Source: Hyphococcus sp. (GTDB taxonomy: Bacteria > Pseudomonadota > Alphaproteobacteria > Caulobacterales > Parvularculaceae). Taken from it: DNA of 64,000 nt. Each line of letters opens with the position of its first letter. Within the stretch, counting starts at the first letter, position 1. The position numbers were made by a program, and so were the translations under genes. Location: contig JAJFGA010000047.1 of the NCBI GenBank assembly GCA_021776375.1, forward strand, positions 1 through 64,000. Direction: 5' to 3'. The notes beneath the pieces are model-generated. The model was not told the origin of the DNA. It made no database searches and saw nothing but the letters and a program-made list of their open reading frames with translations. Below, in pieces: positions 1 through 64,000 of the stretch.

Positions 1-1
1 G

Positions 2-142
2 CTGGTGAATATTGCGCTCGTTCGCCTTAAGCGGCGAGGTAGTAACAAAGATGGCTTCAATATTCCGATACTTATTCCCTATTTAGGAGCAGCCAGCGCT
101 GCAGCATTTGCCGTCATCAGTCTAATTGAAATTTTCCGTTAA
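2..142 (+). CDS. C-terminal end of an APC-type amino acid permease (partial)
   Basis: A reading frame enters from the left edge and stops at TAA 140-142. The visible 46 residues begin with LVNIALVRLKRRG and go on through a short loop with NIPILIPYLG into a hydrophobic helix rich in Ala and Ile that ends in EIFR. The order 'helix end, Arg/Lys-rich loop, short F/NIPxxP segment, last helices' is usual at the C-terminus of amino acid/polyamine permeases of the APC superfamily, where the loop reads like RLRRR...FRVPLxP. The gene is cut by the window, so substrate and start cannot be given. It converges on era. Confidence 0.5.
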   Translation: MVNIALVRLKRRGSNKDGFNIPILIPYLGAASAAAFAVISLIEIFR

Positions 143-272
143 GCAGGGGAATCGTTATACTCTCAGTGTCTAATATACCACCTGACATTCCCTTATAAGC
201 CAACAATCCATCAGTCGTGAATTCACCATTTGCCCAATCCAGTCGATCATCCGCTTCGGGCCAACAATGCCC

Positions 273-1211
273 TCACTCCACCACATCCAAACCCATATTT
301 CTAAGCCTTGCCGCTTCATCCGCCCAGCCTTGGCGGACTTTTACGTGGATGAAGAGGTGCACTGGCCGGCCTATTAGCTCGATCAGTTCCTCACGCGCGG
401 CCTGGCCGATGATTTTTAGCGTCGCGCCGCCCTTGCCGAGGACGATGCCTTTCTGGCTGTCGCGCGCGACGAAGATTGTCTGTTCGATGCGCACGCCTTT
501 TTTGGTTTCTTTCCAGTCATCGGTCTCAACTGTGGAATCGTATGGCAATTCCTGATGCAGGCGCAGGAAAAGTTTCTCACGCGTCACTTCCGCCGCCATC
601 AGCCGGTCGGAAATGTCCGAGAGCTGATCTTCTGGATAAAGCCATGGACCCTGCGGCGCCTGATCTGTCAGAAACACTTTCAGATCGCCAAGGCCGTCGC
701 CATTCTTTGCCGAGATCATAAAAACATCACTGAACACGCCGGTCTCGTTCAGCTCCTGCGCCAAGGCCAGCAATTTCGGCCGCGCGATCTCATCGATTTT
801 GTTGAGCGCCAATACGGCTTTGCCGTCGGCTTTTTTGAGCCCCTCTATGATCTGATCCGCATCCTTGCGAGATTTTCCGGCGCCGCCACGTTCACTTTCT
901 CCGTCGAGATAGGCCGGGGCATCAATGATCAACAACGTTTGATCGGCGCCCTCGATCCCGCCCCAGGCGGCGGCGACCATGGCGCGATCCAGCCGGCGAC
1001 GGGGCGCGAAAATGCCCGGCGTATCGATAAAGACCAGTTGTGTGTCGCCTTCAACAGCGATGCCGCGGATACGCGCACGCGTGGTTTGTACTTTTTGCGT
1101 GACGATCGAGACTTTGGCGCCAACCAGAGCGTTCACCAGCGTCGACTTGCCGGCGTTGGGGGCGCCAATTACGGCGATCATCGCGCATTTCGTGTCAGAC
1201 TTACTCATCAC
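273..1211 (-). CDS. era: GTPase Era
   Basis: Era is an essential GTPase that binds the 3' end of 16S rRNA and helps 30S subunit maturation. The 312-residue protein has the P-loop GAPNAGKST at residues 16-24, switch II DTPG at 63-66 and the NKID base-recognition motif at 137-140. A C-terminal KH domain carries LGKGGATLKIIG near residue 260. Length is normal for the family. The start overlaps the end of rnc by 11 bases, so the two are translationally coupled; lepB-rnc-era is a classic bacterial operon. An insert rich in Glu, Gly and Lys (about residues 102-120) between G3 and G4 is slightly longer than usual. Confidence 0.97.
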   Translation of the reverse strand: MMSKSDTKCAMIAVIGAPNAGKSTLVNALVGAKVSIVTQKVQTTRARIRGIAVEGDTQLVFIDTPGIFAPRRRLDRAMVAAAWGGIEGADQTLLIIDAPAYLDGESERGGAGKSRKDADQIIEGLKKADGKAVLALNKIDEIARPKLLALAQELNETGVFSDVFMISAKNGDGLGDLKVFLTDQAPQGPWLYPEDQLSDISDRLMAAEVTREKLFLRLHQELPYDSTVETDDWKETKKGVRIEQTIFVARDSQKGIVLGKGGATLKIIGQAAREELIELIGRPVHLFIHVKVRQGWADEAARLRNMGLDVVE

Positions 1212-1899
1212 CGTTCCAAATCCCTTCGCGAGTCAGAAAATTACGCGCCGCATCCATTTGCGCTTTGCGTTTTGACTTGCCTTCACCGCGCTCTGGCTTC
1301 TTGCCCTTCACCTGCACCTCAATCGTAAAGGCCGGCGTATGCGCCGGGCCGTCTGCATCAAGGACAACATAATCCGGCGTGCCGAGTTTTTTCTGCTGCG
1401 ACCATTCCTGCAATGCGGTTTTGGCGTCGCGATGCGACTTCGATAGGCCCTCAAGGTTGGGTGTCCAATACTGCTCGTAGACAATACGCGCCGCATCCAG
1501 CCCGCCATCAACATAGAGCGCACCGAGGAGCGCCTCCATCACATCACCAAGGATCGCTTTTTTCTTGCGCCCGCCCGCACCCTCCTCCCATTGCGACATC
1601 ATGATGAATTCATCAATACCGAAATGAAGCGCAGCTTTCGCGCAGGTTTCTTTGCGCACCAGCGCATTCAGCCGCGGCGCCATATCGCCCTCTTCAAATT
1701 CAGGGTAGCGCCGCCACAATTCTTCGGCCGTTAATAGTCCCAACACCCGATCGCCGAGAAATTCCAGACGCTCAAGATCGCGCACGACCCTGGCGCCGCC
1801 GGAAAGACTTGAATGGGTCAACGCCCGCTCCAGCAGTGTCTCGTCGTTAAACCGCCACCCCAGACGGTCTTCAAGCGCTGAAAATTCGCGTTTTGTCAT
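1201..1899 (-). CDS. rnc: Ribonuclease III
   Basis: Double-strand-specific endoribonuclease that processes rRNA precursors and structured mRNAs in the cytoplasm. The 232-residue protein has the family signature ERLEFLGDRVL around residues 43-53, with the metal-binding Glu and Asp, and a second acidic cluster in LGDVMEALLGALYVDGG that supplies the remaining catalytic acids. A double-stranded RNA-binding domain fills about residues 155-228 (start KTALQEWSQ, end KRKAQMDAARNFL). It overlaps lepB by 4 bases upstream and era by 11 bases downstream. Confidence 0.97.
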   Translation of the reverse strand: MTKREFSALEDRLGWRFNDETLLERALTHSSLSGGARVVRDLERLEFLGDRVLGLLTAEELWRRYPEFEEGDMAPRLNALVRKETCAKAALHFGIDEFIMMSQWEEGAGGRKKKAILGDVMEALLGALYVDGGLDAARIVYEQYWTPNLEGLSKSHRDAKTALQEWSQQKKLGTPDYVVLDADGPAHTPAFTIEVQVKGKKPERGEGKSKRKAQMDAARNFLTREGIWNGDE

Positions 1900-2717
1900 T
1901 CCACCGCATCAAAGATGCGCCCATAGCGAATCGCAAAGGGCCATTTCCAGACTTCCCAGAAGCTGGCGTCGGTTCCGTCCACGGAGAAAAACAAACGCTC
2001 CGCCCGCCCGACAACATCCTCCAGCGGCACATAGCCAACCTGCGCAGTAACGCGGCTGTCTTGCGATTGGTCGCGATTGTCGCCCATCATGAAAAATCGC
2101 CCAGCCGGCACCTGATAGGGGCCGACATTGTCAAGCCGTCCTTGGTCGCCATCGCATTCCTGCACCAGATAAGAAACGCCGTTAGGCAGCGTTTCACGGT
2201 AGGTCGGCGCCTGCTTTGGGCGGTGATCACAAGTGAGATTGCTCATCTCGACAAACTCCTTTTGCACCGGCGCGCCATTGATATGCAAACGCCCGTTGAT
2301 CATTCGGATCTCATCGCCGGGCAGGCCGATGACGCGTTTGATGTAATCTTTATTGCCGTCTTTGCGGTTTTTGAAAACCACAACATCACCGCGCTCCGGC
2401 TCACCTGAAAAAACCCGTCCATGCAACGGCAGGCGCGTCAACGGATAGACCAGCGACGCGCGCGAGTAACCAAAGGTCGGTTTTGACACGACGAGGAAAT
2501 CACCGATGAGAAGAGTCGGCTTCATCGATCCGGAGGGGATATTGAATGGCTGGAAAATAATGATGCGCAACACCAACGCAATCGCCACTGCGAAGAAGAC
2601 GGTTTTCGCCAAGTCCCAGGCCTCTTCGGCAGGCGTCATTTTCGGCGCTTCGGTCTTAATCGTCTCACCCTCAACGCCGCTTTTGCCGCCGAAAAACTTT
2701 TTCAGGGAAAAACCCAT
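1896..2717 (-). CDS. lepB: Signal peptidase I
   Basis: Membrane-bound serine protease that removes Sec and Tat signal peptides on the periplasmic face. In this 273-residue protein one transmembrane helix lies at about residues 35-55. The catalytic serine is S64 in NIPSGSMKPT and the general-base lysine is K127 in DYIKRVIGLPGD. The family box GDNRDQSQDSR follows near residue 217. A short charged stretch with KTEAPKMTPAEEAWD precedes the helix. It heads the lepB-rnc-era unit, 45 bases downstream of acpS. Confidence 0.97.
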   Translation of the reverse strand: MGFSLKKFFGGKSGVEGETIKTEAPKMTPAEEAWDLAKTVFFAVAIALVLRIIIFQPFNIPSGSMKPTLLIGDFLVVSKPTFGYSRASLVYPLTRLPLHGRVFSGEPERGDVVVFKNRKDGNKDYIKRVIGLPGDEIRMINGRLHINGAPVQKEFVEMSNLTCDHRPKQAPTYRETLPNGVSYLVQECDGDQGRLDNVGPYQVPAGRFFMMGDNRDQSQDSRVTAQVGYVPLEDVVGRAERLFFSVDGTDASFWEVWKWPFAIRYGRIFDAVE

Positions 2718-2761
2718 ATTCGAAACCTTTCGCTGCCCCGCCCGATAAACTTGACTGTGCT

Positions 2762-3172
2762 CTATTTAGCCCGCGCGTAGATTATGACAATGGCCTGCGC
2801 CAGGGGAATTTCGTCGGTGATGGTAAGGTGGATGTCGGCAACATGGCCATCAGGCATGATTTCAGCCAGCCTTTTGGCCGCCCCGCCCGTCAAAGCCATG
2901 GTCGGCTTGCCGCCGGGCAGGTTCACAACCCCCATATCACGCCAGAACACTCCCCGGGAGAGCCCCGTGCCCAGCGCCTTGGCGCACGCCTCCTTTGCGG
3001 CAAAACGCTTGGCGTAGGATGCCGCCCGGTTGTGGCGTTTGTCAGACTTCGCCTGTTCAATCTCTGTGAACACTCGCTTGGTAAAACGCGCATCGTGGCG
3101 CGCAAGCGTCTTTTCCACGCGGCGAATATCAATGAGGTCGTTGCCAATGCCGATGATCATGGGGGCCCTCAA
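2762..3172 (-). CDS. acpS: Holo-[acyl-carrier-protein] synthase
   Basis: Transfers 4'-phosphopantetheine from CoA to the serine of acyl carrier protein, which activates fatty acid synthesis. The 136-residue protein shows the two motifs of the AcpS family: GIGNDLIDI at residues 8-16, with the magnesium-binding Asp, and [14 protein letters not shown] near residue 60, with the Glu and Lys of the active site. The first Met overlaps the pdxJ stop by 4 bases. A second Met at residue 5 (MIIGIGNDL) is an equally plausible start and gives the more usual N-terminus. pdxJ-acpS pairing is common in Proteobacteria. Confidence 0.96.
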
Positions 3173-3936
3173 TAATGCGCGCCGGTGCGCGCATCCTGCA
3201 TCAGCCGTTTCATTTCCTTCACCGCCTCGCCAAGGCCCATAAACACCGCCTCGCCAACCAAGAAGTGTCCGATATTGAGTTCGACGATTTGCGGGATGGC
3301 CGCGACCGGCTGCACATTCCAGAATGTCAGGCCGTGACCAGCATGGACTTCAAGGCCTATACTGTCTGCTAGTTCAGCCGCGGATTTGATTTTCTCAAAT
3401 TCAGCGCTGATCCGCGCCGGATCCGTTGCCGCCGTTGCCTCGTAATAGGCGCCTGTGTGGATTTCAATCACCGGCGCGCCGGTAGATTTCGCCGCCTCAA
3501 TCTGGCTTGTCTCCGGATCAACGAACAGCGACACCCGCGCGCCTATGTCCGTCAGTTCACGAACAAATGGTGCGATAAAATTATGCTGGCCGGCGACATC
3601 AAGCCCGCCCTCGGTGGTGCGTTCCTTGCGGTTTTCCGGCACCAGACAACAGCCATGGGGTTTTACATCGCTCACCAGTTGCAGCATTTCTGCGGTCGCG
3701 GCCATTTCGAAATTGAGCGGCAGGTCTATTTCTTCCTTGAGGCGTCGCATATCGTCATCGACAATATGGCGGCGATCTTCGCGCAGATGCGCGGTGATGC
3801 CATCGGCGCCGGCGCAGGCGACCAACTCAGCGGCGCGCACCGGGTCCGGATGCGCCCCGCCCCGCGCATTTCTGATCGTTGCGATATGATCGATATTAAC
3901 GCCGAGGCGAAGTGGTTTTTTTATCTCCGGCGCCAT
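3169..3936 (-). CDS. pdxJ: Pyridoxine 5'-phosphate synthase
   Basis: Condenses 3-amino-2-oxopropyl phosphate with 1-deoxyxylulose 5-phosphate to form pyridoxine 5'-phosphate, the last ring-forming step of vitamin B6 synthesis. The 255-residue TIM-barrel protein has the conserved N-terminal [17 protein letters not shown] at residues 12-28, then [16 protein letters not shown], and the C-terminal [11 protein letters not shown] and [14 protein letters not shown] segments that bind phosphate. It sits directly next to pyrE (shared boundary base at 3936) and overlaps acpS by 4 bases. Confidence 0.97.
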
Positions 3937-4523
3937 TATTGGCTCACCCCGCGGCTGCCGGGTTTTACCGCTGGCATATTGTGCAAGTGCTCCGGCAAAT
4001 CATCAGCGGGCCAGGCGTCGACTTTCAACTGCGCCAGCGCAATTACCGGCACGCCAATCTCCACCGCGCCGCCCGAGCGGTCAACCAGGCAAGCCAGCGC
4101 CAGCACCGCGCCGCCGGCCTTGCCAACCGCCGCAATCGCCTCGCGCGCCGACAGGCCGGTTGAGACAATGTCTTCAACAACCAACACCCGTGCGCCGGGC
4201 TCAATCGAGAACCCGCGCCGCAGGCAAAACCCGCCATCAACACGCTCGAGAAACATGAACGGCGCACCAAGATGGCGCGCGGTCTCGTAGCCGTAAATGA
4301 TTGCGCCCATCGCCGGCGAAATCACATAATCGATCTTACCGAGGTTCGCAGCACTCGCCTTTGCCGCCAACGCCTTACACAGACGCGCAGTACGGTCGGG
4401 ATACATCGAGACGATGGATTTGTTGAGATATGTATCGCTGTGCAGGCCGGACGATAAAATGAAGTGACCTTTCTGCAAGGCGCCGGCCTGTTCAAATTCG
4501 CGCAACGCCTCAGAGTTGTTCAT
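3936..4523 (-). CDS. pyrE: Orotate phosphoribosyltransferase
   Basis: Converts orotate and PRPP to orotidine 5'-phosphate in pyrimidine synthesis. The 195-residue protein contains the type I phosphoribosyltransferase PRPP loop [14 protein letters not shown] near residue 115 and the N-terminal [17 protein letters not shown] segment of the PyrE family. The start overlaps the rsh end by 14 bases. Placement of pyrE between rsh and pdxJ is common in Alphaproteobacteria. Confidence 0.96.
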
Positions 4524-6816
4524 CGTCGTCGATCCCTATTCGCTCCGCAGACAGAACCGTCGGCGTCGCGCGGAGCCCCGCCAACGCCTGCGCCAATTGG
4601 CGCGCATCATGGACCTCAACGTCCATCACAACGTCGATAAACTCCTTAGAGCGATTTTGCAGCCGCATGCTGGCGATTGAAATCCCGTAGCGTGCAATAA
4701 TGCCGGCGATCTCGCTGAGTACACCGACGCCGTTCTGCACCGTCACGGTCAACCGCGCAAAAGCGTTTTGCTGCTCCTCGTCAGTGTCGCGCCATTTGAG
4801 ATCAAGCCAGCGGCTTTGCGGCGGGTCTTGCTTTGCCAGCTGTTCGCAATGAATGGTATGAACGGTAATGCCGCCGTCATCGCCGCGAATGCCGACAATG
4901 CGCTCGCCGGGCAGCGGCGTGCAGCACCGCGCGATGCGAACCGAAACACCAGGGGTCAAGCCGGCAATGGCGACGCGCGGCTTGAATTCATGCAGGTTCG
5001 CCGGCCGGATTTCACCTTCGCTGGCCGCCGAGGCGCCCGGATAGACCGCCTCAATCAACTGATTGACCGGCAGGTCGCCGCGTCCGACGCTGACAAGCAC
5101 GTCCTCAACCGATTTCTTGCCAAGTTTGCGCAAGCCCGCTCGCACGCCTTTCAGCGAAAACTGCAGATGCGCGCCGGTAAAAACGCTCTCTGCACTCGAC
5201 CGGCCGAGCGCCAGATGTTCGTCATATTGCATTTTCTTGATGCGGCGGCGGATGGCGCTGCGCGCCCGGCCCGAGACTGCAATGATTTCCCATTCCGCCG
5301 GCACCGGCGCATTCTCAGAGCGCAAGATCTCGACCACGTCGCCGGTCTCCAGCAGTTTACGCAAAGGGCGTTGCACGCCATTGATTTTCGCACCAATGCA
5401 CTGATCGCCGACATCGGTATGCACCCCATAAGCAAAATCGAGCGCTGTTGCGCCCTTGGGCAACGCGATGACGCGGCTCTTGGGCGTGAAACAAAAGACC
5501 TGATCTTGAAACAGCTCAAGCTTGGCATATTGCAGCGCTTCATCGAGGTCTTCCCCGGCTTGAAACATTTCAACCAGCCGACGCGGCGTCTCATAGGGAT
5601 CGTATTGTTTGGGACCGATAATCTCAACGCTGGCGCCATTGCCGCCCGCATCCTTATATTGCCAGTGCGCTGCAACGCCGCGCTCTGCGGTTTCATGCAT
5701 GACATAAGTGCGGATCTGAATTTCGATGCGCTGACGGCGTCCGTCGCGCCATGGCGGGCCGACCACAGCGGTGTGAATGGAGCGATAATTATTCGGCTTC
5801 GGCGCTGAGATATAATCGTCAAATTCAGTCGGAATCATGCGCCAGTTAGAGTGGATGATCCCCAGCGCGCGATAGCAATCCGGCACGGTGTCCACCAGCA
5901 CCCGAAACGCATAAATATCGGCCAGCTCATCAAACGAGACATTTTTCTGCTGCATTTTGCGCCAGATTGAATAAGCGCGTTTCTCGCGGCTATAAATCTG
6001 CGCATTAAGTCCATCGGCCTCAAGCTTCTGGCGAAGCACATTAGCCAGCTCGACAACGCCGCCGACCGAATGCTGATGCAACTCATCGAGACGTCGGCTG
6101 ATGGTCGCATACGCGTCGGCGCTTAATTCGCGGAAGGCGATATCTTCCAACTCTTCGCGAAACCGCTGAACACCGATGCGCCCGGCGAGCGGCGCATAAA
6201 TCTCCATCGTCTCCAGCGAGATGCGCTGTCGCTTGTCGACATTGGTAATATAGTGAAGCGTGCGCATATTATGCAAACGGTCGGCAAGCTTGACCAACAA
6301 GACGCGCACGTCGTCCGCCATAGCGACGACAAATTTGCGGAAGTTCTCCGCCTGTTTGCTGGCCTCATCACGCAATTCAATTCGCGAAAGTTTGGTGACG
6401 CCATCGACAAGCCGCGCAATCTCTGCGCCGAAATGCGTTTGGATATCGCCGACTGTATAGTCGGTATCTTCAACAACATCGTGCAGCAGCGCAGTGACCA
6501 CAGTTGCCGGGTCGGCGCGCAGCTCGGTCAGGATCGCCGCCACTGCAAGCGGATGAGAAAAATACGGATCGCCCGACTGACGGGTCTGGCCGCCATGGGC
6601 TTTCATCGCAAAAATATAGGCGCGATTGAGAATATCTTCGTCTGCATCACGATCATAGGCGCGCACCAGATCGACAAGCTCGGCCTGCCTGATAAAGCCG
6701 ACAGGGTGAGACGATACCGGCGGCGGCGAACCATTGGTTTCATTTTCGGAATTGTGCGGCTCGCGCGGCGCAGGACCGGTGTCAGTTTTCGAATTGGCCG
6801 TCAGTTTATCAGCCAT
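4510..6816 (-). CDS. rsh: Bifunctional (p)ppGpp synthetase/hydrolase (RelA/SpoT homologue)
   Basis: Makes and degrades the stringent-response alarmones pppGpp and ppGpp. Domain order in 768 residues: a polar, Asn/Pro-rich N-terminal extension of about 40 residues; the HD hydrolase domain with GQTRQSGDPYFSHPL and LLHDVVEDT (H112-D113), so hydrolysis looks intact; the synthetase domain with SREKRAYSIWRKM and NNYRSIHTAVVGP; a TGS domain (VIALPKGATALDFAYGVHTDVG); a zinc-finger-like RIARCCTPLPGERIVG segment; and a C-terminal ACT domain near residues 690-765. Alphaproteobacteria normally have one such long enzyme. It lies 81 bases after rpoZ and overlaps pyrE. Confidence 0.96.
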   Translation of the reverse strand: MADKLTANSKTDTGPAPREPHNSENETNGSPPPVSSHPVGFIRQAELVDLVRAYDRDADEDILNRAYIFAMKAHGGQTRQSGDPYFSHPLAVAAILTELRADPATVVTALLHDVVEDTDYTVGDIQTHFGAEIARLVDGVTKLSRIELRDEASKQAENFRKFVVAMADDVRVLLVKLADRLHNMRTLHYITNVDKRQRISLETMEIYAPLAGRIGVQRFREELEDIAFRELSADAYATISRRLDELHQHSVGGVVELANVLRQKLEADGLNAQIYSREKRAYSIWRKMQQKNVSFDELADIYAFRVLVDTVPDCYRALGIIHSNWRMIPTEFDDYISAPKPNNYRSIHTAVVGPPWRDGRRQRIEIQIRTYVMHETAERGVAAHWQYKDAGGNGASVEIIGPKQYDPYETPRRLVEMFQAGEDLDEALQYAKLELFQDQVFCFTPKSRVIALPKGATALDFAYGVHTDVGDQCIGAKINGVQRPLRKLLETGDVVEILRSENAPVPAEWEIIAVSGRARSAIRRRIKKMQYDEHLALGRSSAESVFTGAHLQFSLKGVRAGLRKLGKKSVEDVLVSVGRGDLPVNQLIEAVYPGASAASEGEIRPANLHEFKPRVAIAGLTPGVSVRIARCCTPLPGERIVGIRGDDGGITVHTIHCEQLAKQDPPQSRWLDLKWRDTDEEQQNAFARLTVTVQNGVGVLSEIAGIIARYGISIASMRLQNRSKEFIDVVMDVEVHDARQLAQALAGLRATPTVLSAERIGIDDDEQL

Positions 6817-6897
6817 TTCCCATCGGCCATATTCGCGGCGCGTTCAAAACCGGTCTGGCAAAACGCTGTGCGGTATTTGCACTACCCTCTTTGACGG

Positions 6898-7263
6898 TTA
6901 GCCCTTCGGCAATGTCTGCGGGGTTGTCATCCCGGCAGCCTGGATTGCCTTGAGGTAATCATCTTCATTCATCTGATCGAATTCCGGCGCATCGGCGCGC
7001 TCGGACCCAGCTTCCGTGTCTTCGCCCTCGTCAAACTCAACCTGTTTCTGCAGCGATTGCACCAGCTCTTCGTCAAGCTCGGTTGGCGCAAGCGCGGTTT
7101 CGGCAATTTCGCGAAGTGCAACGACCGGATTTTTGTCCTTGTCGCGATCAACAAGGAGCGGTGCGCCGGAGGCAAGAATACGGGCGCGATGCGCCGCCAA
7201 AAGGACGAGGTCAAAGCGGTTGGTAACCTGCTCAACGCAATCTTCTACCGTGACGCGGGCCAT
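6898..7263 (-). CDS. rpoZ: RNA polymerase omega subunit
   Basis: Small subunit that helps beta' folding and assembly of RNA polymerase. The N-terminus [20 protein letters not shown] is typical for the family, followed by [11 protein letters not shown] and the [11 protein letters not shown] segment. At 121 residues it matches alphaproteobacterial omega, with an acidic C-terminal half ([20 protein letters not shown]). The rpoZ-rsh linkage is widespread in Proteobacteria; in E. coli omega forms part of a ppGpp-binding site. Confidence 0.95.
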
Positions 7264-7345
7264 TCAAGTCTCCTGATAATCGAACTAGCTGAGATATCGC
7301 CCCTCCTGGCGAGATACAAGCGCTGCAATGCAAAAAATCGCCGAT

Positions 7346-7852
7346 TTATCGTAAAATTTGCTGCGCCGCACGCAACGGCAGTGCGGCCAACATCTCTCGC
7401 ACCGTTTTACCGGTTTCCGGCGAGCGCCAGTTCGGGGCGATGTCGGCCAGCGGGGCGAGCACGAATTCCCGGTCCGCCAGGCGCGGATGCGGCAGCTGTA
7501 ATCCCACGCCATCGCCCACAGCGCTGCTTGCGTCGCGGCGTTCCTGGTCATAAGCGATGAGATCGAGATCAAGCGTGCGCGGCGCGTTTTTGCGCCGGCG
7601 CAGACGTCCAAACCCCGCCTCAATACTATGCAAGACCGCCAGCAGCACCTCGGGGCGAAGATCGGTCTCAATCGCCGCCGCAGCGTTGACGAATGGTGGC
7701 TCAGCCGGGTCGGGCCAGGCCGGGGTGTGATATAGGGGGGAGACGCCGCGTAGATCCGTGAGCCGCCCCAACGCAGAAAAGGCGCTTAAAACAATCTGTT
7801 GCGAATCAATGCCGCAAAAAGGCAAACTCGATCCAGCGGCAATCAGAATCAT
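7346..7852 (-). CDS. folK: 2-Amino-4-hydroxy-6-hydroxymethyldihydropteridine pyrophosphokinase
   Basis: Transfers pyrophosphate from ATP to 6-hydroxymethyl-7,8-dihydropterin in folate synthesis. The 168-residue protein has the HPPK signature RTLDLDLIAYD, with the Asp pair that binds magnesium, and the conserved LPHPRLADREFVLAPLADIA near residue 120. The start is ATG, coding MILIAAGSSLPF. It lies 82 bases upstream of rpoZ and diverges from the NYN-domain gene across 66 bases. Confidence 0.95.
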   Translation of the reverse strand: MILIAAGSSLPFCGIDSQQIVLSAFSALGRLTDLRGVSPLYHTPAWPDPAEPPFVNAAAAIETDLRPEVLLAVLHSIEAGFGRLRRRKNAPRTLDLDLIAYDQERRDASSAVGDGVGLQLPHPRLADREFVLAPLADIAPNWRSPETGKTVREMLAALPLRAAQQILR

Positions 7853-7918
7853 TATTTCAACCTTCAGATAAACAACGCCACACGAAAACCGGTATAATAA
7901 GCAATATTTGAGGCATTT

Positions 7919-8554
7919 ATGGCAGATTTCTTAGGACTGCGCGAAACCGAAAGAACCGCATTTTTTATTGACGGCGCCAATCTCTACAAAGCCGCGCGTA
8001 ACCTTGGTTTTGATATTGATTACAAAAACTTGCTGGCGAAAATGAAATCAGGCTGTCAGCTTTTGAGGGCCTCTTATTACACCCCCATACAAGAAGACCG
8101 CGATCAGGACTATTCTCCCCTCCGCCCCCTCATCGACTGGCTTGATTACAATGGCTACACCATGGTCACCAAGACGGTGCGGGAGTTTACCGACCAGCAG
8201 GGCCACAAGCGATTTAAAGGGTCAACCGATATCGAGCTGGTGGTCGATATGCTGCTGCTTGCCGACCGGCTCAACCATATTGTCATCTTCAGCGGCAATG
8301 GAGATTTTCGCCGCGCCATCGAAGCGGTGCAAGCCAAGGGCGTGCGCGTCACTGTGGTCTCCACCGTGAAGTCCTCGCCGCCGATGGCGTCTGACGATCT
8401 ACGCCGTCAGGCCGACAGCTTTGTCGATCTCGCCGATCTGGAAAAAACCATCGGTCGGGCGCCCTCTCCTGCACGCAAGCCACCTGCGGAAAAGTCTGAT
8501 TATGAAGAGGAATATGATGACGAGTTCGACGATGAGTATGAAGATGTAGAATAA
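7919..8554 (+). CDS. NYN (LabA/DUF88-type) nuclease-like protein
   Basis: The 211-residue protein matches the NYN fold, a PIN-like nuclease domain. It has FFIDGANLYKAARNLG (residues 16-31, first metal-binding Asp), KGSTDIELVVDMLLLAD with two further Asp, and FSGNGDFRRAIEAVQAKGVRV, where the SGNGDF turn supplies the fourth acidic residue. All acidic positions of a functional NYN active site seem present, so RNA cleavage is plausible but unproven. The last 20 residues are almost wholly Glu, Asp and Tyr. ATG start; a TATAAT hexamer lies at 7893-7898, just upstream. The stop is 11 bases before the glycosylase start, which suggests co-transcription. Confidence 0.85.
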   Translation: MADFLGLRETERTAFFIDGANLYKAARNLGFDIDYKNLLAKMKSGCQLLRASYYTPIQEDRDQDYSPLRPLIDWLDYNGYTMVTKTVREFTDQQGHKRFKGSTDIELVVDMLLLADRLNHIVIFSGNGDFRRAIEAVQAKGVRVTVVSTVKSSPPMASDDLRRQADSFVDLADLEKTIGRAPSPARKPPAEKSDYEEEYDDEFDDEYEDVE

Positions 8555-8564
8555 GGAAATCCGT

Positions 8565-9236
8565 TTGAGCAATAGCAATGCGATAGATCCTGCGCCCGAC
8601 TGCACGCTCTGTCCGCGGCTTGCAAAATTTCGCGCTGAAAACAAATCCGCCTATCCGGAATATTTCAACGCTCCGGCGCCGTCTTTCGGACCGCGCAATG
8701 CACTGCTGCTTATTGTCGGGCTGGCGCCTGGCCTGCACGGCGCCAATCGCACCGGGCGGGCCTTCACAGGCGATGCTTCCGGAGATCTGCTCTACGCAAC
8801 GCTTGCAAAGTTCGGACTTTCCAATGATCGTTACGCATCAGCGGCCGATGACGGGTTGCGGCTTAAAAAAACAGCAATCACCAATGCGGTCCGCTGTCTG
8901 CCGCCAGGCAACAAGCCGAATGGCCTTGAAATCAGGACTTGTCGTCCATTTTTAACAAACCAGATCAAGCGCATGAAAAACCTGCGCGCCATTTTGTGCC
9001 TCGGCCGCATCGCCCACGCCTCCACCCTTGCCGCCCTCGACATCAGGCAAAAAGAGGCGCCGTTCAGCCATGGCGCATGCCACCAGGTTCCGAATACGCA
9101 AATAATGATGTTCGACAGCTATCATTGCTCCCGATACAACACCAATACCGGCCGATTGACGGCTCAAATGTTTGAAACCGTGTTCGCAACGATAAAAACC
9201 TGTATAGAAAAAACGCCCGCAATCGCGGCCGAATAA
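8565..9236 (+). CDS. Type V (UdgB-like) uracil-DNA glycosylase
   Basis: Excises uracil and related damaged bases from DNA. In 223 residues, family 5 hallmarks are visible: a Cys pair near the N-terminus (CTLCPRL) for the iron-sulfur cluster, motif 1 GLAPGLHGANRTGRAFTGD at about residues 50-68, further Cys at AVRCLPPGNKP and RTCRPF that complete the cluster, and the C-terminal HCSRYNTNTGRLT motif. The start is TTG at 8565, preceded by an AAGGAAA ribosome-binding site, 11 bases after the NYN gene. A base-excision role in DNA repair is well supported. Confidence 0.88.
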   Translation: MSNSNAIDPAPDCTLCPRLAKFRAENKSAYPEYFNAPAPSFGPRNALLLIVGLAPGLHGANRTGRAFTGDASGDLLYATLAKFGLSNDRYASAADDGLRLKKTAITNAVRCLPPGNKPNGLEIRTCRPFLTNQIKRMKNLRAILCLGRIAHASTLAALDIRQKEAPFSHGACHQVPNTQIMMFDSYHCSRYNTNTGRLTAQMFETVFATIKTCIEKTPAIAAE

Positions 9237-9259
9237 TATTCCGGCGGAGAGATCTTGCC

Positions 9260-9727
9260 ATGACCAGAAACTGGGGCCTGCCTGCGAAAGACCAGCACGC
9301 AGCGTTCATCAACGCAAAGACCGCCAAGCCGTTATTGACGCTGATGGTCTCGGCGGTGTTCGGCGTCATTGGCGCATCCGTTGCGGCGGTCAGCTTTGCC
9401 CAAGCGCGCGCGCTTCTGCCCGACCTTTTTCATGGCGCGAGCCTGGTCGCCACTGTCATCGCGGCGGGGTTTGGCTGTTGGAGTTACATCTGGCTGGCGC
9501 GCCCACGCTTTGCCGCCCAATTCTCCGGCCAGGGCGATGCGTTTTCGGGCCTGTTGCGATTTTATATGCGCGCCGCAATCGGATTGTTTGTGGTTTTAAT
9601 CCTTGGGCAAAACGCCCACTTCCTGACGCCGGATATTATCGGCGTGCTGCTGTTGTGCACATCCGGCGGCGCGGGCGCGGCGGCCGCGTTTCAGACCGTG
9701 CTCGCCTTTGTTCCTTATTACGAATAG
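9260..9727 (+). CDS. Small integral membrane protein of unknown function
   Basis: I do not recognise this 155-residue protein. Four hydrophobic stretches are visible: about residues 23-47 (LLTLMVSAVFGVIGASVAAV), 60-80, 98-115 (AAIGLFVVLILG) and 123-150. A short basic and polar N-terminus suggests insertion with the N-terminus in the cytoplasm. The ATG start has a GGAGAG ribosome-binding site 9 bases upstream. It follows the glycosylase gene by 23 bases and is convergent with the methyltransferase-like gene. Confidence 0.6.
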   Translation: MTRNWGLPAKDQHAAFINAKTAKPLLTLMVSAVFGVIGASVAAVSFAQARALLPDLFHGASLVATVIAAGFGCWSYIWLARPRFAAQFSGQGDAFSGLLRFYMRAAIGLFVVLILGQNAHFLTPDIIGVLLLCTSGGAGAAAAFQTVLAFVPYYE

Positions 9728-9751
9728 CCAACGCCGCGACGAGCCTGGGCG

Positions 9752-10231
9752 CTATATCCAGCGTCGCGTCTTGGTGCGGTAATGATCGTAGTCTGGCCCG
9801 AACCGACGCGCGAGGTAGGCCTCCTCCGGCGGGATAACAAAGAAATTGAAAATCACCCCGGCGACGATCGTGGTTGCGATGATCCACACATTGAGCGTTG
9901 CAATGCCGAAGCCGACGCCGAACATCATCATCGCCAGATAAATTGGGTTGCGTGAATAGCGGTAAACGCCGTCGGTAAAAAGTTGGCGCGAGGGCGTGCC
10001 CGGCGGCAGCGTTTCACCGGCCTCGGCAAAAGCGGAGATCGCCGTGACAACAAGCACAACCGAACCAAGCAACAAGGCGCCGCCTAAGGCTTCGGAAAAA
10101 ATACGCGGCATGACGAGCCAGCCGCCGGCGAAAACACGAATGATGTAACCGATCAGCAGCGCCGAAAAAAACACCGTCGGCGGATGGATCGAGACATGCG
10201 GGTGGTCTTCATCGTTTGTGCTCATCGTCAT
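9752..10231 (-). CDS. Isoprenylcysteine carboxyl methyltransferase-like membrane protein
   Basis: A 159-residue membrane protein with three or four helices. Its C-terminal half has the pattern shared by ICMT, PEMT and NnrU-like methyltransferases: [18 protein letters not shown] (residues 85-102), then a helix, then [19 protein letters not shown], in which RNPxYL and EExxLxxxFGxxYxxY are conserved and form the SAM pocket. The true substrate in bacteria is generally unknown. The start overlaps the smpB stop by 4 bases, so it belongs to the dapA-smpB transcript. Confidence 0.82.
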
Positions 10232-10704
10232 CCTCTGTCGCGCAATAGGCGTTGCTTTGACCGCGCCCAGTCCCGGTCTTTAGAGGTATCGCGTTTGTCA
10301 TGCATCTTTTTGCCCTCGCCAATGCCTATTTCCAGCTTGGCCATACCGCGTGCGTTAAAGTACATCCGCAGCGGCACCAGCGTGAAGCCTTTTCTCTCCA
10401 CCGCCTGGACCAACCGCGCCAGCTCGCGCTTGTGCAGCAGCAACTTACGCGGCCGTTTGGGTTCGTGGTTCTGGCGGTTGCCGGCGGAATATTCCGGAAT
10501 GTTGGCGTTGATAAGCCAGATCTCGCCATTCTCCGGCGAGGCGTAGCTCTCGGCAATATTGACCTTGCCCTCGCGCATCGCTTTCACTTCGGTGCCCGTC
10601 AGTACGATGCCAACCTCAAGCACATCGTTGATCGAATAATCAAAACGCGCGCGGCGGTTTACTGCGATGACTTTCCTGTTGTCGGTCTTGTTGTCGGCCA
10701 TCAA
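10228..10704 (-). CDS. smpB: SsrA-binding protein SmpB
   Basis: Binds tmRNA and carries it to stalled ribosomes for trans-translation. The 158-residue protein shows [22 protein letters not shown] at the N-terminus (family: N-K-A-x-x-x-Y-x-I-x-x-x-x-E-A-G-I-x-L-x-G), then [18 protein letters not shown], and a basic C-terminal tail ([19 protein letters not shown]) that enters the decoding centre. It overlaps dapA by 4 bases. No tmRNA gene was recognised in this window. Confidence 0.97.
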
Positions 10705-11582
10705 TCAATCAGGCCCAAACCTTCAAGCGCGGCGCGGACTTTCGCCTTCGCTACTTCGTTGGCCGGCGCCATAGGCAGGCGCACTTCGTTTGTGCATAGG
10801 CCCATCAATGACAGGGCGTATTTCGTCGGCCCCGGCGACGCATCGCTAAACAACGCATCGATCAATGGCGCGAGCCGGTCCTGAAGCGCCAGCGCGGCGC
10901 CAAAATCTCCACGCAGGGTTGCGTTCTGCATTTCCGCACAAAGGCCCGGCGCAACATTGGACGCCACCGAAATACAGCCGCGCCCGCCCATCGCGTTGAA
11001 ACCGACCGCGGTCATGTCCTCGCCGGACAGCTGCACGAAATCCGCATTGCAAGAAAGCCGTTGCAACGCTACCCGCGCCAGATCCGCGGTTGCATCCTTG
11101 ACGCCAACGATCCTCGGCAGCTCGGAAAGTCGCGCCAGCGTTTCCACAGAAATGCTGACCGTCGTCCGCGCTGGAATATTGTAAATAATGATTGGCATGT
11201 CGGTGGCGCTATGAAGCGCCTCATAATGGCCGATCAGGCCGGTTTGATTGGGGCGGTTGTAATAGCCTGTCACCGCAAGAATGGCGTCGGCCCCGAACGA
11301 TTGCACCCGCTTGGCCATTGAGATGGCATAGGCGGTGTCGTTGGACCCGGCCCCGGCGATCACTGGCGCGCGGCCGGCCGCCGCCTCGACGCAAAGCCGA
11401 ACGACCCGTTCGTGCTCAGGATCAGACAGGGTCGCAGATTCGCCGGTCGTTCCCACCGGCACCAGCGCCTGAGTGCCCGCATCGACTTGAATGTTAACCA
11501 TTTTCTGAAAAGCATCGTCGTCGATACGGCCGTCTTTGAAGGGGGTAACGAGGGCCGTTATGGACCCTTTAAATTGGTTCAT
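10701..11582 (-). CDS. dapA: 4-Hydroxy-tetrahydrodipicolinate synthase
   Basis: Condenses pyruvate with aspartate semialdehyde, the first committed step to lysine and meso-diaminopimelate. The 293-residue barrel has the GTTGE motif (residues 44-48), catalytic Tyr134 in YNIPART and the Schiff-base lysine K162 in VGVKDATAD. Length is normal. It starts a dapA - smpB - methyltransferase unit and diverges from the lytic transglycosylase gene across about 130 bases. Confidence 0.96.
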
Positions 11583-11714
11583 GAGCTCATTTTTCTGAAT
11601 TGTGACCGATCGATAACGTCCTATTTCAAAATCAGCAAGAGACTGGCTATTTTGAACCTGGGCGCTTTGGGGTAAGTTAATGTCAGCTGTGTTCGTTGTG
11701 TGGGAGAAGCAGAA

Positions 11715-14561
11715 ATGATGGGATCAGCGCGCAAGTGTCTGATGACGCTGTTTTTTGCGGTTTTGACAGTGTTTACCGTCCCCGTGGTGGCCGCCTCTGG
11801 CGCGGCGGCTGCGAGCGTGTCTCCGCGGCTAAAACCATCGCCGCCCGGCCCAACCTATCTGTCCCGAGCCGATTACGCTGCACTCACCTCAGTCGCCAAC
11901 GCGATAAAGCACAAAAACTTTTCTGGCGCCCGCAGCGAAATTAAGCACATCAATGACCCAATCGCCGCCAGCCTTGGCGAATGGATGTATTTCAAGGCCG
12001 AAGATCCGCTGGTCAATATCGCCGCCGCCGACCGGTTTCTTGACGATCACAGTGACTGGCCCGCCGTGAGCCGTATTCAGGTTTTTGTCGAAAAGCGCAT
12101 CAGCAACGCTACTCCGACCAAAACCGTGCTGGATTTTTTCGACACCCGCGATCCGATCACCGGCGGGGGCAAAATTCAACTGGCGCGCGCGCTCTTTGCG
12201 ACGGATGAAAACGACGCCGCGCAAATCCATCTACATGACGCATGGGTCCATCACAATTTTAGCATAGCCGAAGAGCGCCGCATCCTTAAAACCTATGGCC
12301 GGCAATTGACCAAGGACGATCACGCAGCGCGTGTCGACCGCCTCTTATGGGCGCGTCAGGTAACCAATGCGCGGCGGGTTTTTTCAAAACTGTCTTCCAA
12401 TGAGCGCCGCAAAGCCCAAGCCCGAGCAGCGCTGTTGGTGCGCTCTACGGCCGCGCCGAAACTCTATCGCAGCCTGTCGCATGAAGATCAGATGGATGCC
12501 GGCGTACTGCACGCCGCCGTACGCTATTACCGGCGCAGCGGCGCTGAGGAAACTGCGCTTGCACTTTCCGCTAAAGCGCCGAGCGACGCTGCAGCCTTGC
12601 GCAACCCGGCGCGCTGGTGGGATGAACGCCAGCTGTTGATGCGATGGGCGTTGAAAGAAGGCCGCTTTGACGACGCTTACGCCCTCGCCGCCAACCATGG
12701 GCTGGAGCCGGGCGAGGATCTTTCAGAGGCAGAATTCAACGCCGGCTGGATTGCGCTTCGGTTTTTGCAACAACCGGCCCGCGCGGAGACGCATTTTCTG
12801 GCGCTGGCGTCCGTTGTCGGCACGCCAATTTCGCTCTCGCGCGCCTATTACTGGCTCGGCCGCGCCGCCGAGGCGAGCGACAAGCCAGCGCTTGCAAACT
12901 CCTATTATGAAGCGGCGACGCCTTATTATTATTCTTTCTACGGACAGCTTGCGGCTGAAAAGTTAGGCGGCGCAGCGCTTCAAAACAGGTTCGGCCCCGT
13001 AGTTGTCGCAACACCGGATGACCGGGCTTTATTCTCCACCCGCCCGACGGTCGCCGCCCTGCGCATGCTTTCCGATCTCGGCCTCGATTATGAATTCATG
13101 GTCTTTGCCTATCATGTCGATGACCGGCTTGAACGCCCCGGGGAATATGTCGAACTGGCCAAGCTGGCTAATGGCGAGGGCGCGCCCCATCTGACGGTGC
13201 GCGCTGGCAAGGTCGCGATCCGGCGGGGCGCCTTTGCCGCCAATGTCGCCTACCCCACCGTTTTCGTTCCGGAAGAAGCCAAACGTTTTGTCTCACCGGA
13301 AGTCATTTTAGGCCTGTCGCGCCAGGAGAGTGAATTTAACCCTCGCGCATTTTCCAGAGCCGGCGCCCGGGGCATGATGCAACTTATTCCGTCCACGGCT
13401 CTAATCACCGCGCGCAAGGAGGGCATACGCTATTCGCGCACAGCACTCCTGGACGATCCGGTATACAATCTTACCCTTGGTTCGGCGCATTTGTCCCATC
13501 TTCTGGAGCAGTTTGACGGCTCTTTGGTGTTGACCTTCGCAGCCTATAACGCCGGGGCCAACCGCGCAGCGCAATGGATCAAGACCTATGGCGATCCGCG
13601 GGGTCCGGATATCGATCCGGTCGACTGGATCGAGCTTGTGCCGTTTTCGGAGACCCGTAACTATATCCAGCGGGTACTGGAAAATACGCAAGTCTATCGC
13701 GGCCAGCTCAATAACAAACCAATCCCCGGACGCCTTGCCTCAGACATTGAGCGCGGCGGCAAACGCGGTCGCATTGCGACCCATACGCCCAACGCCCACC
13801 TTGCAGCGCTCGCCGCCGGCAAAGGGGAGCAAAAACTGGCGCCCCTGCCCGCCGATACGGCCAACCGCGCTGCGCAATTCCTGCTTGCGCGAACCGAGGT
13901 CACCCAATTGCCGGATATCACCCTCGAAGGTGACCAGACGAGCATATCGACGCCGGCAGCAAAGGTGAGCGACCCAGCCCCAAAATACGATCCCGTACCA
14001 AAAACCGCTTACGCTGCAGAGAGAAATGCTGGCGGCGATGAATTTTCCAATCCTGCTGAAGCCGGCGCCGAGCCCCTTGAGGAGGCGACTGCAATTATAA
14101 TCTCAGTAGGCGGAACAGCTCAAAACTTACAAATTGAAGGCGCCGAGATAGCGCCGGCTGAGCAGCCTTTAGCAGCGCCAATCGCAGTTGCACCTGTGGC
14201 GGATGTAATCGCAGACGACATGATCGAGCGCCTCGCCGCCGAGGCAATCGCAGACAGACCGGAGCCGTTGAGCATAGAGCCGGCGCCCGCTACCGGTTTC
14301 GTTGAGGAGGACGCTACGTTGTCCTTTGAGTTTCCAGCGCTTGCGGCAGAGCCCGAAAAGATCGTGATGGCGCCTGCGGCCTTTGACCCTTATCGCGCCC
14401 GGGTCGATGAGGACCGAGACGAAATCTCCGACGAGTGCCTGACCTATGACTACTTCCTGGCGCAAAAGGCCAAAGAAGAGATCGCCGCGGCGGACCTGAA
14501 CGCAAACATGCTCGCCGAAATACAAGGCGATGACGACAACGGCAACGACCCTTGTCGATAG
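11715..14561 (+). CDS. Soluble lytic murein transglycosylase with long acidic C-terminal extension
   Basis: Periplasmic enzyme that cleaves peptidoglycan between MurNAc and GlcNAc. I take ATG 11715 as start (948 residues), since GGGAGAAG lies 5-12 bases upstream; an in-frame GTG at 11700 is less likely. A signal peptide (KCLMTLFFAVLTVFTVPVVA) is followed by an alpha-helical Slt70-like superhelix to about residue 520. The catalytic domain has ILGLSRQESEFNPRA with catalytic Glu near residue 538, then AGARGMMQLIPSTA and LTFAAYNAGANRAAQW. After about residue 690 comes a roughly 250-residue tail rich in Ala, Glu, Pro and Asp that is not part of the usual enzyme. It ends 120 bases before tRNA-Ser. 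Confidence 0.9.
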   Translation: MMGSARKCLMTLFFAVLTVFTVPVVAASGAAAASVSPRLKPSPPGPTYLSRADYAALTSVANAIKHKNFSGARSEIKHINDPIAASLGEWMYFKAEDPLVNIAAADRFLDDHSDWPAVSRIQVFVEKRISNATPTKTVLDFFDTRDPITGGGKIQLARALFATDENDAAQIHLHDAWVHHNFSIAEERRILKTYGRQLTKDDHAARVDRLLWARQVTNARRVFSKLSSNERRKAQARAALLVRSTAAPKLYRSLSHEDQMDAGVLHAAVRYYRRSGAEETALALSAKAPSDAAALRNPARWWDERQLLMRWALKEGRFDDAYALAANHGLEPGEDLSEAEFNAGWIALRFLQQPARAETHFLALASVVGTPISLSRAYYWLGRAAEASDKPALANSYYEAATPYYYSFYGQLAAEKLGGAALQNRFGPVVVATPDDRALFSTRPTVAALRMLSDLGLDYEFMVFAYHVDDRLERPGEYVELAKLANGEGAPHLTVRAGKVAIRRGAFAANVAYPTVFVPEEAKRFVSPEVILGLSRQESEFNPRAFSRAGARGMMQLIPSTALITARKEGIRYSRTALLDDPVYNLTLGSAHLSHLLEQFDGSLVLTFAAYNAGANRAAQWIKTYGDPRGPDIDPVDWIELVPFSETRNYIQRVLENTQVYRGQLNNKPIPGRLASDIERGGKRGRIATHTPNAHLAALAAGKGEQKLAPLPADTANRAAQFLLARTEVTQLPDITLEGDQTSISTPAAKVSDPAPKYDPVPKTAYAAERNAGGDEFSNPAEAGAEPLEEATAIIISVGGTAQNLQIEGAEIAPAEQPLAAPIAVAPVADVIADDMIERLAAEAIADRPEPLSIEPAPATGFVEEDATLSFEFPALAAEPEKIVMAPAAFDPYRARVDEDRDEISDECLTYDYFLAQKAKEEIAAADLNANMLAEIQGDDDNGNDPCR

Positions 14562-14681
14562 TAAAGCGCTAAGGTGAAAAACGCGTCCTTCAACGCCCTG
14601 GCGCTGGCGCCGTTTTCACGCGTAACCTCCCGCCCCAAAACCATCTTGCAAAGCCGCTCTTTTCCGGGCAGAACCGGCGGC

Positions 14682-14773
14682 GGAGAGGTGGCCGAGTGGT
14701 TGAAGGCGCTCCCCTGCTAAGGGAGTAAGGGCTTTAACTCCCTTCGAGGGTTCGAATCCCTTCCTCTCCGCCA
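14682..14773 (+). tRNA. tRNA-Ser (anticodon GCU)
   Basis: The acceptor stem GGAGAGG (14682-14688) pairs with CCTCTCC (14763-14769); discriminator G is at 14770 and CCA (14771-14773) is encoded. The anticodon stem CTCCC/GGGAG encloses CTGCTAA with anticodon GCT at 14716-14718. A long variable arm, as expected for class II serine tRNAs, precedes the T arm GAGGG-TTCGAAT-CCCTT. It reads AGU/AGC serine codons. Confidence 0.97.
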
Positions 14774-15090
14774 GAACTCTGCTATCATACTGTTTTTATT
14801 GACATATTGACCTTGCAAATGATGCTACCCTATCCTTTGCCCCACCAATAAAATATGTTGCTTTCGTTGCGGAACACGACTTTTGAAATAGCTGCGGAAC
14901 CCTTGGCGATACAATTCAACTTGGAATTCAACAAACGCCGCACATACCGCCCCACCTCACTGCAAAACCATGTCGCCGGCCGATTGGTATTTAAGCTCCA
15001 GCCAGTCGCGGTGTTTATTCGCTCCGAAACGGCCTGGAATTTGGCGCAAAAGCTTTCCACGCATGGCTCACCAAGGCTGGTGCCAAAACG
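14774..15090. other. Intergenic stretch after tRNA-Ser, no recognised gene
   Basis: A 317-base gap between tRNA-Ser and the end of the histidine kinase gene. Short open frames exist on both strands (76 and 87 codons) but show no motif, no good ribosome-binding site and no signal peptide. A TTGACA hexamer lies at 14799-14804 without a convincing -10. No integrase fragment and no repeat of the tRNA 3' end was seen. Confidence 0.5.
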
Positions 15091-17376
15091 TTATGCGGCG
15101 CTTCTTTGTTTTTCCTGAATCATATCAACGAAGCGAAGCCTCGCTAGGAATCGCGCACCTTTATCGCTTTCGAGTTCGAGTGTCCCGTTATGCAGCGCTA
15201 CTAATTTAGAGACTAGATAAAGCCCAAGGCCGGCGCCTTCGTGTTGGCGGGTTAGTGCTCCGTCTGCTTGATAGAAAGCTTCCGTTAGTCTCGGCAGAAG
15301 TTCTGGGTCCGCTCCACAGCCATTGTCTTCGACTTCGAGAATCAGATCAACGCCGCATTGCTTTGCCCGGATGGAGATTCTTGGATCATCATCTGTATAT
15401 TTTATTGAATTCGACAACAGGTGTGTGAGCATTTCATGGACAACACTGAAATCAATATCCATCTCAGGAAGACCTTTTGGTATGTCTACGGATACTGATT
15501 TTGTGTCTTGCCCAGTGAGGCGTTCAAAGCTGCTAAGAAAATCTTCTATCATCTCGTCAAGAGAGGTCATGCTTTTGCTGATTTCAAAACCACCGGAATC
15601 GAGTTTGGCGACATTCAGCATGTTATTGACAAGGCCCAATAACCTTTTGCCGCTGATATAAATATTCTGAGAATATTCCTTATAGTCCGGCACGCCGAGC
15701 GGGCCGAAAGATTCTTTCTGTAATATGTCAGCAAAACCTATAACGCTGTTTAGTGGCGTTCTCAGCTCATGGCTCATGTTCGAAATAAGCTCGGACTTGA
15801 ATTTATTGGCGCCAATCGCTGTTTCCTTGGCTGCTTTTTCCGCGGCCTCTTGACGTTTGCGTGCAGAAATATCCCTCAACGTATAGACGAAATGCTGGAC
15901 CCAACCTTCATCATCAATACCAGCGCCGGTGTGAAAATTGTGCGCAGAACAACTTGAAATAACTTCAAGCGTCAGGCCATCTCTCTTTCTTACTATATAT
16001 TCGCTATGAACCGGGCGGTCATGGGTCGGAACTGCAGCGCTCGATAAAATCGAATCATTTATTGACGGGTAAAGTGGGAAGTCTTTCGCGAACTCAGAGA
16101 TACGAGCACCGGGAATCATAACGCCTTCGGCGCCAAATAATTCCTTTGCACGGTCGTTGCAAAGCTCAATCACGCCTTGTGCGTCGGCGACAATAACGCC
16201 ATCGGCGTTTTCGCGGACCACGAGATTGGTCAACGCTTGATAGCGCGCAGTCGCAGCGCGGTGGCCCATAATTTGTTGCGCATGGCGATGTAGCGTGATG
16301 CTAACCACATAGATGATGCAGAAAATTTGCGCCGCAAGCATAGCGCCAACGTCGAAACTTATTGGAACAAATGCCTGCAAAATTACTGGCGCGCCAAGCA
16401 ATCCCGCGAAGAGAAGCACATGACTTATGGCAACCCTGCGCCAGTGCTGATTTTTTTTATTTTGGCCAAACCTGAAAATTATCATCATGGCGAAAAATAG
16501 TGGTATACCAATATGCGGTCGCTCAAGGGTGCGGCGCTGCACAAGGCTTTCATAGCTTAGTGCGTGAAATATGACGCCTGGCGTGACGCCCCAATTAGGA
16601 GCGGTAAACTCGTCTCCGAGTTCAAGTGCTGTGGCGCCGATAAGGACTTTTTTGCCTTGGACAGCTTCTTTGGGAAAGTTCCCGTTTAGGACGTCAGCAA
16701 AAGACAGCCGATCAATTTTCGCCGGATCAACACTGTAGTCAATATAGAATGTTTCCTGGCTGGCGCCTGGCGTTTCGGCAAGGACGGCGGAGATTGAAGA
16801 ACGAAAAACATCGTCTTTGTAGAAGCCGCGCCATCCTCGCCGCACAATTCCATTCTTTTCAGTTGTCAGATTAACGCTCGCAACAACTGTATCCTTAAGG
16901 AAAGAGGCGTGAGGTGGGGTCGTGACGATTGGATCACCCTGATTGCTGTGTGATGATCGCTGGGAAAAGACAGGCAAAATGACTTCGCCGGGGTTGCGGG
17001 ACAAGGCGTCAACAAAAGCAGCATCGCCCGCTTCGTCAGACAGGGATGAAAAGTCTACGTCAAAAGCGATAAGTGCGGCGTCGGCATTTTGCAGGTTTGT
17101 AATCGCTGCCGCATACCGGTCTCGAGGCCATGGCCAGTGTTCTTCTTGCTTTAGGCTGAAAGGATCGATTTCCACAACGAGAAGTGTCTCGCTAGGCGGG
17201 CGCTCCAAAATCCGAAAACGCATATCCATCAAGGAAAGGTTTAACGGCTCCATCGCGCCGAGCAGAGTAGCCAGCCCCAGAAGCGTGAACAGGATTATAC
17301 GCGTCAAAAAGGATTTTCCGGCGTTTAGAAAACGCCGGAATAAATACGCTGGTTTCTGGTTGTTAATCGCCGTCAA
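15091..17376 (-). CDS. CHASE2-domain PAS sensor histidine kinase
   Basis: A membrane sensor kinase of 761 residues. An N-terminal helix (FLTRIILFTLLGLATLLGAM) leads into a periplasmic CHASE2 domain at about 45-295, recognised by LSLMDMRFRIL...LVVEIDPFSL, WPWPRDRYAAAI and FDVDFSS. About three further helices lie at 290-365, then a PAS domain (TNLVVRENADGVIVADAQGVIELCND near 385). The dimerisation box MSHELRTPLNSVIGF holds the phospho-acceptor His536. The ATPase domain has EVEDNGCGADP and EGAGLGLYLVSKLV. No receiver domain or response regulator gene is adjacent, so the partner is elsewhere. It lies 57 bases downstream of the fecR-domain gene, likely the same transcript. Confidence 0.9.
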   Translation of the reverse strand: MTAINNQKPAYLFRRFLNAGKSFLTRIILFTLLGLATLLGAMEPLNLSLMDMRFRILERPPSETLLVVEIDPFSLKQEEHWPWPRDRYAAAITNLQNADAALIAFDVDFSSLSDEAGDAAFVDALSRNPGEVILPVFSQRSSHSNQGDPIVTTPPHASFLKDTVVASVNLTTEKNGIVRRGWRGFYKDDVFRSSISAVLAETPGASQETFYIDYSVDPAKIDRLSFADVLNGNFPKEAVQGKKVLIGATALELGDEFTAPNWGVTPGVIFHALSYESLVQRRTLERPHIGIPLFFAMMIIFRFGQNKKNQHWRRVAISHVLLFAGLLGAPVILQAFVPISFDVGAMLAAQIFCIIYVVSITLHRHAQQIMGHRAATARYQALTNLVVRENADGVIVADAQGVIELCNDRAKELFGAEGVMIPGARISEFAKDFPLYPSINDSILSSAAVPTHDRPVHSEYIVRKRDGLTLEVISSCSAHNFHTGAGIDDEGWVQHFVYTLRDISARKRQEAAEKAAKETAIGANKFKSELISNMSHELRTPLNSVIGFADILQKESFGPLGVPDYKEYSQNIYISGKRLLGLVNNMLNVAKLDSGGFEISKSMTSLDEMIEDFLSSFERLTGQDTKSVSVDIPKGLPEMDIDFSVVHEMLTHLLSNSIKYTDDDPRISIRAKQCGVDLILEVEDNGCGADPELLPRLTEAFYQADGALTRQHEGAGLGLYLVSKLVALHNGTLELESDKGARFLARLRFVDMIQEKQRSAA

Positions 17377-17433
17377 AAAGCCCCCAAACTTAGGCTGCTC
17401 AATTTGCGGGGAGCAACCTAAATGTTAGTTGGT

Positions 17434-18528
17434 CTATTTCCTGTCAGCATTGGCGTTGCGTTTTTCCTTACTGATGGCGCCGTTACTGGCATTGTTGCCG
17501 GCATTCCCATTTCCGTTCCCGTTCTCAGATCCTGGTCCGTTCCCGGGTCCTTTCCCATTTCCGTTCGCGGTCTCAGGTCCGTTGGCGTTCCCAGGTCCGA
17601 TTCCGTTATTGTTGGTGGGGCCATCATTGCGATTCAATTGGCCAACATTGCGGACTTCAGCAGCGTGTGACGCGTTATTATTGTTGGTAGCGCTTTGACG
17701 TAGGCTAGCAACTGAATCTGCGCGGCTTGGATGTTGCCCCGGCGATGCGTCTCCGCCGAACCTGACCACGGTTGCAGCATGAGCCGCCTTTCCTGAAGGC
17801 TGCACAAGCCCATCCGTAAGGTTTGTGAAGTCTAAGGGTTTGTCCCCAACCTTCGCCGGAACAATCAAACGGCCATCTTGTTTTGTTGCGCCCTGGGAAC
17901 GGTCATTGTCCGCATCATCGCGGTCAAATGTTCGCCCTGTAACGGCGCTTTTGCTCTCGCCGCGTCTAGCCTTGCTCAACTGAATAACAGACGGGTTCTT
18001 ATGAGAAACATGCGCGGTCAGGCCCGCCGTGACTAATTCGTGCGTCTGGCCACTCAAGCTCGACACTTCAACAGCCCCCTCAGCGACATGAACTGCGTGC
18101 CCATTGGCGCCAACAGTTACCGTAAACGTCGTACCCTTCACAACAGCAGCGATAACCGGTGTTTCAACACGAAAGTGCTGTTTTTCCTGTTTGTCGACTT
18201 TGAACAAGAGCGTACCCAGATCTTGAAATATACGCGTCATCTTCGCGTCTTCCGCTGCGGGCAACGACATGCGGCTGTTCGGGCCGACAACGATTTGTTG
18301 CTCACCACGCGATAAGACAGCTCGGCCATCATGACCGGTCGCGAGAACAGCGCCGGCGCCGAGCGCTTCACCGGTCGAGATAAGCTGCATTCCCGCCATT
18401 GGTTGCTGCGTGCGTACTGTTCCGCTCATCTCCATAACGCGCCATGCGCCACTATCAGCATGTGCAGAAGTGCTCACAAGGAAAACTGCGCCCAAAATTC
18501 TCAATAAGCTTATGAGTTTACTATGCAT
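17434..18528 (-). CDS. Exported FecR-domain protein with Asn/Gly-rich tail
   Basis: A 364-residue protein with a signal peptide (LISLLRILGAVFLVSTSAHA, cleavage near residue 24). A FecR domain spans about 40-165: GEALGAGAVLATGHDGRAVLS, QHFRVETPVIAAVVKGTTFTV and HVAEGAVEV, the usual barrel pattern in which RVETPxAxxxVRGTxF is diagnostic. No transmembrane anti-sigma segment is present, so a cell-surface or periplasmic role is more likely than sigma control. From about residue 285 to 350 the chain is almost only Asn and Gly with some Pro. The ATG start is 25 bases after a hairpin/palindrome (18553-18579). FecR and CHASE2 genes are often neighbours in Proteobacteria. Confidence 0.85.
   Translation of the reverse strand: MHSKLISLLRILGAVFLVSTSAHADSGAWRVMEMSGTVRTQQPMAGMQLISTGEALGAGAVLATGHDGRAVLSRGEQQIVVGPNSRMSLPAAEDAKMTRIFQDLGTLLFKVDKQEKQHFRVETPVIAAVVKGTTFTVTVGANGHAVHVAEGAVEVSSLSGQTHELVTAGLTAHVSHKNPSVIQLSKARRGESKSAVTGRTFDRDDADNDRSQGATKQDGRLIVPAKVGDKPLDFTNLTDGLVQPSGKAAHAATVVRFGGDASPGQHPSRADSVASLRQSATNNNNASHAAEVRNVGQLNRNDGPTNNNGIGPGNANGPETANGNGKGPGNGPGSENGNGNGNAGNNASNGAISKEKRNANADRK
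17480..17630 (-). repeat. Degenerate short repeats coding the Asn/Gly-rich tail
   Basis: On the plus strand this stretch is a degenerate run of units such as GTTCCCGTT, GGTCCGTT and GTTCCCAGGTCC. Read on the minus strand they code GNG, GPG and GNGN tripeptides of the FecR-domain protein. The register drifts between 6- and 9-base units, which points to repeat slippage and makes the tail length a likely strain variable. Confidence 0.6.
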
Positions 18529-18552
18529 GTCTTTGTCCCGCCTTCATTGGTT

Positions 18553-18579
18553 GTATGACCATGCGTTGCACGGTCATAC
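18553..18579. promoter_or_regulatory. 27-base near-perfect palindrome between the fecR-domain and tpsB genes
   Basis: GTATGACC (18553-18560) and GGTCATAC (18572-18579) form a perfect 8-base inverted repeat; inside it TGC/GCA pair again around a GTT loop, with one A/C mismatch. It lies 25 bases upstream of the fecR-domain ATG in a 254-base divergent intergenic region. It may be an operator for a dimeric regulator or a 5'-leader hairpin of that gene. It is not followed by a T run on either strand, so a terminator is unlikely. Confidence 0.6.
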
Positions 18580-18782
18580 GAGTACGTCTGTTATTTGAAG
18601 ATCAACGATACAACCTACGGATTGTGAATTAATTAAGCTTATTTTCTTCAAGGTTAATTATGTATTGCTGGGTAATCAGGCATTAAGCTTCTTTATACAG
18701 AATAAACGCCGAATATACCCGTCTCCTTGGTATGAATTATCAGTGATGGGTGGTTTGTCTGTGTGGTGGTTAATAAATATAC

Positions 18783-20567
18783 GTGTGCGAACGTGTTCAC
18801 ATATTGCTCGGATTTTGTTCTGTTCTCGCTCTGTCGCAGAGCGGGGCATCGCTGTCGGCTGCGCCGCAACTCGATAATGTCGAAGACCGAGCGCCGCAAT
18901 CCAGCCATATGGGCGCAGCCGCGAGCAACCAAACTATCAGCTTTTCTGGCGCTACAAAATTGCCCGATGGCATCCTAATAACGGCCCTCCAACCATCTGA
19001 AATTGAACGCCGTCTGCCACAAGAACAACAAGATAGAAAATTAACCGCCCCCGAAGCCATAAAGATGCTCCCGCCGCCGCCTTTGCGTGAGGGTGGGCCG
19101 AATACATTTGTATTGTCCGCAGTAGAAATAAGCGGTGCAAACGCATTTCCACCCGAAGCGTTCGCGCCGCTTTATGACGCTCTTCTCGCGCGCCCTATAT
19201 CACTAAATGATGTTACGGTTCTTGTTGACGCCATTACCACCATGTATCGCCAGGAGGGTTATTTTCTTTCACGCGCGGTCGCTCCGGCGCAGAGCGCCTC
19301 AAGCGGCGTTCTTCGAATTGATGTTGCAGAAGGATACATTGCCGAAGTTGTGATCAGAGGCGATGCGCCAGCCGTGATAAAGCGTCAGCTGGAGCAGCTC
19401 ACGAAAGAACGGCCGTTACGCCTCGCATCACTTGATCGCACGCTGGCGCTTATTGGAGATCTGCGTGGCATAACGATTATATCATCACAAATCGAACCAG
19501 ATCCCGATACTCTTGTGCGACACAAGTTGATTGTTGAGGTGAAAGCCGATCGCCTAGAGGCCAGCCTTTATACGGACAATCGCGGTACGGATACTGCCGG
19601 GCCAGTTCAGGCATACGCGCATATTGCCGGCAATTCTCTTCTCAAGACAGGAGATCAATTAAGCGCGGGCGTGTTTTTTATACCAGACGATCCCAATGAG
19701 TTGGTCCTTGGCGAGCTTAGCTATCATTTGCCGCTTGCGGGGGCTGGAACATACGCCACTTTTTCCGGGATGATCTCGCACTTTGATGCTGGCTCATCCC
19801 TTGCTGCACTGGATACGCAAAGCAGAACCCGGCGCATCGCCTTTAGTATTTCCCACCCGCTGATCCGCCGCCGCAAAACATCACTGTGGGGAAATGTCGG
19901 TATTGAAGGGCGCAATATAGAAGAAGAAGAACTTGGCGTGCCGCAATATGACGACAAAATGCGCGTCTTCTACGCCTCGGCAAATTTTAAAAAAGAGCAT
20001 TGGAATGGGGTAACGTCAATTTCCGGCAGAGTGAGCAAAGGACTGAACATGCTGGGCGCGTCTAATGGCGGCGCATCCCTATCCCGTCCGGACGCCGATG
20101 GAGAATTTACCAAATTCAATACTCAAATCAGCCGCTACCAGAATATCGGCAAGGTCTTTGGATTATACGCCTCATTTGCAGGGCAAGCGTCATTAGATCC
20201 GTTACTGGCTTCAGAAGAGTTCGCTTTAGGGGGAGCCCGTTACGGCCGCGCCTATGATTATGGCGAGCTTACCGGCGATGACGGCATCGCAAGCCTTGTT
20301 GAGTTTCGTTATGGACGCAATCCAAATTTTAGTCTTCTGGATTTCTACCAGGTCTATGGATTTTATGATTACGGCATTGTGTGGAATGACAACGTAGCAT
20401 CTGAATTTGACTCAATGACGCTGTCTTCCGCAGGCGCCGGCCTCCGCCTCACATTCCCCGCATCAGTCTATGCAAGCTTTGAAGTTGCCCGCCCCCTAAC
20501 CCGCACCCCGTTGACCCAAGGCGATAAGGATTGGCGCGGCTTTTTTTCTATTTCCAAGAGTTTTTGA
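18783..20567 (+). CDS. Two-partner secretion outer-membrane transporter (ShlB/FhaC/HecB family)
   Basis: A TpsB pore that exports a large TpsA exoprotein across the outer membrane. In 594 residues: a signal peptide (HILLGFCSVLALSQSGASLSA), a proline-rich linker, a POTRA-like domain (FVLSAVEISGANAFPPEAFAPL near residues 105-125), a second POTRA-like region with GYFLSRAVAPAQ...GVLRIDVAEGYIAEVVI, then a 16-strand barrel. The C-terminus ends in FFSISKSF with the terminal Phe of outer-membrane proteins. The start is GTG 18783, because TAA stops lie in frame 12 bases upstream. No TpsA gene is seen in the window. It is divergent from the FecR/CHASE2 pair. Confidence 0.88.
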   Translation: MCERVHILLGFCSVLALSQSGASLSAAPQLDNVEDRAPQSSHMGAAASNQTISFSGATKLPDGILITALQPSEIERRLPQEQQDRKLTAPEAIKMLPPPPLREGGPNTFVLSAVEISGANAFPPEAFAPLYDALLARPISLNDVTVLVDAITTMYRQEGYFLSRAVAPAQSASSGVLRIDVAEGYIAEVVIRGDAPAVIKRQLEQLTKERPLRLASLDRTLALIGDLRGITIISSQIEPDPDTLVRHKLIVEVKADRLEASLYTDNRGTDTAGPVQAYAHIAGNSLLKTGDQLSAGVFFIPDDPNELVLGELSYHLPLAGAGTYATFSGMISHFDAGSSLAALDTQSRTRRIAFSISHPLIRRRKTSLWGNVGIEGRNIEEEELGVPQYDDKMRVFYASANFKKEHWNGVTSISGRVSKGLNMLGASNGGASLSRPDADGEFTKFNTQISRYQNIGKVFGLYASFAGQASLDPLLASEEFALGGARYGRAYDYGELTGDDGIASLVEFRYGRNPNFSLLDFYQVYGFYDYGIVWNDNVASEFDSMTLSSAGAGLRLTFPASVYASFEVARPLTRTPLTQGDKDWRGFFSISKSF

Positions 20568-20756
20568 GTGTTTATATCCAAGCCCACTGGCAGCCGTTTC
20601 ACCACACCGGAAATACTAGCGCTTGGTCTCATTTGATCCAGCATGACCATAACGTTACGACCAAGCTTTCGAGCCTGGTCGCGAACCTGCGCATAGTTAT
20701 CATTTTTGCAAACAACCGATCGAAGATGTGGCCGCGTTCAAAGAGGTTGGGTCAAA

Positions 20757-21275
20757 CTAAAGAGACGCCGCCGCTCGTGAAGCTTGGTCATAAAGACCTG
20801 ACAGTGCCCGCAAATTCTCCGCCATTTCTGAGAGCTGGTCTCCATCTTGTTCGATCGTCTTGAGGCTTTGCACCAAACATTGTTCGCGGATATTGCGATA
20901 CTCATCGCATAATTGGCGGCCTTGTGTTGTGGTCGTGTAAAAAACTTCTTTCCCCCGCTTAGCCCCTTCAATCAGTCCTAACTTGACAAGTTTTTTTAGA
21001 GCATAATTCACAGTATGCGTATCTTCGATGTTCAACATAAAACAGATATCGACACGACGCTTTTCATTATTGCGATGATTGATGTTGTGCAGGACTAGAA
21101 CATCAATTGCATTCATATCGCCTTGTCCCGCAGCGGCGGCGCATCGAACAACCCATTGTTGAAATGCATTATAGATAACCGTTAGTCCGAATTCGACTTC
21201 TGATAAGGGCCAGCCCTCCGGCGTTGCAAGATGTCTTGAGGATACTATTTTTCTCTTTTTTTTACTCGCCACCAT
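20757..21275 (-). CDS. Winged-helix (MarR-like) transcriptional regulator
   Basis: A DNA-binding protein with a winged helix-turn-helix at about residues 45-125: NAIDVLVLHNINHRNNEKRRVDI, NIEDTHTVNYALKKLVKLGLIEGAKRGKEVFYTTTTQGRQL, where the last part is the typical recognition helix and wing. A basic N-terminus (ASKKKRK) precedes it. I prefer ATG 21275 (172 residues), with AAAGGTG about 9 bases upstream; ATG 21299 or GTG 21320 are alternatives. It is the last gene of the oxoprolinase - transporter - regulator set and is likely to control it. Confidence 0.75.
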   Translation of the reverse strand: MVASKKKRKIVSSRHLATPEGWPLSEVEFGLTVIYNAFQQWVVRCAAAAGQGDMNAIDVLVLHNINHRNNEKRRVDICFMLNIEDTHTVNYALKKLVKLGLIEGAKRGKEVFYTTTTQGRQLCDEYRNIREQCLVQSLKTIEQDGDQLSEMAENLRALSGLYDQASRAAASL

Positions 21276-21408
21276 TTGCTTACACCTTTCAAATCGCATT
21301 TTCGAAAACCTTACTCTCACAAATAATCTACGGGTGCATATGGGGCTGGTTGATCCCTAACCGTCCTGTGAGCACGGCAATCTCTCTCTGACGCACACAT
21401 AAAACGGG

Positions 21409-22626
21409 CTACATGATCCCCAACGATCGCAAGATCAGTCGTAGCCCCAGCCCCGTTGTCACCGCCAACACGCCGAAGCCAAGAAGGTTCGCCATCCAAC
21501 CATTTGCATATTGCCCAAGAAGGTCTTTCCTGTTCATCGCGAAAAGCAGAAAGCTCGCAATAATCGGTAATAGAAGACCGTTTGCAAACTGTGCGGATAA
21601 TATGATCGTGACAGGCTTAATGCCGGTCAAAGAAAGTCCTGCGCCGACAACAATAACGCTTAACATAATCATTCGAAAAATTATCGATTTTTGTCCCCCT
21701 TCGATTTTCAAAACTTCTGTCATCGCATAAGCGGTCGCAAGCGGCGCGGTAATGGAAGACGAAAGGCCCGCTGCAAGGAAGCCGATCCCAAGCAAATATT
21801 TTGAAAACGGGCCAAACAAGGGTTCGAATTGGCGCGCCATATCGCTGGCATTTGAAATTTCTAGCCCCAGAGTGAACATACTTGCTGCAGCGGTCGAAAC
21901 GATAAGGATCGTGATCAGGCCGCCAACGCCTATCGCCATAATCGTATCGGAACGAGCATTCGCCAGGTGCTCAGGTCCCGCCCATTTCGCTTTGACGGCG
22001 GATGCATGAAGGAAAAGATTATAGGGAACGACCGTTGTTCCGATAAGAGCGATAACAGTCATCAGGCTTCCGTCAGGTATAGAGGGAATAGCAAGGCCGC
22101 GGCCAAGGTCCTGGATATCAGGGCGCACAATGACGAATGTGGCGATAAAAGCGACCGCCATGATCATGACGAGACCAATCAGAACTTTCTCGATTTGTTT
22201 GTAGTTGCCGCCTATCAAAAGAAACGCCGCCAAGAGGGAAATGACGCCCACAGTTAGCCGAAATACATTATCGTTCTCGCCCATTACCGCTTCCACACCG
22301 AGCGCGGCGCCGGAGAGATTACCCGCCTCATATGCGGAATTGCCTATGTATAGCGCAACAACAATCAGAGCGAATAACGGCCACTTCCAGCCTGAGTTAT
22401 TCAAAACTCTCGCCAGGCTCTCGCCAAGCCCCCTTTGGGTCACGACGCCAAGGCGCGCGGACATCTCCTGTAATACAATGGTCGCAAGTGTCGCGAACAC
22501 AAGCACCCACAAAAGCGCATATCCAAACGTGGCGCCAGCCACCGTGCACGCAGTCACCGTACCGGGACCGATAAAAGCAGCCGTGACAAGCGCGCCGGGC
22601 CCGATATTTTTAAAAGCCTTAATCAC
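21409..22626 (-). CDS. Nramp-superfamily transporter lacking the metal-binding motifs
   Basis: A 405-residue membrane protein with about 11 helices and clear Nramp fold patterns (GPGALVTAAFIGPGT, FGYALLWVLVFATLATIVLQEMSARLG, PYNLFLHASAV). In true Mn/Fe Nramp proteins helix 1 reads DPGN and helix 6 MPH; here these are G20-P-G-T23 and V200-P-Y202. The metal ligands Asp, Asn, Met and His are therefore replaced. It starts with GTG, 54 bases after the oxoprolinase stop. Bacillus subtilis YcsG, another Nramp-family protein, lies next to the 5-oxoprolinase gene pxpA, so an organic substrate such as 5-oxoproline is my preferred inference. Confidence 0.85.
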   Translation of the reverse strand: MIKAFKNIGPGALVTAAFIGPGTVTACTVAGATFGYALLWVLVFATLATIVLQEMSARLGVVTQRGLGESLARVLNNSGWKWPLFALIVVALYIGNSAYEAGNLSGAALGVEAVMGENDNVFRLTVGVISLLAAFLLIGGNYKQIEKVLIGLVMIMAVAFIATFVIVRPDIQDLGRGLAIPSIPDGSLMTVIALIGTTVVPYNLFLHASAVKAKWAGPEHLANARSDTIMAIGVGGLITILIVSTAAASMFTLGLEISNASDMARQFEPLFGPFSKYLLGIGFLAAGLSSSITAPLATAYAMTEVLKIEGGQKSIIFRMIMLSVIVVGAGLSLTGIKPVTIILSAQFANGLLLPIIASFLLFAMNRKDLLGQYANGWMANLLGFGVLAVTTGLGLRLILRSLGIM

Positions 22627-22679
22627 AATAGATTTTTCCTGAGCGCCATTTCGTCTGTTCCGTATCTGGCTTGTTGAGA

Positions 22680-25600
22680 TTAACTTTCACTCCGTTCCGC
22701 ACACGGGCCGAACCCACCGCCTGTGGGTGTACGTACATTAATAGTATCGCCTGCAGAAACGTAAGCATGAGCGCAGCCGCCAAGATCTTCAACCATTTGA
22801 TCCTTGCGAACGATCCAGTTGCGACCGGCGCGGCCGGGTTCGCCTCCAGCAAGACCAAAAGGAGACTTCACGCGGTAATCCGATAAGATCGAGCACTCCA
22901 TGTCTTCTAAAAACCGAATTCGACGGATAACGCCATCTCCAGCATTCCATTGGCCACGCCCGCCTGAGCCTCTTTCCACTGAAAACTCTTCCAGAACAAC
23001 CGGGTAACGATGCTCGAGTATCTCCGGATCCGTAAGGCGCGTGTTCGTCATATGCGTGTGAACAGCCGCAACGCCGTCAAAGCCGGGGCCTGCTGGACTG
23101 CCGGAGCAGATGGTTTCATAATACTGGTACTGATCATTTCCAAATGTTAAATTATTCATTGTCCCCTGACTGGATCCCAAAACATTGAGCGCTGCAAACA
23201 AAACGTTCGTGACGACTTGGCTAGTCTCAACATTGCCCGCGACCACAGCCGCAGGAAAACAGGGATTGAGCATTGACCCTTCTGGGACAATGATATTAAG
23301 CGGCTTCATGCAGCCAGCATTCAGCGGGATTTCATCATCTATTAGGCACCGAAAAACATATAGAACTGCTGCGCGCGTTATTGCTCCAGGTGCGTTAAAA
23401 TTACTTGGAAGCTGTAAACTCGTTCCGGTGAAGTCAATGGTAGCTTCGCGTTTGTCTTTATCGATTGTTATGGCAACCTGAATTTTCGCGCCAGAATCCA
23501 ACTCAACCTTAAAATCTCCGTTGTTAAGGCGCGTAATGACGCGTCGAACAGCGTCCTCAGCACTATCTTGAATAAACCCCATATAGGCGCGAACGGTTGC
23601 AAGCCCATAATTATCGACAAGTTTGCGTAGCTCGCCCGCGCCTGTTGCATTTGCAGCAACCTGCGCCATGAGATCGGCGATATTCTGTTCAATATTTCGC
23701 GCCGGATAAGGTCCGGCCCCGAGCGCGTTCTGAATTGCTTCTGTCATGAAAACACCATTTTCGACTAGCTTCAAATTGTCGAGAACAATTCCCTCTTCAT
23801 AAATAGTCTTTCCCAACGGAGACATCGAACCCGGTGCGATGCCTCCGACATCTTCATGATGCGCGCGTGAGGCTACGAAAAATAAGATTTCATTTTCTTC
23901 GCGGTCGAACACCGGTGAAACAACAGTAATGTCCGGCAAGTGCGAGCCGCCATTATACGGATTATTCTGAACAAAAGCGTCGCCTGGCCTTATTTCTCTC
24001 CCGCTATTGATGATGACTTTTACACTTGAGTCCATGGAACCCAAATGAACCGGAACATGCGGGGCGTTGGCGATTAGATTGCCATCTGTGTCAAAAATTG
24101 CACAAGAAAAATCCAGCCGTTCTTTGACGTTCACGGACTGAGAAGTATTGCGCAAAACAATTCCCATTTGCTCGGCAATGGACATAAATAGATTGTTAAA
24201 AATTTCCAAAGTTACCGGATCATAAGACGCAGATGTTTTTGATGCTTGGCTATGAGGCGCTATATAGTCGAGAATGAGATGACGATAGCGGTTCATACTC
24301 GCCCGCCAACCAGGCTCAACAACAATCGTGCCTGTCGCCTCAATGATGATGGCTGGCCCCTCGATTTCGTGACCATAGTGCAGATCATCTATTGAATAGA
24401 CAAATGCGTGCAGCCACTGCCCGCGCGAAAAAACACGTGTCCTAGACAGCGTTTCAGGCGCGCCAGATACGGCGATCGTTGCGGCTTGTTCTTGGTGTGT
24501 ACCACCGCCGCCATTAGAGTCTAAAATTATTGTGTCAAGAATGACACTCTTATCATTAGCAATAAAACCAAACTGACGCTTGTGTTGTTCTTCAAATTTC
24601 GAACGCATCGTTCGAGCATTTTCAAACGGAACCTTTATGGTCGTATCAGTACCTTTGTACCGAATGAGCGCCGACGCGGTATGGGTCAAGCTACATTGAG
24701 TTAGACCTTGTGCGCAAAGGTCAGCCTCATTAGCTGCCATAAGCGTATCAATAATTGAGCGGATGTCATGCACCAAGGGAGGAGATAATTCTCTATCGAT
24801 GACGTATTGGCGTTCAGTCTGAATTGTAGCCAACCCCATACCATAAGCTGACAACACACCAGAAAGTGGATGCAACAAAATCTTTTCTATGCCAAGGCGT
24901 TCAGCGACAAGGCAGGCGTGTTGACCGCCTGCGCCGCCAAAACAATTCATCACATAGTCTTTGACGTTATATCCGCGCGATACTGATATTTTTTTTATCG
25001 CCTGAGCCATGTGTTCAACAGCAATGTCGAGATAACCTTCAGCGACTTCTTCTGCTGAACGCCCGTCTCCGACTTCGTTAGCCACCTCAGCAAAAGCTTC
25101 TAAGGACGCGTCGCGATCCAGGGGTTGATCTTGATTAGGGCCAAAGATTTTTGGAAAATACTCCGGCAATAACTTACCCAGACACACATTTATATCTGTA
25201 ACTGCCAGCTTTCCGTCACGACGGTAACAAACGGGACCTGGGTTGGCTCCTGCTGAATCTGGCCCGACGCGAAAGCGGCGGTCTTCGAATGATAGAAGCG
25301 ACCCTCCTCCAGCGGCCACCGTATGTATATACATCATAGGTACACGCATTCTGACGCCCGCGACTTGTGTTTCGTAAGCCTTCTCAAACTCTCCGGCATA
25401 ATGGGACACATCTGTAGATGTGCCGCCCATATCAAACCCAATAATTTTATCGAAGCCGGAAAGCTTTGCCGTATGAACCGAGCCCACTATTCCGCCCGCC
25501 GGCCCAGAAAGGATTGCATCACGCCCGCGAAACTTGCCAGCATCAACCAACCCGCCAGAGGATTGCATAAAGAGCAGCTGACCAGGCGCATTATTGCGCC

Positions 25601-26315
25601 CAATCGCCTCAGCAATTTGATCAACATATCTACGCAGAATTGGCGTTAAATACGCGTCCACTATTGTTGTCTCCCCACGGGAAACAATTTTTGTCAGTGG
25701 ACTGACATCATGGCTCGCTGAAATTTGAGTAAAGCCAATATCTTGTGAAAGCTCCATAAGGCGCTTCTCATGCTCAGGAAATTTGTAGGCATGCATCAGC
25801 ACAATCGCTATGGATCGGTAACCCTGATCAAAGGCTGCTTTCAGTGCGGCGCGCGCATTTTCCATATTGAGAACCGCTTCCACAGTTCCACAGTCCCGGA
25901 TACGCTCATCGACTTCGATCACATCGCCATATAGAAGGTCAGGTTTTTGTATGTTCAATTCAAACGTTTTCTGGCGGGCCTGATAACCGATTTCAATGAC
26001 GTCACGAAAACCCTTTGTGACAACGAGAACTGTGGCGTCGCCTTTTTTTTCCAACAATGCATTCGTGGCGACCGTTGTTCCCATCCTTATGGAGCTAATC
26101 TGTTCAAATGGGATTGGCGCGTCCTGGGGGATGTCTAAAAACTTGCTAACCCCATGCAGCGCTGCGTCCTCATAGGCTTCCGGGTTTTCCGACAAAAGCT
26201 TTGTCGTTCGCAATTCACCCTGTGGGGACTTTGCAATAACGTCCGTAAATGTGCCGCCGCGATCAATCCAAAATTCCCATTTTTCTTTTGTATTTTGGGA
26301 AGTTTGCAGGCGCAT
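22680..26315 (-). CDS. 5-Oxoprolinase-type hydantoinase (HyuA-HyuB fusion, OPLAH-like)
   Basis: ATP-dependent amidohydrolase that opens cyclic amides; the OPLAH type converts 5-oxo-L-proline to glutamate. The single chain has 1211 residues. The HyuA half (1 to about 690) begins with EFWIDRGGTFTDVIAKSPQG and LRTTKLLSENPEAYEDAA, shows MGTTVATNALLEKKG, and the ATPase-fold segment IIGFDMGGTSTDVSHYAGEFE. The HyuB half starts at about 705 with YDPVTLEIFNNLFMSIAEQMG, then VKERLDFSCAIFDTDGNLIA and the C-terminal GGGFG. Length and motifs fit eukaryotic and bacterial OPLAH better than separate HyuA/HyuB enzymes. It leads the operon with the Nramp-like transporter and the regulator. Confidence 0.9.
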   Translation of the reverse strand: MRLQTSQNTKEKWEFWIDRGGTFTDVIAKSPQGELRTTKLLSENPEAYEDAALHGVSKFLDIPQDAPIPFEQISSIRMGTTVATNALLEKKGDATVLVVTKGFRDVIEIGYQARQKTFELNIQKPDLLYGDVIEVDERIRDCGTVEAVLNMENARAALKAAFDQGYRSIAIVLMHAYKFPEHEKRLMELSQDIGFTQISASHDVSPLTKIVSRGETTIVDAYLTPILRRYVDQIAEAIGRNNAPGQLLFMQSSGGLVDAGKFRGRDAILSGPAGGIVGSVHTAKLSGFDKIIGFDMGGTSTDVSHYAGEFEKAYETQVAGVRMRVPMMYIHTVAAGGGSLLSFEDRRFRVGPDSAGANPGPVCYRRDGKLAVTDINVCLGKLLPEYFPKIFGPNQDQPLDRDASLEAFAEVANEVGDGRSAEEVAEGYLDIAVEHMAQAIKKISVSRGYNVKDYVMNCFGGAGGQHACLVAERLGIEKILLHPLSGVLSAYGMGLATIQTERQYVIDRELSPPLVHDIRSIIDTLMAANEADLCAQGLTQCSLTHTASALIRYKGTDTTIKVPFENARTMRSKFEEQHKRQFGFIANDKSVILDTIILDSNGGGGTHQEQAATIAVSGAPETLSRTRVFSRGQWLHAFVYSIDDLHYGHEIEGPAIIIEATGTIVVEPGWRASMNRYRHLILDYIAPHSQASKTSASYDPVTLEIFNNLFMSIAEQMGIVLRNTSQSVNVKERLDFSCAIFDTDGNLIANAPHVPVHLGSMDSSVKVIINSGREIRPGDAFVQNNPYNGGSHLPDITVVSPVFDREENEILFFVASRAHHEDVGGIAPGSMSPLGKTIYEEGIVLDNLKLVENGVFMTEAIQNALGAGPYPARNIEQNIADLMAQVAANATGAGELRKLVDNYGLATVRAYMGFIQDSAEDAVRRVITRLNNGDFKVELDSGAKIQVAITIDKDKREATIDFTGTSLQLPSNFNAPGAITRAAVLYVFRCLIDDEIPLNAGCMKPLNIIVPEGSMLNPCFPAAVVAGNVETSQVVTNVLFAALNVLGSSQGTMNNLTFGNDQYQYYETICSGSPAGPGFDGVAAVHTHMTNTRLTDPEILEHRYPVVLEEFSVERGSGGRGQWNAGDGVIRRIRFLEDMECSILSDYRVKSPFGLAGGEPGRAGRNWIVRKDQMVEDLGGCAHAYVSAGDTINVRTPTGGGFGPCAERSES

Positions 26316-26365
26316 CGAAAAGTCCTTTTAGCAATGATATATTTTCACGGCCGTTATTTGAAAAA

Positions 26366-26399
26366 AACGTTGATATTGTATCGATGTTTTGTCAACGTT
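26366..26399. promoter_or_regulatory. Inverted repeat upstream of the oxoprolinase gene
   Basis: AACGTTGA (26366-26373) and TCAACGTT (26392-26399) form a perfect 8-base inverted repeat with an 18-base spacer, 51-84 bases upstream of the oxoprolinase ATG. The position suits an operator of the winged-helix regulator encoded at the end of the same operon. The arms could also form a hairpin. Confidence 0.5.
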
Positions 26400-26797
26400 A
26401 TTTTATATAACCCGTCAGTTTTCGTGAGGCCGATGAACGTGGCTGGCGACATCGCTCGCCAAGCCAATCGGGAAAAATTGAGATCGTTCACCTAGATGAA
26501 CGCGCACATCTGTCGGCAAAGCGGCGTCTACTTGCCCCCTTAAACCGAGACTGACGGGCCTAGGATCGATAATGATCCGCAATAGCACTGCACAATACAC
26601 TCGCCATCCACGCCCTTAGTTTGCGCTCGTAGCGCAACTCTCGTGCTGGCCCAAGACGCGAATAAAGACGTCCTGAAAACCGTCGAAGGCCCATTATCTT
26701 GCTTTAAATAATATGAGAGATGCAACATATGCTATTGTTGTTCTATAGCCTCGTCATCATATTATGATCCATACGTTGCACGCTGACGGCCCTTAAG

Positions 26798-26838
26798 TTG
26801 ACAAAAATCAAGGCGCGACAGTGTGGCGCATATATAAT
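26798..26838 (+). promoter_or_regulatory. FNR/FixK-type promoter of cfa
   Basis: TTGAC-AAAA-ATCAA at 26798-26811 fits the FNR/FixK/Dnr consensus TTGAT-N4-ATCAA at 9 of 10 positions. TATAAT lies at 26833-26838. The distance between the two centres is 31 bases, which puts the box near -41, the position of class II FNR-activated promoters. No TTGACA is placed at a usable -35. This supports cfa induction when oxygen is low; the regulator itself is not in the window. Confidence 0.68.
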
Positions 26839-26887
26839 TGCATACATCAAAAGGGCTGCAGCCGTTATATATGTAGTATGTATGCAA
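26838..26887 (+). repeat. Nested inverted repeats in the cfa leader
   Basis: TTGCATACAT (26838-26847) and ATGTATGCAA (26878-26887) are exact inverted repeats. Between them lies the perfect 10-base palindrome GGCTGCAGCC (26854-26863). TATATAA (26831-26837) can also pair with TTATATA (26865-26871), giving an alternative fold. The array ends 39 bases before the cfa ATG and overlaps the predicted transcription start, so it may be a leader structure or an operator. Confidence 0.6.
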
Positions 26888-26926
26888 ACTTGTTCTGCGT
26901 GATTGTTCCACTCGAAGGAGACAGCC

Positions 26927-28171
26927 ATGACGCTTTGGACATTATTTCTACACAACAGGCTTTCACGCGCCGTGAAAAACGGTGCGTTAGAAATTACCTA
27001 CCCCAATGGTTCGACCAAGCGTTATGGCGAGGCCGATGCCGTTCCTGTACGGATTTTGTTTAGACATGACAAGTGGGTGCGCCGTCTTGTTCTCGACCCG
27101 CAGCTCGCCTTGGGCGAAGCGTATATGGACGCAGGGTTACAAATCGAAGGTGATAAATTATACGCCCTGCTCGATTTAATCTGGGAAAACATATTGTCGA
27201 AGAAGACAGGCATCGGCCTACCCGCCTTTATGCGCCGGGTCTTGCGCCGAATTGCTCAGTTTAATCCGGCAGACCGAGCGAAGAAGAATATCGCTCATCA
27301 TTATGACGTCGGTAATGACCTCTATCGGCTTTTCCTCGATGAGGATCTTCAATATTCCTGCGCCTATTTTAAGCAACCTGGCATCTCGCTGGAAGACGCA
27401 CAGGTAGCGAAAAAAGATCTGATCGCCAGAAAACTTCTCATAAAGCCGCATCACTCAGTTCTGGAAATTGGAAGTGGGTGGGGCGGGCTTGGAATTTCTC
27501 TTGCAGAAACGGCCGGCGCTGAGGTCACCAGTGTCACCTTGTCTAAAGAACAACTCCGCGTCGCACGCATGCGCGCCAGCGCCAAGGGCTTATCCGAACA
27601 AGCACAATTCCAACTTCAAGATTATCGCGCAACAGAAGGTAACTTTGATCGCATCGTCTCTGTTGGCATGTTCGAACATGTGGGCGTGCCGCATTTTCAA
27701 GCCTATTTCGATCAGGTCGCACATCTGCTTAACGAAGACGGCATTGCACTTATCCATACAATTGGGCGCCCCCACGGCCCCGGCGCCACTGACGCCTGGA
27801 CAGCGAAGCATATCTTCCCAGGCGGATATATCCCGGCGCTGTCTGAAATCATGCCGGCGATTGAGCGTGCGGGCCTTGTTTTGACAGATTTAGAGGTGTG
27901 GCGATTGCACTATGCTGAAACCTTGCGAGAATGGCGCCGCCGCTTCAAGGCGAATGCTGAAAAAATAATCCGGAAGTATGATGCGCGATTTATCCGAATG
28001 TGGAATTATTATCTCGTGGTGAGTGAGCTATCTTTTCGTTACGGCGTACACGTAGTGTTTCAGCTGCAGCTCGCAAAGCGCCAGGACGCTGTGCCATTAA
28101 CCCGCGATTACTTAGCTACGGACCACCCGGAACACGGCATTCACGATCATCGAGAGCGTAAATACGCCTGA
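26927..28171 (+). CDS. cfa: Cyclopropane-fatty-acyl-phospholipid synthase
   Basis: Adds a methylene group from SAM to double bonds of membrane phospholipid acyl chains, which stabilises membranes in stress. I take ATG 26927 (414 residues), with GAAGGAG 8 bases upstream; the in-frame TTG 24 bases earlier has no such site. An N-terminal lipid-binding part carries LDPQLALGEAYMDAGLQ. The methyltransferase domain has NIAHHYDVGNDLYRLFLDED, SCAYFK, and the SAM motif VLEIGSGWGGLGISLAE, then EHVGVPHFQAYF and HTIGRP. The FNR-type promoter upstream suggests oxygen control. Confidence 0.94.
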   Translation: MTLWTLFLHNRLSRAVKNGALEITYPNGSTKRYGEADAVPVRILFRHDKWVRRLVLDPQLALGEAYMDAGLQIEGDKLYALLDLIWENILSKKTGIGLPAFMRRVLRRIAQFNPADRAKKNIAHHYDVGNDLYRLFLDEDLQYSCAYFKQPGISLEDAQVAKKDLIARKLLIKPHHSVLEIGSGWGGLGISLAETAGAEVTSVTLSKEQLRVARMRASAKGLSEQAQFQLQDYRATEGNFDRIVSVGMFEHVGVPHFQAYFDQVAHLLNEDGIALIHTIGRPHGPGATDAWTAKHIFPGGYIPALSEIMPAIERAGLVLTDLEVWRLHYAETLREWRRRFKANAEKIIRKYDARFIRMWNYYLVVSELSFRYGVHVVFQLQLAKRQDAVPLTRDYLATDHPEHGIHDHRERKYA

Positions 28172-28264
28172 CGGAAGTCAGCCATGAACGCAAATATCCC
28201 TCGTCATGTTGGGGCGCGACTAGGGTGGAATTTCTGTTTTTCCGGACCTGAACAAAAGCCAATT

Positions 28265-28933
28265 TTAAACTCGCCCGCTCAACGACGCCGTCTTCAATAA
28301 GGCTTGGGCGGCGGCTTGGCCGACAAAATCGTCGCCGCAAGCACGCCACAGCCTCGCCGCTTCATCTGGAGTGGCGTTCGCTGGCATTTGGCAAAGCGCT
28401 TGAAATTGCTTGTTTGTGCGCTTGCGCGGCGCCCACTGTTCTTGCTCCATATGCGGCATCGATGCGTCCGTATCCGCACAAAATGCGCCAACCAAGGAGA
28501 AGACATTGACGGCATGCGCGTATGTCAGATCCGCCAGCTCCATGCGTTCAGAATTCGGCGGCGCCGGAAAGCGGCAGACAGCAACGATAGGCCCTGCATC
28601 CACCCGTGCGGCCATCTCGTGAGCCGTGACGCCAAAGGTTTCAGCATCCTCCCAAATTGCGAAACTCTCAGGGTGGGAACCGGGATATTCCGGTGAGCCC
28701 GGATGGATATTGTATGGGGTAATTCGAAGCCGCGATAATAATGACGGCGGAATGATTGTCCCCGCCAAAAAGGAAATGATACGGACGTTTCCGTCAAATC
28801 GGTTAACCGCCGTCGTCAAGCTGGAGAGATTATGAGCGACCGCCACAGTCAGAAACGGGTTCTGTTCCAACAGAAACTGTTGAAGAAGCGGCGCCTCGCG
28901 CCGGGCTGTGAGGATGATAATACGGCGTTGCAT
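28265..28933 (-). CDS. Stand-alone formyltransferase-domain protein
   Basis: A member of the formyl transferase fold shared by methionyl-tRNA formyltransferase and GART. With ATG 28933 it has 222 residues; an in-frame TTG 21 bases upstream is less likely. NIHPGSPEYPGSHPESFAI (75-93) gives the Asn75/His77 pair and VDAGPI gives Asp112, so the Asn-His-Asp catalytic set is complete with the usual spacing. The C-terminal OB domain of Fmt is absent and the last 60 residues match nothing I know. The formyl acceptor is therefore unknown; sugar nucleotides or small amines are possible. It converges on cfa and diverges from the phosphorylase operon. Confidence 0.78.
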   Translation of the reverse strand: MQRRIIILTARREAPLLQQFLLEQNPFLTVAVAHNLSSLTTAVNRFDGNVRIISFLAGTIIPPSLLSRLRITPYNIHPGSPEYPGSHPESFAIWEDAETFGVTAHEMAARVDAGPIVAVCRFPAPPNSERMELADLTYAHAVNVFSLVGAFCADTDASMPHMEQEQWAPRKRTNKQFQALCQMPANATPDEAARLWRACGDDFVGQAAAQALLKTASLSGRV

Positions 28934-29185
28934 GCTAACTGCTCGATAGGACAAGCCTAATGCATCAGAACATGGTTAATGTCAGGTTTCTTTCCTTATA
29001 TTACGCAGCTCCAAATTCAGGCCGCGTGGAAGCCCGCAGCCCCCCTTTCAGTGTCCGGATGGGGACCACACATCATGTTCCTTCCTGTATTTTAGCTCCA
29101 GCAGGATTTGAGAATTGGAGCCCCCTCCCGCATACTGCCGTCAAATCCAATTGCGGCGCCAGGGCTCTAGCTAAGGAAGCTACCG

Positions 29186-30700
29186 ATGTTGAAAATCAAA
29201 AAAATTGCACTGGATACGGCGCCAGAAAATACAGCATTTCTGTCGTGCCGTTGCAGCATCTATCGCGCGGAAGAATTTACCGCCCTAAAGAAGATCGAAA
29301 TTGTCGACGGCTCCAAAACGATGCTCGCAACGCTCGTTATCGCGGACGACCCGCAATTCATTGCCCATGACGAACTGGGGCTTGGTGAGCCGGCATTTCG
29401 CCGCCTTGGCTTGCCGGAAGGCGCACAGGTTGCGATCGCACAGGCTGCGCCTCCAGAGAGCCTCGATGCAGTCCGCGACAAGATTGGCGGCGCGGAAATG
29501 ACCGAAGGACAGATCAACGCCATTATCCAGGATATTGCCGCATTCCGGTATTCGCATATGGAGATCGCGGCGTTTCTTATATCCTCTGCCAGCTTCATGA
29601 CGACCAACGAAGTGCTCGCTTTAACCCATGCGATGACTAACGCCGGCGCCATTTTAGAATGGGAACAACCGATCGTTGTGGACAAACATTGCATCGGCGG
29701 CGTGCCGGGAAACAGAACGTCGATGATTGTCACGCCCATCGTTGCTGCTCACGGGCTTCCCATGCCGAAGACTTCGTCCCGTGCAATTACGTCGCCAGCG
29801 GGCACTGCTGACACAATGGAAGTTTTGGCGCGAGTCGATTTGACTACGGAAGAAATGCGCAATGTTGTCGAGCAAGAAAATGCCTGCCTCGTTTGGGGCG
29901 GCCATGTAAATTTGTCCCCGGCGGACGACGTGTTAATTTCTGTGGAGCGCCCGCTGCGAATCGATACCCATGAACAGATGGTCGCTTCAATTCTGTCCAA
30001 GAAACTAGCCGCTGGTTCGACGCATCTGTTGATTGATATACCTGTCGGTCCTTCGGCAAAGGTCCGCACTCGCAGTGAAGCCACGCGATTGCGGAAATTA
30101 TTTGAATTTGTTGGCGATCAGGCCGGTCTTCACCTCGATGTTGTTATGACGGATGGCAATCAGCCGGTTGGGCGTGGCATTGGGCCCATCCTAGAGGCCC
30201 GTGACGTCATGGGGGTCCTTCGCAACGCTCCGGATGCGCCAGGCGACCTACGCGCACGGGCAATTTTACTGGCTGGGAGAGTTCTGGAATTCGACCCCGA
30301 ATTACGCGGCGGCGGCGGGCGGGCAAGAGCTGAAGAGCTCATTGATTCAGGCGCAGCGCTCGCAGCAATGGAACGCATCATTGCAGCGCAAGGAAATGCC
30401 ACGAAGCAATATAGCCTTGGCGATATTACAACCGAGATTGAAGCTGCGCATTCAGGCATCGTCAGCGCTATGGATTGTTATCGCCTTGGCCGGATTGCAC
30501 GCCTCGCCGGGGCGCCGCTGGACAAAGGCGCCGGCATCGACCTGCTAAAAAAGATTGGCGACAAAGTCGCTGCCGGCGAAGCGCTCTACCGCATCCACTC
30601 CTGCTTCCAATCTGATTTTGATTTCGCTCTAAAAATGGCGAAGAAAAACCCTGGCGTGACGATTGATGTACAAGTGCTTGGCCAAAGGACAACCAAATGA
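29186..30700 (+). CDS. AMP phosphorylase-like enzyme (thymidine phosphorylase family)
   Basis: A nucleoside/nucleotide phosphorylase of 504 residues. An N-terminal extension of about 85 residues, as in archaeal AMP phosphorylase, precedes the catalytic part. [40 protein letters not shown] and [15 protein letters not shown] are close to the archaeal AMP phosphorylase pattern. Archaeal enzymes split AMP, CMP or UMP with phosphate into base plus ribose 1,5-bisphosphate. ATG start, with AAGGAAG 6 bases upstream. The stop overlaps the PRPP-synthetase-like gene by 4 bases. No RuBisCO or ribose-bisphosphate isomerase gene is near, so the use of the product is open. Confidence 0.85.
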
Positions 30701-31593
30701 AAGATGTTTTGCTCACCGCAATGCCGCAAGACATCAAGCAAGCCGAGCGGCTTGCGTCCGCTATGCATATCGATATGGCGCCTATAAACGTCGATATTTT
30801 TCCCGATCAGGAAACGAAAGTGCAAGCGAAGCACGCGGCGCGCAAGACCCTCCTATTGTGTTCACTCGATCGACCGAATGAAAAGCTGATCACGCTTGTT
30901 CTGGCCGCTTCCGCTCTTCGCGATCTTGGCGCCGAGGAAATCACTCTTGTTGCGCCATACCTATGTTATATGCGCCAGGACAAAGCCTTTCATAAAGGCG
31001 AGGCCATCTCGCAGCAGGTCCTCGCCAAAATCCTCACGCCATGGATTGATAAGCTCATTACAGTTGACCCCCATCTCCATCGAGTGAAAACCTTAAATGC
31101 CGTCTTCCCTGACATTCCATCGAGGTCATTATCGGCGGCCTCGCCGCTCGCTTCACTGGTTAAAAAAGATTACATAGGCGGAAATGTTTTGCTGGTCGGC
31201 CCCGACGAAGAGGCGCGCGCATGGACGGCGGCGTTGGCTGAAAAAGTGCAGCTTCCATATATCGTCCTGACAAAAGAACGCATCGGCGATCGCGCTGTCC
31301 GCGTCAATCTCCCGAAAGACAGCTCTCTAAAGGGGATGCGAGTTTATCTTCTCGATGACGTTGTATCTTCCGGCGCAACCCTTGCAGCGTCAGCGCGGCT
31401 CCTGAAAAATGCTGGCGCAAATCATGTCGAGGCGCTGACTGTCCATGCCCTCTGTACAGACGATGATTTGCGGCAAATTAAAGCCGCCGGTGTTTCACGC
31501 CTTCGAAGCACCGACACAGTTCCACACAAAACCAACGCCATTAGTATAGCGCCTTTGTTGGCGGAGGCGCTTTTCAAGGAGCTTAATGAGTGA
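30697..31593 (+). CDS. Ribose-phosphate pyrophosphokinase-like protein (class III/archaeal type)
   Basis: The 298 residues follow the PRPP synthetase plan: FPDQETKVQ (usual FPDGE), [30 protein letters not shown], and the PRPP loop [17 protein letters not shown]. The YxRQDxxFxxGEAIS and VDPHLHR forms resemble archaeal class III enzymes more than the housekeeping bacterial Prs. The GPDEEARAW segment replaces the normal DxGGxxRA flexible loop in part. It is therefore probably a second, specialised enzyme that makes PRPP, or uses ribose phosphates released by the phosphorylase. It overlaps both neighbours by 4 bases. Confidence 0.85.
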
Positions 31594-33191
31594 CGACAAC
31601 AGTCAAATTCTGCGGCGCCGCCGGAACAGTAACGGGGTCTTGCTACTGGATACGCCATAACGGGCGCGGGTTCTTGATCGATTGCGGTATGTTTCAAGGA
31701 TCAAAAACGCTGAAAGCCCTCAATTACGATGAATTTCCTTTCAAGCCGCAAGATATTGAATTCGTTCTCGTAACACACGCGCATATTGATCATAGTGGGC
31801 TGATCCCCAAGCTGGTTAAAGGCGGCTTTACCGGACATATTTATGCAACGGAAGGAACGCGCGACCTTCTGACATTTATGTTGCCGGACAGCGGCTATAT
31901 ACAAGAGACCGAAGTTGGTTTCCTCAATCGCCGAAACAAGCAGCGTGGCTTGCCGCCCGTCACGCCTATCTACACACAAGCGCAAGCTGAAAGTTCGATT
32001 GAGCATTTTGAACTCGTTGATTATGCCATGTGGCATGACTTTGGCGATGGTATTCGCGCGCGTTACTGGAACGCAGGACATATTCTGGGATCAGCCTCAA
32101 TCGAGCTCGAACTCACAGCGCCGGACACGCCAGATAAACCGATGCGCCTCCTATTTTCTGGCGATATAGGGCCGGAAAACAATTTGTTCCATCCCGATCC
32201 GGAAGGGCCGCGTAATCTCGACTATCTCATATGTGAAGCGACCTATGGTGACCGGGTGCGCGAGACGTTAAATGGGGATGAACGGCGCAAACGCCTATCG
32301 GAAGTGATAAGGCAATCGCTTGCCGATGGCGGCGTCCTGGTGATCCCTGCGTTCAGTGTCGAGCGAACACAGGAACTGCTCGCCGATATCAGCTTATTAA
32401 TGAACCAAGGGGCGATTCAACAATCCCTGGTGTTTCTTGACTCGCCGCTTGCCATAAAGGCAACCGAAACATTTGAGCGCCATGCCAAGCATCTGGAAGA
32501 TATTGATGCGAACGGCAGCCTCTTCCGAAATGAAAATTTCGTCTTCACGCGCAGTGTTGAAGAAAGCAAGAACATCAACAATTATGTTAGCGGCGCTATT
32601 ATAATAGCTGCAAGCGGAATGTGCGATGCAGGCCGAATACGTCACCATCTCAAAAGGCGGCTTTGGGAGAAAAACGCAACCATATTGATGATCGGCTTTC
32701 AGGCGCCTGGAACTTTAGGATCGCTTTTATTGGCTGGGAAAAAAGCCGTTCGAATTCAAGGCGAAGACATCACGGTGCGCGCGAAGATTAAGCAGCTCGA
32801 TATTTATTCCGGCCATGCCGATGCAGAAGGGTTGCAAGACTGGGTCCTTGCCCGGTTGCCAGTTCATCAGAAGATATTTTTAACCCATGGCGACCCAGAT
32901 GCGCTCAAAGCGTTTCAAACACGGCTGGCCGCCGCAGGCTTGTCGCCGAACCAAGTCTACATTCCCAATCTGGATGATGAATTTGAATTGACGACAAAAA
33001 CAACGCGCCAACACAAAGCGGGCCGGAGGGCGCGATTAGAGCCCAAAGCCGTCACGCAGCTCGACTGGCACAATGACCTCGCCCAACTTTCGCTGGATAT
33101 TCGTGCAGAACTTGAAAAAGCCGCCGATGAAAAAGCGAGACAAAAAACGCTGCGTCGGCTGCGCCGGGCGCTTGAAAAGGGAGAGGCATAA
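31590..33191 (+). CDS. Metallo-beta-lactamase/beta-CASP ribonuclease-like protein
   Basis: A 533-residue MBL-fold enzyme with a beta-CASP insert, the architecture of CPSF73, RNase J and Thermus TTHA0252. The zinc motif THAHIDHSG gives H63, H65, D67 and H68; WNAGHILGSASIELE, LLFSGDIGPENN and the later YSGHADAEGLQDWV and THGDPDALKAF segments give the remaining ligands. The beta-CASP part lies at about 215-400 (VLVIPAFSVERTQELL, AASGMCDAGRIRHHLK). A basic, helical tail of about 65 residues closes the chain. GTG start with AAGGAG upstream, overlapping the previous stop. RNA is the likely substrate. Confidence 0.88.
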   Translation: MTTTVKFCGAAGTVTGSCYWIRHNGRGFLIDCGMFQGSKTLKALNYDEFPFKPQDIEFVLVTHAHIDHSGLIPKLVKGGFTGHIYATEGTRDLLTFMLPDSGYIQETEVGFLNRRNKQRGLPPVTPIYTQAQAESSIEHFELVDYAMWHDFGDGIRARYWNAGHILGSASIELELTAPDTPDKPMRLLFSGDIGPENNLFHPDPEGPRNLDYLICEATYGDRVRETLNGDERRKRLSEVIRQSLADGGVLVIPAFSVERTQELLADISLLMNQGAIQQSLVFLDSPLAIKATETFERHAKHLEDIDANGSLFRNENFVFTRSVEESKNINNYVSGAIIIAASGMCDAGRIRHHLKRRLWEKNATILMIGFQAPGTLGSLLLAGKKAVRIQGEDITVRAKIKQLDIYSGHADAEGLQDWVLARLPVHQKIFLTHGDPDALKAFQTRLAAAGLSPNQVYIPNLDDEFELTTKTTRQHKAGRRARLEPKAVTQLDWHNDLAQLSLDIRAELEKAADEKARQKTLRRLRRALEKGEA

Positions 33192-33297
33192 GACTTGAGA
33201 GAGCGGCGAGAAATTGCCTTACACACAAAGAAGGTCAAGCTGGAGATGACCTAACACGCCGAATGCACAATTTTCTGGAAAATTTCTGCAGCGAAGC

Positions 33298-33311
33298 TTG
33301 ATAAAGATCAT
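33298..33311 (+). promoter_or_regulatory. FNR/FixK-type box upstream of the Pcm-esterase fusion gene
   Basis: TTGAT-AAAG-ATCAT fits the FNR consensus TTGAT-N4-ATCAA at 9 of 10 positions. A weak -10 candidate TACCAA lies about 31 bases further on. The gene starts at 33409, 97 bases after the box. Confidence 0.55.
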
Positions 33312-33408
33312 TTTCTGGCGCTCCCCGCAGAAGTACCAAGACCATGCGACGACGGGCGTGTCGCCATGGCGGTGCGTCCATATCCATCGATACGCTGGAG
33401 GTATGGGT

Positions 33409-35421
33409 ATGAATTTCGAGGAACTGCGATACCGAATGGTCGAGGACCATGTCCATGCCCGGGGCGTGCGTGATGAAGCTGTATTGAAAGCCATGTCAAG
33501 CGTGCCGAGAGAGGCGTTCGTCCCTAAGAAATATCGCGAGCAGGCTTATGACGACAGCCCGTTGCCGATCGGTGAAGATCAAACGATTTCCCAACCCTAT
33601 ATCGTCGCCTTTATGATCGAGGCGCTCGCATTAACGGGCGGCGAAAAGGCGCTCGAAATCGGATCAGGGTCGGGTTACGCCGCCGCCATCCTCGCCCAAA
33701 TCTGCCATGAGGTTTATGCGATTGAGCGGATTGAAAAACTTTCACTAAGAAGTGCTCAGACCCTAAAAATGCTCGGGATTAACAATGTGCGCCTGCGCTA
33801 TGCGGATGGCTCCGAAGGGTGGCCCGATGAGGCGCCATTCGACATTATTCTTGTTTCCGCCGGTGCGCCGTCAATCCCGAAAGCACTGAAAACACAGCTA
33901 GCCATAGGCGGGCGCATGGTCGTTCCCATCGGCAAGGATCCACGGGCGCAGGAGTTAATTCGTATAACGCGTATTTCGGAGGATGAATATCTTCGCGAAG
34001 ATATCGCTGATGTGCGGTTTGTTCCTCTAATCGGCAAGGAAGGGTGGGCGCTTGACGAACCTGAATTCGTTGATGAATTTCCCCAGGGGCGGCCGCGCGT
34101 GGTTCAAACGCGTCCACAGATCGACGATGGCCTTCCCGGCCTTATAGCAGGGGCGTCGGAAGGTTTTGATAAGCTGGAGAATGTGGAGCTTGACGGTCTC
34201 CTGAAGCGCATAGGCGATGCGCGTATTGTCCTGCTAGGGGAAGCCAGTCATGGCACGTCAGAATTTTATCGTATGCGTCAGCGGATTACGCGCGCCCTGA
34301 TCGAGGAAAAGGGGTTCAATTTTATCGCTGCGGAAGCGGACTGGCCCGACGCCGCGCAAATTGATCACTATGTGCGTCACAAGGAGGCGGCGCCATCAGA
34401 GTGGACCGCGTTTGCTCGTTTCCCGACCTGGATGTGGCGCAACACTGAAGTTCGCGGCTTTATAGATTGGCTCCATGAATACAATGCGGAAAGGAACGCT
34501 AGCGAACGCGTGGGCTTCCATGGGCTCGATTTATATAGCCTTTATAGCTCGATACGCGCGGTGCTGAAATATTTTGATGCGTCAGCCCCCGAGCTCGCCG
34601 AAATTGCACGCGAGCGTTATGCTTGTTTAAGTCCTTGGGAAGCAGATCCAGCAGCTTATGGGCATGCCGCGTTGACCGGGCGTTATCGCGATTGCGAAAA
34701 ACCGGTTGTGAAGGTTTTGATCGATCTACTCAACCAACGAGAAAATTTGATCCAGGCCGATGAAAGCCGTTTCTTTGATGCTGTACAAAACGCCAAGCTA
34801 ATTGCAAACGCCGAACGCTACTATCGCATTATGTATTATGGTTCACGGGCTTCCTGGAACCTGCGCGACAATCACATGTTCGAGACTTTGAAAGCGCTCC
34901 TCACCCATCACGGACCGCAATCAAAAGGAATTGTCTGGGCTCACAATTCACATATCGGCGATGCATCAGCGACCGAAATGTCGTCTCGTGGTGAATTAAA
35001 CATTGGCGAGCTTGTTCGGCGAGAATTTGGAGAAAATGCTTATAATATTGGTTTTGGAACGGATCATGGGACAGTCGCGGCCGCAAGCGATTGGGATGGG
35101 CCGCTGGAGGTGAAATCCATACAACCATCGCACCCACAAAGTTTTGAAAGGATTTTCCACCTAACGAACAGGCCGGCATTCTTATTGCCCTTAACCCAGA
35201 ACACCATACCAGAAGTGCGTTCAGCACTTTCAAAACCCAGGCTGGAGCGAGCGATAGGCGTCGTCTATCGGCCCGAGACAGAGCGGCTCAGCCACTATTT
35301 TGAGGCTCGTCTTTCAAGACAATTTGATGAATTCATCTGGTTCGACGCCACAACCGCCGTCACGCCGCTCAAGGTCAGAGAACTAGAAGGCGTCCCCGAT
35401 ACCTATCCATTTGGACTGTAA
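33409..35421 (+). CDS. Fusion of protein-L-isoaspartate O-methyltransferase and erythromycin-esterase-like domain
   Basis: I take ATG 33409 (670 residues), 8 bases after GGAGG; an ATG two codons earlier is too close to that site. Residues 1 to about 225 are a Pcm methyltransferase, with MVEDHVHARGVRDEAVL, PIGEDQTISQPYIVAFM and the SAM motif ALEIGSGSGYAAAIL; it repairs isoaspartyl residues in aged proteins. From about 235 to 665 comes an EreA/EreC-like domain: LLGEASHGTSEFYRMR with E278 and H281, AEADWPDAAQIDHYVR, and WAHNSHIGD with H512 and H515. The residues known to matter in EreC are kept. Its natural substrate is unlikely to be a macrolide here. Confidence 0.88.
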   Translation: MNFEELRYRMVEDHVHARGVRDEAVLKAMSSVPREAFVPKKYREQAYDDSPLPIGEDQTISQPYIVAFMIEALALTGGEKALEIGSGSGYAAAILAQICHEVYAIERIEKLSLRSAQTLKMLGINNVRLRYADGSEGWPDEAPFDIILVSAGAPSIPKALKTQLAIGGRMVVPIGKDPRAQELIRITRISEDEYLREDIADVRFVPLIGKEGWALDEPEFVDEFPQGRPRVVQTRPQIDDGLPGLIAGASEGFDKLENVELDGLLKRIGDARIVLLGEASHGTSEFYRMRQRITRALIEEKGFNFIAAEADWPDAAQIDHYVRHKEAAPSEWTAFARFPTWMWRNTEVRGFIDWLHEYNAERNASERVGFHGLDLYSLYSSIRAVLKYFDASAPELAEIARERYACLSPWEADPAAYGHAALTGRYRDCEKPVVKVLIDLLNQRENLIQADESRFFDAVQNAKLIANAERYYRIMYYGSRASWNLRDNHMFETLKALLTHHGPQSKGIVWAHNSHIGDASATEMSSRGELNIGELVRREFGENAYNIGFGTDHGTVAAASDWDGPLEVKSIQPSHPQSFERIFHLTNRPAFLLPLTQNTIPEVRSALSKPRLERAIGVVYRPETERLSHYFEARLSRQFDEFIWFDATTAVTPLKVRELEGVPDTYPFGL

Positions 35422-35524
35422 AATATTATACTGTGTAAGGAGTAACGCGCGACCTGATAAGACCTGCGCTTTTCATTCGAACTTCGGCGCCAGCCGCCTA
35501 CAAATTCTAATCGGGAATGCATAG

Positions 35525-35556
35525 AGACGAAGCTACAAGGGCTCTCACCTTCGTCT
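35525..35556. repeat. Inverted repeat between the convergent fusion and phasin genes
   Basis: AGACGAAG (35525-35532) and CTTCGTCT (35549-35556) are exact inverted repeats with a 16-base loop; the right arm overlaps the phasin stop codon. On the plus strand the stem is followed by AATCTTTGCTCGGTTTCTT, which is only partly T-rich, so it may be a weak terminator for the fusion gene. Confidence 0.4.
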
Positions 35557-36007
35557 AATCTTTGCTCGGTTTCTTATCGCTGCTCGCCTCACTGGCGTCT
35601 TCCCCAGGGGCGCTAGGAACGCCAAATGGTGAAAACATTGGTAATCTTCCCTCTCCCATGCCGGGCATCATAGCCACAGCCATTTTCTGCATGAGCCCGA
35701 GCTGCGCTTGGGTATCTTCTGAAAATCTTTTCATGGAATTTGAAGACAGTTTTGACCAGGCTTTAGAGATTTCCTCCTGCTCAGCGCCATTCGCCATCAA
35801 ATTCGCATATTCCATTGCTGCTTTCGCGGCGGCATGGCGCCGTTCGCACCAACCTTCCATATAGTCATGTATATCTCCGACAAGCTTGTCCTCTGAGCCC
35901 CAGATTCGTTTCATCTGCTCGCCGATAACTTTCCGGCCTTGTTCGTTAGCAAGGGCTTGCTTGGCCCAGGATTCAATGCCTTTAGCTGTCGTCGCTGTAT
36001 CAACCAT
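35555..36007 (-). CDS. Phasin-like protein
   Basis: A 150-residue, Ala/Met/Lys-rich helical protein without signal peptide: KGIESWAKQALANEQGRKV, ERRHAAAKAAMEYANLMANGAEQEEISKAW, FSEDTQAQLGLMQKMAVAMM. The middle resembles phasins and PhaM/PhaE-like proteins that coat or regulate polyhydroxyalkanoate granules. The last 35 residues are Gly/Pro/Ser-rich and acidic. I take ATG 36007, because AAGGGAG lies 8 bases upstream; the frame opens 13 codons earlier. No PHA synthase gene is in the window. The assignment rests on composition and context, so it is moderate. Confidence 0.55.
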   Translation of the reverse strand: MVDTATTAKGIESWAKQALANEQGRKVIGEQMKRIWGSEDKLVGDIHDYMEGWCERRHAAAKAAMEYANLMANGAEQEEISKAWSKLSSNSMKRFSEDTQAQLGLMQKMAVAMMPGMGEGRLPMFSPFGVPSAPGEDASEASSDKKPSKD

Positions 36008-36034
36008 TAGGTATGCTCCCTTCCGGAAAAGCGC

Positions 36035-36076
36035 ATAATTCACCATTATTCAATTTTGTTCATTGATCTGGATCAG
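36035..36076 (-). promoter_or_regulatory. FNR/FixK-type promoter of the phasin-like gene
   Basis: TTGAT-CTGG-ATCAG at 36063-36076 matches TTGAT-N4-ATCAA at 9 of 10 positions. On the minus strand a -10 candidate AATTAT (36035-36040) has its centre 32 bases from the box centre, again the class II spacing. The phasin ATG is 28 bases beyond the -10. Confidence 0.6.
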
Positions 36077-36403
36077 ATACTCTAAACTTTCACAGGCTGG
36101 GCCCGCTAATTAGCCTGCTTCCATTGCGATCAGCGCCACTGGCGGCTTTTTGTTAAGGGGGATACGCCACCGCAAAAGCGGCAGGCGTCAAATATATGAG
36201 CACGAAATGCGCCCCTCAACATCTATCCGGATCCAATATCCTAAATGAACGCATAAGTGAATGTTTTGCTGATCGCAAAAAAACCCATCTAGAATCCTAT
36301 TTTCTGAAGGCTGCCCAATATTTAGCGCACCTCGTGCATATTTATATGCACATAGTACGTATTCAGAGCACGTTCATCGAGTCGTAAAATAAAGTTCAAA
36401 ATT

Positions 36404-36432
36404 CTGTCATCGAACTGAAATGCCATTGTCAT
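36404..36432 (+). promoter_or_regulatory. Pho box (PhoB binding site) of the porin-pst operon
   Basis: Three 7-base direct repeats at exact 11-base steps: CTGTCAT (36404), CTGAAAT (36415) and TTGTCAT (36426), each separated by four bases. The E. coli and rhizobial Pho box consensus is CTGTCAT-N4-CTGTCAT. It lies 68 bases before the porin ATG. PhoB-dependent induction under phosphate limitation is the direct inference. phoB and phoR are not in the window. Confidence 0.85.
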
Positions 36433-36499
36433 GAAATTCCATCAAAGAGCCGGCCATGAAACGCCGCCATGGTGGGGGTGATTATGTTCAGAGGGCAAG

Positions 36500-37732
36500 A
36501 TGAAACGCAGTTTGGGGATTGTATCCACCGCTGTTGTTACTGCATTGCTTGGCAGTGCGGCGGCGGAAGACAGCAAGGGTCACATTTCAAAATGGGGCGC
36601 CGCGCCGACTTTCAAAGGAGATGGCTGGGAATTTAAGGTCGGCGGCCGCGTGCAGATGGATTACTCGATTGTTGATGCTGATGTATCAGCTGCGAATTGG
36701 AACGCTGGCGAACTACGGCGCCTGCGCTTAAATGTTTCCGGCAAGTTTGGCGACAACCTGAAATACAAAGCCGAGTTGAATACCAATTCAAGCGGCGATG
36801 TTAACCTTGAAGACGGTTATGTTCAGTGGACGCCAACGAGCAGCGGCTGGAATATCAAACTCGGCCAGTTCAAAACGCCAAACTCGCTTGATGAAGAAAC
36901 CTCGTCGCGGTTTATCTCAACATTGGAACGCGCAGCATTTACTGATGCATTTGAGTTCAATCGCCGCCTCGGCGTTAGCGTGAATGCAAAAGGCGGCAAC
37001 TACACATTCTCTGCGGGCGTCTTTGGCGATAATCTCAACGACGACAGCCCACAACAAGGTTACGCCCTTGCAGCGCGCGGGACATTTAACCCGGTCAAGA
37101 CTGACGATGCGCTCGTTCATGTTGGCGCGTCGGTGCGCTACCGAAATATCGGCGACACGCAAAGCGACCTTCGCTATCGCCAGCGCCCGGTTTCACACAT
37201 TCCAAGCCGCATCATCAGCACTGGGCGGATTGCAGAATCGGATGTCTTTGTCGGCGCAGAAGCGGCTGTTATCGTCAAAAACTTTTGGGCGGCGGGCGAA
37301 TATGGCGTCACTATCGCAGACTGCACGCCCGCAGCCGGCTGCACGGACGATCCATCACTCGACGGCGCCTATGGCGAAGTCGGCGTCATATTCGGCGGCA
37401 AGCGCGGCTACAAGGGCGGCAAATTTAAACGGCCGAAAGTGAACCACCCCATCACCGACGGGGGTATGGGCGCGTTAGCCCTGGTTGCGCGTTACGACAC
37501 CATTGATCTCACCGACGCCGGCATTAACGGCGGCGGCTATGACAGCTTGACCATCGGCGTTGATTGGTGGGCGACAAAATATACCCGGCTCGGCGTCAAC
37601 TACTTCAATGTCGATGCGGATCTGGGAGCCTCCACATCCGGCCTCGATTCAGCCTTCGCCGCTCTCGTGACGGCCGGCGCACCTAGCGAAGACGTCGATG
37701 GCGTCATGTTTCGCGCGCAATTCGATTTTTAA
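36500..37732 (+). CDS. Phosphate-selective porin (OprO/OprP family)
   Basis: A 410-residue outer-membrane barrel: a signal peptide ends near AAAEDSKG, then GWEFKVGGRVQMDYSIVDAD, ELRRLRLNVSGKFGDNLKYKAEL, and WNIKLGQFKTPNSLDEETSS, which is the pattern of OprP-like porins (GRxxxD...RRxRLxxxG...GxFKxPFxLE). The C-terminus is VDGVMFRAQFDF with the terminal Phe. It is the first gene after the Pho box and lies 33 bases upstream of pstS, so it brings phosphate through the outer membrane for PstS to bind. Confidence 0.9.
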   Translation: MKRSLGIVSTAVVTALLGSAAAEDSKGHISKWGAAPTFKGDGWEFKVGGRVQMDYSIVDADVSAANWNAGELRRLRLNVSGKFGDNLKYKAELNTNSSGDVNLEDGYVQWTPTSSGWNIKLGQFKTPNSLDEETSSRFISTLERAAFTDAFEFNRRLGVSVNAKGGNYTFSAGVFGDNLNDDSPQQGYALAARGTFNPVKTDDALVHVGASVRYRNIGDTQSDLRYRQRPVSHIPSRIISTGRIAESDVFVGAEAAVIVKNFWAAGEYGVTIADCTPAAGCTDDPSLDGAYGEVGVIFGGKRGYKGGKFKRPKVNHPITDGGMGALALVARYDTIDLTDAGINGGGYDSLTIGVDWWATKYTRLGVNYFNVDADLGASTSGLDSAFAALVTAGAPSEDVDGVMFRAQFDF

Positions 37733-37765
37733 TCAACGAAACCCACGACTTAAAGGACACTAACG

Positions 37766-38839
37766 ATGCAATTCAAGACAATAGCCGCGAGCGTTGCCGG
37801 CGCACTGTTTGCCTTCGGCTGCGGCGAAGACAAAGCCGAAATCAAATCCCCCATACCAACGGCTGACGCCGCCGGCGAAATTCGTGTCGTTGGCTCGTCA
37901 ACAGTCTATCCCTTCTCGACCAAAGTCGCGCAGGAATTTAAAAATAAGACCGGCTACAATGTTGTCGTTGAATCGACCGGTTCCGGCGGCGGACACAAAC
38001 TCTTCTGCGAAGGTGTCGGCGCCGGCACGAGCGATGTAACGAACTCCTCACGTCGCCAGAAGAAAAGCGAGTTTGATAAATGCGCGAAAAACGGCGTCAC
38101 TGATATTGTCGAGGTTAAAATCGGCTTTGATGGCATTGTGATCGCTAATGCACGCACTAGCGTCCAAATTGACGTTACGCTAAAGCAAATATACCTGGCG
38201 TTTGCTAAGCAAACACCCAAGAGCGATGATGACTGCACACTGCAGAATAACCCGCACGTTAAGTGGTCAGATATCGACCCAAGCCTGCCCAACGCAACGA
38301 TTGAAGCATACGGGCCGCCGCCGACATCCGGCACACGGGACGCATTTGTTGAAATCGCCATGGATGGCGGCGCCAAAAAAATCACTTGCCTCGCCGCCCT
38401 GCGCAAGAAAGACAAAAAAGCGTTTAAGGCCGTCGCCCGGACGCTGCGTGAAGACGGCAAGTGGATTGATGCTGGCGAAAACGATAATGCCATAGTGCAA
38501 ACACTCGTGAATACGCCAAGCGCGATCGGCATCTTTGGGTATTCTTTTCTCGACCAAAATGCCGACAAAATTAAAGGCGCCCATATTGGCGGGGTCAAGC
38601 CAACTTTCGAGAATATAGCCGGCGGAAATTATCCCGTCTCACGCTCCCTCTTCTTCTACATAAAGAAGGCCAACGTGGCGGTGACCAAAGGGCTTAAGGA
38701 ATATGCTCTTGAGTTTACCTCTGAGGAAGCCTGGGGGCCTGGTGGATATCTGGAAGAAATCGGGCTGGTCCCGCTCCCCGATGATGTCCGCGCACAATAT
38801 CGCTCTGCTGTTGAAAATCTGACGGCATACGAACAGTAG
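37766..38839 (+). CDS. pstS: Phosphate ABC transporter substrate-binding protein
   Basis: Periplasmic phosphate receptor of the Pst system, 357 residues. A signal peptide runs to a Cys in FAFGCGED; the lipobox is poor, so soluble or lipid-anchored forms are both possible. The phosphate-binding segment VVGSSTVYPFSTKVAQEF and STGSGGGHKLFCEGVGAGTSDV are typical, as is PPTSGTRDAFVEI. The form is the longer SphX/PstS type of Alphaproteobacteria. It is followed by a hairpin (38885-38908) before pstC. Confidence 0.93.
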   Translation: MQFKTIAASVAGALFAFGCGEDKAEIKSPIPTADAAGEIRVVGSSTVYPFSTKVAQEFKNKTGYNVVVESTGSGGGHKLFCEGVGAGTSDVTNSSRRQKKSEFDKCAKNGVTDIVEVKIGFDGIVIANARTSVQIDVTLKQIYLAFAKQTPKSDDDCTLQNNPHVKWSDIDPSLPNATIEAYGPPPTSGTRDAFVEIAMDGGAKKITCLAALRKKDKKAFKAVARTLREDGKWIDAGENDNAIVQTLVNTPSAIGIFGYSFLDQNADKIKGAHIGGVKPTFENIAGGNYPVSRSLFFYIKKANVAVTKGLKEYALEFTSEEAWGPGGYLEEIGLVPLPDDVRAQYRSAVENLTAYEQ

Positions 38840-38884
38840 GCGGACATTTTAGGTGCGTACCCACGTAGTTGCGTAGCCAAAGTT

Positions 38885-38918
38885 GAGACGGCGCATTTGC
38901 GCCGTCTCTTCCGCTTTT
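38885..38918 (+). terminator. Terminator-like hairpin between pstS and pstC
   Basis: GAGACGGCGC (38885-38894), loop ATTT, GCGCCGTCTC (38899-38908): a perfect 10-base stem followed by TTCCGCTTTT. The T run is interrupted, which suggests partial termination or protection of the upstream mRNA end rather than full stop. It would leave more pstS than pstCAB transcript, as is known for binding-protein transporters. Confidence 0.65.
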
Positions 38919-38934
38919 CAACAGGTCATAATAA

Positions 38935-40164
38935 ATGCAACACTTTTTAAGTCCTGGAATACTGACCGGCGCCTTTCTGATAACAGGCGTCGTTACAGCA
39001 TTCCTATATGGTCGGGGGCTGGCGGTATCGCGCGCCCAATTGTCCGCCGATGATGCCCGCGCGCATTCCTTGCCATCCTATCACGGCTATTTTTCCGCCT
39101 GGATTGTGGCTTTGCTTGCCGTTGGCGTGATTGTCCCTTGGGTCACGTTCAGCGGCGCTCTACCTAAATTCATGTTTCCCGCCATGATTCTGGGCGCCAT
39201 GGCGCTCGGCTTCATCATCATTAATCGCCTCCTCACGCCAACATTTCGTGCGCGCAATCATGTTGAACGTTTTGTCGGCGGCGCGCTGATGATCTGTTCT
39301 GGCGTAGCCGTGTTGACGACGTTCGGCATCGTGTTGTCGCTGGTTTTTGAAAGTCTGCGGTTCTTTGACCAAGTGCCGGTATTAGATTTTCTCACCGGCT
39401 TGCAATGGTCACCGCAAACCGCTTTGCGTGAAGATCAGGTTGGGCAATCCGGCTCGTTTGGCGCTGTGCCGATCTTTGCCGGCACGTTCATGATTACCGC
39501 GGTTGCGATATTTATCGCCGGGCCGATTGGTTTATTGATCGCAGTTTACCTGTCGGAATATGCAAACAAACGTACTCGCGCCGCGGTTAAGCCGATGGTG
39601 GAAATTCTCGCTGGTATTCCAACTATTGTGTATGGCTTTTTTGCCCTGCTGACCGTTGGTCCTGCAATCCGGAATTTCGCCGAAGGGTTCGGTCTTTCTG
39701 TGCCTACACAAAGCGCCATCGCGGCCGGGTCGGTGATGGGTGTTATGATTATTCCATTCATCAGCTCGCTCTCCGATGATGTGATCAACGCCGTGCCGCA
39801 AACATTGCGTGATGGCTCGCTCGCACTGGGCGCAACAAAATCTGAAACCATGACCAAGGTGATTTTCCCCGCTGCACTGCCGGGGATTATCGGCGCTTTT
39901 CTGCTGGCGGTTAGCCGGGCAATTGGCGAGACCATGATAGTGGTAATGGCGGCGGGGCGCGCGGCCAACTTGACCGGCAATCCATTTGAGGCAGTAACAA
40001 CTGTAACCGTGCAGATCGTATCATTGCTCACTGGCGATCAAGAATTCGATAGCGCGAAAACACTTGCCGCTTTTGCGCTCGGCCTTGTCCTCTTTGTTTT
40101 TACGCTTTTTCTCAATGTCATCGCGCTTTTAATCGTACGCAAATATCGCGAGAGGTATGAGTAA
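38935..40164 (+). CDS. pstC: Phosphate ABC transporter permease PstC
   Basis: Inner-membrane permease subunit, 409 residues. The N-terminal 130 residues add three helices and a polar loop (RGLAVSRAQLSADDARAHS) not found in E. coli PstC but common in alphaproteobacterial forms. The core holds the ABC permease EAA region SLALGATKSETMTKVIFPAALPGIIGA and FAGTFMITAVAIFIAGPIG. The next base after its stop begins pstA. Confidence 0.94.
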   Translation: MQHFLSPGILTGAFLITGVVTAFLYGRGLAVSRAQLSADDARAHSLPSYHGYFSAWIVALLAVGVIVPWVTFSGALPKFMFPAMILGAMALGFIIINRLLTPTFRARNHVERFVGGALMICSGVAVLTTFGIVLSLVFESLRFFDQVPVLDFLTGLQWSPQTALREDQVGQSGSFGAVPIFAGTFMITAVAIFIAGPIGLLIAVYLSEYANKRTRAAVKPMVEILAGIPTIVYGFFALLTVGPAIRNFAEGFGLSVPTQSAIAAGSVMGVMIIPFISSLSDDVINAVPQTLRDGSLALGATKSETMTKVIFPAALPGIIGAFLLAVSRAIGETMIVVMAAGRAANLTGNPFEAVTTVTVQIVSLLTGDQEFDSAKTLAAFALGLVLFVFTLFLNVIALLIVRKYRERYE

Positions 40165-41466
40165 ATGTCCGCCAAGACAAAAACATCAATCCATCAAACT
40201 GACCAAGCGTTAGGACGTCTGGCGAAACGCAAGGCCAAGGAAAATCGTTTCCGTTACGCCGGCATCGCAGCCGTCGTCATCGCAATGGCGATGCTCGGCT
40301 GGTTGGTCGTGAGCCTGGTCGGGACCGGGTACACGGCGTTTTTCCAGCACTATCTGACGATTACCGTAACACTCAATGAGAGCGATCTTGACCCTCATGG
40401 CGCCCGCAACGCTGACCAATTACGCAAAGCGAATTATCGCAAAGTTATCCAACAAGCGCTGTATTCACGCTTCCCGGACGTAACAGACCGGCGCGGCAAA
40501 CGTTCACTTTTCCAAGTCGTCTCTGCTTCCGGGGCAACCAATCAAGTCCGGCAAATGGTTTACCAAGACCCAGATCTGGTGGGACGTGAAATAACGATTA
40601 CAGTTCCCACATCTGACGATGTTGATCAGTTGCTCAAAGGCCATATCGATCGCAATGCGCCAGAAGACTTGCGCAAAGTTTCTAACCAACAGATCGAGTG
40701 GGTCGATCAACTGGTTGCAAGCGGAGAGCTGACGAGCAACTTTAACTGGCGTTTCCTTACCGCAACGGATAGCCGCGATCCTGAGCTTGCCGGTATTGCC
40801 GGCGCCGTCGTCGGATCGGCCATGGCGCTTGGCGTTGCGTTTTTACTTTCTGTCCCGGTTGGCGTCGGCGCGGCGGTCTATCTCGAAGAGTTTGCACCTA
40901 AAAACCGACTGACGGACTTCATAGAAATAAATATCAACAACCTCGCCGCCGTGCCGTCGATCGTATTCGGCTTGCTTGGTCTTGCGGTGTTTTTGAATTT
41001 TTTCGGGTTGCCGCGCTCCGCGCCTTTGGTTGGCGGCATGGTGTTGGGGTTGATGACCCTGCCGACGATTATTATTGCAACGCGTTCGGCGTTGCGCGCT
41101 GTGTCGCCCTCTATCGTTGACGGCGCCTTGAGCCTTGGCGCCTCGCACACCCAGGCGGTGTTTCATCATAAAGTCCCGCTGGCGGCGTCGGGCATATTGA
41201 CCGGCTCGATCATCGGTATGGCGCAGGCGCTCGGCGAAACGGCCCCATTATTGATGATCGGCATGGTCGCTTTCGTCACGGAAATTCCGACCAGCATCAT
41301 GGAGCCGGCGTCCGCCCTGCCCGTACAGATTTTCCTTTGGTCCGATAGCGCAGAACGCGCATGGGCGGAGCGCACGTCAGCGGCGATCATTGTGCTGCTT
41401 GTGGTGCTGCTCTCGATGAACGCGATTGCAATTTTCCTTCGAAGCCGGTTGGAACGCAGGTGGTAA
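40165..41466 (+). CDS. pstA: Phosphate ABC transporter permease PstA
   Basis: Second permease subunit, 433 residues. After one helix ([19 protein letters not shown]) comes a periplasmic insert of about 150 residues ([20 protein letters not shown]...[13 protein letters not shown]), the DUF3333-type region of many proteobacterial PstA proteins. The transport core has [26 protein letters not shown], the EAA loop. It abuts pstC and its stop overlaps the pstB start by 1 base. Confidence 0.94.
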
Positions 41467-42326
41467 TGATGAGCGCATTAAAAACGAACCATCTTGGTCA
41501 CCCGAGATCGATGTTCGATACAGGAAAAGTGATCGATATGAAGGCAACTACGTCGGAGGCAAATACTGCACGGGTAAAATTTAAATGTCGCAATGTAGAA
41601 GTGTTCTATAGCGGCAAACGTGCGCTGCATGGCGTCAACATGGATGTGCCTGATAGTGGCGTGACGGCTCTTATCGGTCCATCCGGATGCGGAAAGTCAA
41701 CCTTCTTGCGTGTTTTCAATCGCATGAATGACACGATCCCTAATGCGCGTGTTGCCGGCCAGATCCTGATGGATGGGCAAGATATTTATGGCAGAGATGT
41801 CGATCCGGTTCTGTTGCGTGCGCGGGTCGGGATGGTGTTTCAAAAGCCAAATCCGTTTCCAAAGTCGATCTTTGACAATGTCGCCTATGGTCCGCGCATT
41901 CATGGGCTGGCGCCTCGAAAAAATGATTTAGATAACATCGTCGAAAAGAGCCTGATGCGCGCAGGCCTGTGGAATGAAGTTAAAGATCGTTTGAAAGAGC
42001 CGGGCACTGGCCTTTCCGGCGGTCAGCAGCAACGCCTGGTCATTGCGCGCGCAATCGCGGTGAGCCCTGAGGTGATTTTGATGGACGAGCCGGCCTCTGC
42101 TCTTGATCCCATCGCAACGGCGAAGCTTGAAGAGCTCATCGACGAGTTAAAAGAAAAGTACTGCATCCTCATCGTAACCCACTCGATGGCGCAGGCCGCT
42201 CGTGTTTCACAAAAAACAGCATTTTTTCACCTTGGGGATCTGGTCGAATATGATGATACGCAAGCTATTTTCACGAACCCGAAAGACCAACGCACCCAAG
42301 ATTACATCACCGGCCGAACCGGCTAA
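41466..42326 (+). CDS. pstB: Phosphate ABC transporter ATP-binding protein
   Basis: ATPase subunit that powers phosphate import. With ATG 41466 it has 286 residues; a second ATG follows at once. Walker [10 protein letters not shown], PstB-specific [15 protein letters not shown], the signature LSGGQQQRL, Walker [14 protein letters not shown] and the switch His in [11 protein letters not shown] are all present. An N-terminal extension of about 35 residues before the ABC core is slightly long, so the start could be a later Met. Confidence 0.95.
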
Positions 42327-42345
42327 GGAAAAATTCGAGGAACCC

Positions 42346-43050
42346 ATGAACGAACATATCGTATCGTCCTTTGATGACGTCATGTCGGACCTTTCGTCGG
42401 AGCTGATTCGCATGGGCGCGCTGGTGCGTGAACAGCTCGTTGGCGCGTTAAAGGCGTTGAAGCGACGTGACGAAAACCTTGCCAAGCGTATTCGCAAGAA
42501 CGACAAGCAAGTCGACGCTATCAATGACGACATTGAAGAGCGCGTCATGAGTATCCTGGCGTTGCGTCAGCCCCTGGCCGTTGATCTGCGCGAGACCATC
42601 GCCGCTTTAAAAATTGCGCGCGAACTGGAACGAATTGGCGACCTTGCCCGCAACACCGCCAAGCGCAGCAGGGTGATTATCGAGCAAGAGCCTCTGGAAG
42701 GGATGGAAGAGATTTTCAAAATGGGTTACGTCGCAGTGAAAATCGTTGAAGATGTGATGCAGGCCTTTGAACATCGTGATGTGGAAAAGGCGATTGAGGT
42801 CTGGAACGCCGACGAGGAGATCGACGAATATTGCAATACCGTCTTCACGCAGTTGCTATCCGGCATGATGATTGACAACTCAAATATCAACGCATGCAGC
42901 CAGATGACATTTGTCGCCAAGAACCTCGAACGGGTTGGCGATCATGCAACCAATATTGCCGAGTCCATCCACTATGTGCTGACCGGCGACAAAATCGACG
43001 AGCGCCGCCCAAAGGGCGACAAAACCAGTTCGACGACGGTAACACTGTGA
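42346..43050 (+). CDS. phoU: Phosphate-transport regulator PhoU
   Basis: Negative regulator that links Pst to PhoR signalling, 234 residues from ATG 42346. It is preceded by GAGGAA at the right distance and lies 20 bases after pstB. Two PhoU helical repeats contain the metal-binding E-x-x-x-D-x-x-x-N patterns ARELERIGDLARNTAKR and AKNLERVGDHATNIAES. It is the last gene of the Pho operon and converges on the hupE-like gene. Confidence 0.95.
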   Translation: MNEHIVSSFDDVMSDLSSELIRMGALVREQLVGALKALKRRDENLAKRIRKNDKQVDAINDDIEERVMSILALRQPLAVDLRETIAALKIARELERIGDLARNTAKRSRVIIEQEPLEGMEEIFKMGYVAVKIVEDVMQAFEHRDVEKAIEVWNADEEIDEYCNTVFTQLLSGMMIDNSNINACSQMTFVAKNLERVGDHATNIAESIHYVLTGDKIDERRPKGDKTSSTTVTL

Positions 43051-43098
43051 TTGGCGCAATACAGCCCTGTCCTGAAACTCCGAGGTGTGAGCCTGAAT

Positions 43099-44292
43099 TC
43101 AACTCAACAATCGCTGCACAAACCAAAAACTGCCCATCGTGAAAATAGCAAGGCTCACCGCTTTAGGAGCGTATTCACGCAACTTTACCGTCCTCAGATT
43201 TATGGCGTAGACGGCGCCATAAACCAGCGTCAGGATAACCAATTGCGCCAATTCCACGCCGATATTAAATCCTAACAGAGGGCGCAGGAGTTCGCCCCTT
43301 ACAATGTTGGCGTCTTCCAATCCACCTGCGAACCCTGCGCCATGAATCAGACCAAAAGCGATTGTTAAAACAGGAAGGTATCGCCTCATCTGGGCCGTCG
43401 ATTGTCGCGCTGCGCCTAAACTATACAGGGCAAGCAAAGCGCCGATACCGAAACCCATCACGCCCCCGACAAGAACACTAAAGAGCATAAAGGCAGCGAT
43501 AGCAAAGATCGTTAGAACGCGCCGACGATTTAGACCGTATAGACTGCCTGCTTCCAGCGCCATCATCGCAATCGTGAAACCAATCATGGCTTCAATCAGC
43601 CGTGTTTCAGGGTCTATCAAGCCCAGCGTCGCCAACGCCAAGGTCAAGGTATGTCCAAGAGTAAACCCAGAAATACACAGCACCGCAAGAGTTCGCCGGG
43701 TCGCTACGAAGGCAAGGGCGACAAGAAAAACAATGTGATCCAACCCCGAAAGGACATGGAAAAAACCTGTGGAGACAAACCCCAAAAAAGTGTTTTGTGT
43801 TTTTTTCCCAGATTTTGTTTGTGAGAGTGTAAAGGCTTCGCGCCCTTCTCGAAGGGCAAATTCACTCGCTGTATTATAGTTTTCTACTCTGGCGATATGG
43901 ATGTGCGTTGGCGAGACCACAAAGAAAGCACTGATGGTAATGGTTGTTGTGTTGCGCGCCACAGGGGCGCTGCAAACAAATTGACCGGAAACACGTCGCT
44001 TCGAACGGCCTTCGCCAAGGGATTTCAACATACCAAGTTTACACGCTTGGCCATTTTGAACAACAGACACAGTATTTTTTATATGGGCGCCGAGCAGGTT
44101 CTGGATATCAGTATCAGAATCATACAGCGGCGCGAGTTGCGTGACGCGCCGCGCATCGACAGTGAAAGTGAATAACAGACTTTCGCCCTCGACTGACCAA
44201 TTTGAAAAGGACTGGCTACGTGTATGCGCCGCCGCAAGGTTTGGTAAGAGACCAAAAAACACAACAGTGATAATTAGGAAAACCCGCATCAT
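43099..44292 (-). CDS. HupE/UreJ-family membrane protein
   Basis: A 397-residue protein with a signal peptide (MRVFLIITVVFFGLLPNLAAA) and a periplasmic domain of about 170 residues, then at least six helices. The HupE core reads GFFHVLSGLDHIVFLVALAF, then FTLGHTLTLALATLG, EAMIGFTIAMMALE and FGLIHGAGFAGGLED; the His and Asp in these helices are the residues linked to nickel or cobalt handling in HupE/UreJ proteins. No hydrogenase or urease gene is near. It overlaps the isomerase gene by 4 bases, so it serves the DUF3604 operon. Confidence 0.82.
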   Translation of the reverse strand: MMRVFLIITVVFFGLLPNLAAAHTRSQSFSNWSVEGESLLFTFTVDARRVTQLAPLYDSDTDIQNLLGAHIKNTVSVVQNGQACKLGMLKSLGEGRSKRRVSGQFVCSAPVARNTTTITISAFFVVSPTHIHIARVENYNTASEFALREGREAFTLSQTKSGKKTQNTFLGFVSTGFFHVLSGLDHIVFLVALAFVATRRTLAVLCISGFTLGHTLTLALATLGLIDPETRLIEAMIGFTIAMMALEAGSLYGLNRRRVLTIFAIAAFMLFSVLVGGVMGFGIGALLALYSLGAARQSTAQMRRYLPVLTIAFGLIHGAGFAGGLEDANIVRGELLRPLLGFNIGVELAQLVILTLVYGAVYAINLRTVKLREYAPKAVSLAIFTMGSFWFVQRLLS

Positions 44293-45137
44293 TCATCGAT
44301 CACGGGGGGCAGTCGTTTGATGCGTGCGCCTTTACGAAGGCGCTTTATATATTTTTCGAGCGCAGCTTCGTCTTGGCGGCGACGCCATTCCGCCATGACG
44401 CCCTCACGCGCCTCCGGATAGGGTCTTGGCCCGCCTCGACTGCTGGTCATCCATATAAAGAGTTGCCCATTTGATGAGGAAACTGGGCCTATGATATCGC
44501 CGGCGCGCATGGGAATAATCGCATCGCGAACACCACCGCCTAATAAATCTCCAACTTTTCCAAGAGGGATTTCAGGGGCTATGTCGATACGTTCAAAATC
44601 GGCCTTTTTGCGTGCAGCGTCAAAAGACAAACCATCCTCAAGAGCCTTGATAAATACCGTTGGCTTGCCACTGGAAGGCATGCGGGCAACAGACAAACTC
44701 ACCTGGCGCGGCCTCGCAAAAAGAACGGGTTCTGCTTCAAAAAAATCTCGAAGCTGCTCTTCCGTAGGCTCAGCACCGTATTGGCTTACCGCAGAGGTCA
44801 TCAATACCTGAACCAAGTTTTTTCGAATCAATCGGTCATCATGCGCGAGATCAAGGCGTAAGGCGTGCTGAACCATCAGCTCCTCATCAATGAGGATGTT
44901 TAATGCGCGCGCCTTGTCGTCTTCACCCAGCGGACGCGCCAATCCTGCCTGCATTGCATCTAGCGCGCGCACATACTCAGCCTGCGGAATTGGGTTATCG
45001 TTGACGATTGCGACCACAGCCCCCTCACGCGCCTCAAAACCTTGTATATTTAAGGTCCAGACAATAGCTGCGGTCAATGCCAATAGGCCCGCAAGGCCAT
45101 AGGCGCTTTCATACGTGTTCACGAACTTACTGAGCAT
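44289..45137 (-). CDS. Membrane-anchored parvulin/SurA-like peptidyl-prolyl isomerase
   Basis: A 282-residue protein with one N-terminal helix (YGLAGLLALTAAIVWTL) and a periplasmic body. A SurA-like chaperone part (NPIPQAEYVRALDAM, ARALNILIDEELMVQHALRL) is followed by a PpiC-type region (EQLRDFFEAEPVLFARPRQV, FDAARKKADFERIDI, MRAGDIIGPVSSSNGQLFI). The parvulin part is divergent, so chaperone activity may matter more than catalysis. It overlaps the DUF3604 gene by 11 bases and the hupE-like gene by 4. Confidence 0.8.
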   Translation of the reverse strand: MLSKFVNTYESAYGLAGLLALTAAIVWTLNIQGFEAREGAVVAIVNDNPIPQAEYVRALDAMQAGLARPLGEDDKARALNILIDEELMVQHALRLDLAHDDRLIRKNLVQVLMTSAVSQYGAEPTEEQLRDFFEAEPVLFARPRQVSLSVARMPSSGKPTVFIKALEDGLSFDAARKKADFERIDIAPEIPLGKVGDLLGGGVRDAIIPMRAGDIIGPVSSSNGQLFIWMTSSRGGPRPYPEAREGVMAEWRRRQDEAALEKYIKRLRKGARIKRLPPVIDE

Positions 45138-47397
45138 ATGTTAAATAGATTGGCGAGGACCAAGCCCGCACATCTTTGGGACTGAGACATTCTTCCGATT
45201 TAGATGTCCGATAATCCCCCAAACAAAGCTTAGCTTGAATGCAATTCCCATCTTCATCTCGGTCGCACTGAATAGGTGCGCCATTAATCGTCGGGCGCGG
45301 CTCTTGTATCGCCCGCGCGTAATAAAGCGTGTCGCGTTTTGCGTCTGCAAAGCCCGGGTCTTCAAACTCAAAGCTACATCCATTTTGATCTGGCGTGCAT
45401 GCATGAGACAGGAAGACATCATCAATTAAATTACCAACGGGCTCGTTCGGTGATGTTTGTGGCCGTATACGGATAATTTCGATTCGCTCAATAAGATTGC
45501 GTTCATTCGACGGATTATAACACTCTCCCGTGCATAAACTCGTGATGCGGTCTTCACCGAGCGCTTCGGCTGCATAGTCGGGACAGCCCGGGTTTTGTTT
45601 AAATGAACCGACCGCATGAACTTTAAATTTACCTGATGTTGCGGCTTCAATTGTTGCGCCCATTGGCGCTTCGCCGCCGCTGCTGTCGATACGGTCAAAC
45701 CAAAGCAACATACGCGGCCCAGACGTAGCATAGGTTTCCCGGCGCTGCAGCGCCGCCCAAATTTCGTCCCGCGAACGGCCGTTTGTATGAACTGCGGCAA
45801 GGCCGCCTGTTTGAAAAAAACTCGACTGTCGCTCCAGCTCGGTCAGCTGAAAACCTGCCAAGGTTTGAAGTTCAGCGCGGGTTTTAAAATGAAGGGTTGA
45901 ATCGGGTTTTGATTCATCCAGAATAAACGCCTTGCGGTATTTATGATCAACAATACCGCTCGCCTCCGTGTTCAACCGCCGAGCCACTTCTTTGTATCCA
46001 GTCCCCGCACGTGCACGGTGATTATCTGAGGAAGCGATAAAGCCCCAGTTAAATCTGCCCAAGTCAGCACTAGCTGGATCACTATCTTCTGTGATGCCTT
46101 CAAAGTTTGAAATCGCCAAACCATATTGCACGGAAGTGCGCGGACGATGGTGGAATGGAGGCAAGTAACAGTCCTTGCACTGACCGGAATCCAACCAATC
46201 CTCAGGCGCTTCACTCGCCACGCCAAGGTGGTATGCCACGCCCATGCTGGCCGCAGCGTCTCTCGCTTCCGCCGCCTTACTTTCGCACGTATCAGCAGAC
46301 TGGCCTTCAGCAAGGCAACGCTCCTGAATAATCTCACCGGCACGCACGCAAGGCGGTGTAAAGCCCTCCTGATTGAGCGGACATTTCGCAAATCGCTCCG
46401 CCTGATCAAGGTCAATAATGTTCTTATAAGGCCTATACTCTTCTGAATTACCATGTCCGGAATAGATTTCTATCAGCGAAAAAGTTTCCGGTTTGTGTTT
46501 GGGGGCGAGCTGTTTGTCCCACGTGGTGCCTGGCGGCGTGTAAAAGCCCCATGATGAACCATGCGGAATGATCAACGGGTCGAGCCCCTGATCATCAAGG
46601 CGGGCGATTAAGTCTTCTGGGTATTTAGCGGACTCATAACAATCTGCTGGCAATTCGCTCGAAGGCAGTGTCGGATCGCAATCCGGCACATCACGAATAT
46701 TTTTCAAAAATGTGTTAAAGTCATAATAGATGTCGCGGTTTTTGAAATCTGCAAGAATAAGCTTCGCAGTAAGGCCTGCTGCGTTCGTACGTAAAGCATC
46801 TGTTGCAACGCCTTGCGCCGCAATCGGCCGCGCCGCAACCTCGCCGTCCTCTAACCCTTTAAAAATAACATTCTTATGGCCGTAATGCTCACTCGGCACA
46901 TTGCCGACTTGTGTCCATTCAAAACCCAGCATAGAGACAAGGTCGGGGTTAGATTGATCGGAAGACTTTGCCTGGCATTGGCGCACGGCATCCTTAGTGC
47001 TTTTCCATCGTGCTGGCGTCCCAGCTTCTGCATGATCTGTAATCGACCAAAAATCGATTGCCGAACAATATCGGGCGTAATCGCAAGCATCTGCAACGGG
47101 ATGAACACCCTTACCATGCATCATTGGAAGCGCCCAAAGAAAGGCGTCCGTCGAGTAGCTGGAATGCACATGCAGGTCGCCGAATAATATTTGATCTGTC
47201 TCGTGTTCTGCTGGGCTATAGAGCTGGTCAGCCTGTCTACGCGCGATGATGACAGCTTCCGGCGTCCCATCGGCTTGGGGTGCGCCAGCAGATCGTTCAT
47301 GCCCCAATTTTCCTGAGACCATTGCCCCGGCATATATTTTCCAACCCACAAAAAGCGCGACGAAGGATACTGTGATTGCAAAGATGGTATTTTTCAT
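45127..47397 (-). CDS. DUF3604 (PHP-like) exported protein of unknown function
   Basis: A 756-residue protein with an N-terminal helix that acts as signal or anchor (IFAITVSFVALFVGWKIYAG). LFGDLHVHSSYSTDAFLW places an H76-x-H78 pair like that of PHP-family phosphoesterases, followed by DFWSITDHAE (D121-H122), IPHGSSW, IYSGHGNSEEY, IASSDNHRARAGTG and YATSGPRMLLWFD. Together these look like a complete set of metal ligands. Many Cys lie in the second half (CPDYAAEALG, CTGECYNPS, HACTPDQNGCSFEFEDPGF, CDRDEDGNC), which suggests periplasmic disulfides. I can name the family, not the substrate. It is first in an operon with an isomerase and a HupE-like protein. Confidence 0.8.
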   Translation of the reverse strand: MKNTIFAITVSFVALFVGWKIYAGAMVSGKLGHERSAGAPQADGTPEAVIIARRQADQLYSPAEHETDQILFGDLHVHSSYSTDAFLWALPMMHGKGVHPVADACDYARYCSAIDFWSITDHAEAGTPARWKSTKDAVRQCQAKSSDQSNPDLVSMLGFEWTQVGNVPSEHYGHKNVIFKGLEDGEVAARPIAAQGVATDALRTNAAGLTAKLILADFKNRDIYYDFNTFLKNIRDVPDCDPTLPSSELPADCYESAKYPEDLIARLDDQGLDPLIIPHGSSWGFYTPPGTTWDKQLAPKHKPETFSLIEIYSGHGNSEEYRPYKNIIDLDQAERFAKCPLNQEGFTPPCVRAGEIIQERCLAEGQSADTCESKAAEARDAAASMGVAYHLGVASEAPEDWLDSGQCKDCYLPPFHHRPRTSVQYGLAISNFEGITEDSDPASADLGRFNWGFIASSDNHRARAGTGYKEVARRLNTEASGIVDHKYRKAFILDESKPDSTLHFKTRAELQTLAGFQLTELERQSSFFQTGGLAAVHTNGRSRDEIWAALQRRETYATSGPRMLLWFDRIDSSGGEAPMGATIEAATSGKFKVHAVGSFKQNPGCPDYAAEALGEDRITSLCTGECYNPSNERNLIERIEIIRIRPQTSPNEPVGNLIDDVFLSHACTPDQNGCSFEFEDPGFADAKRDTLYYARAIQEPRPTINGAPIQCDRDEDGNCIQAKLCLGDYRTSKSEECLSPKDVRAWSSPIYLTYAQ

Positions 47398-47878
47398 CCC
47401 GATTTCCTATGTTCAATGCTTAGTGTCTATCTTGTTGGTTGATTGCATAAGCGCCCAAAAGGGGCGGCGATTTCAATATAAACTCCATAATTCGCTGGAT
47501 TGCAGCCTCAGCCTCCCTGAAACCCCGAGCGCCAAACCAGCCTTGGAATGCAAATCCATGTTTCAGTGGAGCAACTTAAAGCTATTTATGTGTGTCCGCA
47601 AACAGACTGCTCAGTTGGCAACTGTATTGGCTTGAGCGAGACACCGTCACGCTTTTTTCAGCAAAGTCATTTCTTCTTGCCTGCCGAGCGTCTGTTTCTT
47701 CCCTCTTTACCGTCTTGCGAAGCGCCATATATTATAGTCGTGTTTGAAACACGGCCCAACTTAAGGGTACGATCTTATGCATATCCGTCTTTGGGCAGCG
47801 TTATATTTCGCCAACCTGCCACCAACACACAGCTTGTGGGTCTAGGCCTGCCCAAAATGAAGTGAATACAGATAGCGC
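47398..47878. other. Intergenic region upstream of DUF3604 and tauE-like genes, nothing recognised
   Basis: A 481-base divergent gap. Open frames of up to 129 codons occur on the plus strand but overlap the DUF3604 gene or have no domain pattern and no ribosome-binding site. It must hold the promoters for both flanking genes, which I could not place with confidence. Confidence 0.4.
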
Positions 47879-48640
47879 ATGCCCCTTCTTGCCTTACTCT
47901 TTTTTATCACAGCGGTGCTTTACGCCTCGGTCGGCTTTGGCGGCGGCTCGACCTATAATGCTCTTCTTGTTCTTCATGGTGCGGATTACCGCATCCTTCC
48001 GTCGATTGCGTTGATCTGCAATATTATCGTTGTCACCGGCGGCGCGTTAAGATTTTCGCGCGCTGGTCACCTCGATTGGCGGGCGCTTTTACCGTGGATT
48101 GCCGCGTCCGTTCCCGCAGCTTGGATTGGCGGGCGTATCCCTATCTCCGAGACGGTCTTCATCGCCGTTCTTGGGCTAACTTTGCTCGCAGCGGGCGTGC
48201 GTCTTGCTTTTGAGCGGCCCCCGGCGACGCCCGGTGGTGGTTTTCGCCAAACCTCCGCATCGATCGCCATTACAATTGGCGGCGCTCTCGGTTTTGTCTC
48301 AGGCCTGGTTGGCATTGGCGGCGGAATTTTTCTGGCGCCGGTGCTTTATCTTTTGCGCTGGGGCGATCCGCGAAAAATCGCCGCCGCCTGCAGCTTGTTT
48401 ATTCTGGTGAACTCGCTCTCAGGCCTTGCCGGCCAGGCGATGAAGCTGGGCGATCTTGGCGGTATTTCCATGATCGTCGAATACTGGATGGTCTTCCCGG
48501 CAGTCCTCATCGGCGGACAAATCGGCTCGCGCCTTGGCGCATCGAAATTGAGCCCGGTCACTGTCAAGCGCCTGACTGCGGCTTTAATCCTCTATGTCGC
48601 TATCCGGCTGTTATGGCGCTGGGGAAGGTTCGTTTTCTAG
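47879..48640 (+). CDS. TauE/SafE-family sulfite exporter-like membrane protein
   Basis: A 253-residue protein with about eight helices and the two TauE/SafE repeats: FFITAVLYASVGFGGGSTYNALLV at the N-terminus (family G-x-G-G-G) and LGFVSGLVGIGGGIFLAPVLYL near residue 145. Substrates in this family include sulfite and sulfo-organics; none can be chosen here. It lies just ahead of the cobalamin riboswitch but reads in the same direction, so the B12 operon has its own promoter or is read through into. Confidence 0.85.
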   Translation: MPLLALLFFITAVLYASVGFGGGSTYNALLVLHGADYRILPSIALICNIIVVTGGALRFSRAGHLDWRALLPWIAASVPAAWIGGRIPISETVFIAVLGLTLLAAGVRLAFERPPATPGGGFRQTSASIAITIGGALGFVSGLVGIGGGIFLAPVLYLLRWGDPRKIAAACSLFILVNSLSGLAGQAMKLGDLGGISMIVEYWMVFPAVLIGGQIGSRLGASKLSPVTVKRLTAALILYVAIRLLWRWGRFVF

Positions 48641-48670
48641 TTGACAATCGAAAACACGCATGAGCATTTT

Positions 48671-48835
48671 CAGGTCAGATGGCGCCCCTAACCGGGCTTA
48701 AAAGGGAATCCGGTTTCAATCCGGAACTGTTCCCGCAACTGTAAGCGGTTAGCCGTCAGCCACGATCCACTGGAGCCTCCCGCTCCGGGAAGGAGGCTGC
48801 CGACAATGACCCGCGAAGTCAGGAGACCTGCCATC
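48671..48835 (+). ncRNA. Cobalamin (B12) riboswitch
   Basis: The conserved core is complete: AGGGAATCCGGT, CCGGAACTGTTCCCGCAACT, GTAAGCGG, CCACTGG, GGGAAGG and the B12 box AGTCAGGAGACCTGCC at 48817-48832. Order and spacing fit the adenosylcobalamin-type aptamer. It lies about 140 bases before the btuB-like gene, whose expression it should reduce when B12 is plentiful. A TTGACA at 48641-48646 may be the -35 of the promoter. Confidence 0.95.
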
Positions 48836-48893
48836 GCGTCGCTCGTTCCCGGCCGGGATAGCCGTAAGAACAAGGTCTGAATTCCTCAGAGGC

Positions 48894-48931
48894 GACAAAA
48901 CTTAAACCCCCACTCCAAAGTGGGTTTTGTC
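48894..48931 (+). terminator. Terminator-like hairpin after the riboswitch (expression platform)
   Basis: GACAAAA (48894-48900) pairs with TTTTGTC (48925-48931) and CCCACT (48909-48914) with AGTGGG (48919-48924) around a CCAA loop; a short bulge separates the two stems. The 3' side contains TTTT right after the GC-rich stem. The hairpin ends 43 bases before the btuB-like ATG. It can act as a conditional terminator or as part of a translational switch. Confidence 0.65.
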
Positions 48932-48974
48932 AGCTATCAGCACCCGGATGATCCCCGGGTTGAGGAGAACAGCT

Positions 48975-50804
48975 ATGATTATAAAATACACAACCGTTGT
49001 GGCGGCGGCGACGCTTTTCTGTATCGCGCCGGTTTCCGCCGGCTCTGAAAACGACGCCCGTGACGAAATCATTGTCGAAGGGCTGCGCCTCGCGGCACCG
49101 GCCAGCGAAACCGGTTCTTCCGTCTCTATCATCACCGCGGAAGATATTGAATTGCGCGGCTACGCCTTTGCACTCGATGCGCTGGCCTCTGCGCCCGGCG
49201 TCACCATCAACCAGAATGGCGCCTTTGGCGGCCTTGCAACGGTGCGCATTCGCGGCGCCGCCAGCGACCAGACGCTGGTGCTCCTCGATGGCGTGCCGCT
49301 GGGCGATCCGACGGCGGTTGGCGGCGGATATGATTTCTCGCTCCTTGATTCTGCCGATATTGAGCGCATAGAGGTTTTAAAAGGCCCCCAATCAACACTT
49401 TGGGGCTCCGACGCCATCGGCGGGGTGGTCAATATCATCACCAAGCGCCCGGAGGCCGGGATTGGCGCCAGACTATTTGCCGAAGGCGGATCGTTTAAAA
49501 CCTATCGCGGCGGCGCGGCCGTTTTTGGGGCAAATAATACCGGCGATTTTCGCCTCGCCGCATCGGGCATTACCAGCGACGGCATCTCCAAAGCCGACGC
49601 CGCTGACGGCAACGGTGAGGCTGATGGCTATGATGGGCGGACTTTTGCGGCGCGCGGCGGGCTGAACTTGCCCCACGGGATGCGCCTTGAAGCACGCGCG
49701 CGATACATGGAAGGCGAGACCGATATTGACGGATTTCCGCCGCCAAACTTTTCGCTTGCCGACACCAGAGATTATTCCAAAACCGAACAATTCACCGTCG
49801 CCACGACGCTGCACGCACCGTTGTTCAACGAGCAGCTTGAAAACAGTTTCATGACCGGGTTCACCGACATTAACCGCAGCGGGAACTTCGGAGGATTTGC
49901 GGCGCTCGACAAAGGTGACCGATTGATCCTGCGCTATCAGGGTACGTTCAACATTAGCGTGCGCCATCGCCTCGCATTTGGCGCCGAGCGCGAGGAGAAC
50001 GAAGCCAATAGCGACAAGACATCCGTAAACGGCCTGTTTGCACTCTATGAACTAAAGCCGTTTGACGGACTGACACTCACTGCAGGCGTGCGCAATGACG
50101 ACCACAACCGCTTTGGTTCGGCAACGACCGCCAGAGCCGCCGTCGCCTGGTCACCATCGCAATATGTCACGTTGCGCGGCAGTTGGGGAGAAGGCTTCAA
50201 GGCGCCGACGATTTTTCAACTGACCCAGACCTTTGGGCTATTGCCGGCCAATGGCGATCTCAAACCGGAAACGAGTAGCGCCTTTGACTTCGGTATTGAC
50301 CTGACCGCGCCAAACACCCGCGCAAGGCTGAGCGTTACCTATTTTGATCGCGATACGGAAAACCTGATCATCTTTGCGCCAAATTTTCGTTATGAAAATC
50401 TCGATGCGACGAAAGCAAATGGCGTAGAGACCGCGCTTGATATCACCGTCACCGATAGCGTCAGTATTTCTGCAAGCCACGCCTATATCGACGCTGAAAA
50501 CGCAACCACTGGCGAGCGGCAAATCCGCATCCCACGCCATTCCGGCGACTTTGCGGTAACCTATAAAAACGGGCCGATTTCAGGCTCGGCTGTATTGCGC
50601 TATAACGGCGCGGAGAACGAAGGCGCGTTCGGAATCGACGTTCCGTCATGGGTCAGGGTCGATCTTGCCGCGAGTTATCAGGTAAGCGAGACAATCGAAC
50701 TTTACAGCCGGATCGAAAATCTCTTTGATGAAAATTACCAACAAATCTCCGGTTTCGGCACACCGGGCCTTTCCGCTACTGGCGGCGTCAGATTGGTTTT
50801 CTAG
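48975..50804 (+). CDS. btuB: TonB-dependent vitamin B12 receptor (BtuB-like)
   Basis: Outer-membrane receptor of 609 residues from ATG 48975, with GAGGAG 7 bases upstream. Signal peptide KYTTVVAAATLFCIAPVSA, then a TonB box-like DEIIVEG. The plug domain has ALASAPGVTINQNGAFGGLATVRIRGAASDQTLVLLDGVPL and IERIEVLKGPQSTLWGSDAIGGVVNIITKR. The barrel ends in GVRLVF with terminal Phe. The riboswitch upstream and the btuFCD genes downstream fix the substrate as a cobalamin. Confidence 0.93.
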   Translation: MIIKYTTVVAAATLFCIAPVSAGSENDARDEIIVEGLRLAAPASETGSSVSIITAEDIELRGYAFALDALASAPGVTINQNGAFGGLATVRIRGAASDQTLVLLDGVPLGDPTAVGGGYDFSLLDSADIERIEVLKGPQSTLWGSDAIGGVVNIITKRPEAGIGARLFAEGGSFKTYRGGAAVFGANNTGDFRLAASGITSDGISKADAADGNGEADGYDGRTFAARGGLNLPHGMRLEARARYMEGETDIDGFPPPNFSLADTRDYSKTEQFTVATTLHAPLFNEQLENSFMTGFTDINRSGNFGGFAALDKGDRLILRYQGTFNISVRHRLAFGAEREENEANSDKTSVNGLFALYELKPFDGLTLTAGVRNDDHNRFGSATTARAAVAWSPSQYVTLRGSWGEGFKAPTIFQLTQTFGLLPANGDLKPETSSAFDFGIDLTAPNTRARLSVTYFDRDTENLIIFAPNFRYENLDATKANGVETALDITVTDSVSISASHAYIDAENATTGERQIRIPRHSGDFAVTYKNGPISGSAVLRYNGAENEGAFGIDVPSWVRVDLAASYQVSETIELYSRIENLFDENYQQISGFGTPGLSATGGVRLVF

Positions 50805-50805
50805 A

Positions 50806-51663
50806 ATGATCCTTAGACTGATATCTATTGTCGCTATAGTAATGTTTGTCGCGGCATGCTCGCGGCAAACATTGCATGGCGAAGCCGGACAAGATGTGTC
50901 CGGCGCCAACAAAACAATCGTCAGCCTTGATTTTTGCGCCGACCAGTTTGTTTTAAAGCTTGCTGAGCGTGAAAATATCCTCGCTTTATCACCGGATGCA
51001 GAAGCGGTGTTTTCCTATATGCGCAATGACGCCAGGGGCATTGCCAAAGTCCGTGCGCGAGCGGAGGATATCTTGCTACTGGCGCCGGATATGGTCGTGC
51101 GAACCTATGGCGGTGGGCCGAATGCAACGGCGTTTTTCGAGCGCGCCGGCATAAAAGTCGTTCAGATCGCCTATGCCGGCGATCTCGACACTGTAAGGCA
51201 GAGTATCCTTGATGCGGCAGAAGATATGGATGCGCCGGAGCGCGGCGACGCGCTGGTTACGGAAATGGATGCACGCCTTGCAGCTTTGTCTCCTTTAAAC
51301 ACCGGGTCAACAATCCTTTACATGACCTCGAAAGGCGCCGTCGCTGGTCGCGGCACATTGATTGGCGAGCTGCTGGAGCGGGCCGGCTATGAAAATTTTC
51401 AAGCCGCGCCCGGCTGGAACTCACTGCCGCTAGAACGCCTTGCCTATGAAAGTCCGAATGTCATCGCCGCCGGATTTTTCGACACCAGCGATATGGTTTC
51501 CGACATGTGGACACCGTCGCGCCATCCCGTCGCCCGGCGCCAACTGTCAGGCCGCCCGGTGATTGATTTACCGAGCGCCTGGACCGCGTGCAGCGGATGG
51601 TTCCTGCTCGATGCGCTGGAAGCGCTTGCCGTGGCGGCGCCAACAGGTTCATCTGTACAATGA
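50806..51663 (+). CDS. btuF: Cobalamin ABC transporter substrate-binding lipoprotein (BtuF-like)
   Basis: A 285-residue periplasmic binding protein of the TroA/BtuF fold. ATG 50806 follows the btuB stop by one base. The N-terminus IVAIVMFVAAC has a good lipobox (VAAC), so it is membrane-anchored. TIVSLDFCADQFVLKLAERENILALSP is the typical start of the first lobe. VRTYGGGPNATAFFERAGIKVVQIAY follows. It should hand B12 from the receptor to BtuCD. The stop overlaps the btuC start by 4 bases. Confidence 0.88.
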   Translation: MILRLISIVAIVMFVAACSRQTLHGEAGQDVSGANKTIVSLDFCADQFVLKLAERENILALSPDAEAVFSYMRNDARGIAKVRARAEDILLLAPDMVVRTYGGGPNATAFFERAGIKVVQIAYAGDLDTVRQSILDAAEDMDAPERGDALVTEMDARLAALSPLNTGSTILYMTSKGAVAGRGTLIGELLERAGYENFQAAPGWNSLPLERLAYESPNVIAAGFFDTSDMVSDMWTPSRHPVARRQLSGRPVIDLPSAWTACSGWFLLDALEALAVAAPTGSSVQ

Positions 51664-52649
51664 AAGACCGCGCGCTCATCCCACTCCTCTCGTCTATTGC
51701 TTTTGCGGCTATCATCGCCGCCTGCCTGATCGGCTCGACGGCGATGTCGCCGGGCCGCCTCCTTGCCGCTCTCGCTGGCGCGGGCTCCACCGGCGACGCC
51801 ATCGTCTTGTGGGAAATCAGACTGCCGCGCGCTATCGCGGCGTTTGTCGTCGGCGCAGCCCTCGGTCTTTGCGGCGCCGCGCTGCAGGGCCTGTTGCGCA
51901 ATCCTCTCGCTGAGCCCGGCGTCCTCGGCGTTTCCGCCTGCGCTTCGCTCGGCGCAACGCTGGCGCTGTTTTACGGCGCCGCCGCCCTCTCGCCCATCAC
52001 CGTGCCGGTCGCGGCCATATCCGGCGCCCTCGCCGCTACCGCGCTACTCGCTTTTGCCGCCATTCATACATCATCCGTCGTCACCCTAATTCTTATCGGC
52101 TTCGGCCTATCGAGTTTCGCCGGCGCCTTAATGGCGCTGCTGCTAAATCTCGCGCCCAATCCGTTCACGCTCTCCGACCTCATCAGCTGGACGCTTGGCT
52201 CGGTCGCCAACAGGAGCTTTGACGACATCTTACTGGCGGCGCCGTTTATGGCTGTCGGATTGGTCTTTATCGTTCTTTCGCGCCGCGCGCTTTCGGCTTT
52301 GAGCCTTGGAGAGGAAACCGCCCATGGCCTTGGCGTTGACCTTCCGCGCGCGCGCGGTTTTGTCATACTCGGAACCGGTCTCATCACTGGCGCGGCGGTC
52401 TCGATCGCCGGCGCCATTGGCTTCATCGGCATCATGGCGCCACATCTGGTGCGACCGCTGGTTGGCTACGACCCGGCGCGAACACTAACGCCGTCAGCAA
52501 TATTGGGCGGTGTCATTTTGGTGCTTGCCGATATCGGCGTACGGTTGATCCCGGCGCCTTCGGAGTTGCGGCTCGGCGTTGTCGCCGCGTTGATCGGTGC
52601 GCCAGCCTTCGTTTGGATCGCGATCGGGCGGGGGCGAGCCAATGGCTGA
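51660..52649 (+). CDS. btuC: Cobalamin ABC transporter permease (BtuC/FecCD family)
   Basis: A 329-residue permease with about ten helices. IRLPRAIAAFVVGAALGLCGAALQGLLRNPLAEPGVLGVS is the FecCD hallmark, then LILIGFGLSSFAGALM and GAIGFIGIMAPHLVRPLVGYDPARTLTPSAILGG near the C-terminus. ATG 51660 overlaps the btuF stop. It overlaps btuD by 8 bases. Confidence 0.93.
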   Translation: MKDRALIPLLSSIAFAAIIAACLIGSTAMSPGRLLAALAGAGSTGDAIVLWEIRLPRAIAAFVVGAALGLCGAALQGLLRNPLAEPGVLGVSACASLGATLALFYGAAALSPITVPVAAISGALAATALLAFAAIHTSSVVTLILIGFGLSSFAGALMALLLNLAPNPFTLSDLISWTLGSVANRSFDDILLAAPFMAVGLVFIVLSRRALSALSLGEETAHGLGVDLPRARGFVILGTGLITGAAVSIAGAIGFIGIMAPHLVRPLVGYDPARTLTPSAILGGVILVLADIGVRLIPAPSELRLGVVAALIGAPAFVWIAIGRGRANG

Positions 52650-53418
52650 GATCAAGCTCAATAATGTTTGCCTCGAAGCTGGCGGTGTGCGCCTCCTCTA
52701 TGACGCCAGCGCCAGCTTCCGCTCCGGCGAGTTCATCGCGTTGATCGGCCCCAATGGCGCCGGCAAAACTACGATGTTGAAATGCGCGCTTGCTCTGATG
52801 GCGCCGTCTACCGGAACGGTCATGCTCGATGGCAGGACCATCGCCGACATCACGCCACTCCAACGGGCACGACTGGTTTCCTACCTGCCGCAATCGCGTC
52901 CCCTAGCCTGGCCGGTGCGTGTCCGCGACGTTGTCGCGCTTGGGCGATACGCATACGGTGCATCAATCACGAAGCTGAAGGGCGAGGACGACGCCGCCGT
53001 CGCCGAGGCGATGCATGATTGCGATCTTGACCACCTTGCCGACCGCCGCACCGATACATTATCCGGCGGCGAGCTGGCGCGAGTTCACTGCGCTCGCGCC
53101 TTTGCTGCAAAGGCGCCGCTCCTGATAGCCGACGAGCCGGTCGCCTCCCTCGACCCCAGCCATCAATTTCAGATCATGGCGCTGATCCGAGCCTATGTAG
53201 ACAATGGCGGCGGCGCGGTTGTCGTCTTACACGATATCGCGCTCGCAGCCCGTTTTGCCGACCGCCTCATCTGGATGAAGGATGGTGAGATCCACGCCAA
53301 TGGCAACCCGGATGAAACGTTGACCGCCGCGCGAATGAAACAAATTTTTGCAGTCAACGCCATCGTCGCACAAGATAAAAATGACTGGTCGCTGACCCTG
53401 ACCGGAGAATGCGCTTGA
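52642..53418 (+). CDS. btuD: Cobalamin ABC transporter ATP-binding protein (BtuD-like)
   Basis: A 258-residue ATPase from ATG 52642. Walker A is GPNGAGKTT, the Q-loop YLPQSRPLAWPVRVRDVVALGRY, the signature LSGGELARVHCARAFA, Walker B PLLIADEPVASLDP and the switch His VVLHDIALAARFADR. The form is that of the FecE/BtuD/HmuV group. It ends the B12 uptake operon. Confidence 0.93.
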   Translation: MAEIKLNNVCLEAGGVRLLYDASASFRSGEFIALIGPNGAGKTTMLKCALALMAPSTGTVMLDGRTIADITPLQRARLVSYLPQSRPLAWPVRVRDVVALGRYAYGASITKLKGEDDAAVAEAMHDCDLDHLADRRTDTLSGGELARVHCARAFAAKAPLLIADEPVASLDPSHQFQIMALIRAYVDNGGGAVVVLHDIALAARFADRLIWMKDGEIHANGNPDETLTAARMKQIFAVNAIVAQDKNDWSLTLTGECA

Positions 53419-53834
53419 AGGGTCTCACCAAAGTCAGGGAGCGTACGCCATATGTCACACAGCAACCGTCTGCCGCACGGCTCATGCAAATAATGCGTCT
53501 ATCACCGGACATTCGGGCGTGTCCCCACGCGCGCATTTTGCGGAAATTGTTGAAAGCATTTTTTCGAGCCGGCGCAAAATGTTTGCAGAGACTTGTTCTG
53601 ACTGGGTTGCTATCGGGGATGTGCCTGATGCGAGCACAGAAAAAGCGAGGACACCCATAATCAGCTTTAATTTTTTGACCCGAGGCAATATGAACGCCAA
53701 CCTACCGGCTCAGGAGAAGGCCGTCACCTGGCGCTCACAGCCTTGTGAAATGGTTCCTGGAGGAGCAAAACAGTCGTTATGGTCTTATCGCGTAGAGCAT
53801 GCTCGTTTCAGCCGCCGGACGATGCCTATAGTAC
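53419..53834. other. Gap between btuD and the hemerythrin gene
   Basis: A 416-base stretch whose only coding trace is the decayed MerR-like sequence on the minus strand (53482 to about 53770). A plus-strand frame of 83 codons at 53409-53660 starts inside btuD, is rich in Arg and Leu and shows no domain; I treat it as a shadow. Confidence 0.55.
53482..53770 (-). pseudogene. Decayed MerR-family regulator
   Basis: Read on the minus strand, the C-terminal part ILRRLEKMLSTISAKC and ARGDTPECPVIDALFA matches the usual end of MerR-type metal regulators (dimer helix, then CxxGxxPxCPIIDAL). Upstream, in the same frame, FAPPGTISQGCERQVT resembles the GLLxPPxRTxSGYRxYT of the MerR N-terminal domain, and RLAFILPRVKKL resembles RLRFIRRAR. 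A TGA at 53710-53712 interrupts the frame, a TAA lies further up, and the region between the helices is shorter than normal. I infer a dead gene. A short open frame of 72 codons remains; that it is a living small protein cannot be excluded. Confidence 0.45.
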
Positions 53835-54413
53835 TTAAATGCGGCGTTCCTTCATCATGTCTGATAGGGCCTGAAGCGACTTTTTGTTCAAGCGGGCCCG
53901 TGCAATCGGCAAGAGGACTGCATTTTCCAAGGCGAGATGTTGAAGAATATGCTCCGCGAAGCCACGGACCGTCCGGCTGACTTTGCCACTCAACTTTTCA
54001 CCCGCCAGCACGCTCTCTAAAACAGACGTCATGCCGGCAACTGTCCCTTCATCTTTTTTATGTTCATCAGCCAGGCGCTCAATGAGTTTATCTATATTGT
54101 CCTCAGGCGGACAATTCTGCAGCAGTAGCGGAAAAAAACATAACTCTTCATCAGCAACGTGAACGGCGAAATCGGTTTCTAGGAAATCTATCAGCTTTTT
54201 GACGCCGGCCTCATTTACCTCACCATCCGCAACCAGATGTAGAATATTCGCCGCTTGGCGTTGTCGATTATGCTCAACGAACAGAAAATCGATCGGGTTC
54301 TCAATCAACTGCGGAGACGGCGCATCAATATCCCAAGGGTTAACGGCTTCATGGCTTTCGTGCGCCGCGCCGTCCTCCGGATTATGGTTTGATGTGTGGC
54401 TTGTGACATTCAT
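53835..54413 (-). CDS. Hemerythrin-domain protein
   Basis: A 192-residue cytoplasmic protein. The His/Glu ligand set of a di-iron hemerythrin domain is visible in order: PIDFLFVEHNRQRQAA, DFAVHVADEELCFFPLLL (HxxxE), LADEHKKDEG, and FAEHILQHLALENAVLLP (H and HxxxE). The first 35 residues are polar and His-rich. Such proteins bind oxygen or nitric oxide or repair iron-sulfur clusters. It lies 14 bases after the porin at the end of the nar cluster, so protection during nitrate respiration is a reasonable inference. Confidence 0.85.
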   Translation of the reverse strand: MNVTSHTSNHNPEDGAAHESHEAVNPWDIDAPSPQLIENPIDFLFVEHNRQRQAANILHLVADGEVNEAGVKKLIDFLETDFAVHVADEELCFFPLLLQNCPPEDNIDKLIERLADEHKKDEGTVAGMTSVLESVLAGEKLSGKVSRTVRGFAEHILQHLALENAVLLPIARARLNKKSLQALSDMMKERRI

Positions 54414-54427
54414 GGCCGCTCACTCCC

Positions 54428-55681
54428 TTAATATTGGAACCTTAACGCCGCCCAAATCAGACTTCGATCAGCCGGGCCGGATGCGCCGCCATTGTATACG
54501 GCTCCCTTGAGGTTCACTGACCAGTGTTTGCGAAACTTCACCGACATTCCAGCATCAAACTCATCGCCAAGATCAAGCGAGCCGACGTCGGATTGAAAAT
54601 CATGATAGGTGGCGAAAAATTTAACGCCGGTTCCAAACGGCGCGTTCTTCCAATTATAAGCGATGGTGCCATAGATATCTTCCAGCCCAGCCGCTGGCGT
54701 TGCCAAAAAGACATCCGCAAAACCTTGAAATTTGTGCAAAGTCGCGAGCGGTGTTTTGAAGGATGACGTTCCATCTCCGCCCAGCTTTTCGTAGCCCAGC
54801 TTGCCAGTGAATGGCGCCACGCTTAACGAGGCTTCGCCATGGAGATAATCTTCGCGATAATCAATCGGGTTTGCTGCATGATCTGATTGTGATGCATATT
54901 CTGCAACAACGCCAAGCTTGACGCCCGTGTCTTCGTCGAGCGTGAGTGTGTTTTCATAGCGCACACCCCAGCTTTGCGAGGAAAGCCCTGGCGCTTCCAT
55001 CAGATCGAGGATCACGCCATAGCCTTTAACTTTGCCGAATTCGCCGCCGTCAAAGACCGCTGAAATAACATGGCTGTCACTATCGAATTCACCGAGCGGG
55101 TGATCATCGCCAAAGACGCGGTGAACGCGGCTGATATAAAGATAGTCGAGCGTGACATTATCGATCAACTTGGTTGAAAACCGTGCGGCGTCAAATGTCT
55201 GCTGGTTCTGGCGGAAATCGACGGCGCCGACAAAGCGATGATTATTGAGATTGAAGCGCTGGCGCCCGACGGTGATTGCAGTTTTGTCGATCCCAGTAAA
55301 CGTGACTTGAGCACGGTTAATCTCTGTTGCATCGGGATCAGCGATTATAGGAAACTGCGCGCGTCCATTCGTCGTGGAATTGAAATGATCGTCGCCAATA
55401 GAGGCTACATTTTCGAATTCAACGAGGAATTTAAGATTATAAACTTCACCAGTTTCAAACCCAAGCCGCGTTCTTATCGTATTTGAATACGCATCCTGAG
55501 CGAAGCCGGCTTGATCTTTAGTTTCAAAACGGTAACGCACATCGATAAGCGGCTTGCCGTTCTTAATGGCTTCGATTATCGGACCATCATCACTCGCTGA
55601 TGTCGTTTCTTCGCCCAGCGCCGGACCGACCGCTGCGAAGGCCAAACAAGATGCAGCCAGGAAATATTTCGTTTTCATCAC
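54428..55681 (-). CDS. Outer-membrane porin of the alginate-export type in the nar operon
   Basis: A 417-residue protein with a signal peptide (YFLAASCLAFAAVGPALG) and a beta-barrel: PLIDVRYRFETKDQAGFAQDAYSNTIRTRLGFETG, LVEFENV, INRAQVTFTGIDKTAITVGRQRFNLNNHRFVGAVDFRQNQQTFDA. The GRQ...N...RFVG..DFRQN..TFD order is typical of 'alginate export' family barrels, which are found in many genomes without alginate. The end WAALRFQY carries an aromatic terminal residue. It lies 28 bases after narI, so nitrate or nitrite passage is a better guess than polysaccharide export. Confidence 0.8.
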   Translation of the reverse strand: MMKTKYFLAASCLAFAAVGPALGEETTSASDDGPIIEAIKNGKPLIDVRYRFETKDQAGFAQDAYSNTIRTRLGFETGEVYNLKFLVEFENVASIGDDHFNSTTNGRAQFPIIADPDATEINRAQVTFTGIDKTAITVGRQRFNLNNHRFVGAVDFRQNQQTFDAARFSTKLIDNVTLDYLYISRVHRVFGDDHPLGEFDSDSHVISAVFDGGEFGKVKGYGVILDLMEAPGLSSQSWGVRYENTLTLDEDTGVKLGVVAEYASQSDHAANPIDYREDYLHGEASLSVAPFTGKLGYEKLGGDGTSSFKTPLATLHKFQGFADVFLATPAAGLEDIYGTIAYNWKNAPFGTGVKFFATYHDFQSDVGSLDLGDEFDAGMSVKFRKHWSVNLKGAVYNGGASGPADRSLIWAALRFQY

Positions 55682-55709
55682 TCACTCCACTTTTAAGGTA
55701 GCGCCAGTT

Positions 55710-56435
55710 TTATTCTGCTGGCGCCGCGGTTGATTTGTTGTCAGATTGTTGTTTGCGCGTGCGCACGATCTGATAGCCGCGCCTGTTCAAATACCAGATC
55801 GGCGCGCTCAGCATGTGCACGAGCCGCGTAAACGGAAACACAAGAAAGATCGTCAGGCCAAGAAAGAGATGCGCCTTAAAGATCGGGTGCGCATCTGCAA
55901 CTAGCGCCGCTGCGCCGCCGCGAAACGTAAATATGCGCTGCGCCCACTCCATAAATTTCACCATCTCATGGCCATCAAGATGGTTCATCGACACGAATAT
56001 CGTCAAAAGACCGAGGCATAACTGCGCAAATATTAGCAGCAGGATCGCCATATCGCCGAAGCTTGACGTTGCGCGAACGCGCGCATCAAAAAGCCGCCGA
56101 TGAATAAGCAGGACCATACCGATAAAGCACATCACGCCAGCAAGGCCGCCAGCGACAATAGCCAGAACCTGTTTGGCGCCGTGAGAAACGCCAAGCGCAT
56201 CAAACACCCAGATCGGCGTTAAGAGACCGACAAGGTGACCAAAAAAGATGATCAGGATACCCACATGAAAGAGAACGCTTCCGACCATCAATTGTTTTCG
56301 GCGCAATAGCTGGCTTGATCCCGAGCGCCAGGAATATTGCCCGTGTTCAAAGCGCATGATTGAACCAATGAAGAGAACAGTCAGGGCGAGATATGGGTAA
56401 TATCCAAAAAGAAATTGGTTGAGATAATCCATCAT
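55710..56435 (-). CDS. narI: Respiratory nitrate reductase gamma subunit (cytochrome b)
   Basis: Membrane di-haem subunit that oxidises quinol and passes electrons to NarH. The 241 residues hold five helices. The N-terminal FGYYPYLALTVLFIGSIMRFEHGQYSWRSGSSQ with LLRRKQLMVGSVLFHVGILIIFFGHLVGLLTP gives the first haem His residues, and HLFLGLTIFLVFPFTRLVHMLSAP the second pair. A 7-base inverted repeat (55701-55707 with 55718-55724) spans its stop. It overlaps narJ by 4 bases. Confidence 0.95.
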   Translation of the reverse strand: MMDYLNQFLFGYYPYLALTVLFIGSIMRFEHGQYSWRSGSSQLLRRKQLMVGSVLFHVGILIIFFGHLVGLLTPIWVFDALGVSHGAKQVLAIVAGGLAGVMCFIGMVLLIHRRLFDARVRATSSFGDMAILLLIFAQLCLGLLTIFVSMNHLDGHEMVKFMEWAQRIFTFRGGAAALVADAHPIFKAHLFLGLTIFLVFPFTRLVHMLSAPIWYLNRRGYQIVRTRKQQSDNKSTAAPAE

Positions 56436-57145
56436 GACCGCTCTCCCGCCGGCGCCGTATCCAGGGCGGCGGTGCTGTTCACACCCATCCGCTCCAGCAT
56501 TTGGTCGACTTTCGGGCAGCCCGCTTCGTCTGGGCCAAAGGTCACCGGTTCATCTTCCCAAGCTTTATCCAGCGCTTCGAGATCATCCGGGTCGTCGTCC
56601 GGCGCCTTGCGTAATTCATCGAGTTCGGACTTGGCCGGTTCTCGTCCGGCGACCGCTTCCAAGATGCGGAACACCGCAGCATAGGGCGTCTTGCGTTTGA
56701 CGAGACGCTCCTTAAGCGCCGCGATAACGCTAAGGGGTTCGGCGAGCAGTGCGCGCGCTTCATCCACCGGACGGGTTGAAAGATACTCTAAGAACAGCGG
56801 CAGATAGTCCGGCAGCTCGCTTGCATCAACCTCTAGGCCGCCTTCTGCGTAGAGCGTCTTAAGATCGACCATCGCCTGACCGCGATCGCGCGACTCGCCA
56901 TGGACATGCTCAAAAAGATGCAGCGATAAAGACCGCGTGCGATCAAACAGGAACACATAACGTTCCTGCAGCTCGTAAAGATCGACCGACTTAAGATCGT
57001 CAATGAGCGGCGCAAGCTGGCGCAACGCCCATTCCGGCGCTAACGCCTCTTGATTAACGATGTCGCGGATTTCGCCCGCCGACTGCTTTAACTCAGCGGT
57101 CGGATAGGAAAGAAGCGCGCTAAGGGCTTTATAGGTATTCGTCAT
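56432..57145 (-). CDS. narJ: Nitrate reductase molybdenum cofactor assembly chaperone NarJ
   Basis: A 237-residue helical chaperone that holds NarGH until the molybdenum cofactor is in place. YVFLFDRTRSLSLHLFEHVHGESRDRGQAMVDL (about 65-97) and ELPDYLPLFLEYLS are the conserved NarJ/TorD segments. The C-terminal half is acidic. It lies 12 bases after narH and overlaps narI. Confidence 0.94.
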   Translation of the reverse strand: MTNTYKALSALLSYPTAELKQSAGEIRDIVNQEALAPEWALRQLAPLIDDLKSVDLYELQERYVFLFDRTRSLSLHLFEHVHGESRDRGQAMVDLKTLYAEGGLEVDASELPDYLPLFLEYLSTRPVDEARALLAEPLSVIAALKERLVKRKTPYAAVFRILEAVAGREPAKSELDELRKAPDDDPDDLEALDKAWEDEPVTFGPDEAGCPKVDQMLERMGVNSTAALDTAPAGERS

Positions 57146-57157
57146 GATGCTCGCTCC

Positions 57158-58690
57158 TCAAACTTTCTCTTTCGCCGATTTTCCTGAAGAAGGGCCTTTG
57201 GCGAAGAGCCCGGTCCATTCCACAGCCTGTTTGGGTTCGCCGCAGCCTTCGCCGAACGAAAACCCGCAGCCACCCTTCAGGTCATAGGCGTTTTCTGCAT
57301 ATTCACGGTGCGTGGTGGGGATAACGAAGCGATCTTCGTAATTGGCAATCGCCATCAGATGATACATCTCGTCAACCTGCTCCGGCGTCATGCCGACTTT
57401 TCCAGGCAGCGAAGCGTCTTCCGCGCCCTCATAGGATTTCGACCGCATATAGGCGCGCATGGCGATCAGTTTCTCCAGCGCCTGTGCGACCGGCTCTTCG
57501 TCTCCCGCGGTCAGCAGGTTTGCGAGATATTTAAGGGGGATGCGCAAATTACGGACATTTGGCATCGCGCCCTTCTCACCAAACGCGCCCGCTTCCGCCA
57601 TAGACTGAATTGGCGACAGAGGCGGCACGTACCAGACCATCGGAAGCGTGCGATATTCCGGGTGCAGCGGAAACGCGATTTTCCATTCCACCGCCATTTT
57701 ATAGATGGGTGACTTCTTCGCCGCCTCCAGCCAGGTAGCAGGAACGCCGTCAGCAAGCGCCTGGCGTTGCACTTCCGGATCATTCGGATCGAGAAAGATA
57801 TCAAGATGGCTGCCGTATAGATCGGTTTCCTTTTCAACCGCCGCCGCCTCGCCGATACGGTCAGCATCATAGAGTACGACGCCGAGATAACGGATGCGCC
57901 CGACGCAGGTTTCTGAACAAACTGTCGGCTGGCCGGATTCAAGGCGCGGGTAACACAGCGTGCATTTTTCAGATTTTCCCGATTCCCAGTTGTAGTAGAT
58001 CTTTTTATAAGGACAGCCGGAAACGCACATGCGCCAGCCTCGGCATTTGTTCTGATCGATCAGAACGACGCCGTCTTCTTCGCGTTTGTAGATCGCGCCG
58101 GATGGGCACACCGCCACGCAAGCCGGGTTAAGGCAGTGCTCGCACAAGCGCGGCAGATACATCATGAAGGTGTTTTCGAACTGCCCGTAAATTTCCTTTT
58201 CGACCTCTTGGAAATTGTAATCTTTGGAACGTTTGGAAAATTCACCGCCGAGAATTTCTTCCCAGTTCGGCCCCTTGTTGATCTTCTCCATACGCTCGCC
58301 GGTAATCAGCGAGCGCGGGCGCGCAACCGGTTGGGCGCTCATTTCCGGCGCTTTTTGCAAATGCTCGTAATCGAAAGTGAACGGCTCGTAGTAGTCGTCA
58401 ATTTCGGGTAAGTCGGGATTTGCAAAAATCTTGGCGAGCACCGAGAGCTTGCCACCCATTTTGGGCAGCAGCTTGCCGTTTTTCTTGCGCTCCCACCCGC
58501 CATTCCACTTGGCCTGGTCTTCCCAATTATCGGGATAGCCAATGCCGGGTTTTGTCTCGACATTATTGAACCAGGCATATTCAACGCCTTCTCGGTTGGT
58601 CCAGACATTCTTGCACGTCACAGAACAGGTGTGACATCCGATGCATTTATCGAGATTCAAGACCATTGAGATTTGTGCACGGATCTTCAT
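57158..58690 (-). CDS. narH: Respiratory nitrate reductase beta subunit
   Basis: Iron-sulfur subunit of 510 residues from ATG 58690, which overlaps the narG stop as ATGA. Four cluster motifs are seen: KCIGCHTCSVTCKNVW at 15-30, CEHCLNPACVAVCPSG, CRGWRMCVSGCPYKKIYYN and EKCTLCYPRLE...CVGRIRYLG. The Trp in CRGWRMC replaces a Cys, as in NarH proteins with one [3Fe-4S] cluster. It wires NarI to NarG on the cytoplasmic face. Confidence 0.96.
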   Translation of the reverse strand: MKIRAQISMVLNLDKCIGCHTCSVTCKNVWTNREGVEYAWFNNVETKPGIGYPDNWEDQAKWNGGWERKKNGKLLPKMGGKLSVLAKIFANPDLPEIDDYYEPFTFDYEHLQKAPEMSAQPVARPRSLITGERMEKINKGPNWEEILGGEFSKRSKDYNFQEVEKEIYGQFENTFMMYLPRLCEHCLNPACVAVCPSGAIYKREEDGVVLIDQNKCRGWRMCVSGCPYKKIYYNWESGKSEKCTLCYPRLESGQPTVCSETCVGRIRYLGVVLYDADRIGEAAAVEKETDLYGSHLDIFLDPNDPEVQRQALADGVPATWLEAAKKSPIYKMAVEWKIAFPLHPEYRTLPMVWYVPPLSPIQSMAEAGAFGEKGAMPNVRNLRIPLKYLANLLTAGDEEPVAQALEKLIAMRAYMRSKSYEGAEDASLPGKVGMTPEQVDEMYHLMAIANYEDRFVIPTTHREYAENAYDLKGGCGFSFGEGCGEPKQAVEWTGLFAKGPSSGKSAKEKV

Positions 58691-61600
58691 GTCGAGGCCT
58701 CCAGTTTTTGCGCGGGGCCATCCAGCCAATCGACTTTGTTCATTTTTCTGACAATCACGAATTCATCGCGGTTCGAACCCACCGTGCCATAATAGTTGAA
58801 GCCATAGGCCTGCTGGGCGTAACCGCCGATCATATGCGTCGGCTTTAATATTGCACGCGTTACCGAATTATGGATGCCGCCGCGATTGCCGGTTACTTCA
58901 GAACCCGGCACGTTTACGATTTTTTCCTGAGCGTGATACATCATGATCATGCCCGGTTTGACGCGCTGGGAAACGACGGCGCGCGCGGTTAACGCGCCAT
59001 TTGAGTTATAGGCCTCGACCCAGTCATTATCGACAATGCCGGCCTCTTTTGCGTCGTCCTCGCTCAGCCAGACAATCGGTCCCCCGCGAGACAATGTCAG
59101 CATCAACTGATTGTCCGTATAGGTTGAGTGAATGCCCCATTTCTGGTGCGGCGTGATGAAGTTAAGAACAATCTGCTTCTCGCCATTGTCCTTTTGGTTG
59201 ATTACCGGCGCGATCGCCTTTGTATCAATCGGCGGTCGGTAAACGCACAAGGTCTCCCCGAAAGCGCGCATCCATAGATGGTCCTGATAAAGCTGCTGGC
59301 GCCCGGTGAGCGTCCGCCATGGGATCAACTCATGCACATTGGTGTAGCCGGCGTTGTAACAGACCTTTTCGGACTCAATACCGGACCAGGTTGGCGAAGA
59401 AATAATCTTGCGCGGCTGGGCGACAATATCCCGGAACCGGATTTTTTCATCTTCCTTTGGCAGCGCGAGATGCGCATGTTCGCGGCCGGTCAATTTGGAA
59501 AGAGAGTTCCAGGCTTTTACTGCAACTTCGCCGTTTGTTTCCGGCGCCAGCATCAAGATCACTTCCGTTGCATCAATATCGCTTTCGATGCGCGCCATAC
59601 CTTTGGTCGGCCCGTCTTCTGTGACGACGCCGTTCAGCGCTTTGAGGTGGTCAACTTCATGTTCGGTGTTCCAGGCAATGCCTTTGCCGCCATTACCGAT
59701 CTTGGTCATGAGCGGGCCAAGCGCCGTGAAACGCTTATAAACCTCAGGATAGTTGCGCTCGACGACTGTTACCGCGGGCATGGTTTTACCAGGGATCGGT
59801 TCAACCTCGCCTTGCTTCCAGTCTTTAACATCCAGCGCCTGGCTCAACTCGCCTGGCGTGTCGTGGAGGGTCGGCGTCAACACAACGTCCTTTTCAACGC
59901 CCAGAACTTCAGGCGCGACTTCAGAAAACGACTTCGCTATGCCTTTAAAAATTTCCCAGTCGCTTTTGCTCTCCCATAGCGGGTCGACCGCATTCTGCAG
60001 GGGGTGGATAAAGGGATGCATATCCGATGTGTTGAGATCGTTTTTCTCGTACCATGTCGCTGTTGGCAGCGCGATGTCGGAATAAACGCATGTCGTCGAC
60101 ATCCTGAAATCAATGCTCACCAGGAGATCGAGTTTTCCTTCCGGCGCCTCCTCATACCAGGCGACCTCATCAGGTTTCTGCCCGCCCGTCTCGCCGAGGT
60201 CTTTGCCCTGGACGCCATGCTTCGTGCCGAGAAGATGTTTCAGGAAATATTCATGCCCCTTGCCGGAGGAACCCAGAAGATTTGAGCGCCAGACAAACAT
60301 ATTGCGCGGCCAGTTGGCTGGATCGTCCGGATCCTCGCAAGACATTTTTAGATTTCCGGACTTCAGCTCGCGCGCTACATAATCCTTCGCCTCCATCCCT
60401 GCCGCCGCTGCGTCCTTGGATATCTGCAATGGATTACGCTGCAATTGGGGCGCGGAGGGAAGCCACCCCATACGTTCGGCGCGCACATTAAAGTCGATGA
60501 GCGAGCCGCTCCATTTTCCTTCCGGCGCTACGGGTGAGATAATTTCATCAACGTCAAGCGTTTCATAGCGCCACTGATCTGTATGCGCATAGAAGAACGA
60601 CGTCGAATTCATATGGCGCGGCGGGCGCGACCAATCGAGGCCAAACGCCAGCGGCAGCCAACCGGTCTGGGGCCTTAGTTTTTCCTGACCCACATAATGC
60701 GACCAGCCGCCGCCGGACTGACCGACACATCCGCACATCACCAGCATATTGATGATGCCGCGATAATTCATGTCCATGTGGTACCAGTGATTGAGACCGG
60801 CCCCGACAATGATCATGGATTTGCCGCGGGTCTTTTCTGCGTTGTCGGCAAAGCCGCGCGCTACCGCGATCACCTGGTCAGGCGACACGCCTGTAATTTT
60901 TTCTTGCCAGGCGGGGGTGTAGGGAATGTCTTCGTCGAATGATTTCGCCGCCCACTCGCCGCCAAGCCCACGGTCAAGGCCGTAATTGGCGCACATCAAG
61001 TCAAAGACTGTCGCAACAAGCGTTTCGCCTTCCTTCAATTGAAGCCGCTTGACGGGTACGCGCCGCTCCAGCACATCCGGGTGGTCGGTGCCATGGAAAT
61101 GGTCGTGCTGGCGGTTGCCAAAATACGGAAACGCCACATCAACCGCATCATCGCGGTTGTCGATCAAAGAAATTGTGAGATCAGTGTCGTCGCCGTCAGC
61201 GGTCTTTTCTTCAAGGTTCCATTTGCCCTGCTCGCCCCAGCGAAAACCGATGGAACCGCGCGGACAGACAACGCGCCCTGCTTTCTTGTCAAAGGCGATG
61301 GTCTTCCATTCCGGGTTGTTTTCTTCCCGCAGGGAATCATCGAAATCAGAGGCGCGCACCATACGGTCCGGAACGAGCCGCCCATCTTTCTTAACGAGCC
61401 GCACCAGCATCGGCATGTCGGTATATTGGCGCGCATATTCCTGGAAATAATCGACTTGGCGGTCGAGATAAAACTCTTTGAGAATGACATGCCCGAACGC
61501 CATGGCGAGCGCTGCATCCGTTCCCTGTTTTGGCGACAGCCACACATCGCCGAATTTCGACGCCTCGGAATAATCCGGAGAAATCGTAACGGCTTTCGCG

Positions 61601-62421
61601 CCTTTGTAACGAACCTCGGTGAAGAAATGCGCATCCGGCGTTCTTGTCTGCGGCACGTTAGAGCCCCACAGCATGATAAACCCGGAATTATACCAGTCGG
61701 CGCTTTCCGGGACGTCGGTCTGCTCGCCCCAGGTCATCGGGCTCGCTGGCGGCAGATCGCAATACCAGTCGTAAAAACTCATGCACGTCCCGCCGAGGAG
61801 CGAGAGATAACGCGAGCCCGCCGCATAGGAGACCATGGACATTGCCGGGATCGGTGAAAAACCGATGATCCGGTCGGGTCCGTGTTTCTTCGCCGTGTAA
61901 GCGTTGGCGGCAGCGATAATCTCGTTCACCTCGGCCCAATCGGCGCGCAGAAAACCGCCATGGCCACGCACTTTCACATAAGATGCACGCTTTTCCGGAT
62001 TTTCAACGATCGACGCCCACGCCGCGACCGGCTCACGAACCGCCCGCGCTTCACGCCAGGCTTTCAGCAACCGACTTCGGATAAGCGGATGCTTCAGGCG
62101 GTTGCCGCTATAAAGATACCAGCTATAGCTGGCGCCGCGCGAGCAGCCGCGCGGTTCGTGGTTCGGCAAATCAGGCCGGGTCCGTGGGTAGTCCGTCTGC
62201 TGTGTTTCCCATGTGACGATCCCGCCTTTGACGTAAATCTTCCAGCTGCAGGACCCCGTGCAATTGGCGCCATGGGTTGAGCGCACAATTTTGTCATGCT
62301 GCCAACGCTTGCGATAGGCGTCTTCCCAGGTTCTATCCTCCTTGGTGACAACACCATGACCGTCGGAGAAATCGCTAACGCGGTTCTTAAAGTAGGAAAG
62401 GCGATTTAGAATATGGCTCAT
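58687..62421 (-). CDS. narG: Respiratory nitrate reductase alpha subunit (molybdopterin, nitrate-reducing)
   Basis: Catalytic subunit that reduces nitrate to nitrite, 1244 residues, the normal NarG length. The FS0 cluster ligands are H50, C54, C58 (THGANCTGSCSW) and C93 (EPRGCSRG). D222 in YDWYCDLPPASP is the molybdenum ligand and has the same number as in E. coli. No Tat signal is present; like other NarG proteins it stays on the cytoplasmic side. It follows narK by 52 bases and overlaps narH by 4. Confidence 0.97.
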   Translation of the reverse strand: MSHILNRLSYFKNRVSDFSDGHGVVTKEDRTWEDAYRKRWQHDKIVRSTHGANCTGSCSWKIYVKGGIVTWETQQTDYPRTRPDLPNHEPRGCSRGASYSWYLYSGNRLKHPLIRSRLLKAWREARAVREPVAAWASIVENPEKRASYVKVRGHGGFLRADWAEVNEIIAAANAYTAKKHGPDRIIGFSPIPAMSMVSYAAGSRYLSLLGGTCMSFYDWYCDLPPASPMTWGEQTDVPESADWYNSGFIMLWGSNVPQTRTPDAHFFTEVRYKGAKAVTISPDYSEASKFGDVWLSPKQGTDAALAMAFGHVILKEFYLDRQVDYFQEYARQYTDMPMLVRLVKKDGRLVPDRMVRASDFDDSLREENNPEWKTIAFDKKAGRVVCPRGSIGFRWGEQGKWNLEEKTADGDDTDLTISLIDNRDDAVDVAFPYFGNRQHDHFHGTDHPDVLERRVPVKRLQLKEGETLVATVFDLMCANYGLDRGLGGEWAAKSFDEDIPYTPAWQEKITGVSPDQVIAVARGFADNAEKTRGKSMIIVGAGLNHWYHMDMNYRGIINMLVMCGCVGQSGGGWSHYVGQEKLRPQTGWLPLAFGLDWSRPPRHMNSTSFFYAHTDQWRYETLDVDEIISPVAPEGKWSGSLIDFNVRAERMGWLPSAPQLQRNPLQISKDAAAAGMEAKDYVARELKSGNLKMSCEDPDDPANWPRNMFVWRSNLLGSSGKGHEYFLKHLLGTKHGVQGKDLGETGGQKPDEVAWYEEAPEGKLDLLVSIDFRMSTTCVYSDIALPTATWYEKNDLNTSDMHPFIHPLQNAVDPLWESKSDWEIFKGIAKSFSEVAPEVLGVEKDVVLTPTLHDTPGELSQALDVKDWKQGEVEPIPGKTMPAVTVVERNYPEVYKRFTALGPLMTKIGNGGKGIAWNTEHEVDHLKALNGVVTEDGPTKGMARIESDIDATEVILMLAPETNGEVAVKAWNSLSKLTGREHAHLALPKEDEKIRFRDIVAQPRKIISSPTWSGIESEKVCYNAGYTNVHELIPWRTLTGRQQLYQDHLWMRAFGETLCVYRPPIDTKAIAPVINQKDNGEKQIVLNFITPHQKWGIHSTYTDNQLMLTLSRGGPIVWLSEDDAKEAGIVDNDWVEAYNSNGALTARAVVSQRVKPGMIMMYHAQEKIVNVPGSEVTGNRGGIHNSVTRAILKPTHMIGGYAQQAYGFNYYGTVGSNRDEFVIVRKMNKVDWLDGPAQKLEAST

Positions 62422-62473
62422 GGTTCAATCCTGGAAGGGTTGCAGTTGTAGGCAGCGTTTGTTTTGTTTGCGA

Positions 62474-64000
62474 TCATGGGTTCTTCACATAAGCGTCTTT
62501 GCGGAGGTAGAACCACCAGTTGATCACGATACAGAGTATATAGAATAAGGCGAAGCCGTAGAGCGCGTATTCCGGCGTCGTCGCCTTAATCTGTTCGCCA
62601 AAGACTTTTGGAATGATAAAGGCGCCGTAAGCGGCGACGGCTGAAGTCCAGCCGAGAACCGGGCCAGCCTGCTCTTTGTCGAAAACGATTGCGATCGTGC
62701 GGAAGGTCGAGCCATTGCCGATGCCGGTGGCGGCGAAGAGGATAAGGAACAACGCCAGGAAAGGAATAAAGTATTCCTCTGGTGTCGCCGATCCGTATGC
62801 CTGTTTCATGAAATAAGCGACGCCGAGTGCGCTCGCGACCATGACGACCGAGATAATCTGCGTCACCTTCGCGCCGCCGATTTTGTCGGCGATCATCCCA
62901 CCGAACGGGCGGATGAGCGCGCCAATGAATGGGCCGGTCCAGGCGAACATCAAGGCGCTTGGTCCGTTGGGATTGGACAGGTCATGGGTCATAACACCGT
63001 CAACCATGACATGCTGAAACCCGAAAATGACTTTGATGGCGAGACCAAATGCGGCCGCGTAACCGATGAACGATCCAAACGTCATCGTATAGATGACGGT
63101 CATTGCCCATGTGTGTTTGTTGTTGAAGATCTTGTATTGGTGATTGAGGCTCTTGCGGATCGCACCGGGAATTAGTTTCAACGCATATACTGTAGCGGCG
63201 ATCACCAGCGGCAACACGATCCATTTGGAAACACCCCAACCGGAGCCACCCGCATTGGCCGGCAGCATCAGCCATAACCCGGCGGACGCCGTGAGCAAAC
63301 CGATAAACAGCATGCCGAGGATTTTACTGAACGCTGCAATGGGCGAGCCGATATTCGGCGAGACATGTTCATCAACGATATTGTTCATGCCGAACCAGGC
63401 GGCGACAACAATAGGGACGAGAATTGCGACCCAGATGAAGCCCGCATTGTGGAGATAGGTTTCGGTGCCGGCAGGGATCTTCCCGATCAGCGTGCCGGAT
63501 GTGTTTTCCAACACCATTGGCGCGCCGCCGAACACAGCCGCCGTCATGACCAGCGGGATCAGGATCTGCATGGTCGTCACGCCAAAATTGCCAAGGCCTG
63601 CATTCATGCCCAGCGAATAACCGGCCATCTTTTTTGGAAAGAAAAAGCTAATGTTTGACATCGACGAGGCAAAGTTGCCGCCGCCAAAGCCAGAGAGCAA
63701 CGCCATCATTTGAAACTGCCAGAGCGGCGTGTCGGGGTTTTGCAACAATATGCCGGTGCCTGCCGCAGGGATGATGAGAAGCGCCGTTGTCAGGAAGATC
63801 GTGTTGCGCCCGCCCGCCATACGAATGAAAAACGTCGACGGGATGCGCAAAGTCGCCCCGGTGAGACCCGCGATCGAGGCAAGCGTAAACAACTCTGACT
63901 GGCTGAACGCGAAACCCAAATTAATCATCTGGACCGTGATGATGCCCCAATAGAGCCAGACAGCAAAACCGCAAAGCAGAGCCGGTATTGAAATCCAGAG
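62474..64000 (-). CDS. narK: Nitrate/nitrite transporter NarK (MFS), N-terminus outside the window
   Basis: A 12-helix transporter of the NarK2 type. The frame runs past Met 63928 to the window edge, where 24 further residues (LWISIPALLCGFAVWLYWG...) form the first helix, so the true start is outside. NNP signature segments are visible: LTGATLRIPSTFFIRMAGGRN, LLSGFGGGNFASSMSNISFFFPKKMAGYSLGMNAGLGNFGV and GPFIGALIRPFGGMIADKIGGAKVT. It exchanges or imports nitrate for NarGHI and heads the operon. Confidence 0.93.
   Translation of the reverse strand, partial: LWISIPALLCGFAVWLYWGIITVQMINLGFAFSQSELFTLASIAGLTGATLRIPSTFFIRMAGGRNTIFLTTALLIIPAAGTGILLQNPDTPLWQFQMMALLSGFGGGNFASSMSNISFFFPKKMAGYSLGMNAGLGNFGVTTMQILIPLVMTAAVFGGAPMVLENTSGTLIGKIPAGTETYLHNAGFIWVAILVPIVVAAWFGMNNIVDEHVSPNIGSPIAAFSKILGMLFIGLLTASAGLWLMLPANAGGSGWGVSKWIVLPLVIAATVYALKLIPGAIRKSLNHQYKIFNNKHTWAMTVIYTMTFGSFIGYAAAFGLAIKVIFGFQHVMVDGVMTHDLSNPNGPSALMFAWTGPFIGALIRPFGGMIADKIGGAKVTQIISVVMVASALGVAYFMKQAYGSATPEEYFIPFLALFLILFAATGIGNGSTFRTIAIVFDKEQAGPVLGWTSAVAAYGAFIIPKVFGEQIKATTPEYALYGFALFYILCIVINWWFYLRKDAYVKNP

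Follow-up and report, generated by a model that had tools for sequence, protein, structure and literature searches.

In archaea, NMP phosphorylase catalyzes the first step of a route that feeds RuBisCO, as in the NMP shunt, or pentose bisphosphate pathway, of Thermococcus kodakarensis (TK0352, R15P isomerase, and RuBisCO). The metabolism of ribose 1,5-bisphosphate (R15P) is known mainly from RuBisCO-bearing archaea and from phosphonate breakdown, in which PhnN (ribose 1,5-bisphosphokinase) is the R15P outlet and yields PRPP and ADP. A non-carboxylating pentose bisphosphate pathway operates in halophilic archaea and comprises R15P isomerase, RuBP phosphatase, and Ru1P aldolase, without an NMP phosphorylase (PMC9700705). 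In Bradyrhizobium diazoefficiens, the operon bll3117-bll3116-bll3115 is induced by microoxia in a FixK2-dependent manner, with a box at -74, and the phosphoketolase-acetate kinase pair bll2518-2517 is likewise microoxia induced and FixK2 dependent (PMC6515984, PMC9104804). The former operon is known only from expression tables, and the papers found assign no function to it.

We analyzed a stretch of 64,000 nucleotides from Hyphococcus sp. (hereafter, the window), which carries the same three gene families as the Bradyrhizobium operon, in the same order. The relevant features are as follows.

26798..26811, + strand: exact FNR/FixK-type box, TTGACAAAAATCAA, upstream of the cfa gene
26924..28171, + strand: cyclopropane fatty acid synthase (cfa) gene, context; recurs beside the trio in 6 of 75 loci
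29186..30700, + strand: P1, 504 aa, ATG start, NMP (AMP) phosphorylase-like, bacterial TIGR02645/PRK04350 type
30697..31593, + strand: P2, 298 aa, ATG start, PRPP-synthetase paralogue (PRK07199)
31590..33191, + strand: P3, 533 aa, GTG start, beta-CASP metallo-nuclease
33298..33311: FNR-type box with one mismatch, near the listed start of the following gene
33298..35421, + strand: PCMT/erythromycin-esterase-family fusion gene, downstream of the trio; the true start is probably downstream of the listed TTG

The first-pass annotation had described three genes with 4-base overlaps, and the coordinates of the trio (29186-33191) and both junctions agree with this. The start codon of P2 lies inside the P1 stop (ATGA, 30697-30700) and that of P3 inside the P2 stop (GTGA, 31590-31593), both being genuine overlaps.

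P1, including its N-terminal extension, matches PRK04350 (680 bits) and TIGR02645 (623 bits). Against TIGR03327, the archaeal-type AMP/NMP phosphorylase equivalog, it reaches 467 bits, below the cut-off of 535, so its substrate could differ. Its closest PDB relatives, 4ga5 and 4ga4, are labelled "putative thymidine phosphorylase" in the PDB; we take them to be the T. kodakarensis AMP phosphorylase. At about 28 positions, among them P174, N176, S198, A200-S203, W237, and K292, P1 agrees with the T. kodakarensis enzyme and pyrimidine-nucleoside phosphorylase (pyNP) does not. Judged by these positions, P1 bears the signature of an NMP phosphorylase and not that of a pyNP. No assay of a bacterial P1-type member was found in the literature.

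PRPP synthetases transfer the diphosphoryl group of ATP to the C1-OH of ribose 5-phosphate (R5P). P2 matches PRK07199 (345 bits), carries the motif VDPHLHR, and resembles the housekeeping enzymes in fold and in every catalytic residue (FPDxE, RQD, H126, D170, K193/R195, and D220/D221/T228); its predicted structure has the PRPP-synthetase fold (mean pLDDT, 95.6), with 3mbi and 1u9y as the best PDB matches. It differs from them in forming a clade of its own (support, 100/98), in a tree that includes only two archaeal sequences, and in the clade-specific active-site residues H128, R129, E172, and W176. The first three are invariant in P2 and absent from 17 housekeeping and 2 archaeal sequences; R129 and E172, which are invariant in 73 P2 sequences, replace the Q of the housekeeping motif PHxxQ and a G of PDxGG, respectively. 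P2 H126 corresponds to H130 of human PRS1, in which the H130A mutant yields ADP instead of AMP, the sugar product not being reported (PMC4363470). Against PRK00934, the archaeal class III PRPP synthetase equivalog, P2 scores 203 bits (cut-off, 296). The archaeal resemblance of P2 is only relative, and it is not simply an archaeal class III enzyme.

P3 contains the Pfam domains Lactamase_B, Beta-Casp, and RMMBL and the metal motifs HAHIDH (position 63), GHILGS (163), SGDIG (190), and SGHADAEGL (407), which confirms the full beta-CASP zinc set read from the sequence before. Its nearest solved relative is TTHA0252.

P1 and P2 are neighbors at 74 of 78 loci, a recurrence of the pair that exceeds chance; the loci span Pseudomonadota, Chlamydiota, and Bacteroidota and are frequently on plasmids. 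P3 is present at 51 of the 78 loci and missing from about one third, and is therefore a dispensable part of the module. Two gene orders occur, P1-P2-P3 and P3-P1-P2. Distances within P1 and P2 are correlated (0.76; best of 2000 permutations, 0.10). P1 was found in approximately 11% of sampled Pseudomonadota-level genomes (41-43/378), and a contig search retrieved only 4 near relatives. Plasmids and islands of metal and stress resistance are frequent locations of the trio. It is best read as one translationally coupled, horizontally mobile module, and the objection that the three genes might not be conserved together falls away with these counts. The Burkholderia lxa locus is not counted as a trio because, beside the metallo-beta-lactamase-family protein BCAM0300, BCAM0301 and BCAM0302 are neither phosphorylase nor PRPP synthetase. 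A role in anti-phage defence was also considered and rejected; PADLOC gave no match for P1 or P3 and only weak phosphoribosyltransferase-domain matches for P2.

A genome with the T. kodakarensis shunt should encode both R15P isomerase and RuBisCO. Neither was detected in the genome of the window, nor were PhnN and phosphoketolase, in an assembly that is only 84% complete. The earlier observation that no RuBisCO is present here holds for this genome and extends to all 27 carriers of its order. Of all 62 carriers, 20 have a RuBisCO-family protein; because none of the 62 has an R15P isomerase above the cut-off (314 bits), the absence of RuBisCO is not diagnostic. Weaker isomerase matches (138-187 bits) are far under this cut-off and presumably represent MtnA-like proteins. 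PhnN occurs in 12 of the 62 carriers, its weak matches (<60 bits) probably being guanylate kinases. A few bacteria carry, behind nadC, a P1 homologue fused to PhnN, and these fusions pass the PhnN equivalog cut-off. The sampled fusion genomes lack P2 (G343 and G397 have one PRPP synthetase only), so the fusion ties the P1 family to R15P.

Recurrent neighbors of the trio are phosphoketolase (10 of 75 loci), acetate kinase (8), an alternate F1F0-ATPase (6), Usp, and copper ATPases. Among 100 relatives, four phosphoketolase-like genes were found, all within approximately 5 kb of the trio; weak matches in 641-aa frames resemble other thiamine-diphosphate enzymes. The published FixK2 box is carried by loci L128 and L131, and L130 has a one-base variant. 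Over all loci, upstream boxes are modestly enriched (11/73 versus 94/1405 control genes; P = 0.012, uncorrected for relatedness). FNR/FixK control of the window trio itself was rejected, as no box lies directly upstream, and single FNR-type sites in the window are weak evidence because it holds 12 near-matches versus 7.2 expected. Since the window trio lacks an upstream box and its genome a detected phosphoketolase, the connection with low oxygen is drawn from other lineages, in several of which the gene context suggests energy metabolism at low oxygen no less than PRPP recycling.

The best reading, to which we give about an even chance, is a low-oxygen or stress module that breaks NMPs down to free base and R15P, with P2 as the R15P outlet to R5P or PRPP. 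P3, as a beta-CASP RNase, would supply 5'-NMPs from RNA. P1 would then convert NMP and phosphate to free base and R15P like the archaeal enzyme, a step for which homology and the PhnN fusion give good support. P2 is the candidate outlet because the R15P isomerase-RuBisCO pair and PhnN are missing or undetected in most carriers. As in T. kodakarensis, R15P would be the expected product of a homologous phosphorylase that shares specific residues; unlike there, the 62 carriers lack an isomerase above the cut-off, those of the window's order lack RuBisCO, and the genes coupled to the phosphorylase encode instead a PRPP-synthetase paralogue and a beta-CASP nuclease. The halophilic pathway is similarly RuBisCO-free R15P metabolism, but the module has the phosphorylase that it lacks and no isomerase. 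PhnN is likewise an R15P outlet, but P2, with its PRPP-synthetase fold, is unrelated to it.

In the reaction that we prefer, the PRPP-synthetase-type active site of P2 would shift a phosphoryl group, R15P + AMP (or ADP) <-> R5P + ADP (or ATP), with R5P then entering pentose-phosphate and phosphoketolase routes; PRPP is the alternative product. The ADP-forming H130A mutant of human PRS1 serves as a precedent. Transfer of the 1-phosphate of R15P to ADP is probably uphill and would need removal of R5P, and P2, whose canonical catalytic residues are all intact, may do no more than turn R5P into PRPP. The first-pass annotation had proposed that RNA is recycled through NMP and R15P to PRPP; in this model, P2 would form PRPP either from R15P itself or from R5P made by another route. 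The trio as a unit, the link of the P1 family to R15P, and the lack of RuBisCO survive from that model, and the fusion to a PRPP-forming kinase behind nadC, a PRPP consumer, places R15P-to-PRPP logic in a sister module; the intact active site and fold of P2 fit it as well. Its last step fares worse, as does class III membership of P2: known PRPP synthetases act on the C1-OH of R5P with ATP, which makes R15P to PRPP a missing step. We know of no PRPP-synthetase chemistry that adds a single phosphate to R15P or makes PRPP from it, and a literature search for R15P with PRPP synthase gave no match. Moreover, because nearly all carriers encode a housekeeping PRPP synthetase in addition to P2, a further source of PRPP is not an obvious need, and the phosphoketolase and acetate kinase in the neighborhood work on sugar phosphates and acetyl phosphate instead of PRPP. 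We therefore regard this model as doubtful.

Reverse salvage, in which R5P is turned by P2 into R15P (or PRPP) that P1 then attaches to free bases, yielding NMPs for less energy than the PRPP route, draws on the reversibility of phosphorolysis and the ATP and R5P residues retained in P2; the NMP-forming direction has been discussed for Thermococcus (PMC9700705). The nuclease and the phosphoketolase/acetate kinase association favor breakdown, and salvage appears unlikely. Database names (thymidine phosphorylase, ribose-phosphate diphosphokinase) and the frequent location in resistance islands and on plasmids would suit stress-island passengers, with P1 a thymidine/uridine phosphorylase, P2 an extra PRPP synthetase, and P3 an ordinary RNase. 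The NMP-phosphorylase signature of P1, a P1-P2 coupling that survives order rearrangement and spans phyla, and the clade-only active-site residues of P2 make so plain a cassette very unlikely.

Under the preferred reading, the module would serve energy- or oxygen-short cells, which would obtain carbon, energy, and bases from ribonucleotides. The most specific form of this proposal is tentative, possible though on balance improbable: P2 would be a new enzyme of the PRPP-synthetase fold that interconverts R15P + AMP/ADP and R5P + ADP/ATP and forms, with P1 and P3, a RuBisCO-free, low-oxygen route from RNA to energy via R5P and phosphoketolase. If so, many bacteria, including microoxic rhizobia, would run a nucleotide-degrading route that metabolic maps do not show, and "PRPP synthetase" would be the wrong annotation for a widespread protein.

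The trio comprises three plus-strand genes at 29186-33191, joined by two 4-base overlaps:

P1, + strand, 504 aa, NMP phosphorylase-like member of PRK04350/TIGR02645
P2, + strand, 298 aa, PRPP-synthetase homologue of the PRK07199 subfamily
P3, + strand, 533 aa, beta-CASP protein whose closest PDB relative is TTHA0252

The window is contig C42 of a 3.1-Mb, 84%-complete genome whose nearest named matches are Marinicaulis MAGs. PRK04350/TIGR02645 is the bacterial-archaeal "putative thymidine phosphorylase" group, inside which AMP phosphorylase falls; P1 scores below the AMP phosphorylase equivalog cut-off. Across 49 homologues of P3, 63 positions are invariant or nearly so, and the histidines and aspartates of the motifs are among them. 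A short formyltransferase-like gene (28265-28954, - strand; Formyl_trans_N; product too small to be methionyl-tRNA formyltransferase) diverges from the trio, and a fusion of PCMT-type (protein-L-isoaspartate methyltransferase) and erythromycin-esterase-family domains lies directly downstream (33298-35421).

P1 exceeded the cut-off in 27 of 100 relatives' genomes, counting that of the window, and its distribution is patchy even within a single genus. In 29 loci from relatives it adjoins P2 and P3, with few exceptions, in the order P1-P2-P3 or P3-P1-P2. Phylum-wide, 43 of 378 sampled genomes carry P1 (41 over the cut-off); across 78 partly interdependent loci, plasmid loci included, P2 is present in 74 and P3 in 51. 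Copies are plasmid-borne in Sphingobium, Novosphingobium, Variovorax, Cupriavidus, Legionella, Methylophaga, Criblamydia (Chlamydiota), and Pontibacter (Bacteroidota). P1 distances correlate with those of P2 (r = 0.76 over 67 non-redundant loci; top of 2000 permutations, 0.10) and P3 (0.88). Because common species history adds to these correlations, they show co-inheritance rather than interaction.

The T. kodakarensis NMP phosphorylase accepts AMP, CMP, and UMP (PMC9700705), and the archaeal P1 homologue yields ribose 1,5-bisphosphate (R15P). At about 28 positions that are at least 95% conserved in bacterial P1s, the T. kodakarensis residue equals that of P1, whereas pyrimidine-nucleoside phosphorylase differs. 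P1 of the trio is quite probably an NMP phosphorylase, and would be specific for NMPs.

PhnN phosphorylates R15P to PRPP. In two sampled genomes, G343 and G397, a PhnN domain precedes a P1 homologue in one reading frame, scoring 168.8 and 164.4 bits, respectively, against an equivalog cut-off of 156 bits. Variovorax sp. SRS16 and Pacificitalea manganoxidans have annotated plasmids that encode the same kind of protein, named PhnN (717 and 708 aa, respectively) and matching the P1 part. Given this PhnN reaction, no other sequence evidence argues as strongly as the fusion for R15P as a product or substrate of the P1 enzyme family. The P1 parts of the fusions have diverged, and the link therefore reaches the trio through homology, not directly. 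P2 is absent from G343, G397, and G349 (P1 truncated), each with a single PRPP synthetase.

On both plasmids nadC directly precedes the PhnN-P1 type gene, and it lies upstream of the fusion in G343. The nadC-fusion order was read at L119:7425-10077 (+), L120:9162-11219 (-), L158:5292-8287, and L159:5261-8227, with a tripartite/TRAP transporter gene near the pair in two plasmids. This pairing suggests a PRPP-recycling cycle, in which quinolinate and PRPP would give NaMN, CO2, and PPi, NaMN and Pi would give nicotinate and R15P, and R15P and ATP would restore PRPP. It looks like a quinolinate-to-nicotinate route, of which we know of no description.

Among 62 carriers of P1 examined, no R15P isomerase exceeded the cut-off; 12 encode PhnN and 20 RuBisCO-family proteins, the latter being absent from the 27 carriers of the window's taxonomic order. 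Each of the 62 encodes one PRPP synthetase or more, and 57 of them at least two, the window genome having P2 and one housekeeping copy. In most carriers R15P is therefore left without a known outlet except possibly P2; some genes may be missed in draft genomes. Unrecognised phosphatases or mutases may consume R15P instead.

P2 sequences form a single clade (support 100/98), and the AlphaFold2 model (pLDDT 95.6) matches best the PRPP synthetases of T. volcanium and M. jannaschii. The 73 P2 sequences retain the adenine, triphosphate, metal, catalytic, and ribose 5-phosphate (R5P) residues (F35, D37, E39, R93, Q94, D95, H126, D170, K193, R195, D220, D221, T228). H128, R129, G168, and E172 do not vary among them and W176 hardly does, whereas position 129 is Q and position 172 is G in 17 housekeeping enzymes; a 28-sequence alignment concurs. 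The counterparts of R129 and H126 in human PRS1 are Q133, which is in contact with catalytic-loop residue D98, and H130, whose mutation changes the product from AMP to ADP, in an account that lists no sugar product and is compatible with ATP hydrolysis (PMC4363470). Even so, the mutant suggests that such an active site can shift towards single-phosphoryl transfer. Run backwards with R15P replacing PRPP, the PRPP-synthetase reaction would convert R15P and AMP to R5P and ADP. That P2 acts on R15P is a tentative proposal, somewhat short of an even chance.

Genes that recur near the trio among 75 loci encode heavy-metal P-type ATPases (19), phosphoketolase (10), Usp (10), acetate kinase (8), alternate F1F0-ATPase (6), cyclopropane fatty acid synthase (cfa; 6, including the window), and PEP synthase/PPDK-like proteins (6). 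A convincing phosphoketolase-like gene, of divergent type, occurs in 4 of the 100 relatives; all four have the trio, on the same contig and within about 5 kb (Fisher p = 0.0045, kinship ignored). In the phylum sample, phosphoketolase is found in 14 of 43 carriers versus 49 of 335 non-carriers (p = 0.0075, kinship ignored). In the closest relative locus (L031:3006-9658, +; G024), an alternate F1F0-ATPase-like gene set stops about 33 bases short of P1; L034, L066, L071, L122, and L137 also have similar genes close to the trio.

Bradyrhizobium diazoefficiens bll3117-bll3116-bll3115, with the gene order of the window trio, is microoxia induced and FixK2 dependent, sharing that regulon with the phosphoketolase-acetate kinase pair bll2518-2517 (PMC6515984, PMC9104804). 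The FNR/FixK-type box of this operon recurs in loci L128 and L131. None was found directly upstream of the window trio; the window has an exact box upstream of cfa and weaker ones at 33298 and 36063. In L048 and L064 (Marinicaulis OFTM304), several exact FNR-type boxes follow the trio at distances of up to about 6 kb (contig positions of about 4-9 kb), hinting at a low-oxygen gene island. At 55710-63928, narI-narJ-narH-narG-like and NarK-type transporter genes, read from sequence alone, suggest nitrate respiration.

We found no paper assigning a function to the trio module in a search that reached few subscription journals. Several additional bacterial classes are set out in a 2026 preprint on how PRPP synthetases evolved, which may cover P2 by a different name; searching its text found no mention of a phosphorylase (PMC13252144). 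Published work supplies the archaeal homologue's formation of R15P and the microoxic control of the Bradyrhizobium operon. Together, we give an even chance to a low-oxygen or stress module in which NMPs, with RNA as their source, would be broken down to base and R15P, with P2 as the R15P outlet and flux in that direction.
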